Origin: Pseudanabaena sp. lw0831
GTDB lineage: Bacteria > Cyanobacteriota > Cyanobacteriia > Pseudanabaenales > Pseudanabaenaceae
Direction of reading: 5' to 3'
NCBI RefSeq assembly: GCF_016584665.1
Contig: NZ_BBJB01000031.1
Location: 1 to 40,732, forward strand
Length of the DNA stretch: 40,732 bases
Below, piece after piece: positions 1-40,732 of this stretch (position 1 is its first letter; each line of letters opens with the position of its first letter). The notes under the pieces were generated by a model. That model worked only from the letters and a program-made list of their open reading frames with translations. It was not told the DNA's origin and did no database searches. The translations under genes were made by a program, and so were the position numbers.

Positions 1-331
1 CAATATTTTGCAGCACTCGCTTGAGTTGTTTCGGTGATTGATTCACCCATTGTTTTATTTGTTCTTGCTGCTCAAGGGTAAACGTGGATTTACGACCTCG
101 CCCTGCTCGGTCACATAATCCCACCAACTTGAGCCTTTCCCAAGCCACAAACCAGTTATGAATCGTTTTGCGACTCACCCCAAAAATTTGCATCAGTTGC
201 GCTATCCTTATCCCTTGAGCGCTCAAAAGAATACAGTGTGCTCGTTGACGGATTGCAAAGCGGTGACTTTGACGATAGATTCTCCACAGTAGCTTTGTCG
301 TTTCAGGGGAAAGTGGAGCAATTAATCTCAC
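1..331 (-). CDS. IS630-type transposase, N-terminal part (cut by window edge)
   Basis: Reading leftwards from a GTG at 329-331, an open frame runs off the window. It encodes about 110 residues. Visible are AHCILLSAQGIRIAQLMQIF, then GVSRKTIHNWFVAWERLKL and a GLCDRAGRGRKSTF stretch. This is the helix-turn-helix/winged-helix arrangement at the N-terminus of IS630/Tc1-like transposases, followed by the Gly/Arg-rich linker that precedes the DDE catalytic domain. The catalytic domain would lie outside the window. An in-frame stop lies a few codons upstream of the GTG, which supports that start. The element's right end must lie in the short stretch between this start and the NACHT gene, or within that gene's 3' end. 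Intactness cannot be judged. Confidence 0.7.
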   Translation of the reverse strand, partial: MRLIAPLSPETTKLLWRIYRQSHRFAIRQRAHCILLSAQGIRIAQLMQIFGVSRKTIHNWFVAWERLKLVGLCDRAGRGRKSTFTLEQQEQIKQWVNQSPKQLKRVLQNI

Positions 332-347
332 AGTAATTAGATCACAA

Positions 348-2438
348 TTAAGTAATCCTTAGAATCTTCCCATTACTATGAATATGTGTAAATAATTCTG
401 CATATCTACTTATGAGAGGTTCAACTGCTTTGTCACTGCCAAGTTGGAGCAATACCTTTGCAGCGTCTCTACGAACATATTCATTTGGATCTTTGAGAGC
501 AAGTATGAGAGGTTCAACTGCTTTGTTACTGCCGATTTTGATTAATCCATTTGCTGCATATATACGAACATATGTATTTGGATCTTTGAGAGCAATTATG
601 AGAAGCTTAATTGCCATGTCACTGCCAATTTTCCCTAATACCTCTGCTGCTCTCCACCGCACACCGTAATCTGGATTTTTGAGAGCTAGAATGAGAGCAT
701 AAAATGCTCTATCACTGCCAATTTTTCCTAATTCCTCTGCTGCATACATACGAACATCATCGTCTGAATCTTTGAGAGCTAGAATGAGAGCGTAAAATGC
801 TTTTTCACTGCCAATTTTACGCAATGCATTTGCTGCGCACATACGAAAATAAGCACTTGAATCTTTGAGAACAGGAATGAGAGTGTCAACTGCTTTATCA
901 GAAACAGTTTCCCCTAAAAGACTGATCGCATATAACTTCGCAACTTTCCGATCTACTATTTGCCTCATCAACAACCCAACCGTCTTCTCTTGAAACCCAT
1001 ACTTCACCGCCCCAGCCAACCTCGCCCCCAACCGCAAATCCACCTCCAGCGCCAGCCTTACCACCCGCACTGCTTGCTCCTCACCCTCTACCAACTCCAA
1101 CATCAACGCCAAAGGTTCCGTCCATTTCAAATAATTGAGATAGCCCTGCTGCAACCGCGCATCACTCAAACTCGGCAATAACCCCAACAACCACTCCGCC
1201 GCATAATATTCCTGAATCAACTGATGCCGAAACTCAATGCGGTCATTGCTAATCTGAATCAAATGATGCTTCAGCAAATCCTCCAACCACCGCACCGCAC
1301 AATCATCCGCAAACTCCACCTTCCCCCGCAAAAACTCCACCAAAATCTGCTCCGCCTCCCGCCGCGAAATCGCCACCTGCAATTCCGTCAGACTTTCGCC
1401 ACAGGTCATCTTAAAAGCTAGATACTGCAACAATCGCCCCCACCATGCCCGCGAATCCTTCGATAGCGTCACATCCTGCTTAATCCTGTCTCCATAGCCC
1501 ACCGTAAACGCCCGAAACACCATACCCAAATTTGGTGGAATCTGTTCAGACTGCTGAAACAACGAACAAAGCATCCACAACAACAAAGGCGTTTGCCCAA
1601 ACTCCCGCAACCGTCCCGACAACTGCCGCAACAACATCTCCCCCTGCGTCGGCAAATACGCCATCACAAACTGCTGCATCTGCGGCTCCGACAAATGCTG
1701 CATCTCTAACCGCTTCGCAATCCCCAAATCCCCACCCGCACTCAACTCCCGCGTCGTAAAGATCATCGGGCAAGTTTTTTGATAAAGCTCCCGAAATTGA
1801 TTTACCATGACGCGACCGCGATCCGAAGGCAACTCATTCACCCCATCCACCAACAGCAACAACCGCCCCTGACGCAATAGCTGCTTAATCCCAGCCTCAT
1901 TAATATCCAAAGCAGGATCGTGTTTGTGTATAAAGGCAAGAATGCGATCGCATACAGACGACTCATTCGCCTCCGAGGGCAAATACCGCAACTCTACCAA
2001 CACAGGAATTTTTGCTTGCTGATCCTTTAACGCTTTTTCCGCCTCCTGCAACAACAACCGCGCCAAAGCCGTAGACTTCCCCGACCCTGGTCTACCCACC
2101 AGCAACACATGCTCCGCCGCATACTTACAGATCCCCTCTAATACAGGCAACCGCTCGATTTTTTCTTTCTTTTCGCGATCGCTTTCTGATTCTCTTTCCT
2201 GCTCAACCTTTGGCGGCTCGACTGTCTGCACCATTAGTTCTAAAGCAGATCCAAAATCAAAAAAAGCAGGTGCAATGCGATCGCCTTCTACCCGTTGCGA
2301 TTCCCGTCCCGTCGCATCCGTCAGCGTATACAAGCGCCACCACTGCTGATAAGCGCTTACCAGCGATCGCAAATAATCATCAAAACAAATCTCTTCACCC
2401 ATGCCGTAAATCAACCCCATAGGACATAAATAAACCAA
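348..2438 (-). CDS. NACHT NTPase with C-terminal HEAT repeats (NLR-like), probably 3'-truncated
   Basis: A 696-residue STAND-type NTPase. The N-terminus (about 15-72, DDYLRSLVSAYQQWWRLYTL) resembles the short N-terminal module of cyanobacterial NACHT proteins. A charged linker follows. The NACHT core has Walker A GRPGSGKS (115-122), Walker B LLLLVDG (193-199) and a TTR sensor (228-230). A helical region leads to about six 31-residue HEAT repeats from about 495 to 676, recognisable by KIGSxxA and LALKDxxxxVR. Bacterial NACHT proteins of this layout include antiphage immune sensors, with the repeats as sensor. No separate effector domain is obvious. After the last GSDKAVEPLI the repeat pattern stops and about 20 unrelated residues precede the stop, next to an IS630 end, so the original C-terminus may be lost. 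Start: Met1, Met7 or Met13 are all possible; the shared N-terminal module begins near Met13. Confidence 0.85.
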   Translation of the reverse strand: MVYLCPMGLIYGMGEEICFDDYLRSLVSAYQQWWRLYTLTDATGRESQRVEGDRIAPAFFDFGSALELMVQTVEPPKVEQERESESDREKKEKIERLPVLEGICKYAAEHVLLVGRPGSGKSTALARLLLQEAEKALKDQQAKIPVLVELRYLPSEANESSVCDRILAFIHKHDPALDINEAGIKQLLRQGRLLLLVDGVNELPSDRGRVMVNQFRELYQKTCPMIFTTRELSAGGDLGIAKRLEMQHLSEPQMQQFVMAYLPTQGEMLLRQLSGRLREFGQTPLLLWMLCSLFQQSEQIPPNLGMVFRAFTVGYGDRIKQDVTLSKDSRAWWGRLLQYLAFKMTCGESLTELQVAISRREAEQILVEFLRGKVEFADDCAVRWLEDLLKHHLIQISNDRIEFRHQLIQEYYAAEWLLGLLPSLSDARLQQGYLNYLKWTEPLALMLELVEGEEQAVRVVRLALEVDLRLGARLAGAVKYGFQEKTVGLLMRQIVDRKVAKLYAISLLGETVSDKAVDTLIPVLKDSSAYFRMCAANALRKIGSEKAFYALILALKDSDDDVRMYAAEELGKIGSDRAFYALILALKNPDYGVRWRAAEVLGKIGSDMAIKLLIIALKDPNTYVRIYAANGLIKIGSNKAVEPLILALKDPNEYVRRDAAKVLLQLGSDKAVEPLISRYAELFTHIHSNGKILRIT
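412..533 (-). repeat. Near-identical 93-bp-spaced HEAT-coding repeats
   Basis: The 29-base block at 412-440 recurs at 505-533 with one base difference, exactly 93 bp (31 codons) apart. More diverged copies continue to about 930. This is the DNA echo of the HEAT repeats. The high identity of the two most C-terminal copies indicates a recent tandem duplication, or expansion in progress, of the sensor region of the NACHT protein. Confidence 0.7.
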
Positions 2439-2549
2439 GAACTCAAGTTCTTGGCTAAAAGCTCAAGTCCACTGAAGTGGACTACAGAATACCGTTAATT
2501 AACCCGTTTCAACGGGTTTGAGCTTTTAGCCCGCACTTGAGTGCAGGGC
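2435..2549. repeat. Composite multi-hairpin intergenic element
   Basis: Five nested or adjacent inverted repeats in 115 bp. A first palindrome is at 2435-2454. An outer stem GGCTAAAAGCTCAA (2453-2466) pairs with 2518-2531 and encloses two hairpins: 2466-2483 (AGTCCACT, loop GA) and 2501-2518 (AACCCGTT, loop TC). A final hairpin GCCCGCACT...AGTGCAGGGC spans 2529-2549. Folded as single strand it gives a branched, cloverleaf-like shape. It lies between the NACHT start and the antitoxin stop, so it is in the NACHT promoter/leader. It resembles dispersed palindromic repeats of cyanobacteria; it is not a tRNA (no acceptor, anticodon or T-loop consensus). Confidence 0.75.
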
Positions 2550-2564
2550 TACTGAAAATTGATT

Positions 2565-2759
2565 TTATAGACTTCCATTGAGATTTAGTCTTTTTTTCAT
2601 CTCAGCAAAACTAATCGGCTGTTCTACTCGACGCTCAGCAACGCTCGCTAAATCATGAATGTCTTCTAGCATTTGCTCATATTGCTCAATACTCAAAATC
2701 ACGGCTGTTTTAGTACCGTTTTCATCCACAATATATTGCTCTCGTTCTGTAGTAGTCAT
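2565..2759 (-). CDS. Phd/YefM-type antitoxin, orphan
   Basis: 64 residues beginning MTTTEREQYIVDENGTKTAV and continuing ILSIEQYEQMLEDIHDL. This is the compact beta-hairpin plus helix DNA-binding fold of Phd/YefM antitoxins, with a flexible, charged C-terminal tail that would normally wrap a RelE/ParE/YoeB toxin. No toxin frame is visible on either side: downstream is the multi-hairpin element and then the NACHT gene, and upstream is 320 bp of non-coding DNA. Either the toxin has been lost or the antitoxin now acts in trans or as a stand-alone repressor. Its position just upstream of, and in the same direction as, the NACHT gene would allow read-through. Confidence 0.7.
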   Translation of the reverse strand: MTTTEREQYIVDENGTKTAVILSIEQYEQMLEDIHDLASVAERRVEQPISFAEMKKRLNLNGSL

Positions 2760-2840
2760 ATCTTGATTTAGGTGACACTCCCATACATATTAGCAACTTA
2801 TACCTGAAGACTAAATAAGTAGCAAAGCATAAGTAAACTT

Positions 2841-2893
2841 AAAACCTAGAAGAGCGTACCGCCCGCTGAGCGGGCGGTACGCTCTCTGGTTTT
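2841..2893. repeat. Perfect 16-bp-arm palindrome in the 2760-3079 gap
   Basis: Arms 2851-2866 and 2870-2885 are perfectly complementary (core ACCGCCCGC-TGA-GCGGGCGGT). Outer AAAACC (2841-2846) and GGTTTT (2888-2893) also pair across a short mismatch. It lies in the 320-bp region between the divergent antitoxin and PRC-barrel genes, so it is not simply a terminator for either. The rest of the gap (2894-3079) presumably carries the promoter of the PRC-barrel operon, but I see no convincing sigma site. Confidence 0.8.
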
Positions 2894-3079
2894 AGTTTTT
2901 AATGATGCTGAACTACTTATTAGAAAATACGATCGCCCGAACAAACGACCGAACAAACGTTAAGATACCGACGGGGATCTAGTCTGCTAGAATCAGGGCT
3001 AGGTATTTACCCTCCTGCTTAGTTCATGCCCCACTCGTTGGGGATCGTTTGGGAATCTTTTTAGAGCCACGTCACCGCC

Positions 3080-4069
3080 ATGATGCAATCGGAAAATCTT
3101 CGTCAACGTGCCGCCGTATTGGGTTTGCAAGTCTTTAGCAAGCGCTCAGCCGTGCGGCTTGGCATCGTCACCCAAATCTGGCTAGATGTCGATCAGAGGC
3201 GGGTCGTCGGTATGACCGTCGCCGAGCGCTTTATTCCAGGGACACCGATTGGCATTGGTGACACATTTTTCATGTCCCTCGATAACATTGACCTACTGGG
3301 GCCAGATGCGATTTTGGTAGATGACGAGTCGATCCTCGAAGACATCTTGATTACCGAGCGCTACACCAGCCTAATTAATAACGAGGTCGTCACTGAGTCT
3401 GGCGAATTGCTGGGGAAAGTCAGAGACTTTAAATTTGAGCCTGAGACAGGTAGTTTACAGTTTTTAATCGTTGCCTCGATCGGTAATCCGATTATTCCAG
3501 CGAGTCTAATCAGTACCTATGAGCTTGATGTGAATGAAATCATCGCCGTAGGCCGCGATCGCATCATCGTCACCGAGGGCATGGAAGATCGCATGACCCA
3601 ACTTAGCAAGGGCTTGCTAGAGCGTCTAGGACTAGGCAAAGCACCTTGGGAAGACGACTTTGATGATGATTACATGCCACCATCGACAACAGTTCGTGAC
3701 AATGCCCTGTCGTCAGGTACAAGAAGCACCTATTCTCCTCCACCACAGCAACAACGCCCCGTCTATCGCCAAGAGCAATCTTGGGATGATGGCGACAATT
3801 GGGCAGAGGAGCGTGTCCCTGCTAACCCACCGCAACGTCGTCAAGCCAGAGCCGAAGCTCGTCCTGAGCCATCACGCCCGATCGCACCACCACCAGCGTC
3901 GAGCAACAACTATGATGACGATTACGATGATTTTGAAGATGATTATCTAGACTCTAAGCCTAATTTTCGTAACGAAACCCAACAACAAATCCGTGACGCT
4001 TGGGGTGAAACCAAGATTCCTGACAAGTCCAAACAACGCATTCCCGAAGAGGAATTTGACGAGATCTAA
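3080..4069 (+). CDS. PRC-barrel domain protein with acidic disordered tail
   Basis: 329 residues. Two PRC-barrel-like halves are visible: about 8-85 (QVFSKRSAVRLGIVTQIWLD, then VVGMTVAERFIPG) and about 95-175 (GELLGKVRDFKFEPETGSLQ and IIPASLISTYELDVNEIIAV). PRC barrels occur in photosynthetic reaction centre subunit H and in RimM, usually mediating protein contacts. From about 195 on the protein is low-complexity, rich in Asp, Pro and Gln, and probably unfolded. The last base of its TAA stop is the A of the next gene's ATG, so the two are translationally coupled. ATG ATG at the start makes Met1 or Met2 equally possible. The exact function is unknown; similar two-PRC proteins are common in cyanobacteria. 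Confidence 0.75.
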   Translation: MMQSENLRQRAAVLGLQVFSKRSAVRLGIVTQIWLDVDQRRVVGMTVAERFIPGTPIGIGDTFFMSLDNIDLLGPDAILVDDESILEDILITERYTSLINNEVVTESGELLGKVRDFKFEPETGSLQFLIVASIGNPIIPASLISTYELDVNEIIAVGRDRIIVTEGMEDRMTQLSKGLLERLGLGKAPWEDDFDDDYMPPSTTVRDNALSSGTRSTYSPPPQQQRPVYRQEQSWDDGDNWAEERVPANPPQRRQARAEARPEPSRPIAPPPASSNNYDDDYDDFEDDYLDSKPNFRNETQQQIRDAWGETKIPDKSKQRIPEEEFDEI

Positions 4070-4845
4070 TGCTACCCCGTGACCTGCTTAATCATGTTGA
4101 AAACAGAGAAACGATTAGCCGACTATTGGATTTAGGCGATCGCGCTATCCAAACTTGGGAAGTCGTGTGCAGCGATTTTTTGTCGCCGCCCGAAGTTGCT
4201 GAGGCACTGCGAGTATTTGGCAAAATGACCGAGATCCAATGCATAGCATGGGGCGGTTACGAACAAGCGGAACGCCAAAGATTAGCAATCGCCCGTAGTG
4301 AGTTGCCCCTTGATGTATCAATGGTCAGCCTCACACCGATATCGATTTCTGGTAATTTTTTGTTTGATACCGCTACCCATCGCGATTTTTTAGGCGCTTT
4401 GCTGGGCTGTGGCATCGAGCGCCAAAAGGTCGGTGATGTGAATGTCTTGGGTGAAAAAGGCGCACAGGCGATCGTTGTACCTGAATTGATGGAATATTTG
4501 CAACTCCATTTCACTCAAGTCCGCACAGTTCCCGTTAAGGTAAATGCGATCGCTTGGGAAGAACTCAAAATCCGCATACCTGTAACTAAAGAACTCACTT
4601 CCACTGAAGCTTCATTGAGACTAGATGCGATCGCCTCTTTTGGTTTCGGAATGTCTCGCAGCAAGATGGTGGACTTGATCAACGGTGAAGATGTGCGCGT
4701 CAATTGGAAGACCATATCCCAGCCCAATTTCCAACTCAAAGCAGGTGACCTCATCGCAATTCGTGGCAAAGGACGAGTCACTATTGGCGAAATTATGATT
4801 ACTAAGAAAGAACGTTATCGGGTGCAAATGACGCGATCAGTTTAA
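4069..4845 (+). CDS. Photosystem II S4 domain protein
   Basis: 258 residues matching the cyanobacterial/plastid PSII S4 family (TIGR03069, a relative of YlmH). An N-terminal region (MLPRDLLNHVENRETISRLL) is followed by a central mixed fold with GVRLT-like VSMVSLTPISISGNFLFD and RDFLGALLGCGIERQKVGD. The C-terminal S4 RNA-binding domain spans about 180-245 (RLDAIASFGFGMSRSKMVDL, with INGEDVRVNW). S4 domains bind structured RNA; the family is found in oxygenic phototrophs, but its molecular role is not settled. It starts within the TAATG overlap with the PRC-barrel gene and is followed by a terminator, so the two form a closed two-gene operon. Confidence 0.88.
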   Translation: MLPRDLLNHVENRETISRLLDLGDRAIQTWEVVCSDFLSPPEVAEALRVFGKMTEIQCIAWGGYEQAERQRLAIARSELPLDVSMVSLTPISISGNFLFDTATHRDFLGALLGCGIERQKVGDVNVLGEKGAQAIVVPELMEYLQLHFTQVRTVPVKVNAIAWEELKIRIPVTKELTSTEASLRLDAIASFGFGMSRSKMVDLINGEDVRVNWKTISQPNFQLKAGDLIAIRGKGRVTIGEIMITKKERYRVQMTRSV

Positions 4846-4852
4846 TGCAAAA

Positions 4853-4890
4853 GAGCATCTATACAATTCATGAATTGTAGATGCTTTTTT
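4853..4890 (+). terminator. Intrinsic terminator after the PSII S4 gene
   Basis: AGCATCTA at the left pairs with TAGATGCT at the right around an inner CAATTCATGAATTG stem with a 2-nt bulge. A run of six T follows. It is placed between convergent genes. Confidence 0.75.
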
Positions 4891-4898
4891 GCGATCGC

Positions 4899-5537
4899 TT
4901 ACAACCCATACAATTCCTTAAACCAAGTCACAAATTTCTGAGCGCGTAGATGCTTAGGATCGAGAACTGTCTCTTTAACGGCTTGATGTAACTGCCGTCC
5001 TGGGGGATCTTGCCAAGCAAGCCAAGTGTAAATATTGGCTTTGTCGTACTGTACTTCTGTTAATTTAGAGCCTCTACTTACAGCTTCTTGAACTGACGAC
5101 TGGGCAAATTGCCATAGCGGTTCGGTTCCATTAGGAATCATATATGCTAGAAAAGTCTCCAACATCCCGCGCTGAAAATTGTCAGGCATCAGCCAAACCC
5201 CAAATTTAAGATCTTTTGTAACTTCACAAATTAAGCCATTTTCAGGTAATTCATCGGGCAAATTTGGAATACTTGCTTGACAACGATTTTTGATACTTTC
5301 CCAGCGACCAAGAGGATTGTCATCCGCATCAATAATTACTCCAAGTTGAGATAAAGAAGATTCTTTTAAGCGGGTTTTAATCTGATTTAATAATTTGGGA
5401 TATCCTCCACATGAGTGAATATCAGGAATGAGAGGATCTTCTTGATTCCACACCACACCATTTTTTTCAATTAAATAAGGGATTACGCGCTTATCGTCAT
5501 CTCCTTCTACGAGCAGTAGTTTTATTTTCGTACTCAT
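4899..5537 (-). CDS. TOPRIM-like DUF3226 protein, partner of the upstream ABC ATPase
   Basis: 212 residues. The N-terminal KLLLVEGDDDKRVIPYLIEK puts the TOPRIM glutamate at E11, and LGVIIDADDNPLGRW supplies the D70-x-D72 pair, so the metal-binding signature of the TOPRIM fold is intact. TOPRIM domains cut or join nucleic acid phosphodiesters. The start is 3 nt after the stop of the AAA ATPase, so the two are co-translated. Together they reproduce the ATPase-TOPRIM arrangement of OLD nucleases on two polypeptides, as in PARIS (AriA/AriB). I infer a defence or DNA-repair role. The family itself is uncharacterised. Confidence 0.75.
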   Translation of the reverse strand: MSTKIKLLLVEGDDDKRVIPYLIEKNGVVWNQEDPLIPDIHSCGGYPKLLNQIKTRLKESSLSQLGVIIDADDNPLGRWESIKNRCQASIPNLPDELPENGLICEVTKDLKFGVWLMPDNFQRGMLETFLAYMIPNGTEPLWQFAQSSVQEAVSRGSKLTEVQYDKANIYTWLAWQDPPGRQLHQAVKETVLDPKHLRAQKFVTWFKELYGL

Positions 5538-5540
5538 GGC

Positions 5541-6626
5541 TTAGCGCACCTCAATCCCTTCTTCAGCAGCGATCGCAATTTCATCTTCAGTAAAGACAAT
5601 ACTATGAGGTTTCCCTTTTTCAATTCGATGGATTGTAATCCCATCTTCACTAGGATTTTCAGCATTGGCAATATCCGCTAAACTCTGCCAGCAATCATTG
5701 CTATGAGTTGTTGCAAACACTTGTACATTAAGACGTTTAGCTGTTTCCCAAACCATTTTCCACATGTCGGACATCACCGTAAAATGCAGCCCAGCATCAA
5801 TTTCATCAACCAATAAAACTCCATTTTTTGCATTAACGATTGCTAAAGCAAGTCCTAACATCCGCCACATTCCATCTCCCATACTACCAATTGGTATAGG
5901 TTTATCGCTATCTGATAGACGTAATCGAAAGCCAATGCGAGAACTAGGTTCTCTATATTTAATATCACTTGGTGCAATTCGTTCAATTTTTGGCTCGATT
6001 GTTCGGAGAGCTTCTATAACAAAATCCTCTTCAGCAGTTAGAACAAATTTGTTGAACAAGTTAACCATTTCTTCTGGCTTGATAGAAGAAGATGTTACTA
6101 ATTGGGTCTTTAGTCCCAGATTGTTATCTCTACGGATACGTCTAACATAATCTAGCGAAAGACTTTCTTCAGGTGACAATGGCAGCTTGATTTTTTCGCC
6201 CTCTTTGCCAGACCACTCAATAGACAAGGCAAACTCTCTTATATCTTCAAACAAACTAAGCTGACCTGTGTTTTCTATAGATACAAATACTGCCTCTTTC
6301 CTACCTAAATTATCTCCTGAGATAGAAAATCTACTACTTACATTAATTTCGTGACCAAAAAAAAGATGGCAAATGTTTAGTTCACGGACATTACGACGAA
6401 CAGCCATTTCAGGATTACGTTCATCATTTAAAATATATTCGCCGCGACTGATCATTAAGTCTCGCAATAATTCAAGATTAAACTGAGAAGTAAGAAGTTG
6501 AACGGCTTCTAAAATTGATGTTTTACCACTGTTGTTAGTACCAACGATGAGGTTTAACCTGCCAAGTTGTTGCATTTCAAAGGATGGGAAGCAACGGAAG
6601 TTTTCAATTTTGATGGATTTCAACAT
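5541..6626 (-). CDS. OLD-like ABC-class AAA ATPase
   Basis: 361 residues opening with MLKSIKIENFRCFPSFEMQQ, the usual beginning of RecF/OLD-type ATPases. Walker A is GTNNSGKT (29-36). The signature-like IGSMGDGMWRML is near 246-257, Walker B VLLVDEIDAGLHF starts near 270, and a switch histidine sits in ATTHSND (about 306-311). The middle (about 90-235) is the variable insertion where a coiled coil or dimer arm is expected. The domain lacks its own TOPRIM; the downstream gene supplies it. ATPase plus TOPRIM pairs of this kind (OLD, Gabija GajA, PARIS) sense phage or damage and activate a nuclease. Function here is inferred from motifs and gene order. Confidence 0.8.
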   Translation of the reverse strand: MLKSIKIENFRCFPSFEMQQLGRLNLIVGTNNSGKTSILEAVQLLTSQFNLELLRDLMISRGEYILNDERNPEMAVRRNVRELNICHLFFGHEINVSSRFSISGDNLGRKEAVFVSIENTGQLSLFEDIREFALSIEWSGKEGEKIKLPLSPEESLSLDYVRRIRRDNNLGLKTQLVTSSSIKPEEMVNLFNKFVLTAEEDFVIEALRTIEPKIERIAPSDIKYREPSSRIGFRLRLSDSDKPIPIGSMGDGMWRMLGLALAIVNAKNGVLLVDEIDAGLHFTVMSDMWKMVWETAKRLNVQVFATTHSNDCWQSLADIANAENPSEDGITIHRIEKGKPHSIVFTEDEIAIAAEEGIEVR

Positions 6627-6643
6627 AAGTGAATACTAGTTTA

Positions 6644-9600
6644 TTAAGCACTGAAATACTTAGCGATCGCATGATGCACGATTAACGCCGTGGTTGACTG
6701 TTCGGGATAGAGTTGCTCGCTCTCATCCATGACTAGATCAACACGCTTCGCATCAAGCAAATCTAAGAGCTTGAACTGATCCTGCATATTCGGACAGGCG
6801 GGATAGCCAAAACTATAGCGAGAGCCATGATAACGCTGTGCAAGAATATCGCGGATATTATCGGGATCTTCTGCCGCAAAACCTAACTCGCTACGGATAC
6901 GAGTATGAGTCCATTCCGCGATCGCTTCCGCCATCTGTACGGCTAGCCCGTGGAAATAGAGATAATCGGTGTATTGATTAGCCTTGAATAGTCCCTGTGC
7001 AAACTCGGTGGCAATATGCCCAACCGTGACCGCTTGCAATGGCATCACATCTATAATTCCTGACTCCTTGGGTGAAAAGAAATCAGCGATGCAGAGACGA
7101 CGCAGCGACTTTTGGCGAGGGAAGACAAACGAGTTGATGGGTTTGGCGGCGGCAATATTATCAATATCTTTGGGATCATAGAAATAGACCGTATTCCCTT
7201 CAGCTAACACAGGGAAATAGCCATACACAGAAGTCGGAGCTAGCAACTTCTCATTGATGACCCGTTCTTTCCATGTTTCTAGGATCGGGTAAACTGTCTC
7301 TTGCAAAAATGCATCATATTCTTCGCGAGATTGATCCTGCGGTTTGCGGAATTGCCATTGACCTGCAATTAAAGCTTGCATATCCAAGTTCCAGAATAGC
7401 TCCTCAAAGGGAATATCATCACCTTGGAAAATCTTGGTTCCCCAGAAAGGAGGCGTGGGGCGTGGGATATTTGTATCTACGGCTTCAGAACGCACAATGT
7501 CGAGATAGCGTTCTACTAAAGCAGCTTCTTTTTTAGCTTTTTCCTCTTCACTAGAAATGCTGTCAATAACATCTGCTGACATATCTCCAACGGCTAGATC
7601 TTCATCCAAAAAGCCTTTGGCATCTTCCCATTTACCTTCCAGCTTTGCGGGCATATACTTGTCCATAAAGTTGAGGTCAGAGAAGGCATCTTTACCGTAT
7701 ACCACGCGCCCGTTATAGTTGTTCTGACAGTCTTGATAAACAAACTTTGGTGTCAGCGCCGCTCCACCGAGAATCACAGGCACAGTAATACCTCGGCGGT
7801 TAAATTCTTGGAGATTATCTTTCATGAAAGCAGTGGATTTAACCAGCAATCCACTCATGGCAATGCAGTCAGCTTGGTGTTCTTCATAGGCTTTGATAAT
7901 ATTCTCAACGGGCTGTTTGATGCCGATATTCACGACTTTGTAGCCATTGTTCGAGAGAATGATATCAACTAGATTTTTACCAATGTCATGGACATCGCCT
8001 TTAACGGTCGCAATCAAAAACACGCCTTTATTGGAGCCTTCGACCTTCTCCATGAACTGTTCTAAAAACGCAACAGCAGATTTCATAGTTTCGGCGGATT
8101 GCAGTACAAATGGAAGTTGCATTTGTCCAGAGCCAAACAATTCGCCGACTACCTTCATGCCATCAAGGAGAAATTGATTGATGATCACAAGCGGATCATA
8201 GTTTTTCATGGCTTCCGTGAGTGCATCATCTAAACCAATGCGATCGCCGTCAATAATATGATTTTTGAGTTGCTCTTCGATGGGAGTGTCCGCTTTGTCA
8301 ACTTTTACGCGCTTATTTGATACACCTTCAAATAATGTCGTGAACTCGCCCAATGGGTCGTAAGTGCATATATCACCATCAAACTGACGCTCATCATAAA
8401 TCAGTTGCCGCGCTACTTCTTTTTCGCGATCGCCAATGCGATTAAGCGGTACGATTTTACTGGCATTCACAATGGAGGAATCCATGCCCACCTTCATTGC
8501 TTCATGCAGAAATACCGAATTGAGAACTACTCGCGAGGCAGGATTTAAACCAAAGGAAACATTGGAAACACCAAGTAATACATGGGTTTCAGGCATTGCT
8601 TCTTTAATGCGGCGAACTGATTCGATTGTAGCAGAAGCATTTTGACGATCTTCCGCAATACCTGTGGAAATAGGTAGCGCCAGAGTGTCAAAAAAGATTT
8701 CACTAGCGGGCATACCCAGTTCTTCCGTGGCTTGTTTGTAAGCACGGGAGGCAATCTCAAACTTCTTGTCGGCTGTCCGCGCCATGCCATCTTCATCAAT
8801 TGTACCGATGACGATACCAGCGCCATATTGCTTAGCGAGACTAACCACCTTGCAGAAGCGCTCTTCACCATCTTCATAGTTAGTGGAATTGAGAATACAT
8901 TTACCCCCCGCAACTTTCAGCCCCGATTCCATCTTTTCCCATTCGGTCGAGTCCAGCATCAGGGGCAAAGTCACGTTAGTTACTAAGCGCGAAACCAGTT
9001 CATGCATATCGCGCACGCCGTCACGTCCCACATAATCCACATTCACATCGAGAATATGTGCGCCTTCTTTGACTTGTGACCTTGCGATCGCCACCAATCC
9101 ATCCCAATCTTCAGCATTTAATAAATCGCGAGTCTTCTTCGATCCACTAGCATTAAGTCGCTCACCGACAATCAAGAAAGAATTGTCTTGAATATAGGGC
9201 TGAGAGCTATAAATAGAAGCCGCCGAAGGCACGACTAGAGGCTCGCGGTGTTTAGGTTTGAGTGTCTTCGCTGCATCAGCCAGAGCTTTAATATGAGCAG
9301 GTGTAGTTCCGCAACAACCACCAATGATTTGAATGCCTAAGTCTTCCACAAAATGTTTGAGATGATCGCGCAGATCGTCAGGTGTGAGGCGATAAAATGC
9401 TTGTCCACCAACGTTTTCTGGTAAACCTGCATTGGGGACACAAGACACGATAAAGGGAGAATGGGCGCTCAAATAACGCATATGCTCGGTCATTTGATCG
9501 GGTCCCGTAGCACAGTTAAGCCCCAATACATCAATGTTGTAAGGTTCCAGAATCGTGACTACTGCGGAGATATCAGAGCCAACCAGCATTGTCCCTGTGG

Positions 9601-10195
9601 TTTCCATTGTCACCGAAACCATCACAGGCAGACGCACTCCACGGTTTGCAAAAAATTCTTCGATCGCACTTAATGTAACTTTGATTTGCAGAATATCCTG
9701 ACAAGTTTCAACTAGCAGTAAATCAGCACCGCCATCGTACAGCCCCTCGATCTGCTCGATAAATGACTGTTTCATTGTATCGAAATCAATATGCAGTAGG
9801 GTCGGCAACTTGGTCGTTGGTCCAATCGAACCCGCCACAAAACGCGGTTTTTCTGGTGTTGAAAATTCAGCCGCTACGGATTTGGCTAACTCAGTCGCCT
9901 TTTTGCTGAGTTCATACGCCATATGCCCAAGATCGTATTCATTCAAAACGATCGATGTCCCACCAAAGGTGTCAGTCTCGATCACATCGGCTCCCGCTGC
10001 CAAAAAATCACGATGGACTGTAGCGACTGCTTCAGGTTTTGTCATCACCAGATACTCGTTGCAACCCTCATACTCCGCGCCACCGAAGTCCTCGGCGGTG
10101 AGGTTTTGTACCTGCAAGTTTGTACCCATCGCACCATCAAATACAATGACAGGGCGATCGCTGCTGTGAAGACGTTCCAGAAACAGACTGGTCAT
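6644..10195 (-). CDS. metH: Cobalamin-dependent methionine synthase
   Basis: 1183 residues, full length for the family. The homocysteine-binding barrel (about 10-310) carries the zinc cysteines C228 (GLNCATG) and C294/C295 (GGCCGTTP). The methyltetrahydrofolate (pterin-binding) barrel is about 335-600 ([16 protein letters not shown]). The B12 cap and binding domains are about 640-890, with DVHDIGKN placing the cobalt-ligating histidine at H736. The AdoMet reactivation domain is about 930-1183 ([10 protein letters not shown] near 1126). It transfers a methyl group from 5-methyl-THF to homocysteine to make methionine. I looked upstream for a cobalamin riboswitch and found no recognisable one. 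Confidence 0.97.
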
Positions 10196-10241
10196 TTGAT
10201 CTATACCTAAGCTAACAAGGTGACTCTAGCAGCTCATTATA

Positions 10242-10406
10242 TCAAACTATATCAAGCAGAATATTCTCATGTGAGAGCAGAATGTGGGATCTCGCAAGGC
10301 GATCGCTATGAGAGTCTTTGCGAATTTCTTCTACCTCTTTTTCTACTCGCAACCTAGCTGTCTCCAGAGGATTCGCCGCCAGAATCAAGACTTTTTGAAT
10401 AGCCAT
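10242..10406 (-). pseudogene. N-terminal fragment of a cyanobacterial effector-type protein family
   Basis: A 54-codon frame begins MAIQKVLILAANPLETARLR and continues VEKEVEEIRKDS before a stop. The opening (ILILAANPxxTxRLRLxxEVxEI) is a recurring N-terminal segment of larger cyanobacterial proteins, often fused to CHAT, TIR or other effector-type modules. Only the first about 30 residues fit; then the sequence departs and stops. I read this as a decayed or truncated gene in the 342-bp gap between ccaR and metH. The opposite strand also has a 90-codon frame (10284-10556), but it overlaps the ccaR end and has no recognisable content. The rest of the gap shows no clear feature. Confidence 0.45.
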
Positions 10407-10537
10407 AGAAGCGCACAAATGAAATTTTTAGCAGCTGACCTAAAAAAATCATACAACACAACTTGGAAAGGTACAGAATATCCTCATAAAACTGTGCGAT
10501 CGCTGCTTAAAAATCCAAGCTTGCGAATTCCTTCTTT

Positions 10538-11227
10538 TCATCGAAGTTTACTGTAAGTCCGATTGAGCCGATAGCCCATACTGTGAACAGTCTCGATCAA
10601 ATCTTCGTTAGCTCCTGCCGCTTTCATTTTTTGACGCAATCCACGAATATGAACCTTCACAGTATGCTCCTCTGGAGGTGACTCCAAAGACCACACATGC
10701 TCAATCATCACACTACGGCTCAATACCCGTCTTCCATTACGAAGTAGCAATTCCAAGAGAGCATATTCCTTGGGAGTTAAATGGATAGGATTTTCACCAT
10801 AGCCAACTTCGCAAGTACTTGGATTAAGATACAATTCACCCCATTCCAAAACTGGTGATGCGATTTGACTACCCCGACGTAAGAGTGCACGAATCCTTGC
10901 AAATAGCTTTTGTAAATCAACAGGTTTGACAATATAATCATCGGCTCCTACATCTAAACCGTTAATTTCATGATCGATCGTGTCGCAAGCGGTAAGCATC
11001 AAGATTGGTAAGCTGTAGCCATGCGATCGCAACCTATGGCAGAGACTAATACCATCTAATTCTGGCAACATCAAATCCAACAGCATCAGATCGTAATCTA
11101 GCGACTTTGCTCGATGCCAACCCATTTCGCCGTCAGTGGCAATATCCACAACATAACGCTCGTCGGTTAGCGCTTCTGCCAAGGTTTCGGCAAGGCGAAT
11201 ATCATCTTCAACTAGAAGAATCCTCAT
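10538..11227 (-). CDS. ccaR: CcaR, OmpR-class response regulator of chromatic acclimation
   Basis: 229 residues: receiver domain (1-115; acidic pocket E7-D8-D9, phospho-acceptor D51 in LLDLMLPELDG, K102 region in DDYIVKPVDL) and an OmpR/PhoB winged helix (about 130-225, ending ETVHSMGYRL). The sequence follows Synechocystis CcaR closely, including RNGRRVLSRS and LESPPEEHTVKVHIRGLRQK. CcaR is phosphorylated by CcaS in green light and activates phycobilisome linker genes by binding the G-box. Here it is divergent from a rod linker gene whose promoter holds a matching tandem motif, and ccaS lies 2.5 kb away. Gene order, motif and sequence all agree. Confidence 0.93.
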   Translation of the reverse strand: MRILLVEDDIRLAETLAEALTDERYVVDIATDGEMGWHRAKSLDYDLMLLDLMLPELDGISLCHRLRSHGYSLPILMLTACDTIDHEINGLDVGADDYIVKPVDLQKLFARIRALLRRGSQIASPVLEWGELYLNPSTCEVGYGENPIHLTPKEYALLELLLRNGRRVLSRSVMIEHVWSLESPPEEHTVKVHIRGLRQKMKAAGANEDLIETVHSMGYRLNRTYSKLR

Positions 11228-11298
11228 AGGATGGAATTTTTGGGAGATGCGATCAAACTTCTCTAATTCTACAAAAATTTGTTGCCAAAATTACGATT

Positions 11299-11355
11299 CC
11301 AAAAACCAAGAAATAATGGCGGCGCGAAGCGCCGCCATTATTTCTTGGTTTTTGG
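11299..11355. repeat. Perfect 27-bp-arm palindrome in the ccaR/linker divergent region
   Basis: Arms 11299-11325 and 11329-11355 are perfectly complementary with a 3-nt loop GAA. The core is GGCGGCGC-GAA-GCGCCGCC, shared with other palindromes in the window. It lies about 70 bp upstream of ccaR and about 90 bp upstream of the G-box, between divergent genes, so a simple terminator role does not fit. An insulator between the two promoters is possible. Confidence 0.9.
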
Positions 11356-11443
11356 AGAGTGGCGACAGATATGTATCACAGATTGACACTTGCGAACCCA
11401 AATAAATGTAACAGAACATCAAGATTTATTGCCCATGATCAAT

Positions 11444-11465
11444 CTTTCCGTTTTCTTTACAATTC
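11444..11465 (+). promoter_or_regulatory. Tandem CcaR-binding G-box
   Basis: Two abutting 11-mers, CTTTCCGTTTT (11444-11454) and CTTTACAATTC (11455-11465), match the published CcaR direct-repeat pattern CTTTNCNATTT at 10 of 11 consensus positions or better each. The site is 179 bp upstream of the rod linker ATG, in the region between divergent ccaR and the linker-cpcL operon. A TATCTA at 11498-11503 could be a -10 element, but the exact start site cannot be told. Confidence 0.7.
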
Positions 11466-11643
11466 CCTAACCAGTTTCCTTACTTTTGGTATGGGACTAT
11501 CTAGGTTCATCGTGAGAAAACTGTGATTGTCAGGATCGCTTCGATTTTTGCACAAACCTTGATGGACAGGTTTAATTTTTCTATTCCTTTTAATTATATT
11601 CTTTTAATTCAGAATCTATTTTTACATCAAAGAGATCTTTAAC

Positions 11644-12705
11644 ATGGTCAGTACTTTTATCAATCCACTGGTTAATCCAGAGGCAAACCTTGGGGTTAGC
11701 CAATTCGATGAAACAGCGCCGCTCCAACTTTGGCGAAATCACTCTGAATCTGATGTCGATTTAGTCATTCGCGCCGCCTATCGCCAAGTACTTGGCAATG
11801 CCTATGTAATGGAAAGCGAACGGTTGATTGTCGCCGAATCTCAACTTAAACAGGGAAACCTCTCTGTACGTGAATTTGTGCGTCAGATTGCCCTGTCAGA
11901 GCAATATCGCGCTAGATTTTTTGAGCCATGTCCACGAATGCGATTAATTGAACTCAACTTCAAACATTTGCTCGGTCGTGCTCCTGAAAGTGCTGAAGAG
12001 ATGGCCGATCATGCTCAGTTACTCGATCGCGGCGGGTTTGAGATGGAGATCAATAACTACATCGATAGTGATGAATATCATGATGCTTTTGGCGAAGATA
12101 CCGTCCCTTACTATCGTGGGCATAAATCCCAGATTGGGAAGAAAATGGTGGGATTTACGCATATGTTTCAACTTTTGCGCGGATCAGCTAGCAGCGATAA
12201 AGATCCAAGTCATCAAAATCGCTCCCGACTAAATAGTTGTATTTTCCGAAATCGTCCAAGCGCGATCGCACCACTCAAAGGCGCAGCTCATTCGCCCTAC
12301 GGCAAGCTCAAGGTTAGTGATACTGCTGCCATCCTTGCGGAAGTCTTTAAGCCCAAAACATCGGGTGTCGGGCAAACTCAATCTTGGGCGACATCGGCAA
12401 ACTTTGCTGCCGAACAAGCATTACGACAAACTCTACTCGATCAAGATCTCATCATTGAAAGTTTGCAAAAACAGCTAGCTGATCTGCGTCCATCAGCTTC
12501 AATTGGAGCCTCCTATATCAAAACTGCTTGGCATCCCACAGTTGTCTTTGTTCAAGGAGATGCTTCTGACTCGTTGTTACAACAGTCAGATAACCAGATT
12601 GAACAGATTGCAAACCTGCAATCTCAAATTGCTGATGCGCGGAGATATGCCGCGATCGGTGATGCGCGATTGAACAAATGGCGCAGCCGCGTTTTCAATA
12701 GTTAA
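11644..12705 (+). CDS. Phycobilisome rod linker, CpeC/CpcC-like, without CpcD domain
   Basis: 353 residues. The phycobilisome linker domain spans about 25-160 (DVDLVIRAAYRQVLGNAYVM, ESQLKQGNLSVREFVRQIAL, LNFKHLLGRAPES, DSDEYHDAFGEDTVPYYRG). Such linkers sit in the central hole of phycobiliprotein hexamers and set rod order. The C-terminal half is unusual: instead of a CpcD capping domain it has a Ser/Lys-rich stretch and two related segments, LQKQLADLRPSASIG (274-288) and LQSQIADARRYAAIG (325-339), the latter followed by DARLNKWRSRVF. Similar tails end some phycoerythrin-associated linkers. In Nostoc punctiforme CcaS/CcaR controls cpeC-cpcG2, so a CpeC-type assignment is attractive, but no phycoerythrin gene is in the window. 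Confidence 0.8.
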   Translation: MVSTFINPLVNPEANLGVSQFDETAPLQLWRNHSESDVDLVIRAAYRQVLGNAYVMESERLIVAESQLKQGNLSVREFVRQIALSEQYRARFFEPCPRMRLIELNFKHLLGRAPESAEEMADHAQLLDRGGFEMEINNYIDSDEYHDAFGEDTVPYYRGHKSQIGKKMVGFTHMFQLLRGSASSDKDPSHQNRSRLNSCIFRNRPSAIAPLKGAAHSPYGKLKVSDTAAILAEVFKPKTSGVGQTQSWATSANFAAEQALRQTLLDQDLIIESLQKQLADLRPSASIGASYIKTAWHPTVVFVQGDASDSLLQQSDNQIEQIANLQSQIADARRYAAIGDARLNKWRSRVFNS

Positions 12706-12713
12706 CGCGCAAA

Positions 12714-12744
12714 GTAGAACTTGGCGCTTTGCGTCAAGTTCTAC
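12714..12744. repeat. 14-bp hairpin between linker and cpcL
   Basis: GTAGAACTTGGCGC-TTT-GCGTCAAGTTCTAC: 14-bp arms with one G-T wobble and a TTT loop. No T-run follows, so it is more likely an RNA stability or processing hairpin, or a repeat of the window's palindrome family, than a terminator. It starts just after the linker stop. Confidence 0.7.
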
Positions 12745-12754
12745 CAAATCTAGT

Positions 12755-12842
12755 GATTTACGCAAAAATGACTTGAAATGCTCATTTCTGTGTAGGGGCA
12801 ATTCATGAATTGCCCCTACATTTCGCTCTTTTGCGTAAGTCC
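12755..12842. mobile_element. MITE copy 1 (~88 bp) inside the linker-cpcL interval
   Basis: Terminal inverted repeats GATTTACGCAAAA (12755-12767) and TTTTGCGTAAGTCC (12829-12842) flank a perfect 30-bp palindrome at 12791-12820 centred on GGGGCAATTCATGAATTGCCCC. A second copy with the same ends and core lies at 20520-20610. It has no coding capacity. The ends resemble those of small non-autonomous elements common in cyanobacteria. Confidence 0.75.
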
Positions 12843-12874
12843 TACTCAATTTAAAGTTTTTTAGGAGAATATTT

Positions 12875-13612
12875 ATGTCAATTCCATTATTAGCGTACAA
12901 ACCCTTATCCCAAAATCAGCGCGTGGCTGGATTTGAAGTCGCAGGTGATGAGCAACCTCGGATTTATAACACCGACAATCTGCTATCTGGCTTTGAGCTA
13001 GATCTCTTGATCAGCGCCGCCTATCGTCAAATCTGCAACGAACAACAGATGCTAGAGAGCCATCGCCAAGTAAACTTAGAGTCTCAGTTGCGATCAGGAC
13101 AGATTACGGTGAAAGGATTCATTCGCGGCTTGGTATTATCTGATTCCTTCAGAAGATTGACCTTTGATAGTAATAACAACTATCGCTTTGCAGAGATTTG
13201 TATCCAGCGAATTCTTGGTCGTAATGTCTATAGCGATCGCGAAAAGATTGCATGGTCGATTGTGATTGCGACTAAGGGCCTCCAAGCTTTTGTTGACGAT
13301 TTACTGAATAGCGAAGAATATCTAAGGAACTTTGGCGATAGTATCGTTCCTTATCAACGTCGTCGTATCCTGCCTCAGCGCACTAAGGGCGAAGTTACCT
13401 TTGCTCACATGGCAAGATATGGTGCTGACTATCGCGATCGCTTACCCAAACAAGTCTTTAAAGGCAATAAAGGCGCGGCGAAATTGGATTATGTACGTTG
13501 GGAATGGCAAAAGAACCCACCTGCAATTGTCAGCAAAATTGGTGCAGGCCTTACCTATGCTGGTGCTGGTTTCGTTGGTTTATTGCTATTAGGAGTTTTA
13601 ATCGGGTTGTAA
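12875..13612 (+). CDS. cpcL: CpcL (CpcG2-type) membrane-anchored rod linker
   Basis: 245 residues. The CpcG family signature is clear: [96 protein letters not shown]. The linker domain spans about 40-165. The C-terminus (about 222-245, [20 protein letters not shown]) is a single hydrophobic helix, which defines CpcL/CpcG2 as opposed to core-binding CpcG1. CpcL tethers coreless rods to thylakoids and passes energy mainly to photosystem I, with NDH-1. A strong AGGAGA ribosome site lies 7 nt upstream of the ATG. It follows the rod linker and the pair is probably one CcaR-driven operon. Confidence 0.92.
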
Positions 13613-13634
13613 ACCTGATAATTTATAAACAATT

Positions 13635-13665
13635 TTAAAAAAGCCTTGCTTTGCAAGGCTTTTTT
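13635..13665 (+). terminator. Terminator between cpcL and ccaS
   Basis: TTAAAAAAGCCTTGC-TTT-GCAAGGCTTTTTTAA: perfect 14-15 bp arms, GC-rich top, six Ts at the end. It is symmetric, so it can stop transcription from either side. It separates the CcaR target operon from ccaS, limiting positive feedback on the kinase. Confidence 0.85.
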
Positions 13666-13692
13666 AAAGTCCTTTTCAGGATGGTTGGGAGT

Positions 13693-15975
13693 ATGACCAG
13701 TTTTTATGCGATCGCAATTTGCATTAGCCTTTTAATACTGCTAGTAGGCTTCTTTTTATTTGCAAGAGAAGGAAATCGCCGCCGCCGCACCGAAAAATTA
13801 TTGCGACAGCAAAGCGATCGCGAAAGACTGGTTACGCAAATTGCACATCAAATTCGGGAATCTCTTAATCTTGATGAAGTCCTCGCCACCACAGTCAAAG
13901 AAGTTCAACTATTCCTACAAGCCGATCGCGTCTTGATCTATCGCCTATGGGACGATGGCACTGGTAGCGCCATTCACGAAACAGTCTTACCGCCACATTC
14001 CAGCATTTTGGGTCAAATATTTCCCGAAGAAGTTTTCCCTCAACAGTATCATCAGGCTTACTCTTTGGGTAAAACCCGATCCATTGCCAACGTTGAACAG
14101 GCAGATGTAGAATCCTGTCTTGCCGATTTTGTGAAGCAGTTTGGGGTTCAGGCTAAATTAGTAGTACCAATTATTCAAGAAAATCGCAAAAGCAATGAAA
14201 GTAATGATTCAGAGACTTCTCAGCCTTATCTCTGGGGATTATTAATTGCTCATCAATGCATTCGTCCGCGTCAATGGCAAGACTGGGAAGTGGAACTAAT
14301 GAAACAGCTAGCCACTCAAGTAGCGATCGCCATTCAACAATCAGAGCTATATAAACAACTTCAACATCTTAATACTCAACTCGAACAGCGAGTCCAAAAG
14401 CGTACCGTCGAACTTGCTAATGTTAATGCTTCCCTACGAGATGAGATTTCAGAACGGCAGCGTACTGAAATTGCCCTGCGTCATACCAATGAGACCCTGC
14501 AAGCTCTCGTCAGCGCATCTCCCCGTGCAATTTTTATGCTAGATTTGGAAGGAAGAGTTAAAATCTGGAACCCTGCCGCTGAGCAGATGTTTGGTTGGAA
14601 AGAAGATGAGGTGATCAATCATCCTAGTCCAATTTTACTAGACGATCAATTAGAAGATTGTACGACCCTCCAAAATAGCGTTCTTCAAGGCAGAACCTAT
14701 ACTAGATTGGAAATGTCTCGCTGCAAAAAAGATGGATCGGCGATCGACATCATTTTTTCGGCAGCCCCTTTACCCGACACAAATGGACATATTAGCGGAC
14801 TCGTCGCAGTGATCGCAGATATTTCCGAACAAAAAAGACAAGCAGAACAGGTGCGGCTATTGCAATCTGTCGTAGTCAATACCAATGACGCGGTTATAAT
14901 TACAGAAGCAGAACCTATCGACGCTCCTGGCCCCAGAATTCTCTACGTGAATGAAGCATTTACAAGAATTTCTGGCTACCAACCCGAAGAAGTATTAGGA
15001 CAAACACCAAGGATTTTACAGGGGGCAAAAACCGATCCAGCCCAACTACAGAAAGTTCGCAATGCGCTCGCCCTATGGGAATCTGTCACCGTCGAAGTGA
15101 TTAACTATCGCAAAGATGGAACTGAATTTTGGAATGAATTTAGTCTAGTGCCTGTCGCTAATGCCAAAGGCTGTTACACCCATTGGATTGCCGTCCAGCG
15201 CGACACCACTGAGCGCAACCGCCATAATGAAACTTGGCTAGCCCTTGAACGAGAGAAAGAACTAAGTGCTTTAAAAACGCGCTTTTTTTCAATGGCATCC
15301 CATGAGTTTCGCACGCCATTAAGTACAGCTCTAGCAGCTGCACAGGTTCTCGAAAACTCTCAACATGAATGGGATAATACTGAAAAAAGATTGCGTAACT
15401 TACATCGTATCCAAGATTCAGTCAGGAATATGGTGCAGTTACTCGATGACATTTTGACAATCAATCGTGCTGAGACAGGGAAACTCGCATTTAATCCTAA
15501 ATCTTTAGCGTTAGAGGCTTATTGTCGTCATTTTGTTGAAGAGATGCAACTCAGTGCGGGAAATCTGCACCAACTCACTTTTAGTTGTCAAGGCAAGTCT
15601 CAGCATGTTTGTCTGGATGAAAAGTTATTGCGATCGATGCTCTCTAATTTACTTTCTAACGCTATTAAATATTCTCCACAGGGTGGGAATATATCTCTTT
15701 CTCTAGAGTTCCTCTCAGACAATCTCATAATTAAAGTTCAAGATCAAGGGATTGGTATTTTGTTGGAAGATCAAAAGCAATTGTTTGAACCATTTCATCG
15801 AGGTAAGAATGTCAAAATTATCTCTGGTACTGGCTTAGGTCTAGTTGTCGTCAAAAAATGTGTGGATTTACATCAAGGACATATTTCCGTCAGTAGCGAA
15901 GTTGGACGAGGAACAACCTGTGTAATCACTATTCCCTTAAAATCCAAGCTGCTTAATGGGGCTGGCTTGTTATAA
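13693..15975 (+). CDS. ccaS: CcaS, green/red cyanobacteriochrome histidine kinase
   Basis: 760 residues from this start. Order: one N-terminal membrane helix (about 4-23), bilin-binding GAF (about 45-215), coiled-coil linker, PAS (about 270-380), PAS with LOV-like YRKDGTEFWNEF (about 395-510), HisKA (H537 in MASHEFRTPL), HATPase (about 620-745; N box LSNLLSNAIKYSPQ, GTGLGLVV). The GAF chromophore cysteine is C142 in SCLADFVKQFGVQAKLVVPI, nearly identical to Synechocystis CcaS. Green light is expected to activate phosphorylation of CcaR. Start choice: an upstream TTG at 13651 lies inside the terminator hairpin and ATG 13681 has no clear ribosome site; ATG 13693 has AGGA upstream and gives the same N-terminal length as Synechocystis CcaS. 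Confidence 0.94.
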   Translation: MTSFYAIAICISLLILLVGFFLFAREGNRRRRTEKLLRQQSDRERLVTQIAHQIRESLNLDEVLATTVKEVQLFLQADRVLIYRLWDDGTGSAIHETVLPPHSSILGQIFPEEVFPQQYHQAYSLGKTRSIANVEQADVESCLADFVKQFGVQAKLVVPIIQENRKSNESNDSETSQPYLWGLLIAHQCIRPRQWQDWEVELMKQLATQVAIAIQQSELYKQLQHLNTQLEQRVQKRTVELANVNASLRDEISERQRTEIALRHTNETLQALVSASPRAIFMLDLEGRVKIWNPAAEQMFGWKEDEVINHPSPILLDDQLEDCTTLQNSVLQGRTYTRLEMSRCKKDGSAIDIIFSAAPLPDTNGHISGLVAVIADISEQKRQAEQVRLLQSVVVNTNDAVIITEAEPIDAPGPRILYVNEAFTRISGYQPEEVLGQTPRILQGAKTDPAQLQKVRNALALWESVTVEVINYRKDGTEFWNEFSLVPVANAKGCYTHWIAVQRDTTERNRHNETWLALEREKELSALKTRFFSMASHEFRTPLSTALAAAQVLENSQHEWDNTEKRLRNLHRIQDSVRNMVQLLDDILTINRAETGKLAFNPKSLALEAYCRHFVEEMQLSAGNLHQLTFSCQGKSQHVCLDEKLLRSMLSNLLSNAIKYSPQGGNISLSLEFLSDNLIIKVQDQGIGILLEDQKQLFEPFHRGKNVKIISGTGLGLVVVKKCVDLHQGHISVSSEVGRGTTCVITIPLKSKLLNGAGLL

Positions 15976-16008
15976 TTGCTTTATCGCTCTGCCAAAGGAA
16001 AAACTATC

Positions 16009-16605
16009 ATGACTCAAGCGATCATTTCCCCAGTAGCCTCAACCAATGTCACGGAAGATCAACTTCTATGGACAAGTGCTGACCTAGAGCTACTACCCGA
16101 CAACGGCAACCGTTATGAAATTATTAATGGAGAACTTTGCGTGACTAGAGCGCCTCACTGGAAGCATCAAACCACCTGTGGTAACTTCTATGCCAAGATC
16201 AAAGTATGGTCAGATCAAACCAAATTAGGATATGCAGCAATCGGTGCAGGCGTGATCTTTGGTGATAAAGATGATGTTATTCCTGATGTGGTATGGGTCA
16301 GCAAAGAAAAATATGAAGCTTTGATTGATGAGTCTGGACATTTACTTGGTGCGCCCGATCTTGCGATCGAGATCCTGTCATCAGGCAAAGAAAATGAAAG
16401 ACGCGATCGCGAAGTTAAGTTAAAGCTCTATTCATCTCAGGGTGTATTGGAATATTGGATCGCTGATTGGAGAGCTAAGCAAATCCAAGTATATCGCCGC
16501 GAGAATGGCATTCTCAAACTAACCATGACTCTATTTGTAAGTGATACACTCACCTCACCATTATTGCCAGAATTCTCTTGTCCCCTAGCCCAGATTTTTG
16601 AATAA
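16009..16605 (+). CDS. Uma2 family (DUF820) endonuclease-fold protein
   Basis: 198 residues from ATG 16009, which has AAAGGA 9 nt upstream; the frame is open further upstream but without a ribosome site. Restriction-endonuclease-like signature: NRYEIINGEL, IPDVVWVS, PDLAIEILSSG, then KLKLYSSQGVLEYWIAD, giving the acidic and lysine residues of a PD-(D/E)xK core. Uma2 proteins are very abundant in cyanobacteria, often in mobile or accessory spots, and their biological role is not established. It follows ccaS by 33 bp and may be co-transcribed, but a functional tie to light sensing is unlikely. Confidence 0.85.
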   Translation: MTQAIISPVASTNVTEDQLLWTSADLELLPDNGNRYEIINGELCVTRAPHWKHQTTCGNFYAKIKVWSDQTKLGYAAIGAGVIFGDKDDVIPDVVWVSKEKYEALIDESGHLLGAPDLAIEILSSGKENERRDREVKLKLYSSQGVLEYWIADWRAKQIQVYRRENGILKLTMTLFVSDTLTSPLLPEFSCPLAQIFE

Positions 16606-16608
16606 AGT

Positions 16609-16633
16609 AAAAGCGGCGCTTCGCGCCGCTTTT
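16609..16633. terminator. Bidirectional terminator between convergent genes
   Basis: AAAAGCGGCGC-TTC-GCGCCGCTTTT: perfect 11-bp arms, A-rich on the left and T-rich on the right, between the Uma2 gene and a convergent radical SAM gene. The core is the shared GGCGC-NNN-GCGCC. Confidence 0.8.
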
Positions 16634-16641
16634 GCCTATTG

Positions 16642-18270
16642 CTACTTAACTTCTTGCAAATCTTGCATTTGCTCCACTGGCTGCTCCTTTGGTAGAACCT
16701 TCGGTTGAACTATAGGAGGATTAGCAAGATAATCAGCAAGTTGCGCTTCAATCTGTTGACGGACGATCAAGCGATATTCGAGAAAATGTTCTGCTTGAGA
16801 ACAAACTGATAGATAACTAATGACCACGTTAGGATAACGCTTCATCAAGTCAAAGAGATTAATCCAGAATTGGAAGCGCGTTTTGCGGACAAAACCTTGT
16901 CGCCATGCCAAGATTAACAATGCGCGAATGGCTGTCCATTCCGTCTTTTTCTTTTTATCAGTCTTTTCTCGCTTGAGGCTTTTATAGGGTGATTCGCCCA
17001 AAATCAGGAAATGGCGGTAGGTGCGATTGAGAAAAACCATTGGATCATAAAGAGTCCAGAAGGCATGAACATATTCATTCGCAATGTCTTCGAGTGGACG
17101 GGTAGGTACGAAGTTCATCAAAGTTGCTTGATGTCCATTGCTGTTTTGCTTAATCATCCTCCCTTCTTTATTCAAGCGATGCCATAAGCCCGTATCAGGC
17201 AAAGCTTGCAGCATACTGAACAGCGCTGTGGGAACGGCGGTTTCTTCGACAAATTGGACAATGCGATCGCCTGCACCTTTTTTCTCACCATCAAAGCCGA
17301 TGATAAATCCAGCCATGACACGGATTCCTGCTTTGGCGATGTTAATCACTGATTCCGAGAGAGGATCGCGATTGTTTTGGAACTTTTTAGTGAGCGCCAA
17401 ACTATCAGTGTCAGGGGTTTCGATACCGAGGAAGACGGAACCAAAATTACATTCCACCATCATCTGCATCATTTCAGGGTCTTGGGCAAGATCGACCGAT
17501 GCTTCTGTGGCAAAGGAGAACGGATAATTGCGCTCCTTCATCCAAGGTTTTAACTCTTGGAGCATGACTTTGACGTTGCGCTTATTGCCAATGAAGTTGT
17601 CATCAACCATAAAGATACTGCGCCGCCAGCCAAGATCGTAGAGATATTGCAATTCGGCAATAATTTGCGCAGGGGTCTTTGTGCGGGGCTTGCGACCATA
17701 AAGAACAATGATGTCACAAAATTCGCATTGGAAAGGACAACCGCGAGAAAACTGTACTGACATTTCGGCATAGCGGTTCATTTCGAGTAGCTCGAAACGA
17801 GGGATCGGCGTTTCGGTTACCGCAGGTCTTTCACCGTTGGCTCTGAGAATACCTGAGCGATCGCCTCTTTCAATTGCTTCGACAAACATCGGCAATGTAA
17901 TTTCGCCTTCATCAAGGATTAAGAAATCTGCACCCGAAACTTTCGCTTCTTCAGGTAAAGCGGTGGGGTAGGGTCCACCCACAGCAACTAATTTACCGCG
18001 TTTCTTGGCTTCTTGAATTTGGGCTAAGAAATCTTCCTTTTGGACGATCATCGCCGAGAGGATAACTACTTCCGCCCATTGCCACTCGGCTTCAGTGATA
18101 TCACGAATATTGCGATCGACTAGCTTAAATTCCCAAGTTTGTGGCAAGATCGCTGCCACAGTGACCATGCCAAGAGGTGGTAGTTGAGCCTTATAACCAA
18201 CTAATTCTAGAGTTTTTTCAAACGACCAGAAGCTTTTGGGGAATAAGGGATAGACGAGTAAAACGCGCAT
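16642..18270 (-). CDS. B12-binding radical SAM protein (DUF4070 type), copy 1
   Basis: 542 residues. An N-terminal cobalamin-binding-like Rossmann domain (about 1-140; PPLGMVTVAAILPQTW, KLVDRNIRDI, VGGPYPTALP) is followed by a radical SAM barrel with the 4Fe-4S cysteines C178, C182 and C185 (SRGCPFQCEFCDIIVLYGRK) and a C-terminal DUF4070-like region with basic patches. The family includes hopanoid methylase HpnP and other B12-dependent methyltransferases acting on lipids or other unreactive carbons. The substrate here is unknown. The next gene upstream (18353-19939) is a clear paralogue in the same direction, so this is a tandem duplication with conserved motifs in both copies. The last about 30 residues are Pro/Gln/Glu-rich and differ between copies. 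Confidence 0.85.
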   Translation of the reverse strand: MRVLLVYPLFPKSFWSFEKTLELVGYKAQLPPLGMVTVAAILPQTWEFKLVDRNIRDITEAEWQWAEVVILSAMIVQKEDFLAQIQEAKKRGKLVAVGGPYPTALPEEAKVSGADFLILDEGEITLPMFVEAIERGDRSGILRANGERPAVTETPIPRFELLEMNRYAEMSVQFSRGCPFQCEFCDIIVLYGRKPRTKTPAQIIAELQYLYDLGWRRSIFMVDDNFIGNKRNVKVMLQELKPWMKERNYPFSFATEASVDLAQDPEMMQMMVECNFGSVFLGIETPDTDSLALTKKFQNNRDPLSESVINIAKAGIRVMAGFIIGFDGEKKGAGDRIVQFVEETAVPTALFSMLQALPDTGLWHRLNKEGRMIKQNSNGHQATLMNFVPTRPLEDIANEYVHAFWTLYDPMVFLNRTYRHFLILGESPYKSLKREKTDKKKKTEWTAIRALLILAWRQGFVRKTRFQFWINLFDLMKRYPNVVISYLSVCSQAEHFLEYRLIVRQQIEAQLADYLANPPIVQPKVLPKEQPVEQMQDLQEVK

Positions 18271-18322
18271 TATTTATAATTGGGGGGTTGTTCTTAAGTA
18301 TTTGTACTGTGAATATTATAGT

Positions 18323-18343
18323 GGGCGGCGCGAAGCACCGCCC
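18323..18343. repeat. Palindrome between the radical SAM paralogues
   Basis: GGGCGGCGC-GAA-GCACCGCCC, 9-bp arms with one mismatch. Same GGCGGCGC-GAA core as at 11318-11336. Flanking TTATA/TATAA extends the symmetry imperfectly. Confidence 0.65.
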
Positions 18344-18352
18344 TTTATAAGC

Positions 18353-19939
18353 CTAGCTTGCTAGATCAAACTCTTTTTCAGGAACAGTCTGAAGTTTTTG
18401 CAACCGCTCTTCTTCTACCCAATAAGTAGCCAATTGTCCTTCGATTTCATTGCGCACGATGTCGCGGTACTCCATAAAATGTTCATTGTGCGCGCAGACA
18501 GTCAGGTATTGCTCCCAAACCGCAGGGTTTTTCTTGATCATGCTAAACAAATGATGCCAGAACTTCCAACGAGTATTGCGTTTAAATCCTTGCCTCCAAA
18601 CAACGATCGCAAGAGCCTTGAGATCGATCCAGCTAGGGGACTGAGCTGGAGGTTTAACTCTAGGTGCACCCATCTTAAGGTAGTAACTATAAACACGATC
18701 AAGATAGGCATTTGGCTCGTAGAGCGCGCAAAAGGCTTCAACATATTCATGAGCGATCTCTTCGATTGGGCGAGTCGGCACAAAATTCAACAGTGTGGTC
18801 TGGTTAATATTGCCATTCCCACTCCGCAAGCGTCCTTCTTTTTCGAGACGATGTGAGAGCGCAGTATGCGGTAGTGCTTGCAACATCGCAAAAGTGGTGG
18901 CAGGAATGCCAGTCTGCTTAACAAATTGGACAATGCGATCGCCTGCTCCAGATTTTTCGCCATCAAACCCAATGATAAACCCAGCCATTACCCGCAATCC
19001 TGTCTTGGTGATTGTTTCGACAGCTTCAAACAAAGAAGAGCGGGTATTTTGGAACTTTTGAGTAAGTTGCAAGCTTTCTTCGTCAGGAGTTTCAATACCA
19101 ACGAACACAGCGTCAAAACGACATTCCATCATCAGATCCATCAGTTCTTGGTCAGCCGCTAGATCTACAGATGCTTCGGTGATAAAACTAAAAGGATATT
19201 GATGATTTAGCTGCCAAGTTTTTAACTCTTGCAACAACAACCTGACGTTACGCTTGTTACCAATAAAATTGTCATCAACCATAAATACGCTACGTCGCCA
19301 ACCTAGCTCATTGAGACAATCGAGTTCTGCAAGTAGTTGGGCGGGAGTCTTAGTACGGGGTTTGCGTCCATAAAGTACAATGATGTCGCAGAATTCGCAT
19401 TGGAAGGGGCATCCCCGCGAGAACTGGATCGACATCGAGTCATAAGCATCTAGTTCTAAAAGGTCAAAACGCGGAACAGGAGTACCCGTGATATCTGGCT
19501 TTTCGGTAGTGCGGAACGTGCCACTGGTTTCACCTTTCGCGATCGCCTCCACAAACATTGGCAAAGTAATTTCACCCTCATCCAAAATCAGGTAATCAAC
19601 ACCTGCACCTTGAGGGTCTTCAGGCATCGAAGTAGGATAAGGCCCACCACAAGCAACTTTTTTACCACGTTGCTTTGCTTCTTTGATTAAAGATAAAAGG
19701 TCATCTTTTTGGACGATCATTGCCGACAGAATTACTAAATCCGCCCATTGCCACTCCGCCTCTGTGATTGAGCGCACATTGCGATCGACTAGTTTAAAGT
19801 TCCATTCTTGGGGCAAGATGGCTGCAACCGTGATCAAACCTAGAGGCGGTAGTAACACTTTCCGATTTACTAGCTCCAAGATTTTTTCATAAGACCAAAA
19901 TGTTTTTGGAAAAAGTGGATAAACCAGCAGAACGTTCAT
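18353..19939 (-). CDS. B12-binding radical SAM protein (DUF4070 type), copy 2
   Basis: 528 residues, collinear with copy 1: MNVLLVYPLFPKTFWSYEKI, PPLGLITVAAILPQEW, DEGEITLPMFVEAI and the cysteine motif C177, C181, C184 (RGCPFQCEFCDIIVLYGRK). VDDNFIGNKRNVRLLLQELK and GFIIGFDGEKSGAGDRIVQF are also shared. Both copies keep all residues needed for the iron-sulphur cluster, so both are probably active, perhaps on different substrates or positions. Gap to copy 1 is 82 bp with a palindrome between. It probably leads a two-gene transcript. Candidate roles are B12-dependent methylation (HpnP-like) or another lipid modification; I cannot choose. Confidence 0.85.
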   Translation of the reverse strand: MNVLLVYPLFPKTFWSYEKILELVNRKVLLPPLGLITVAAILPQEWNFKLVDRNVRSITEAEWQWADLVILSAMIVQKDDLLSLIKEAKQRGKKVACGGPYPTSMPEDPQGAGVDYLILDEGEITLPMFVEAIAKGETSGTFRTTEKPDITGTPVPRFDLLELDAYDSMSIQFSRGCPFQCEFCDIIVLYGRKPRTKTPAQLLAELDCLNELGWRRSVFMVDDNFIGNKRNVRLLLQELKTWQLNHQYPFSFITEASVDLAADQELMDLMMECRFDAVFVGIETPDEESLQLTQKFQNTRSSLFEAVETITKTGLRVMAGFIIGFDGEKSGAGDRIVQFVKQTGIPATTFAMLQALPHTALSHRLEKEGRLRSGNGNINQTTLLNFVPTRPIEEIAHEYVEAFCALYEPNAYLDRVYSYYLKMGAPRVKPPAQSPSWIDLKALAIVVWRQGFKRNTRWKFWHHLFSMIKKNPAVWEQYLTVCAHNEHFMEYRDIVRNEIEGQLATYWVEEERLQKLQTVPEKEFDLAS

Positions 19940-19965
19940 GTGTTTAGGGGTAAGTGGGCGGGAAT

Positions 19966-20019
19966 TACCCTCATCCCCCAGCCCCTTCTCCCTGAGGGAG
20001 AAGGGGCTGGGGGTGAGGG
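19966..20019. repeat. 54-bp GC-rich palindrome, dispersed CCCCCAGCCCC repeat
   Basis: ACCCTCATCCCCCAGCCCC on the left pairs with GGGGCTGGGGGTGAGGGT on the right, with one bulged base, and the stem continues through CTTCTCCCT/AGGGAGAAG. The sequence type (CCCCAGCCCCTTCTCCC) is a frequently dispersed intergenic repeat in cyanobacteria. It sits just downstream of the YlqD gene stop and about 27 bp upstream of radical SAM copy 2. Confidence 0.85.
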
Positions 20020-20022
20020 TCT

Positions 20023-20499
20023 TTAGACAGCAGGAAAACCAGTACGGATATCTTCGATGATGCCGTCGCGGAGGACAATTTCGACGCGCATTTGGGCAAT
20101 CAAATTATCGCCTTTACCAGCGGGGAAGTAGCTGTCAAGCTGTCCTTGAGAAACTTCTTGCTCCAGTTCCAGATTTTGGACTTGGGTCAATTGGGTCAAC
20201 AATTGATTCTTTTGTTCTAATAATTCTGCCTTGACCCGATTCATTTCTGCGCGAATGCCTTCGATCGCATTGGAAACTTCGGCAGAAAATGGCTTGATGC
20301 TTTGGCGTTCAATTTCGTTAATCTGACGTGAGCCTTGAGCATCGACTTGCTGCACTTGACCATCCAGTTGGGCAATTTGTTGTTGCAGTTGTTGCTGCAT
20401 TTCCTCTTTCCAGCGCTGCGTCACAATTACTTGAATATTGGCGGTGCGACGCAATAAAAGCTGATTAGAAAAATCCATCGAATTCACACTTGTCTCCAA
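20023..20499 (-). CDS. YlqD family coiled-coil protein
   Basis: 158 residues, Met8 (MDFSNQLLLRRTANIQVIV) being an equally good start. A short N-terminal strand region with QVIVTQRWKEEM is followed by a long Gln/Glu-rich coiled coil (about 33-115) and a small C-terminal domain (GKGDNLIAQMRVEIVLRDGI) ending DIRTGFPAV. This matches the YlqD family of cyanobacteria and Firmicutes, of unknown function; the C-terminal part looks like a small RNA- or ribosome-associated beta fold. It lies between a repeat cluster and the radical SAM genes; no clear operon partner. Confidence 0.7.
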   Translation of the reverse strand: METSVNSMDFSNQLLLRRTANIQVIVTQRWKEEMQQQLQQQIAQLDGQVQQVDAQGSRQINEIERQSIKPFSAEVSNAIEGIRAEMNRVKAELLEQKNQLLTQLTQVQNLELEQEVSQGQLDSYFPAGKGDNLIAQMRVEIVLRDGIIEDIRTGFPAV

Positions 20500-20519
20500 A
20501 TTTAGTAGTTTTTAATGTT

Positions 20520-20610
20520 AGGGCTTATGCAAAACTACATTGAAACCCTCATTCCAGCGTAGGGGCAATTCATGAATTGCCCCTACATTGCGTCCTTTTG
20601 CCTAAGTCCT
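20520..20610. mobile_element. MITE copy 2 (~91 bp)
   Basis: Ends AGGGCTTATGCAAAA (20520-20534) and TTTTGCCTAAGTCCT (20596-20610) are near-inverted copies of each other, and the central palindrome at 20559-20586 is identical to that of copy 1 at 12755-12842. It lies immediately upstream of the YlqD gene. Confidence 0.75.
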
Positions 20611-20646
20611 AAAAGTGAAAGCAGCTTTGCTGCTTTCACTTTTAGG
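20608..20646. terminator. Perfect 18-bp-arm palindrome at the acyl-CoA/ACP synthetase stop
   Basis: Arms 20608-20625 and 20629-20646, loop TTT, perfect match (CCTAAAAGTGAAAGCAGC). The TAA of the synthetase gene is inside the right arm. It may end its transcript. It shares three bases with the MITE end, so the two elements abut. Confidence 0.75.
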
Positions 20647-22525
20647 AAGTAAACATTTTGACAATAATATCTTGATAACGCTCAAATACGATGTTACGTC
20701 GGATCTTGAATGTTTGCGTCAGAAACCCATTATCGATGGTAAATGGTTCAGGCAAGAACTCGAAAACACCGATGCGATCGTTAATGCTATATCCAGGGCG
20801 GTTTTGGACTTCACGGTTGAGTTCTTCGCGATAGAGATTCCGAATTTTGGGATTATTTAACAATGGCAAAATATCCGCCAAAATAGAATCAGCAGGAACT
20901 AAACTTGCGGCTTCAAGTGCTGAGAGATTAGGAACAATCAACACACCCAACTGCTTTTGGTCTTGCCCCACTAACACCACCTGATCGATATAGGCACTAC
21001 GTATACAAGCATCTTCGATCGGCTGTGGCTCAATATTCTCGCCATTAGTTAAGACGATCGTATCCTTGGCGCGACCTGTGATGACCAAATCATCCCATTT
21101 ACTGACATAGCCCAAATCCCCTGTATCAAACCAGCCCTGCGGATCGATCGCTTTTGCCGTGGCTTCAGGATTTTTGTAATATCCCTGCATCACTTGTGGC
21201 CCTCGAATTAAAACTAGCCCTTGCTGACCGATTGGCACATCGACTCTTGTAGACATATCGACAATGCGAGTTTCGGTATTGAGTACGGGCTGTCCATCGC
21301 CACCGCGAATATTACGATTTGGACAACGCACATGGGTAATTGGTGAGGTTTCGGTCAAGCCGTAGCCACCCAAAATTTCGATGCCAACAATTTCATAAAA
21401 GTCTTCAAGGTGTTCGGCGATCGAGCCGCCGCCACTGACAACATATTTGAGTTGTCCGCCAGTTGCTTCGCGCACTTTTTGATAAACCAATTTATCGCCA
21501 AGTTTGTGAAGCCCCCACAGCGCTAAAACTGAAGGCAATGCAACTAATTTATCAACTAAAGAAGGATAAAGATTTTCGACATTTAACCCCTGGAAAATCC
21601 GCTTAGCAACTATATATTTGTGGCTAACTTTGAAAAAGAAATTGACTAAACGCTGTTTGTTCGCAGGTTGATCGCGAAAATTTTTCTGTACACCTTCATA
21701 GATCGATTCCCACAGACGCGGTACAGCAACCATGTAATGAGGTTTCTGCTCCTTGAGATCTTTTTTGATCATGCGGAGATTGGTGTAAATCTCGGTGCAA
21801 CCTTGCGAAAAAGCGAAATACTCAAAGGTACGTTCGTAGGAATGCCATGTTGGTAAAATATTTAATACTTTTTCGTTAACATTCAGTTTTAATACTGATT
21901 GGGCAGCTTCAACTTCAAACAAGAAATTACCGTGAGTTAGCATTACTCCTTTAGGCTTGGCAGTTGTGCCTGAGGTATAGATCAGCGTCGCCAGCGTGTC
22001 GCGCTTTATGTCTACATTGCCTATGCCTAGGTCTTTGCTACTGCCTCTTGTCAGTAGTTGCTGAAAGTTAAACGCGCCTTCGGGTGGCGTTTCGTCTGAG
22101 AGCAAAATAATTTGCTTGACAGGTAATGTATGTAGTTCAGGTTCGAGTTTTTTGAGGGTGGCGAGATTCTCAACGACGATCGCAACGCTATCACTATGCT
22201 CGATGATGTAGAGCAATTCGCTCCGTTCAGCTTGAGAGCTACGGGTGGCATTAGCTGCCCCGATCGCTAAAATTCCTTGATCGGCAATCAACCAACGCGG
22301 TGAGTTATCGGCAATTAGGGCAACTTTTTCGCCAAACTGGATACCCAGCGATCGCAAACCAGCACCAAAGGCATTAATTTGCTCAAAGGTATCTTTGTAA
22401 GAAATTCTGACAGGGGGCTTAGCATGGGGATCATAAAGTGCGATCGCATCGGGATGATTTTTTGCACCCTGTTGCCAGAGTTGCCAGAGGCTAGAGGCTT
22501 GCGAAGGAGGAAAGGATATAGCCAT
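20642..22525 (-). CDS. aas: Acyl-ACP/long-chain acyl-CoA synthetase (AMP-forming)
   Basis: 627 residues of the ANL superfamily. The ATP P-loop LIYTSGTTAKPKG is at 181-193, adenylate motif YGLTETSPITHV, WFDTGDLGYVSKWDD, and the catalytic-lysine region KDTIVLTNGENIEPQPIEDA. The long-chain enzyme features (LPTWHSYERTFEYF, VSGGGSIAEHLEDF) match cyanobacterial Slr1609-type enzymes, which reload free fatty acids onto acyl carrier protein or CoA and recycle membrane lipids. It is about 70 residues shorter than some relatives, within family range. It stands alone in direction between repeats. The gene name rests on family resemblance; acyl-CoA rather than acyl-ACP specificity cannot be excluded. Confidence 0.88.
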   Translation of the reverse strand: MAISFPPSQASSLWQLWQQGAKNHPDAIALYDPHAKPPVRISYKDTFEQINAFGAGLRSLGIQFGEKVALIADNSPRWLIADQGILAIGAANATRSSQAERSELLYIIEHSDSVAIVVENLATLKKLEPELHTLPVKQIILLSDETPPEGAFNFQQLLTRGSSKDLGIGNVDIKRDTLATLIYTSGTTAKPKGVMLTHGNFLFEVEAAQSVLKLNVNEKVLNILPTWHSYERTFEYFAFSQGCTEIYTNLRMIKKDLKEQKPHYMVAVPRLWESIYEGVQKNFRDQPANKQRLVNFFFKVSHKYIVAKRIFQGLNVENLYPSLVDKLVALPSVLALWGLHKLGDKLVYQKVREATGGQLKYVVSGGGSIAEHLEDFYEIVGIEILGGYGLTETSPITHVRCPNRNIRGGDGQPVLNTETRIVDMSTRVDVPIGQQGLVLIRGPQVMQGYYKNPEATAKAIDPQGWFDTGDLGYVSKWDDLVITGRAKDTIVLTNGENIEPQPIEDACIRSAYIDQVVLVGQDQKQLGVLIVPNLSALEAASLVPADSILADILPLLNNPKIRNLYREELNREVQNRPGYSINDRIGVFEFLPEPFTIDNGFLTQTFKIRRNIVFERYQDIIVKMFTS

Positions 22526-22636
22526 AATTTAGGGGCGGACTCACTAATGTTTAATTATTTTTGATTACTAGGAATTGTAGTTAAAAAATAAGCATTAACT
22601 TAAGAATTGGATTATTTCTAAAACCATTGGTTATTT

Positions 22637-23752
22637 TCAATGGATTGCATTTGATTTCTCATATATTTCCTTGAGCAACCCCTTCTGGTTACGACCGCTT
22701 TTAGTTTTACCACCAATAACTAGAAGCCATAATTCTGTAAATTGCCATTTGTATATTGGCATAGGATGCGCCGTCAAGTTGCGTAATTTTGCGATTTGGT
22801 CGATTTTACTAGCGGCTTTTTGATTGCCTGAGAGCCAACCAGAGACTGGATGATCCCACTGCTCTAAAAATTCATTTACTAATTGGCGATCGCTGGTTGA
22901 TATTTTCTGATCATTAACTTTGTGATAGTAAAGACGATCTCGATCAGTATTAGATAAACTATCTCTATTTAAAATTTCATCACTAAAAGTATCCCATTCC
23001 TTTGCAATCAAGTAAGGCAAACTCCCAATGGTATATTTCCCTCTGTTTTTGAGAATCACTCCAGCGATCGCAAAATCTTTTTGCATTGGATTTTGTTTGC
23101 AAAGAAAGTGATAGAAGCTCTTAAAAAAAGACTGCACAATTTCTCTTTCAACAACGCTGGCAATATATAAACAGGAGGGTTTGTAGTCTGAAAAATCTTC
23201 TGTAAAAATGTCAGACTCAACTAAATACTTATGTTTATAGGCACTAAATAAATCATTTTTACTAGATATTTCAATGTTTTCCCAAGCTTTAACTCCAAGC
23301 CTTTTAATTAGTTTTGATTCAGTCTCTTGTTCGTCATAATTAAAGGTGGCAATGTTTTGCTGATCGGCTAAAGTTTTGAGTTGATCTCTGAGTTGTAATA
23401 TCTCTCCTCTTTCTGTATCTGTAAGATTAGCCTTTTCCCTGAAAATAGCGATCTCTGCATTAAGTAAGCGAATTTCCTCATCTTTATCCTTGAGGAGTTT
23501 GTACTTTTCTGCCAGATCGAGAGCATTGACAGCGGCTTTGATTAAGTTGTAGTAATTATTTTTTAAAATATCTACTTCCTGTGAAGTAGCCCGACTTTTA
23601 CCTCGCAAAGCAGTCTTTTGTCCTTGCCTTATAGCTAATATTTCACCTTCGTGATTGCGGATGCGTAACTCCTTTTTCTCCCCCTGATCATCAGGCAGCA
23701 ACACAACCATGCATTCATACTTACGCTGACTGTAATAAAATTCTACTTTCAT
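22637..23752 (-). CDS. Coiled-coil protein with C-terminal HEPN-like RxxxxH motif
   Basis: 371 residues that I do not recognise as a named family. N-terminal about 50 residues are beta-rich (KVEFYYSQRKYECMVVLL). Residues about 60-135 form a long coiled coil (EKYKLLKDKDEEIRLLNAEI). The C-terminal about 180-370 is helical, with a VEREIVQSFFKSFYHFLCKQ helix and KIDQIAKLRNLTAHPMPIYK, giving R324-NLTA-H329. R-x4-6-H in a helical bundle is the catalytic signature of HEPN ribonucleases, found in toxins and defence proteins, but also seen in non-catalytic helical domains. The A+T-richer composition and an adjacent Uma2 gene suggest an accessory island. Function open. Confidence 0.5.
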   Translation of the reverse strand: MKVEFYYSQRKYECMVVLLPDDQGEKKELRIRNHEGEILAIRQGQKTALRGKSRATSQEVDILKNNYYNLIKAAVNALDLAEKYKLLKDKDEEIRLLNAEIAIFREKANLTDTERGEILQLRDQLKTLADQQNIATFNYDEQETESKLIKRLGVKAWENIEISSKNDLFSAYKHKYLVESDIFTEDFSDYKPSCLYIASVVEREIVQSFFKSFYHFLCKQNPMQKDFAIAGVILKNRGKYTIGSLPYLIAKEWDTFSDEILNRDSLSNTDRDRLYYHKVNDQKISTSDRQLVNEFLEQWDHPVSGWLSGNQKAASKIDQIAKLRNLTAHPMPIYKWQFTELWLLVIGGKTKSGRNQKGLLKEIYEKSNAIH

Positions 23753-23793
23753 GATTTACTCGTTAATAAGAGCAGCGCTTCGCTCAGCCCTTA

Positions 23794-24576
23794 TTAGATT
23801 TCAGCTTGAGGTAATTGATCGGGATTAATCCCTTGCGATCGCAAATAGTTAGCCAATTTTTCAGCCCGTTCATTTGCTAGCTCAGCCCGTAAACGTTCCT
23901 GCTCTGCAATTTGACGCTCCTGCGCAACTAGCTCAACAGCCCAAGGCAAAATATTGCCTAGCTCATCCCACCAGCGCAACCAATAGCCATCACGCTGTTC
24001 TTTGTTGCCCTGCCATACGCCCAAGTACAACTTCATCGACTCAATCCAGAAATGTCCTTCCGCATTTGGTTGAGCGAGTTCATAGCGATCGCCTTGCAGA
24101 TAGTAGACCTCTAACTCACCTGTAACTGGTTCAAAAATCACATATACAGGCACATGCAAAATTTGCTCGTAAAAAAACCATTTGCCAAGGGGAAAAGTTC
24201 GCTTGACTGAATATTCGCCACTATCACTATGGGACAAAAATTCCATCACTACAGTCGGGGTCGCCCCTTCGAGCGTGGGTGTATAGCTACGGCGATCGCG
24301 AATCGTCTCATACTTTTGCACAGACGAGACATATAACCAATCAGGAGCCTTGACCGAGAGCGTATCGTTGACCGTAGCACATAAGCCAAAGTTAGACACA
24401 ATCAACATCTCAGGCTGAATAAAATCTGCCAATTCTAAGCTTTCGCGCAAAGCCCCTGCCAAAAGCGGTTGACCTTCGTTTTCCACAGGTTCTTCCTCTA
24501 GAGGCATATCATCTGGCAATTTTTCCCACTTGATTACGAGGGGAGATTTCACAGTAGAAGGCGGTGTCGCAACCAT
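23794..24576 (-). CDS. Uma2 family (DUF820) endonuclease-fold protein, second copy
   Basis: 260 residues. The Uma2 core includes APDWLYVSSV, TPTVVMEFLSHSDSGEYSVK, KWFFYEQILHVPVYVIFEP and LEVYYLQGDRYELA, with a PD-(D/E)xK-like layout. A charged coiled-coil tail (about 215-250; QERLRAELANERAEKLANYL) ends in SQGINPDQLP, a tail often found in cyanobacterial Uma2 proteins. It is only distantly related to the 16009-16605 copy. It precedes the HEPN-like gene by 41 bp on the same strand, with an imperfect hairpin between (about 23766-23793). Confidence 0.82.
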   Translation of the reverse strand: MVATPPSTVKSPLVIKWEKLPDDMPLEEEPVENEGQPLLAGALRESLELADFIQPEMLIVSNFGLCATVNDTLSVKAPDWLYVSSVQKYETIRDRRSYTPTLEGATPTVVMEFLSHSDSGEYSVKRTFPLGKWFFYEQILHVPVYVIFEPVTGELEVYYLQGDRYELAQPNAEGHFWIESMKLYLGVWQGNKEQRDGYWLRWWDELGNILPWAVELVAQERQIAEQERLRAELANERAEKLANYLRSQGINPDQLPQAEI

Positions 24577-24632
24577 ATATCCTCCAAAAAATCTAGTTGA
24601 TACAGTGCTTTATTCTGTACCAAATCATTAGC

Positions 24633-24659
24633 TAAGGCTCACGCTGCGCGTGAGCCTTA
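24633..24659. repeat. 12-bp-arm palindrome between hfq and Uma2
   Basis: TAAGGCTCACGC-TGC-GCGTGAGCCTTA, perfect arms, 3-nt loop. It lies downstream of hfq and upstream of the Uma2 gene on the same strand; no T-run, so a role as terminator is uncertain. Confidence 0.75.
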
Positions 24660-24698
24660 CACAATCACACCGAGCTTTGTGCAGACCTCAAAAGTTAG

Positions 24699-24923
24699 TT
24701 AGCCTTTGATAAAGGCGATCGCATGTTGCCAAATCACGATCTTATGTCCAGATGCTTCCATACAAAGGCATTGATCGTCAAGCCAAACAATCCTGCCGCG
24801 CAGTTGATCTCCTGTCATTAGTTTGACTTCGACTTCGTTTTTGTCGCGAATAATGGCATGAATGCGGCGAATGCTTGGCAGAGCCGTATTGAGTCCGATT
24901 TTGGTTGCTGTTGGTGCGCTCAT
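24699..24923 (-). CDS. hfq: Cyanobacterial Hfq (RNA chaperone-like)
   Basis: 74 residues. The Sm fold is recognisable as ALPSIRRIHAIIRDKNEVEV, then KLMTGDQLRGRIVWLDDQCL and HKIVIWQHAIAFIKG, matching cyanobacterial Hfq (Synechocystis Ssr3341). Cyanobacterial Hfq lacks much of the proteobacterial RNA-binding surface and in Synechocystis works mainly in motility through binding the pilus ATPase PilB1. Its upstream region (24924-25061) holds a large pair of mutually exclusive hairpins. The predicted chain is of normal length with an N-terminal extension of about 12 residues. Confidence 0.82.
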   Translation of the reverse strand: MSAPTATKIGLNTALPSIRRIHAIIRDKNEVEVKLMTGDQLRGRIVWLDDQCLCMEASGHKIVIWQHAIAFIKG

Positions 24924-24962
24924 CGTCTTACCTATGGCAGTTTTACGAATACTATCATTATG

Positions 24963-25061
24963 AAACCGATTTTGGATTTTTCAGCGCCGTAGGTGCTGAA
25001 AAATCCAAAATCGGTTTTGATGAAAGTCCGCCGTTGGCGGACTTTCATCAAAACCGATTTT
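24963..25061. repeat. Two overlapping, mutually exclusive perfect hairpins upstream of hfq
   Basis: Hairpin A has 23-bp arms (24963-24985 with 24995-25017, loop 9 nt). Hairpin B has 26-bp arms (25007-25032 with 25036-25061, loop GTT). Both are perfect, and they share 25007-25017 (AAAATCGGTTT), so only one can form at a time. The block AAACCGATTTT therefore occurs three times, in alternating orientation. On the minus strand it would be in or just before the hfq leader. Confidence 0.85.
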
Positions 25062-25078
25062 AACAATGAAAATTGCTA

Positions 25079-25120
25079 AAACTAAAGGCAGCCCTTGGAG
25101 CTGCCTTTAGTTTGTTTTTT
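25079..25120. terminator. Hairpin with T-run (14-bp arms)
   Basis: AAACTAAAGGCAGC (25079-25092) pairs with 25100-25113 around CCTTGGA; GTTTTTT follows on the plus strand. On the minus strand a shorter T-run follows. It could help end the outer-membrane protein transcript before hfq. Confidence 0.6.
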
Positions 25121-25144
25121 GAGGACATAATTAAAAACCCAGAC

Positions 25145-25187
25145 CCAAGATGTATACCGCCAGATACGCGGGCGGTATACATCTTGG
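25145..25187 (-). terminator. 17-bp-arm hairpin after the outer-membrane barrel gene
   Basis: CCAAGATGTATACCGCC (25145-25161) pairs perfectly with 25171-25187; outer AAACCC/GGGGTTT extends it. It directly follows the stop codon of the minus-strand gene at 25191, and the leftward T-rich flank fits a terminator. Confidence 0.65.
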
Positions 25188-25190
25188 GGT

Positions 25191-25718
25191 TTAGAATCGT
25201 AAACCTAAACCAGTTTGTAAAGAGGTTGCCGATGTTCCACCAGAATTGCGATAGGCATCAAAGGCGAAGATCACATTGCCAAATAGGACAAGATTACTAT
25301 TAGGTACTGTGTAATCAATACCAGGTTGAATCACAAAGCTATTTCTGTTGCCTACAGGTGTGGTATCAACGGTATTAGAAAGCGCTACACCTGCACCAAT
25401 ATATACATCGGTATCAAAGTTTAATGGCACATCAAAGGAAACTGTTGGAACAACTGCGGTACTATTGCCAACCAAAATTTGAGTTCTGATCGAAATAGGG
25501 AGTTCTAGAAACTTATAGCGAGCAGCAACTAGTCCAGATGTGCGAGAGCTTTCACCTGCGGCAGCATTGCCACTTGTAAAGCCAAAACTAGCACCTGCGC
25601 CTACGTAGCTACCATAAGCGGGCTGAGCTTGAGCTGATGGAACTGCCGCGATCGCTGACATGCATCCCAACGCAGTCAAGCCAATCAAAATTTTATTTAA
25701 GTTAGTTATATTTTTCAT
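25191..25718 (-). CDS. Secreted outer-membrane beta-barrel-like protein
   Basis: 175 residues from ATG 25718 (an in-frame GTG lies three codons upstream, but AGGAAG is better spaced for the ATG). A signal peptide with hydrophobic core ILIGLTALGCMSAIAAV ends near AQAQP. The mature part alternates polar and apolar residues (YVGAGASFGF, TDVYIGAGVALSN, VIQPGIDYTV, LVLFGNVIFAF) and ends in GLGLRF, the terminal aromatic typical of barrel proteins recognised by BamA/Omp85. About eight strands are likely. No named family recognised. Expressed alone, with 5' and 3' hairpin-rich flanks. Confidence 0.7.
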   Translation of the reverse strand: MKNITNLNKILIGLTALGCMSAIAAVPSAQAQPAYGSYVGAGASFGFTSGNAAAGESSRTSGLVAARYKFLELPISIRTQILVGNSTAVVPTVSFDVPLNFDTDVYIGAGVALSNTVDTTPVGNRNSFVIQPGIDYTVPNSNLVLFGNVIFAFDAYRNSGGTSATSLQTGLGLRF

Positions 25719-25727
25719 TGCTATCAC

Positions 25728-26048
25728 TTCCTTGTGTGAGAAACGATTTATTTACTTAGATTTATGCTTAGTTTTCGGAGTAACCCCGTCAGGGAGACAG
25801 ACTATCACAAGTTGGAGAGTTTGGCGAAAATATTTATATCCCCCGACTGAATATAGCAAAAATAGAGAAAAGGCTGTAATATAGAAGATCCATCTAGCAG
25901 TCTCTGCTATCGATCAAAAACTTATCTATACAAAACTTGTCTCTTGACCTATGGCAGAAATAGCAGTTTGTTTTGTTTTGAGTCTTGGTGTTCCCTACAC
26001 ATTCTGGAAAATCGTTAAACCTTTTACATATCTGTAAGGAATCAACTC
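25728..26048. other. Intergenic region with a possible 28-codon plus-strand frame
   Basis: The region between the outer-membrane gene and the sfsA terminator presumably holds the promoter of the former (minus strand). On the plus strand a 28-codon frame at 25951-26037 reads MAEIAVCFVLSLGVPYTFWK plus eight residues: one hydrophobic segment then a basic end. It has no ribosome site and I recognise no small photosystem or cytochrome subunit. No other feature was seen. Confidence 0.25.
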
Positions 26049-26089
26049 AAAAAAAATAGAGGGGCGTTTTAAGCCCCTCTATTTTTTTT
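26049..26089. terminator. Strong bidirectional terminator after sfsA
   Basis: A8-TAGAGGGGC, loop of seven, GCCCCTCTA-T8: perfect 17-bp symmetry with A/T runs on both sides. It lies directly after the sfsA stop on the minus strand. Confidence 0.88.
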
Positions 26090-26090
26090 G

Positions 26091-26804
26091 CTAATATTCC
26101 AGATTTGCTAAACCTAGGTATGTAATTTTTGTTGGCTCGATCGCAAATCGACAAGGTAATACCTTCACGCCTTTAGCGATCGCCTCTTTTAAAAGTCTTG
26201 CATATTCGGGATCGGCTTGTGCTCCTGCGGCAAAGCGATCGCAATCGCCACGATTGACAAAGAAAATTAAAGCGGCAGAAGTATCTTCTGTGATTACGGA
26301 CATTAGTTCACGCAGGTGCTTTTGTCCTCTTGTCGTTACTGTGTCAGGAAATAAAGCCAAACTTCCCATACACCAAGTTGTATTTTTAACTTCCACATAT
26401 GTTCTTTTAGCGGTAGCACTATCAGTCAAGAGGAAATCAATACGGCTCTTTTCGTTACCATAGCCAACTTCACCCTTTAAATCTGTATAAGGCTCTAACG
26501 CTGGAAGTAAATGGCGATCGAGCATATGTCCGATGACACGATTGGGAAGACTCGTATTAATCCCAATCCATTGTTCATCTAGATAAATAGCTTCCCAACT
26601 ATAGGCAAGTTTACGCTTAGGATTGGAGTGATGAGAAATCAAAACAGGACTACCAATTTTGCATACACCTGTCATTGGGCCAGTATTAGCACAATGAGCA
26701 GTAATTAGTTCACCATTCTCTAGCTCTATATCCGCAAAGAAACGTTTGTAGCGGCTGACCAGATGACCTGCGATTAGATCGGAATAAGTATGGACTTGTG
26801 ACAT
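26091..26804 (-). CDS. sfsA: SfsA family DNA-binding/sugar-fermentation stimulation protein
   Basis: 237 residues from ATG 26804 (MSQVHTYSDLIAGHLVSRYK). The frame is open further upstream but those codons run into a palindrome and have no ribosome site, and E. coli SfsA is 234 residues. Family motifs: RFFADIELENGELITAHCANTGPMTG, KSRIDFLL, TYVEVKNTTW, FPDTVTTRGQKHLRELM, ALIFFVNRGD, GVKVLPCRFAI. The DFL, EVKN and neighbouring residues form a nuclease-like (PD-(D/E)xK) core. In enterobacteria the protein is linked to maltose metabolism; the true activity is uncertain. Divergent from the K+ channel gene. Confidence 0.92.
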   Translation of the reverse strand: MSQVHTYSDLIAGHLVSRYKRFFADIELENGELITAHCANTGPMTGVCKIGSPVLISHHSNPKRKLAYSWEAIYLDEQWIGINTSLPNRVIGHMLDRHLLPALEPYTDLKGEVGYGNEKSRIDFLLTDSATAKRTYVEVKNTTWCMGSLALFPDTVTTRGQKHLRELMSVITEDTSAALIFFVNRGDCDRFAAGAQADPEYARLLKEAIAKGVKVLPCRFAIEPTKITYLGLANLEY

Positions 26805-26838
26805 TGTAGATTTACAGCGCTTTGCGCTAAAGTAAAAG

Positions 26839-26891
26839 CCAATATTTTGGTTAAAAGTGTTGCTTTGCAACACTTTTAACCAAAATATTGG
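26839..26891. repeat. Perfect 25-bp-arm palindrome between divergent sfsA and kir
   Basis: Arms 26839-26863 and 26867-26891, loop TTT, no mismatch (CCAATATTTTGGTTAAAAGT...). It lies between divergent genes, so not a terminator for either. Smaller degenerate GCGC-TTT-GCGC hairpins flank it (about 26815-26833 and 26922-26938). Confidence 0.9.
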
Positions 26892-26968
26892 GGTTTGTAT
26901 ACTTGTAAATTGCTGAATTTATAGGCAGCACTTTGCGCTGCTCATACTAACATGAAGAAAAATCCATT

Positions 26969-27874
26969 GTGAAGGCAAGCCGTAATATGGGAATCAAACG
27001 TAAGCTGCATCGTCCTCTAATTAAGTTAGAACAGCGTGATGGCGTTCTTCAAGTTGTCGGCGGAAACTCTTGGCATTCTTATTTTCGCGATCCTTATCAT
27101 CTCTTGTTAACAATTCCTTGGATCGGATTTTTTGGGATCGTAGTGGGATTTGATATATTCCTTAATGCGGTTTTTGCAGTTCTCTATTTACTCGATGCCA
27201 AGGCGATCGCAGGTGTCGAAAAAGTAGGCTTTATGGAAGCTTTCTTCTTTAGTGTTCAGACACTTGCTTCCATAGGCTATGGAGTGATGAATCCCCATAC
27301 ACTTTATGCAAATCTGATAGTTACGTTAGAATCGATCGCAAGTTTGATGTTATTTGCGGTGATCACGGGAATAGCCTTTACTAGATTTGCCAAATCTTCT
27401 TCCCGTGTGATGTTTAGCCGTGTTGCCACGATTCATAACTACAATGGTATTCCGACTCTCATGTTTCGTGCTGCCAACGAAAGGCGTAATAATATTCTCG
27501 AAGCCAAACTGAGTGTTTATCTGATGATCGATGAAGTGACGGAAGAAGGGCAGATGATGCGGCGATTGCATGAATTAAAATTAGTGCGCGATCATTCTCC
27601 CGTCTTTTTACTGTCATGGACAGTGATGCATACCATCGATCAAAGCAGTCCTTTGTATGGTTTGACTTTAGAAACAATGGAACGATTACATGCTCAAGTA
27701 CTTGTATCGTTGACTGGTGTCGATGAAACAGTTGAAGGTACGCTCCACGCTCGGCATATGTATGCCGCCCGCAACCTGATGTTCGATCGCCGTTTTGTCG
27801 ATGTGATTCACATGGGAAATGATGGACATCGCTATCTAGATTACACTTATTTTCACGAGACAATAGCTATATAA
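26969..27874 (+). CDS. KirBac-type inward rectifier potassium channel
   Basis: 301 residues. Slide helix and first membrane helix (about 38-75; SYFRDPYHLLLTIPWIGFFG), pore helix with FFFSVQTLA, selectivity filter S101-IGYG-105, inner helix (about 112-137), then the Kir cytoplasmic immunoglobulin-like domain (about 145-295; MFRAANERRNNILEAKLSVY, HELKLVRDHSPVFLLSWTVM, HTIDQSSPLYGLT). It closely follows Burkholderia KirBac1.1. Two filter-region changes are notable: Ser replaces the usual Thr in TxGYG, and Val follows GYG where KirBac has Asp. Potassium permeation is expected, gated by the cytoplasmic domain. Start: GTG 26969, overlapping a six-codon upstream frame; ATG 26987 is an alternative. 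Confidence 0.93.
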   Translation: MKASRNMGIKRKLHRPLIKLEQRDGVLQVVGGNSWHSYFRDPYHLLLTIPWIGFFGIVVGFDIFLNAVFAVLYLLDAKAIAGVEKVGFMEAFFFSVQTLASIGYGVMNPHTLYANLIVTLESIASLMLFAVITGIAFTRFAKSSSRVMFSRVATIHNYNGIPTLMFRAANERRNNILEAKLSVYLMIDEVTEEGQMMRRLHELKLVRDHSPVFLLSWTVMHTIDQSSPLYGLTLETMERLHAQVLVSLTGVDETVEGTLHARHMYAARNLMFDRRFVDVIHMGNDGHRYLDYTYFHETIAI

Positions 27875-27881
27875 AGCCAAA

Positions 27882-27918
27882 AGAGTGAGAGGCGGCGCTT
27901 TGCGCCGCCTCTCACTCT
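27882..27918. terminator. 17-bp-arm palindrome after kir
   Basis: AGAGTGAGAGGCGGCGC-TTT-GCGCCGCCTCTCACTCT, perfect arms, between convergent genes. Core GGCGGCGC-TTT-GCGCCGCC shared with the palindromes at 11318 and 16613. Confidence 0.75.
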
Positions 27919-27966
27919 CTACTCGTTGTCGCATACTCCCTTTCCACCGAAAGAATAGACGTTGTA

Positions 27967-28019
27967 CAGTGAAGAATTAGTGGTGCGCGGCAAAGCCGCG
28001 CACCACTAATTCTTCACTG
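27967..28019. terminator. 25-bp-arm palindrome overlapping the end of the hybrid kinase
   Basis: Arms 27967-27991 and 27995-28019, loop AAA, no mismatch. The stop codon and last codons of the minus-strand kinase lie in the right arm. Second hairpin of the convergent kir/kinase interval; probably ends the signalling operon. Confidence 0.8.
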
Positions 28020-31000
28020 GGAAGGAGATATCTTTAAAGTAGGTTTGAATCATTTGGTCTAAAGCTTTAAGTTTTACAGGCTTAGCTAGATAATCATTAG
28101 CTCCAGATTCTAAGCACCTTTCGCGATCGCCTGCCATCGCTAGAGCGGTCAGAGCAATAATCGGAATATCAATCAAATTAGGATCGCGACGAATTTGTTG
28201 GGTTGCCTCTATTCCATCTATGCATGGCATCTGGATATCCATCAAAATCAAATCAGGTTGATGGGCTTTGGCGAGAGCGATCGCTTGCTGTCCATCCCTT
28301 GCCAAGAGCATTCGATACCCCTTAGCTTCTAGATAACCAGAGAATGTAATGATATTAGCTTCGTTGTCTTCTGCGATCAAGATCAATGGTGACCATGTTG
28401 GATCTAGCTCGCTCTTTTCAGGAGTATCTTCTGCTTTGAGAACTGGCTCAAGAGAAAGATTTAGAGAAGATGAGCTGCTCTCATTATAGGGCAGCTCAAA
28501 CACAAAGCAGCTACCCACGCCTCTTTCACTTGTTAGCCGCACTTGCCCCCCATGTAGTTCCACAATTCGTTTCACTAGCGCTAGCCCCAATCCCGTTCCT
28601 TCATATTTGCGATTTAGGGAACTATCAATTTGCACAAATGGTTGAAATAGCTTCGAGATATTCTCTGCTGAAATGCCAATACCAGTATCAATCACTGCAA
28701 CTCGCAAATATACCATCGTAGATGTAGTGGCGATTGCGGGCATTTGTTCGGGAGTAAGTCGTGATATCTCTAGAGTGATGCTCCCACCTTCAGGCGTAAA
28801 TTTGACAGCATTATTTAGCAGGTTGATCAGCACTTGACGGATGCGCCTTTCATCAACCATTAGATCTGGTAAATCCTTAGGAATTTCCTCTATTAATTGA
28901 ATAGATTTTTGGTGAGCCTGCTGTCTAATGAATACCAAGCTTGATTGGCATAGCATTTGAATGGATGTAGCCGTCAAATCTAGGGTGATTTTTCCAGATT
29001 CAATTTTTGCGAGATCGAGAATATCATTGATCAATGATAAGAGATGATTACCACTGCGTTCAATTGTTAATAGTGCTTTGATTTGGCGATCGCTTACTGC
29101 GCCTAAAACACGTTCTTGCATTGCTTCGGTCATCCCCAAAATAGCATTGAGCGGCGTGCGCAGCTCATGACTCATGTTGGCAAGAAACTCATCCTTGAGC
29201 CTTGTTGCACGGATGAGTTCTTCATTGGTGTGGGCGAGTTGTTGATAGCTCTCAGTTAGCATTGTTTCTGCTTGCTGCTTTTCTGTAAGTTCTTGCTTTG
29301 CTTGTTCCAATAGATTCGCCTGATAGATGGCGATCGCTAACTGATCGGCGATCTGATAGCAAAAGTTAATTTCATGTTGGAGCCAATGACGAGTTGTCCC
29401 ACATTGATGGATGCATAACAAGCCCCACAACTCTTCGCCGCAAAGCAAGGGCATCACGATATTTGCTTTTACCTGAAACCTTGCCAAGATATCAACGTGA
29501 CAGACTTGCGATCCATTTTTATAGATATCATCGACGATATAAGCTCGCCCATTAGCATAGAGAGCTGCATAGTTTTCGCCAAAGGTATGGTCATGAACCC
29601 TGATAGCCAAAGCTGATGGGAATCCTTCGACGAGGGCTTCGGAGACAATTTCACCATCATCAAAATCAGATTCGGGATAGAACTTAAAGATACCGATGCG
29701 ATCGGTATCAAGGAAATTTTGCATTTCCTGCACGGCTGTATCAAAAATAGTTTGCAAATCTAACGATTGCCTTATCCGTTTGGTGATTTCCGCCATCAAG
29801 ATTTGCTGCTTTATTTGTTGTTGCAATTGGGCTTCAGATTGTTTGCGATCACTAATATCCATAGCAATCCCAAACAATCTCGTCACTATATCGTCTGCAT
29901 TCCAGACAGCCTCGGCTTTCATAAACACATGACCAAAAGAACCATCAGCGCGAATAATCTGTAAATCTGTTTCAAAGGTTTCCCCAAGCTGAATTGCTCT
30001 ATCGATGAGCTGGAGAAATCGCTTGCGATCGTCGATTGGGAAATATGTTAGCAGATCTTCAGAGTTTGGCTCTGGGAAATTGGGATCGAGTCTAAAAATC
30101 CTGAAAATTTCCATCGACCAAGAATTTTTTCTAGTTTGCACATCTAATTCCCAACTACCAAGATGGGCAATCTGTTGAGTCTCGCGCAGGTGCATCTCAC
30201 TTCGTTGCAAATCAGCAGTACGAGCCTGCACTCTTTTTTCTAAGGATTTATTTAGCTCTAAGAACATCTCGACAGATTGCTTGCGTCCGCTAATATCGAG
30301 ATGTGTCCCAGTCATCCGCAGTGGTTTACCAGCAGCAGCCCACTTTATCACCTTCCCAATCACCAAGACCCAAACCCACCCGCCCAATTTGTGGCGCATC
30401 CTTAGTTCGCATTCGTAAGTCTCAGTTTCTTTTTGAAAATATTTTTCTAGAACTAAATTAGCTTTTTGCAAATCATCAGGATGGATATTTTGCCACCATG
30501 TTTCAATACTTAGAGGCTCCAATTCTTCAAGACTATAGCCAATCATCTCCGCCCAGCGATCGTTGATCGACAAGGCTCCTGTCGGAATAGCCCAGTCCCA
30601 TAAGCCCATGCCCGAAGATTCAACCGCAAGTTGCAACCGTTCTTTAATAAGATCTAACTCTAATTCCACTTTGCGGCGTTCGGCTCGGCTTTGGACATCT
30701 CGAATCTCGCGGCGCACTGCTTCACCGAGTCGCGACAAGTTCCCTTTTAGGAAGTAGTCATTAGCTCCTTGCCGCATCAGCTCGACGGCTAAAGATTCTC
30801 CAATCGCTCCTGAAATCACGATGACGGGCACATCGAGTTGACTTTGTTTAAAGATTTCTAGCACCTGTGGCGCTTGGATTTTTGGTAAATAGTAATCAGA
30901 AATAACCACATCCCAATTACGACTGTCTAAAGCCTTGAGGAGTTCTTCAGGTGTTTCGACTCGCTCCCAGTCAAAATTGAAACCAGCTTGACGTAGTGCT

Positions 31001-31065
31001 CTGACTGTCAAGATCGCGTCATCTTCTACATCCTCGACGATTAAAACATTTAGAAAATCAACCAT
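28006..31065 (-). CDS. Hybrid histidine kinase REC-PAS-PAS-GAF-HisKA-HATPase-REC
   Basis: 1019 residues. The N-terminal receiver (5-120) has D57 and K107; PAS 1 is about 145-262 (ESSGMGLWDWAIPTG), PAS 2 about 298-408 (IAHLGSWELDVQT), GAF about 425-585, HisKA H633 (MSHELRTPL), HATPase about 740-860 (N box LLNNAVKFTPEGG, GTGLGLALVKR), C-terminal receiver about 893-1015 with D943. The GAF has C522-H523 in VCHVDILARFQVKANIVMPL, at the canonical bilin cysteine position, so a bound chromophore is likely; no second (DXCF) cysteine. It is the last gene of the operon, starting 3 nt after the single-domain regulator. Two receivers around one kinase suggest phosphorelay input and output. Confidence 0.93.
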   Translation of the reverse strand: MVDFLNVLIVEDVEDDAILTVRALRQAGFNFDWERVETPEELLKALDSRNWDVVISDYYLPKIQAPQVLEIFKQSQLDVPVIVISGAIGESLAVELMRQGANDYFLKGNLSRLGEAVRREIRDVQSRAERRKVELELDLIKERLQLAVESSGMGLWDWAIPTGALSINDRWAEMIGYSLEELEPLSIETWWQNIHPDDLQKANLVLEKYFQKETETYECELRMRHKLGGWVWVLVIGKVIKWAAAGKPLRMTGTHLDISGRKQSVEMFLELNKSLEKRVQARTADLQRSEMHLRETQQIAHLGSWELDVQTRKNSWSMEIFRIFRLDPNFPEPNSEDLLTYFPIDDRKRFLQLIDRAIQLGETFETDLQIIRADGSFGHVFMKAEAVWNADDIVTRLFGIAMDISDRKQSEAQLQQQIKQQILMAEITKRIRQSLDLQTIFDTAVQEMQNFLDTDRIGIFKFYPESDFDDGEIVSEALVEGFPSALAIRVHDHTFGENYAALYANGRAYIVDDIYKNGSQVCHVDILARFQVKANIVMPLLCGEELWGLLCIHQCGTTRHWLQHEINFCYQIADQLAIAIYQANLLEQAKQELTEKQQAETMLTESYQQLAHTNEELIRATRLKDEFLANMSHELRTPLNAILGMTEAMQERVLGAVSDRQIKALLTIERSGNHLLSLINDILDLAKIESGKITLDLTATSIQMLCQSSLVFIRQQAHQKSIQLIEEIPKDLPDLMVDERRIRQVLINLLNNAVKFTPEGGSITLEISRLTPEQMPAIATTSTMVYLRVAVIDTGIGISAENISKLFQPFVQIDSSLNRKYEGTGLGLALVKRIVELHGGQVRLTSERGVGSCFVFELPYNESSSSSLNLSLEPVLKAEDTPEKSELDPTWSPLILIAEDNEANIITFSGYLEAKGYRMLLARDGQQAIALAKAHQPDLILMDIQMPCIDGIEATQQIRRDPNLIDIPIIALTALAMAGDRERCLESGANDYLAKPVKLKALDQMIQTYFKDISFPVKN

Positions 31066-31068
31066 GTG

Positions 31069-31491
31069 TTATCTCTCTGGATTGATTGGTTCATTAATAC
31101 CTGTCCAGTAAATTGCCAATTGACCCACAGCTTCGGTAAATCGATCAAATTCAATTGGTTTCCGAACATAGCTATTTGCACCTAGGTCATAACTTGCAAT
31201 AATATCCCGTTCTTCACTTGATGAGGTGAGGATCACCACTGGCAACAGACGAGTTTTTTCATTAGCACGGACAGCTTTTAAAACATCTAGCCCATCAATT
31301 TTTGGTAATTTTAAGTCTAACAGCATGACAATGGGAAGGCAATTTGCATTAAAGAGTGTCGTTAGAGCCTCTTCTCCATTGCGAGCGATGAGGATTTCAG
31401 CGGTGATTTTGGCGCGACGCAATGCCCTGACAGCCAAACGCTCGTCATCGGGATTATCTTCAACTAGTAAGATGGTCGATTGCGTTGCCAT
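31069..31491 (-). CDS. Rcp1-like single-domain response regulator
   Basis: 140 residues, receiver only. Acidic pair E11-D12, phospho-acceptor D59 (VMLLDLKLPKIDGLDVL), T/S at ILTSSSEERD, and K at VRKPIEFDRF. No output domain. This matches the Rcp1 group, the partners of phytochrome-type kinases such as Cph1. It lies 3 nt after the 1527-residue kinase and 3 nt before the next hybrid kinase, so it is the operon's natural diffusible relay between the phytochrome-like kinases. Confidence 0.93.
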   Translation of the reverse strand: MATQSTILLVEDNPDDERLAVRALRRAKITAEILIARNGEEALTTLFNANCLPIVMLLDLKLPKIDGLDVLKAVRANEKTRLLPVVILTSSSEERDIIASYDLGANSYVRKPIEFDRFTEAVGQLAIYWTGINEPINPER

Positions 31492-31494
31492 GAT

Positions 31495-34400
31495 TTAAAA
31501 CCCTGTTCTAGACGATGTATGCGGCACTGTAAAATAGATTGTCGCACCTTTTTCGACAAATCCCTCAGCCCAGACCTTTCCACCATGTCGATGGATCGCT
31601 CTCTGTACGCTTGCCAGCCCGATGCCAGTGCCTGCAAACTCATTAGTGTTATGTAGACGTTGGAAGACTCCAAATAGCATTTTAGCAAATGCCATATCAA
31701 ATCCTGCACCATCATCACGGATAAAATAGGTTAATTGATCTTCCTGATGCATTACGCCAAATTCAATGCGCGATGTTGCGTGATGGCTGGTGAATTTCCA
31801 AGCATTTTGGACTAAGTTCCCGATCACAACTCGCATCAAGGTGAGATCGGCTGATACAAATATGTTCGGGAGGATGACTACTTCTACCTTTCTTTCAGGC
31901 TCTAATGCTTGTAATTCACTTACTTGTTCTTCAACTAATGCACTTAGGTTAACATAGCTATACTGCATTTCCGATCGCGACACGCGGGAGAGACGTAACA
32001 GGTCATCAATTAACATTCCCATGCGTTTAATATTGCGGCGGATGTGCTCGAAGTAGTCACGACCGTCATCGTCTAATTTGTCATTATAATCTTCCATTAA
32101 TGCATTGCTATAGCCATCGATCGCTCTGAGGGGAGAGCGGAGATCGTGGGAAACAGAATAAGCAAAGGCTTCTAACTCTTGGTTGGAGGATTGCAACTGA
32201 GCAGTGGTTTGCAAGATTTGAGATTCGGCCTGTTTGCGATCGGTAATGTCAAAGTTAACCCCAACCATACGCTGCACTTCACCCTGTGCGTCGCGCTGTA
32301 CTATTGCATAGCCTTGGATAAAGCGAATTTTTCCGTCGGGATGTACGACCCGAAATTCAGGATCGTAGTCTTTTTCACCTGTTAGTGCTTGTTGAATCGC
32401 CAATTCAGTCACGTTACGATCGTCTGGATGTAAGCTGTTTGACCAAGCTTCATAGATGCTCGTGAACTGATTGGGTGTGATGCCATACATCTCATACATG
32501 CGGTCATCCCAAGTGAGGATATTTTGAATGACATCCCAGTCCCAAATGCCGATCGCTGCTGACTTTGCTGCTAGGGTGAGGCGAGTAGAGAGGTTTCGCA
32601 GTTCTTCTTCTTGTTGCTTGCGATCGCTAATATCAGTACAAGAGCCGATATATCCCAAGAACTCACCATCGGCATCAAATCGGGGTATTCCCGTATCTAG
32701 CAGCCAGCGATACTCACCATCAAATCTTCTGAGACGATATTCCATCTCAAAAGATTGACGCATCTCAAAGGAAGTCGTATAGACATCTAAACAAAATTGC
32801 AAATCGTCAGGATGAACGCCTTCAGCCCAGCCATTTCCAAATTCCTGCTCCATCGTCCGCCCTGTAAAGTCTAGCCAAGTTTTATTAAAGTGGAAACAAA
32901 GTGTATCTAAGCCCGACAGCCAAATCAACACAGGAGCATTATCTGCCAAATAGCGAAATCTGGCTTCACTTTCTTGAATAGCTAACTCAGCCTGTTTGCG
33001 ATCGCTGATATCGCGCACAATTGCCAAAACCTCTTGGTCGTTAATGGCTACGATCCGAATCTCTTCATAAACCATGCGATCGCGTTTGCGAAATTGATGC
33101 TCGTAAATCTGCAATTCCTTTGTGAGTGTTGCCTGCTCGATAATTTGTAACTGAGTCTGCAACAACTCTTGGGGCAGAACTTCTGAAATATGCTTCTCGA
33201 CGGGTATAAAATTATCTGCTCGTATTCCCGGCCTAATGTATTCCGCACAAGTGCCATCGCGCCTCAGTCGCAATAACAGGTCGGGAATCGCCTCTAAAGT
33301 GGCGCGATTGGTGGCTTCGCTCGCCTTTAGCGCCGCAGTTCGTTGCTCTACTTTTATTTCTAATTCCTGATTGAGCTGCTGTAGGGCCGCTTCGGCTTGT
33401 TTGCGATCGCTGATATCCCTCGCGATCGTAGAGAAATGGCTGATAAAACCATCTTTCTGGCGATGGCACACGATGGTCTGTAGGACAGGAAACTCGCTTC
33501 CATCCCGTCGTCGGAATCGGGTTTCTCCTGCCCAAAACCCCTGCTGTAAGCACTGGGGAATCGCTTCTCGCAAAATAAAATCAGCCATTTCGGGCGAATG
33601 ATAGTCGGTATTATGGGTCTGAGAAACGTCTTCGTTTAGGGCAATGCCTAATAGCGCTCTTCCTGCCTGATTGAAATAGGTGATTTTTCCTGTGAAATCT
33701 ATAGAGGCAATGATATCCCTTGCAGCTTCTAGGATATCCAGACGGTGCTGGGCTTGTTCTTCGGTAGCTTTGCGATCGCTAATATCCGTAATCGTCCCGA
33801 CATAGCCAATGATTTCGCCCATCGCATCTCGTTCAGCCTGCGACTGACCAAGTGCCCAAGTAACTTGCTCTAAGTCATTTAGAAATCGATATTCTAAATA
33901 AAAAGGTCGGTTAGCTTGCACAGACTCATTCCATTCTGCCGAGACTAGTTCGCGATCGCTAGGATGGATACCACTGATCCAGCCAAAGCCTGCGGCATCA
34001 GAGGCGCTGAGTCCCGCAATCTGACACCAGCACTCATTTACATAGAGACAGTTGCCTTCAGTATCCGTACGAAAAATTCCGACAGGGGCAGCAGCAGCCA
34101 AAGAGGTAAATCTTTGTTCGCTCAGTTTAAGTTCTAACTCACGACGTTTTACCTCTCTAAGATCTCTCCCTTCAGGAATCAATAACACGATTTGTCCAGA
34201 TTCATCAAAGATGGGGCGCAATGAGAAGTCAATAGGGAAAATCGTTTGATTTGTTCCTAAAACCTCAACTTCATAGCGCACAAATTCACCCTTGGCAGCA
34301 CGGGCGATCGCTTGTCGCAACTGTAGTTGTGCCTCTGGCAAACCCTGCCACCAATGTGTTTCCCAAAAGGGTTTCCCCACGACATCTTCAAGCTCTACCC

Positions 34401-36078
34401 CAGCCACCGTTAGCCAAGCTGGATTAGCTTCTAGCAAAATCCCTGCGGGTGACAACAGACCGATAAGTTGGAACATATTGTCAAAAATGGCGCGAAATTT
34501 TTGTTCGCTCTCCCTGAGAGCAGTTTCAGCGCGTTGCCGCTCTGCTTGTTCGATTTGGGCTTGCTCACGGGCGGCAGCTTGCTGGATCGCGATCGCAATC
34601 TGTACTGCTATCTCATCTAATAAGATCAAATCCGCATCTTCCCACACTCGATAATCGTCACACTGATGTCCAATCAACAATCCCCATAATTTTCCTGAGA
34701 CATGAATAGGAACAACAAGATTGGACTTAACCTGATATGCCTCTGGCATCTCAACATAACAGTTGGGATAATTGGTCTGATGGATATTGGAGATCGCGCT
34801 TGTGCGACCTTCGCCATACCTTAGAGCAATATCCCCACGAAAACAGGGATCGTCAATGGCATCATGCAATGATGCTCGCCAACCAGTGCCCACCGACTCA
34901 GAGACAATCACACCGCTCCCATCGGGCTGAAACTGCCAAATTAACATGCGATCGCAACCAAGGAACGATCTCAGTTCTTGGACTGCGGCATTGAGGATTT
35001 CTGGCAAACTAAATAAAGCCGCAATACCTGTTGAAATCTTGGCGATCAACTGCTCCCGCTCGAACTTAGCATGGAGGTCAGCCGTGCGTTGCTCGACTTG
35101 ATGCTCTAGTTCAGCATTGTAATTTTCCAGCAGTTTTATTTTCTCTGCCTCTAGCTGCGAAACCTTTTGCTCCAAAATCTTGGATAGGGTATATAGCTCC
35201 AATGGATTGAGTGCATTTAACAAACTGGTCTGAGTCACAACACCCAATAGTTCTCCCCGATCGCCTGTCACAACCAAGCGGCGGATTGATCGCTGCTCCA
35301 TGATTTGCTGTACCACCATCAGGGTATCGTTTGGGTGTACCGCGAACACAGGTGCGCTCATCACCATCTGCACTTCCACGCGCTCTAATTGCAGCCCTAG
35401 GGATTGAAACTGAACAATATCGCGTTCAGTGATAATGCCCAAGGGGATTTGCAAGGGGTTACTCTCTAGATCGATTTGGGTTTCTACAATCAAGACTGAA
35501 CCCACTCGAAGATCTGCCATAGTTTGGGCGATCGCAAGCATCGATGTCGATGGCTCAGCACAGACTACATTTGCTGTCATCACCTCTGACACCAAACGCA
35601 AGCGCAATAAATCGACAGGTCGCGCCAGTTGTCGCAAGCTCTCGTGGGTAATCATGCCCAAAAGGCGATCGTCGCGATCTAAAACAGGCATATGGCGAAT
35701 GCGGCGCTGCTGAAGCATATTCACCGCCGAAAACAGATCGGTAAAGTCAGCTTCTCGCAACGTGACCACAGGCGATGCCATCACCTCGCTCAAGGTCACA
35801 GTGTCAAGCGATCGCTGCTGGGCGCTGAGACGCACCACATCGCGTTCGGTCATAATGCCGACAACTTTTTCCCCTTCCATCACCAATACACAACTCGATC
35901 TTGCTTCGAGGTGGACGTTATCTGAGTCTCCTGTATGGTCGGCGGCGCAGATCGTCCTTGTCTCGCTCATTTTAGCGATCGCCTCCATCACAGTAGTTTC
36001 GGCAGTAACCACCAAAGGATTACGCACGATTGCCGATTTTAGTTCGGTTTGAGTGAGTGTCGTTGTGGGTTTAGACAT
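31495..36078 (-). CDS. Giant histidine kinase: four CBS, DXCF cyanobacteriochrome GAF, six PAS, phytochrome-type kinase
   Basis: 1527 residues. Four CBS domains (about 14-85, 96-150, 165-225, 236-290; each with GIMTERDVV or a similar motif) make two Bateman modules, usual binders of adenosyl ligands. A helix leads to a GAF (about 340-500) with DPCF (C412) and canonical C440 (NCYVEMPEAYQVKSNL), 28 residues apart, as in TePixJ-type DXCF cyanobacteriochromes. Six PAS domains follow (starts at about 527, 650, 780, 920, 1040, 1170). The kinase region has H1311 (SVSHDLRSPLRAIDG) and FGVFQRLHNTNEFAGTGIGL, the Cph1-like class that pairs with Rcp1 regulators. No membrane segment. It probably integrates energy charge, light and redox/oxygen signals. 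Confidence 0.92.
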   Translation of the reverse strand: MSKPTTTLTQTELKSAIVRNPLVVTAETTVMEAIAKMSETRTICAADHTGDSDNVHLEARSSCVLVMEGEKVVGIMTERDVVRLSAQQRSLDTVTLSEVMASPVVTLREADFTDLFSAVNMLQQRRIRHMPVLDRDDRLLGMITHESLRQLARPVDLLRLRLVSEVMTANVVCAEPSTSMLAIAQTMADLRVGSVLIVETQIDLESNPLQIPLGIITERDIVQFQSLGLQLERVEVQMVMSAPVFAVHPNDTLMVVQQIMEQRSIRRLVVTGDRGELLGVVTQTSLLNALNPLELYTLSKILEQKVSQLEAEKIKLLENYNAELEHQVEQRTADLHAKFEREQLIAKISTGIAALFSLPEILNAAVQELRSFLGCDRMLIWQFQPDGSGVIVSESVGTGWRASLHDAIDDPCFRGDIALRYGEGRTSAISNIHQTNYPNCYVEMPEAYQVKSNLVVPIHVSGKLWGLLIGHQCDDYRVWEDADLILLDEIAVQIAIAIQQAAAREQAQIEQAERQRAETALRESEQKFRAIFDNMFQLIGLLSPAGILLEANPAWLTVAGVELEDVVGKPFWETHWWQGLPEAQLQLRQAIARAAKGEFVRYEVEVLGTNQTIFPIDFSLRPIFDESGQIVLLIPEGRDLREVKRRELELKLSEQRFTSLAAAAPVGIFRTDTEGNCLYVNECWCQIAGLSASDAAGFGWISGIHPSDRELVSAEWNESVQANRPFYLEYRFLNDLEQVTWALGQSQAERDAMGEIIGYVGTITDISDRKATEEQAQHRLDILEAARDIIASIDFTGKITYFNQAGRALLGIALNEDVSQTHNTDYHSPEMADFILREAIPQCLQQGFWAGETRFRRRDGSEFPVLQTIVCHRQKDGFISHFSTIARDISDRKQAEAALQQLNQELEIKVEQRTAALKASEATNRATLEAIPDLLLRLRRDGTCAEYIRPGIRADNFIPVEKHISEVLPQELLQTQLQIIEQATLTKELQIYEHQFRKRDRMVYEEIRIVAINDQEVLAIVRDISDRKQAELAIQESEARFRYLADNAPVLIWLSGLDTLCFHFNKTWLDFTGRTMEQEFGNGWAEGVHPDDLQFCLDVYTTSFEMRQSFEMEYRLRRFDGEYRWLLDTGIPRFDADGEFLGYIGSCTDISDRKQQEEELRNLSTRLTLAAKSAAIGIWDWDVIQNILTWDDRMYEMYGITPNQFTSIYEAWSNSLHPDDRNVTELAIQQALTGEKDYDPEFRVVHPDGKIRFIQGYAIVQRDAQGEVQRMVGVNFDITDRKQAESQILQTTAQLQSSNQELEAFAYSVSHDLRSPLRAIDGYSNALMEDYNDKLDDDGRDYFEHIRRNIKRMGMLIDDLLRLSRVSRSEMQYSYVNLSALVEEQVSELQALEPERKVEVVILPNIFVSADLTLMRVVIGNLVQNAWKFTSHHATSRIEFGVMHQEDQLTYFIRDDGAGFDMAFAKMLFGVFQRLHNTNEFAGTGIGLASVQRAIHRHGGKVWAEGFVEKGATIYFTVPHTSSRTGF

Positions 36079-36146
36079 AACGGTTTGCGGCGTAGTGTGA
36101 ATAGAAATTACTTTCCGAAACGAACGGTAGATCTCTTTTTGTAGCG

Positions 36147-36177
36147 GTTTTCATTTTGCTGTAGGCAAAATGAAAAC
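36147..36177. repeat. 13-bp hairpin between the two large kinases
   Basis: GTTTTCATTTTGC, loop TGTAG, GCAAAATGAAAAC: perfect arms. It lies in the 131-bp gap between the RsbP-PAS kinase and the giant kinase (all minus strand). Not followed by a T-run; could be an RNA processing site within the operon. Confidence 0.65.
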
Positions 36178-36209
36178 TCCAAAACCTTACTGAAACTAAT
36201 TTTGGGCTT

Positions 36210-37970
36210 TCAAGGTGGATTGGGTAAGGTGAAGTAAAAAGTAGCTCCCTGTTCGATCGCTCCATCTGCCCAAATTTTGCCTCCATGACGATGAATTATT
36301 CTCTGGACTGTTGCCAAGCCAATCCCCGTGCCAGTGAATTCACTGGTGTTGTGTAATCGTTGAAATACTCCAAATAGTTTAGAGCTTTGCTCCATATTAA
36401 ACCCTGCACCGTCATCACGCATAAAATAAGTCGTTTGTGCTGACGGTTGATCTAGATTTTGGGCAATGCCAAAACTAATCTGAGCCGTAGGATGACGACT
36501 AGTAAATTTCCAAGCATTCTGTAAAAGATTCTCTAAGACTACGCGCATAAGGTTGAGATCGGCGTAGACCATGACATCTGGCACAACGATCAGCTCCACT
36601 ATTCTCTCTGGCTGCAAAGCTTGGATATCGTCAGAAATCTCTTGGACTAGTTTGCTAAGATTGACCTTGTCATAGCGCATTTCCGATCTAGATATCCGCG
36701 ATAGCAACAATAAGTCTTCGATCAGCGTTCCCATGCGATCGACGTTACGTTGAATGCGACTAAAGTAATCTTTGCAATCATCATCAAAGCGATCGCCATA
36801 GTCTTCAAGCAAGATTTGACTGAACCCATTGATCGCCCGTAATGGTGCGCGTAAGTCATGGGAAACAGAATAGGAAAAAGATTCTAGTTCATGGTTAGAT
36901 ACTTCTAGTTGAGCACTGGTTTTTCGTAGTTCGAGATTAGACATCGAGAGCTGGGCATTAGCCTCGATCAGTCTGTCTTCGGCTCGCTGTCGTTCTGCTA
37001 GCTCAGACTGTAACTGTTCCACTAAATTAGCTTGCTGGATGGCGATCGCAAGTTGATTTGCAATTTGCTGTACAAACTCAATCTCAATCTCCTGCCATTG
37101 TCTCGGTGCAGAACATTGATGAATGCATAGCAATCCCCATAAAAAAGCCTCTCCTTCGAGCAAAGGTACGACTAAGTTAGCTTGGATTTGAAATTGCTGC
37201 AAAAATTCTTTATGACATTCCGTTAGATCTGCATGACTAATATTATCAATTGCTTGAATACGTCCATGCAAATACAAATCGGCATATTTGTCAGCAAAAA
37301 TGCGATCGCCGATTTTAATAGCGAGTATCGAGTCAATATTGTCTTCGAGTGATTCATAGACAAATTCACCATCATTAAAATCAGCGTCAGGAGTAAATTT
37401 ATAAATGCCAACGCGATCTGCGCGAATAGACTTACGAATCTCCTCTGTCGCAATCTCAAAAACAGTAGGCAAATCGAGATGAAGCCTAATGCGGTTAGTA
37501 ATTTCTGCAATGAGGAGCGCTCGATCGTATTGCTGACGCAACGCAGTTTCTGCCTGCTGTTGAGCAATCTTAGCCACCTCTGCGGCTTTCTTTGCTTTCA
37601 AGATTTCATCTTCGTACTGAATGCGTTGAAGAATGGGAATAAAAATACAATCATAGACAAAATCTTCTCCCTCACAGCGCCTCGATGCATTGATCAACAT
37701 CGGGATATCATGACCTTCTTTCGCTCTCAATGAGAAATAGATCTCTTCGATTTTGCCATGTAGTTTTAAGAGTGGAAAGAAATGAGTTTGATAAAAAATA
37801 CGACTAGCGATCGGTAAAATCATTTCAAACTTTTTGCCACGAAGGCTATCAGTCTCATAACCTAGTAGTTGTGCCAGCGTGACATTAGCTAGCACAATCA
37901 AGCCATCGTCAGTAAACGAGAGAAACCCGCATGGGGCATTATTTAATACTTCGTCAATCTGTTGGCTCAC
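36210..37970 (-). CDS. Histidine kinase with RsbP-type PAS and CH-type bilin GAF
   Basis: 586 residues. N-terminal PAS about 5-115 reads LNNAPCGFLSF, then FFPLLKLHGKIEEIYFSL, the same pattern as the PAS of Bacillus subtilis RsbP (APCGFL, FFPLLKL, IEEIY, IPxLINA), the domain that responds to RsbQ. In RsbP it is followed by a coiled coil and a PP2C phosphatase; here a coiled coil (about 118-150) leads to a GAF (155-312) with C252-H253 in ECHKEFLQQFQIQANLVVPL, then HisKA H371 and HATPase ending near 575 (GVFQRLHNTSEFTGTGIGL). The rsbQ-like gene is immediately upstream on the same strand. I infer that the hydrolase controls this kinase through its PAS. Confidence 0.92.
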   Translation of the reverse strand: MSQQIDEVLNNAPCGFLSFTDDGLIVLANVTLAQLLGYETDSLRGKKFEMILPIASRIFYQTHFFPLLKLHGKIEEIYFSLRAKEGHDIPMLINASRRCEGEDFVYDCIFIPILQRIQYEDEILKAKKAAEVAKIAQQQAETALRQQYDRALLIAEITNRIRLHLDLPTVFEIATEEIRKSIRADRVGIYKFTPDADFNDGEFVYESLEDNIDSILAIKIGDRIFADKYADLYLHGRIQAIDNISHADLTECHKEFLQQFQIQANLVVPLLEGEAFLWGLLCIHQCSAPRQWQEIEIEFVQQIANQLAIAIQQANLVEQLQSELAERQRAEDRLIEANAQLSMSNLELRKTSAQLEVSNHELESFSYSVSHDLRAPLRAINGFSQILLEDYGDRFDDDCKDYFSRIQRNVDRMGTLIEDLLLLSRISRSEMRYDKVNLSKLVQEISDDIQALQPERIVELIVVPDVMVYADLNLMRVVLENLLQNAWKFTSRHPTAQISFGIAQNLDQPSAQTTYFMRDDGAGFNMEQSSKLFGVFQRLHNTSEFTGTGIGLATVQRIIHRHGGKIWADGAIEQGATFYFTLPNPP

Positions 37971-38005
37971 ATGAATGAATATAAGGGATTTTCAGAACTA
38001 GAGCA

Positions 38006-38041
38006 ATTATAGTTATAGTGCTATCTATTAGCGCTGTGTAA
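38006..38041 (-). promoter_or_regulatory. Possible internal promoter before the RsbP-PAS kinase
   Basis: On the minus strand TTACAC (38036-38041) and TATAAC (38012-38017) are 18 bp apart, and a second TATAAT (38006-38011) follows. It lies in the 99-bp rsbQ-kinase gap. A weak hairpin overlaps the rsbQ end. This could allow kinase expression separate from rsbQ, or be chance in AT-rich DNA. Confidence 0.25.
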
Positions 38042-38069
38042 TGATATGACGAGGAGCATATCGTCGGAG

Positions 38070-38867
38070 CTATAGGTATTCTTTGATCTGCTCGATTACC
38101 TCATCAGGATGACTCATATGTGGACAATGCCCTGTTGCCTTCATGAATTTCAAAGTGCTTTTAGGCAGGTGTCGATGCATATATTCTCCAACTTCGATAG
38201 GCGCGATCGCATCTTCAGCACATTGTAAAATTAGAGACGGCACTGTAACTTTGGGTAGATCATCTCGATTGTCAGAATAAAAAGTCGCTCTAGCAAAGTG
38301 ATTGGCAATCACAGGATCGGTCGAACAAAAGCTCGTCTCTAACTCTTGTGTTAGTTCAGGGCGATCGGCATTTTTCATAATCACAGGTGCCAAGAAGTTC
38401 GCCCAACCGATATAATTTTTTTCCATGATATCCAGTAAGTCTTCAATATCTTTGCGCTCAAATCCACCAAAGTAGTTAGGCAAATCGTTGATATAGCAGG
38501 GCGATGGACCTATCAAAACCAATCGCTCAAATAAGTGTGCCGCTTGAATAGATGCAAGAATTCCAACAATACCACTGACAGAATGCCCCACAAAAATCAC
38601 ATCCTTGAGCGCAAGTGACTCACAGATCTCGAGAATATCCTGAACATATCCATTTAGTTCTGAGTAACGTTCTGGACTGTAGGCTTGCAAATCTGACTTG
38701 CCTGAACCCACATAATCAAAAAGAATGATTTTATAATTAGCCGCAAACTCAGGGGTGATAAATCGCCACATATTTTGATCGCAGCCAAATCCATGCGCAA
38801 GGAGCATTGGCCGATCGCCTTCGCCAAAGATCCTTACATTGTTTCTTACCAGAATATTTTGATTCAT
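38070..38867 (-). CDS. rsbQ: RsbQ-like alpha/beta hydrolase
   Basis: 265 residues, nearly the length of Bacillus RsbQ (269). Matches: LLAHGFGCDQNMWR, KIILFDYVGSGKSDLQAYSP, IFVGHSVSG (S96), LVLIGPSPCYIND, EKNYIGWANFLAPV, FCSTDPVIANHFARATFYSD, SLILQCAEDAIAP (D219), GHCPHMSHPDE (H247). All three triad residues sit at the RsbQ positions. RsbQ and the plant receptors KAI2/D14 are hydrolases that sense small hydrophobic ligands; in Bacillus RsbQ activates RsbP in energy stress. Here the next gene has the RsbP-like PAS. AGGAGA lies 6 nt before the ATG, and the preceding kinase ends 29 bp upstream, so the three genes form an operon. Confidence 0.93.
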   Translation of the reverse strand: MNQNILVRNNVRIFGEGDRPMLLAHGFGCDQNMWRFITPEFAANYKIILFDYVGSGKSDLQAYSPERYSELNGYVQDILEICESLALKDVIFVGHSVSGIVGILASIQAAHLFERLVLIGPSPCYINDLPNYFGGFERKDIEDLLDIMEKNYIGWANFLAPVIMKNADRPELTQELETSFCSTDPVIANHFARATFYSDNRDDLPKVTVPSLILQCAEDAIAPIEVGEYMHRHLPKSTLKFMKATGHCPHMSHPDEVIEQIKEYL

Positions 38868-38896
38868 CTTTGGTCTCCTAGCTTAACTATGCACAA

Positions 38897-40732
38897 TCAA
38901 CTTAAAAGCTTTTGAATACTTAGAAATAAATCCCTTAATTTTACAGGCTTAGTCAAATATTCATTAGCTCCTGCTGCCAAGCATTTTTCGCGATCGCCTT
39001 CCATTGCTAGAGCCGTCAGCGCAATAATTGGAATATCAGCCAGATTAGGATCGAGACAAATTTGCTTAATAGCCTCTAATCCATCAATAACTGGCATCTG
39101 GATATCCATCAAAATCAAGTCGGGATGCTCCGCTTTGGCAAGATCGATCGCATGTTGTCCATCAGTTGCCAATAAAATGCGGTAGCCCTTAGCTTCGAGG
39201 TAACTGGAGAATGTCGCAATATTAGCCGCGTCATCTTCTGCCAGCAAAATTAAGGGTGAAATTAGTCCTTCAGTTTGGCTTTGACCTATCTGAGGCTGTC
39301 CTGACAAGTCCTGCTCAGTTTGTTCTTCGATTGCTAGGGAGCCGATATTAATGGGAAGATTAATCGCAAAGCAACTACCGACTCCCACCTCACTAGTCAG
39401 TTCTACGTTTCCTCCATGAATTTCTACAAGTCTTTTGACTAAAGCCAACCCCAACCCTGTGCCATTATATTGACGGTTCAGCGCACTATCGATTTGAATA
39501 AAGGGTTGGAACAGTTTCTGTATGTTCTCTGCCGAGATGCCTATTCCAGTATCAATCACGGCTATCTTTAAGTAATTTAGGGGCGTTAGATTGGTTGTAC
39601 TGCTTTCAATTTGAACTTGCGATACTTCTAAAGTGATTGTCCCTCCTTCCAGAGTAAATTTAACAGCATTATTTAGCAGATTGATTAAGACTTGTCGAAT
39701 CCGCGTTTCATCTATCATTATTTCTGGCAAATACTTAGGAATTCTAGGTATTAATTGAATTCGCTTTGTTAATGCTTGCTGCTTGATAAATGCCATGCTC
39801 GACTTGCAGAGGCTGTCGATCTCTGTTGCTGTTAGCTCTAGCGTGATTTGTCCAGACTCAATTTTGGCAACATCGAGAATGTCATTAATCAATGTTAAAA
39901 GATGCCTACTACTATTCTCAATGATTTGCAATGCTTTAAGTTGCCCCTCTTTAATGCTGCCAAATATTTCGTCCTGTAGAGCTTCATTCATTCCCAAAAT
40001 TGAATTGAGCGGTGTCCGCAGTTCATGACTCATATTGGCGAGAAATTCGTCTTTGAGTCTGGTTGCACGGACGAGTTGTTGGTTGGTTTCTGTTAATTGT
40101 TGTTGGGCTTGTTTACGTTCCGCAATTTCTTTTTGAGATTGCTCGAAGAGACTAGCTTGCTGAATGGCGATCGCTAATTGATTCGCAATTTGTTGGAGCA
40201 GTTGAGCTTCTAAATCTTGCCATTCTCGCGCTTCTGTACAGGCATGGACTACCAAAACACCCCACAGCTTTTTAGATCCCTCCGTTTCTACCCAGCGATG
40301 ATTTTCGCTAATGTGCGCCTCTAGGAGAATTGGCGCGATAATTTTGGACTTGATCTGACCTTCGATCGAGTATTCCACTAGGCATTCTGTCCAAATGTCA
40401 TTCATCACATCGGGTACAATGCGAGGCTTGCCTTGCCAATAGCAATCGAGAATTTCCTGTGACCAAACTTCGTTTTCCCAATTAAGGTCTTTGAGATTGG
40501 GAAAGTTACTATGTAAAGATTCTTCGACAATTTGGCTGTTACCATTATCAAATAGTTGAAAGACGATCGCGCGATCGCCAGACAGCACATCTTTAACCTG
40601 TTGAGTCACCACTGCCAGAATCTCTTTGAGACTAAGTGATTCGCGAATTTTATTGATGATTGTCGCTAAGGTTTGCTGTTGTCGCAATTGCTGCGCTATT
40701 TTCAATTGAGATTGCTGACGTATTAATAGTTC
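38897..40732 (-). CDS. GAF-HisKA-HATPase-REC hybrid kinase (N-terminus beyond window)
   Basis: The frame stays open to the right edge (ELLIRQQSQLKIAQQLRQQQ), so a TTG at 40705 is not a real start and the protein is incomplete. GAF (about 20-205 of the visible part) with a cysteine at the bilin position in ECLVEYSIEGQIKSKIIAPI, CL rather than CH, as in CcaS, and LDCYWQGKPRIV before it. HisKA with ANMSHELRTPLNSILG, HATPase (INLLNNAVKFTLEGG, GTGLGLALVKR), C-terminal receiver (LILLAEDDAANIATFSSYLE, acceptor Asp in LILMDIQMPVIDG). The kinase-receiver half is very similar to that of the 28006-31065 gene. It precedes rsbQ by 29 bp and leads the visible operon. Confidence 0.93.
   Translation of the reverse strand, partial: ELLIRQQSQLKIAQQLRQQQTLATIINKIRESLSLKEILAVVTQQVKDVLSGDRAIVFQLFDNGNSQIVEESLHSNFPNLKDLNWENEVWSQEILDCYWQGKPRIVPDVMNDIWTECLVEYSIEGQIKSKIIAPILLEAHISENHRWVETEGSKKLWGVLVVHACTEAREWQDLEAQLLQQIANQLAIAIQQASLFEQSQKEIAERKQAQQQLTETNQQLVRATRLKDEFLANMSHELRTPLNSILGMNEALQDEIFGSIKEGQLKALQIIENSSRHLLTLINDILDVAKIESGQITLELTATEIDSLCKSSMAFIKQQALTKRIQLIPRIPKYLPEIMIDETRIRQVLINLLNNAVKFTLEGGTITLEVSQVQIESSTTNLTPLNYLKIAVIDTGIGISAENIQKLFQPFIQIDSALNRQYNGTGLGLALVKRLVEIHGGNVELTSEVGVGSCFAINLPINIGSLAIEEQTEQDLSGQPQIGQSQTEGLISPLILLAEDDAANIATFSSYLEAKGYRILLATDGQHAIDLAKAEHPDLILMDIQMPVIDGLEAIKQICLDPNLADIPIIALTALAMEGDREKCLAAGANEYLTKPVKLRDLFLSIQKLLS

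Follow-up and report, generated by a model that had tools for sequence, protein, structure and literature searches.

The window analysed here, a 40,732-nt stretch of contig NZ_BBJB01000031.1 of Pseudanabaena sp. lw0831, very probably carries a working CA1-type CcaSR module in a phycoerythrin-free Pseudanabaena, as judged from homology and gene content. ORF calls and Pfam searches placed ccaR, a tandem CcaR box, a rod-linker gene, cpcL and ccaS in one locus (10538-15975; Table 1), and the complete ccaR-linker-cpcL-ccaS arrangement of the original prediction was recovered, with all four genes at the positions given there and the expected Pfam domains. The locus most likely belongs to type CA1 by its current content and descends from a CA2-like (phycoerythrin plus cpcL) operon. 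Most simply, it would have been derived by loss from the larger CA2-like operon of its relatives; since the losses would comprise cpeE, cpeR and linker domain B, the linker gene would be a phycoerythrin-type linker that is still wired to the switch.

Table 1. Features of the CcaSR locus, in window positions
Feature	Position	Strand	Evidence
ccaR, OmpR-type response regulator, 229 aa, Asp51	10538..11227	-	Response_reg + Trans_reg_C (Pfam)
Inverted repeat, perfect over its 28-bp arms, separating ccaR from the box; possibly a small repeat element or terminator	11298..11356	.	
Tandem CcaR box (G-box), CTTTCCGTTTT then CTTTACAATT	11444..11464	+	
Orphan phycoerythrin-type linker, 353 aa, one PBS_linker_poly (PF00427) domain	11644..12705	+	
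cpcL, rod-membrane linker, 245 aa, one PF00427	12875..13612	+	Pfam + PDB match
Terminator-like hairpin GCCTTGC-TTT-GCAAGGC plus T tract, between cpcL and ccaS	13640..13665	+	
ccaS, membrane helix, green/red GAF, 2 PAS, HisKA, HATPase, 764 aa from ATG	13681..15975	+	

Sensor, regulator and operator

The sensor gene lies near ccaR, and its product has the full domain set of CcaS. In an alignment with RcaE (7ckv), the chromophore pocket contains Cys146 (window 14116) followed by Leu147, together with Glu117 (14029) and Lys159 (14155), that is, the chromophore Cys-Leu pair and the Glu and Lys of the protochromic triad; His541 is present as well. We take the RcaE triad to be E217, L249 and K261, and Glu117 and Lys159 to be the equivalents of E217 and K261, a numbering consistent with the 7ckv alignment. 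A leucine adjoins the chromophore cysteine in both CcaS and RcaE (PMC9415938). Thus, the chromophore cysteine of the original prediction is kept, as is D51 of CcaR, and CcaS is expected to be a green/red photoconverting kinase active in green light.

We preferred the ATG at 13681 to the mechanically called TTG at 13651 as the start of ccaS, because the TTG falls within the terminator-like hairpin. The hairpin core is common to 6 of the 8 loci compared, with one base changed in one of the six, and its position between cpcL and ccaS makes co-transcription of the two genes uncertain. Pfam detected two PAS domains in the window CcaS versus three in that of the related genome G017; the third PAS domain of the close relatives is absent. 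Synechocystis CcaS likewise has two PAS domains, and removal of both led to tighter, even reversed responses (PMC5121610). Being shorter by nature, the window CcaS could be used to probe the role of a PAS domain in a native protein.

CcaR is 96-98% identical to its counterparts in four related genomes, G017, G010, G008 (Pseudanabaena sp. UWO311, also L190 and L107) and G019. The operator, CTTTCCGTTTTCTTTACAATT, lies 179 nt upstream of the linker start and, with the next base included, matches the Synechocystis G-box (PMC8256508) at all but 3 of 22 positions, as counted by eye. It is the sole zero-mismatch match to the pattern CTTTNCNNTTTCTTTNCNNTT genome-wide, and the 39 genome matches with up to two mismatches amount to background (37 with the reversed-pattern control). 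Furthermore, a box with at most two mismatches was present in all 22 target upstream regions tested, a set that left out several further CcaS loci (G058, G181, G269, G016, L208 and L220); in each region, none of 100 single-base shuffles equalled it. A wider CcaR regulon was rejected, as the genome has no second exact box; the one-mismatch match that was examined (C55:55455-55475) lies inside a Uma2-type gene. Rfam gave no match at gathering scores, and a promoter scan, which is uninformative for an activator-dependent promoter, returned 2 sigma-70-like sites, both on the minus strand (shuffle mean 4.5).

CpcL combines PF00427 with a hydrophobic C-terminal helix (19-residue hydropathy peak of 2.0 from residue 227) that replaces the C-terminal part of CpcG. 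It matches CpcL in the PDB (8hfq_n, residues 1-242) and, in a tree, falls among the CpcL-type proteins encoded at CcaSR loci and away from the CpcG of the same genome. Homology therefore backs the predicted green-light control of a rod-type, photosystem I-directed phycobilisome. By analogy with known systems, CcaS would bind phycocyanobilin, phosphorylate CcaR in green light and dephosphorylate it in red; phosphorylated CcaR would bind the tandem box and switch on the linker gene and cpcL, perhaps with some read-through into ccaS, and CpcL would anchor a phycocyanin rod to photosystem I.

Loss of phycoerythrin

The 5.26-Mb assembly of the window genome (G000) encodes two phycocyanin operons. 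We found in it no cpeA, cpeB, pebA, pebB, cpeC or cpeD, and no close match to cpeR, cpeS or cpeT. A CpeB query, which in the PDB best matches phycoerythrin beta chains, gave matches of at least 81% identity in 20 of 40 searched genomes and only CpcB-level matches (best 52%) in G000. With CcaSR and cpcL in one cluster and no phycoerythrin or phycoerythrocyanin target, the gene content is that of CA1. It is not that of CA2, the phycoerythrin genes being absent from the genome searches, nor that of CA7: there are only two cpcBA-type pairs, and both alpha subunits have phycocyanin as their best PDB match, phycoerythrocyanin alpha coming third from the end among the 34 matches listed.

No pcyA, needed for chromophore synthesis, and no PF05996 bilin reductase at all was found in the assembly. 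In G008 and G017, pcyA lies 2.7 kb and 0.8 kb upstream of cpcB2, respectively, and contig C98 of G000 begins 793 bp upstream of cpcB2, which makes an assembly gap the simplest reason for its absence. One or more genes that should be there are thus lacking from the assembly, and the absence of the others must rest on closed sites. In G017 and G008, cpeZ, cpeY, cpeA and cpeB are flanked by ugpC and a gene for a 406-aa methyltransferase-like protein; in G000, these two flanking genes stand 319 nt apart on the same contig. Similarly, pebB-pebA lies between cpcB and a 304-aa gene, presumably glyQ, in both relatives, and is missing from contiguous G000 sequence. A 3' part of cpeE remains at C93:146-778, adjoining two of its old neighbours, with cpeC and cpeD missing there.

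Among the names used at the comparison loci, Pfam served to check CpeS and CpeT, and the PDB or NCBIfam to check CpeB, CpeY, PebA, PebB and PcyA. Those of cpeC, cpeD, cpeE, cpeZ, ugpC, cobL, aplA, glyQ, apcAB, ApcD/F, cpcE and cpcF at the comparison loci, and of CpeR, which had no Pfam or NCBIfam model, were assigned provisionally from known sequences, operon position and inter-locus BLAST; the assignment of cpeD versus cpeE among the linkers is loose.

The linker family is mostly one of phycoerythrin operons and the assembly has gaps, so that a CA2 system, in which phycoerythrin persists elsewhere in the strain and is tuned by this locus, deserves consideration. However, the closed cpeZYAB and pebBA sites and the CpcB-level matches of the CpeB query led us to reject it and, with cpeC and cpeD gone from beside the truncated cpeE and cpeR, cpeS and cpeT lacking a close match, we regard it as extremely improbable. 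The search for cpeBA and cpcBA largely answers whether this is a CpcL-only type or part of a phycoerythrin system: the lineage of the window genome appears to have lost phycoerythrin.

An orphan phycoerythrin-type linker

The PF00427 domain of the linker (residues 34-158) corresponds to domain A of its relatives and, in a tree, clusters with CpeC rather than CpcC, which makes the predicted likeness to cpeC-cpcG2 of Nostoc punctiforme apt. Its predicted fold is close to that of CpcC (3pru_C, TMt 0.96). The structural model (mean pLDDT 62, pTM 0.42) is usable only for this domain and for two long predicted tail helices (249-289 and 311-351), the arm being poorly predicted. Pfam detected no CpcD domain (PF01383), and the helical tail stands in its place. 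Canonical CpcC has one PF00427 and one CpcD domain (PMC10696076); the linker, with PF00427 only, is not a canonical CpcC. Neither is it a CpeC, despite its CpeC-clade domain, as CpeC of G008 has CpcD. With a PF00427 domain near the CpeC clade and an IGxARxNKW tail, it is, by sequence, a member of a CpeC-related family described here, found beside cpeR in phycoerythrin operons. Neither the linker nor its tail had a match in PHROGs.

The operon of UWO311 is ordered ccaR / cpeE-cpeR-linker (589 aa)-cpcL-ccaS, and that of LEGE 07170 (L220) ccaR / cpeC-cpeE-cpeR-linker-cpcL-ccaS. In G010, which lacks phycoerythrin, a C-terminal remnant of cpeR is discernible by eye upstream of the linker in the printed sequence, and in G015, which lacks CpeB, cpcL is the only gene separating ccaR from ccaS. 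Compared with close relatives, the window operon lacks linker domain B, cpeE-cpeR and the third CcaS PAS domain. An ancestral CA2-like operon (cpeE-cpeR-two-domain linker-cpcL-ccaS) would have lost cpeE, cpeR and domain B, and the phycoerythrin genes elsewhere in the genome would have been deleted. Two domains (A and B) are present in the linkers of close Pseudanabaena relatives; nevertheless, a strict tie of the one-domain form to phycoerythrin loss was rejected, as G017 has both this form and CpeB. The original prediction did not cover the phycoerythrin loss, the phycoerythrin-operon type and helical tail of the linker, or the missing CcaS PAS domain.

Leftover or recruited linker

The chances are about even that the linker is a mere leftover, which may still be transcribed together with cpcL but has had no task since phycoerythrin was lost and is on its way out. 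All 6 other genomes carrying the linker tail in a 386-genome sample have CpeB, CpeB-less G015 has cpcL alone, and in G010 the linker frame ends 36 codons after its ATG while cpcL and ccaS are open, although G010 is a MAG draft genome and the frameshift could be an error. The dN/dS of the linker (0.075 versus G008, 0.18 versus G017) was rejected as proof of use: the value is just as low (0.055 versus G008) for the 5'-truncated cpeE, which is very likely dead, so that the ratio says little on use after phycoerythrin loss. Against a mere leftover, the frame and the box are intact in the window, and the linker of G000 is nearer in amino acids to that of G008 (dN 0.036) than is that of phycoerythrin-containing G017 (0.052). 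An alternative, which we advance tentatively, is recruitment to phycocyanin: the linker would join hexamers on the CpcL rod in green light, giving a longer or differently tuned photosystem I rod than in Synechocystis CA1. In its favour, the gene is intact and reads in the same direction as cpcL, downstream of the one exact CcaR box, its predicted fold is CpcC-like and a one-domain form occurs in G017 as well, whereas the lack of CpcD and all that favours a leftover count against it. The specific version, in which a phycoerythrin rod linker was reduced to a single domain, stayed under green control and now helps phycocyanin hexamers to assemble on the CpcL rod, is rather unlikely.

Decay might extend to the whole CcaSR locus, which would then no longer switch. 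CcaS has fewer PAS domains and the operon fewer genes than in relatives, and the assembly is without pcyA, but ccaS, ccaR and cpcL have open frames, their dN/dS versus relatives being 0.02-0.13 (a range to which the caution about recent loss applies too), and two PAS domains are the Synechocystis arrangement (PMC5121610). We consider such decay improbable and favour a working CA1-type module.

A CA type is defined by the set of antenna genes under CcaSR control, and change from type to type can be inferred only by comparison. Pseudanabaena displays different stages together: a CA2-like operon that includes cpeE-cpeR, an operon lacking this pair, phycoerythrin loss, and cpcL alone. The locus may represent a snapshot of one antenna program eroding into another, and its linker is suited to a clean test of whether phycocyanin can make use of a phycoerythrin linker. 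If it helps phycocyanin on the CpcL rod, the result would be a hybrid photosystem I antenna, undescribed for other CA1 strains in the literature searched. Within the titles and abstract openings of open-licence literature, we found no report of a phycoerythrin-type linker in the CcaSR operon of a phycoerythrin-less strain.

Comparison with known systems

UWO311 shares the box sequence and the order of ccaR, linker, cpcL and ccaS, with CcaR 98% identical and CpcL 93% identical over 229 residues; unlike the window, its operon carries cpeE and cpeR ahead of a linker with two domains, its CcaS is longer (894 aa) and phycoerythrin genes are present. The CcaSR locus of Nostoc punctiforme ATCC 29133 is one of phycoerythrin and cpcL (PMC12461855). 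We take its gene order to be cpeC-cpcG2-cpeR1; it shares a CpeC-type linker and cpcL under CcaSR, whereas in the window genome cpeR and phycoerythrin were not found and a helical tail replaces CpcD in the linker. Synechocystis sp. PCC 6803 (CA1), in which cpcL shows a 15-fold change, shares CcaS, CcaR, a G-box controlling cpcL and phycocyanin as sole rod pigment (PMC12461855), and its CcaS is of the same two-PAS form (PMC5121610); however, its cluster includes sll1472 (PMC12461855), whereas cpcL is directly followed by ccaS in the window, which has a phycoerythrin-type linker before cpcL. Geminocystis sp. NIES-3708 (CA2) likewise has CcaSR with a phycoerythrin linker in a light-regulated operon, but that operon contains cpeC and cpeR and no cpcL (PMC4424290), and the window cpcL and no cpeR. 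Finally, the linkers that neighbour cpeR in the cpe operons of Nostoc, Mastigocoleus, Symploca and others share the PF00427 domain(s) and the conserved IGxAR(x)NKW tail; these sit with phycoerythrin genes, whereas the window linker resides in the CcaSR operon of a phycoerythrin-less genome.

Gene content and operator of the CA1 locus

The variant feature of this CA1 locus is a phycoerythrin-type linker retained behind the CcaR box after the loss of phycoerythrin. Gene frames and domain searches confirmed the four genes and the operator at the positions originally predicted, and the residues claimed to be kept, the chromophore cysteine of CcaS (Cys146) and Asp51 of CcaR, are both present. CcaS comprises a membrane helix, a GAF domain, two PAS domains and a kinase. 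By sequence, the nearest solved relatives of the GAF domain are 8k9o and 7ckv (labelled RcaE); in the alignment, Cys146-Leu147 falls at the chromophore cysteine, and Glu117 and Lys159 occupy the Glu and Lys positions of the protochromic triad. Residues 1-242 of CpcL match the solved CpcL 8hfq_n, whereas CpcG chains match only to about residue 200, and CpcL, unlike CpcG of this genome, has a hydrophobic C-terminus. CpcL would be expected to assemble rods, and the locus to respond to light.

Features of the lw0831 locus and of related loci
Feature	Sequence	Position	Direction	Remark
ccaR	window	10538-11227	leftward	
Inverted repeat	window	11298-11356		28-bp arms
CcaR box	window	11444-11464		tandem, CTTTCCGTTTTCTTTACAATT
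linker	window	11644-12705	rightward	
Inverted repeat	window	12791-12820		15-bp arms
cpcL	window	12875-13612	rightward	
Hairpin	window	13640-13665		core GCCTTGC/GCAAGGC
ccaS	window	13681-15975	rightward	
Linker cluster remnant (L041)	lw0831, C93	1-2354		
Phycobiliprotein-like gene and neighbour (L040)	lw0831, C117	5961-8027		
517-aa protein	UWO311, L156	8807-10360		

The box is the single exact match to the degenerate CcaR-box pattern in the whole assembly. With two mismatches allowed, the assembly contained 39 matches, about as many as the control (37), so little can be read into near-matches elsewhere. A stricter pattern, from which the site differs by 1 mismatch, matched the window once when up to 3 mismatches were allowed; 0.42 matches were expected, and 33 of 100 shuffles had one or more. 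At this chance level, the weight of the box rests on where it lies and on its conservation. All 22 regions upstream of target genes, which are part of the CcaS loci retrieved, contain a box with 2 mismatches or fewer, and for each region none of 100 shuffles was as good, single-base shuffling being a lenient control in A+T-rich DNA. The box is probably bound by CcaR.

The core of a terminator-like hairpin between cpcL and ccaS was found in 6 of 8 Pseudanabaena loci, with one base changed in G010, a phycoerythrin-less draft MAG. Because the ccaS ATG lies 15 nt after the T tract of the hairpin, ccaS expression may rely on read-through. Perfect inverted repeats, looking like small repeat elements, occupy both intergenic gaps flanking the linker gene.

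Loss of phycoerythrin

The original prediction left open whether the locus belongs to a phycoerythrin system. The genome search that it proposed recovered two cpcBA pairs (contigs C98 and C51), phycocyanin being the best PDB match of both CpcA. The 16 PF00502 matches, named by sequence and BLAST against relatives, further include apcAB, other core-type subunits, the ApcE frame and several weak phycobiliprotein-like genes. Elsewhere, a 163-aa phycobiliprotein-like gene adjoins a gene whose 440-aa product has two PF00427 domains (L040). For cpeBA, the CpeB query gave nothing better than CpcB-level matches in lw0831 (52% at best); CpeB (at least 81% identity) was found in 20 of the 40 genomes searched.

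The corresponding sites are closed. In the phycoerythrin-containing relatives UWO311 (G008) and G017, cpeZ, cpeY, cpeA and cpeB are flanked by a 406-aa methyltransferase-like gene and ugpC, two genes separated by 319 nt in lw0831 (C57) and 352 nt in G010. Likewise, pebB-pebA separate cpcB1 from its neighbour in both relatives and are absent from the contiguous sequence of lw0831; G010 retains a 120-bp bilin-reductase piece at this site. The cpeZYAB deletion leaves the same footprint and cpeZ remnant in lw0831 (L249, C57) and G010 (L250, C22). Nine genes together nevertheless place lw0831 nearer to G017, which retains cpeZYAB (218 quartet sites versus 107 and 64), and one explanation is that the common deletion spread through recombination.

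In UWO311, a third cluster runs cobL-like gene, 161-aa gene, HEAT-repeat gene, cpeC, cpeD, cpeE, cpeS, cpeT and cpeR. Its remnant in lw0831 (L041) consists of the cobL-like, 160-aa and HEAT-repeat genes, the latter two open, followed by a cpeE missing about its first 45 codons; the contig ends 145 bp beyond. Both cpeC and cpeD are gone from the cluster and were not found in the genome, all 11 PF00427 matches being otherwise accounted for. A joined cpeR/cpeS/cpeT query gave 70-74% matches in G017; among the matches listed for lw0831, the best cpeS-like one reached 40% and the best cpeT-like one 43%, with no cpeR down to about E 1e-17. The question is largely answered: cpeBA is absent, with closed sites, and phycoerythrin cannot be made without cpeBA and pebAB; cpeSTR alone may be hidden in an assembly gap.

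PF05996 (Fe_bilin_red) had no match in lw0831, so not even pcyA was found, in an assembly rated 99.97% complete; among the 40 genomes, G034 (85% complete) also had none and the other 38 at least one. Because pcyA lies 2.7 kb upstream of cpcB2 in UWO311 and 0.8 kb in G017, and C98 begins 793 bp upstream of cpcB2, an assembly gap is the simplest and most likely explanation. Near cpc2 in UWO311, pcyA neighbours a gene for a 517-aa protein, one part of which is 53% identical to CcaR; this is possibly another light-related regulator.

Origin and fate of the linker

The linker has one PF00427 domain and lacks the CpcD domain, whereas CpeC of UWO311 has both. Five genomes (G008, G019, G016, G058 and G032) encode a form of 587-599 residues, in which the same C-terminal helical tail, with the motif IGxARxNKW, follows two PF00427 domains (A and B). 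Domain A plus tail is present in the window, G017 and G010, domain B plus tail in G013, and the lone linker domains of G028 and G043 cluster with B. A tree of 86 linker domains unites A, B and CpeC (support 0.91), apart from CpcC, CpeD/CpeE and CpcG/CpcL, except for one A domain (L246) placed beside the group (support 0.14).

The tail mostly keeps company with phycoerythrin genes. Scanning named genomes yielded 59 tail loci, L190-L196 from Pseudanabaena-like and two other genomes and the remaining 52 as L197-L248. A cpeR-like gene lies in the fetched stretch, sometimes short, of 43 of these 52; four of the nine without it (L224, L229, L244 and L247, as opposed to L200, L231, L232, L236 and L248) have other cpe genes. 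Across the phylum, the tail occurs in 7 of 386 sampled genomes, and all six besides lw0831 have CpeB at 72-90%. In a 116-genome set, CpeB accompanies the tail linker in 8 of 11 genomes; the others are lw0831, G010 and G032, the last 74% complete and with cpeC-D-E-S-T-R on the contig of its linker. In one Hormoscilla and two Symploca MAGs (L230, L235 and L237), the linker is followed by another tail-bearing protein, 692-772 aa long, in which no linker domain was detected.

The linker could be a relic or could have been recruited to phycocyanin. Its low dN/dS (0.075 versus UWO311, 0.18 versus G017) looks like constraint; however, the truncated cpeE, very likely dead, is equally low at 0.055, and the loss may therefore be too recent to judge. 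In the predicted structure, the PF00427 bundle is confident and matches CpcC linker domains, the arm is poorly predicted, and two long helices form the tail. A frameshift in G010 ends the linker frame after 36 codons. As to its fate, we lean towards a relic.

Operon change and comparison with known systems

CcaS was matched with E 1e-80 or better in 16 of the 40 genomes; omitting the weaker G002 and G029 leaves 14, with CpeB in 11 and absent from lw0831, G010 and G015. The operon is cpcL-ccaS in G022, G012, G005, G015 and G004, preceded by cpeE-cpeR in G001, by cpeC-cpeE-cpeR in G043, by cpeE-cpeR and the two-domain linker in G008 and G019, by cpeE and the two-domain linker in G058 (with small unassigned frames between), and by the one-domain linker in the window, G017 and G010; in G016 it is split over contigs. 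By eye, the G010 leader retains an apparent cpeE start and cpeR end. Such arrangements suggest the direction of operon change.

The locus is a CA1 module, of a known kind. Its CcaS has two PAS domains and that of G017 three; by eye, it is the third that is absent, and the change maps to a short repeat found where PAS2 and PAS3 end. Two PAS domains, as in the window, are also described for Synechocystis CcaS in PMC5121610.
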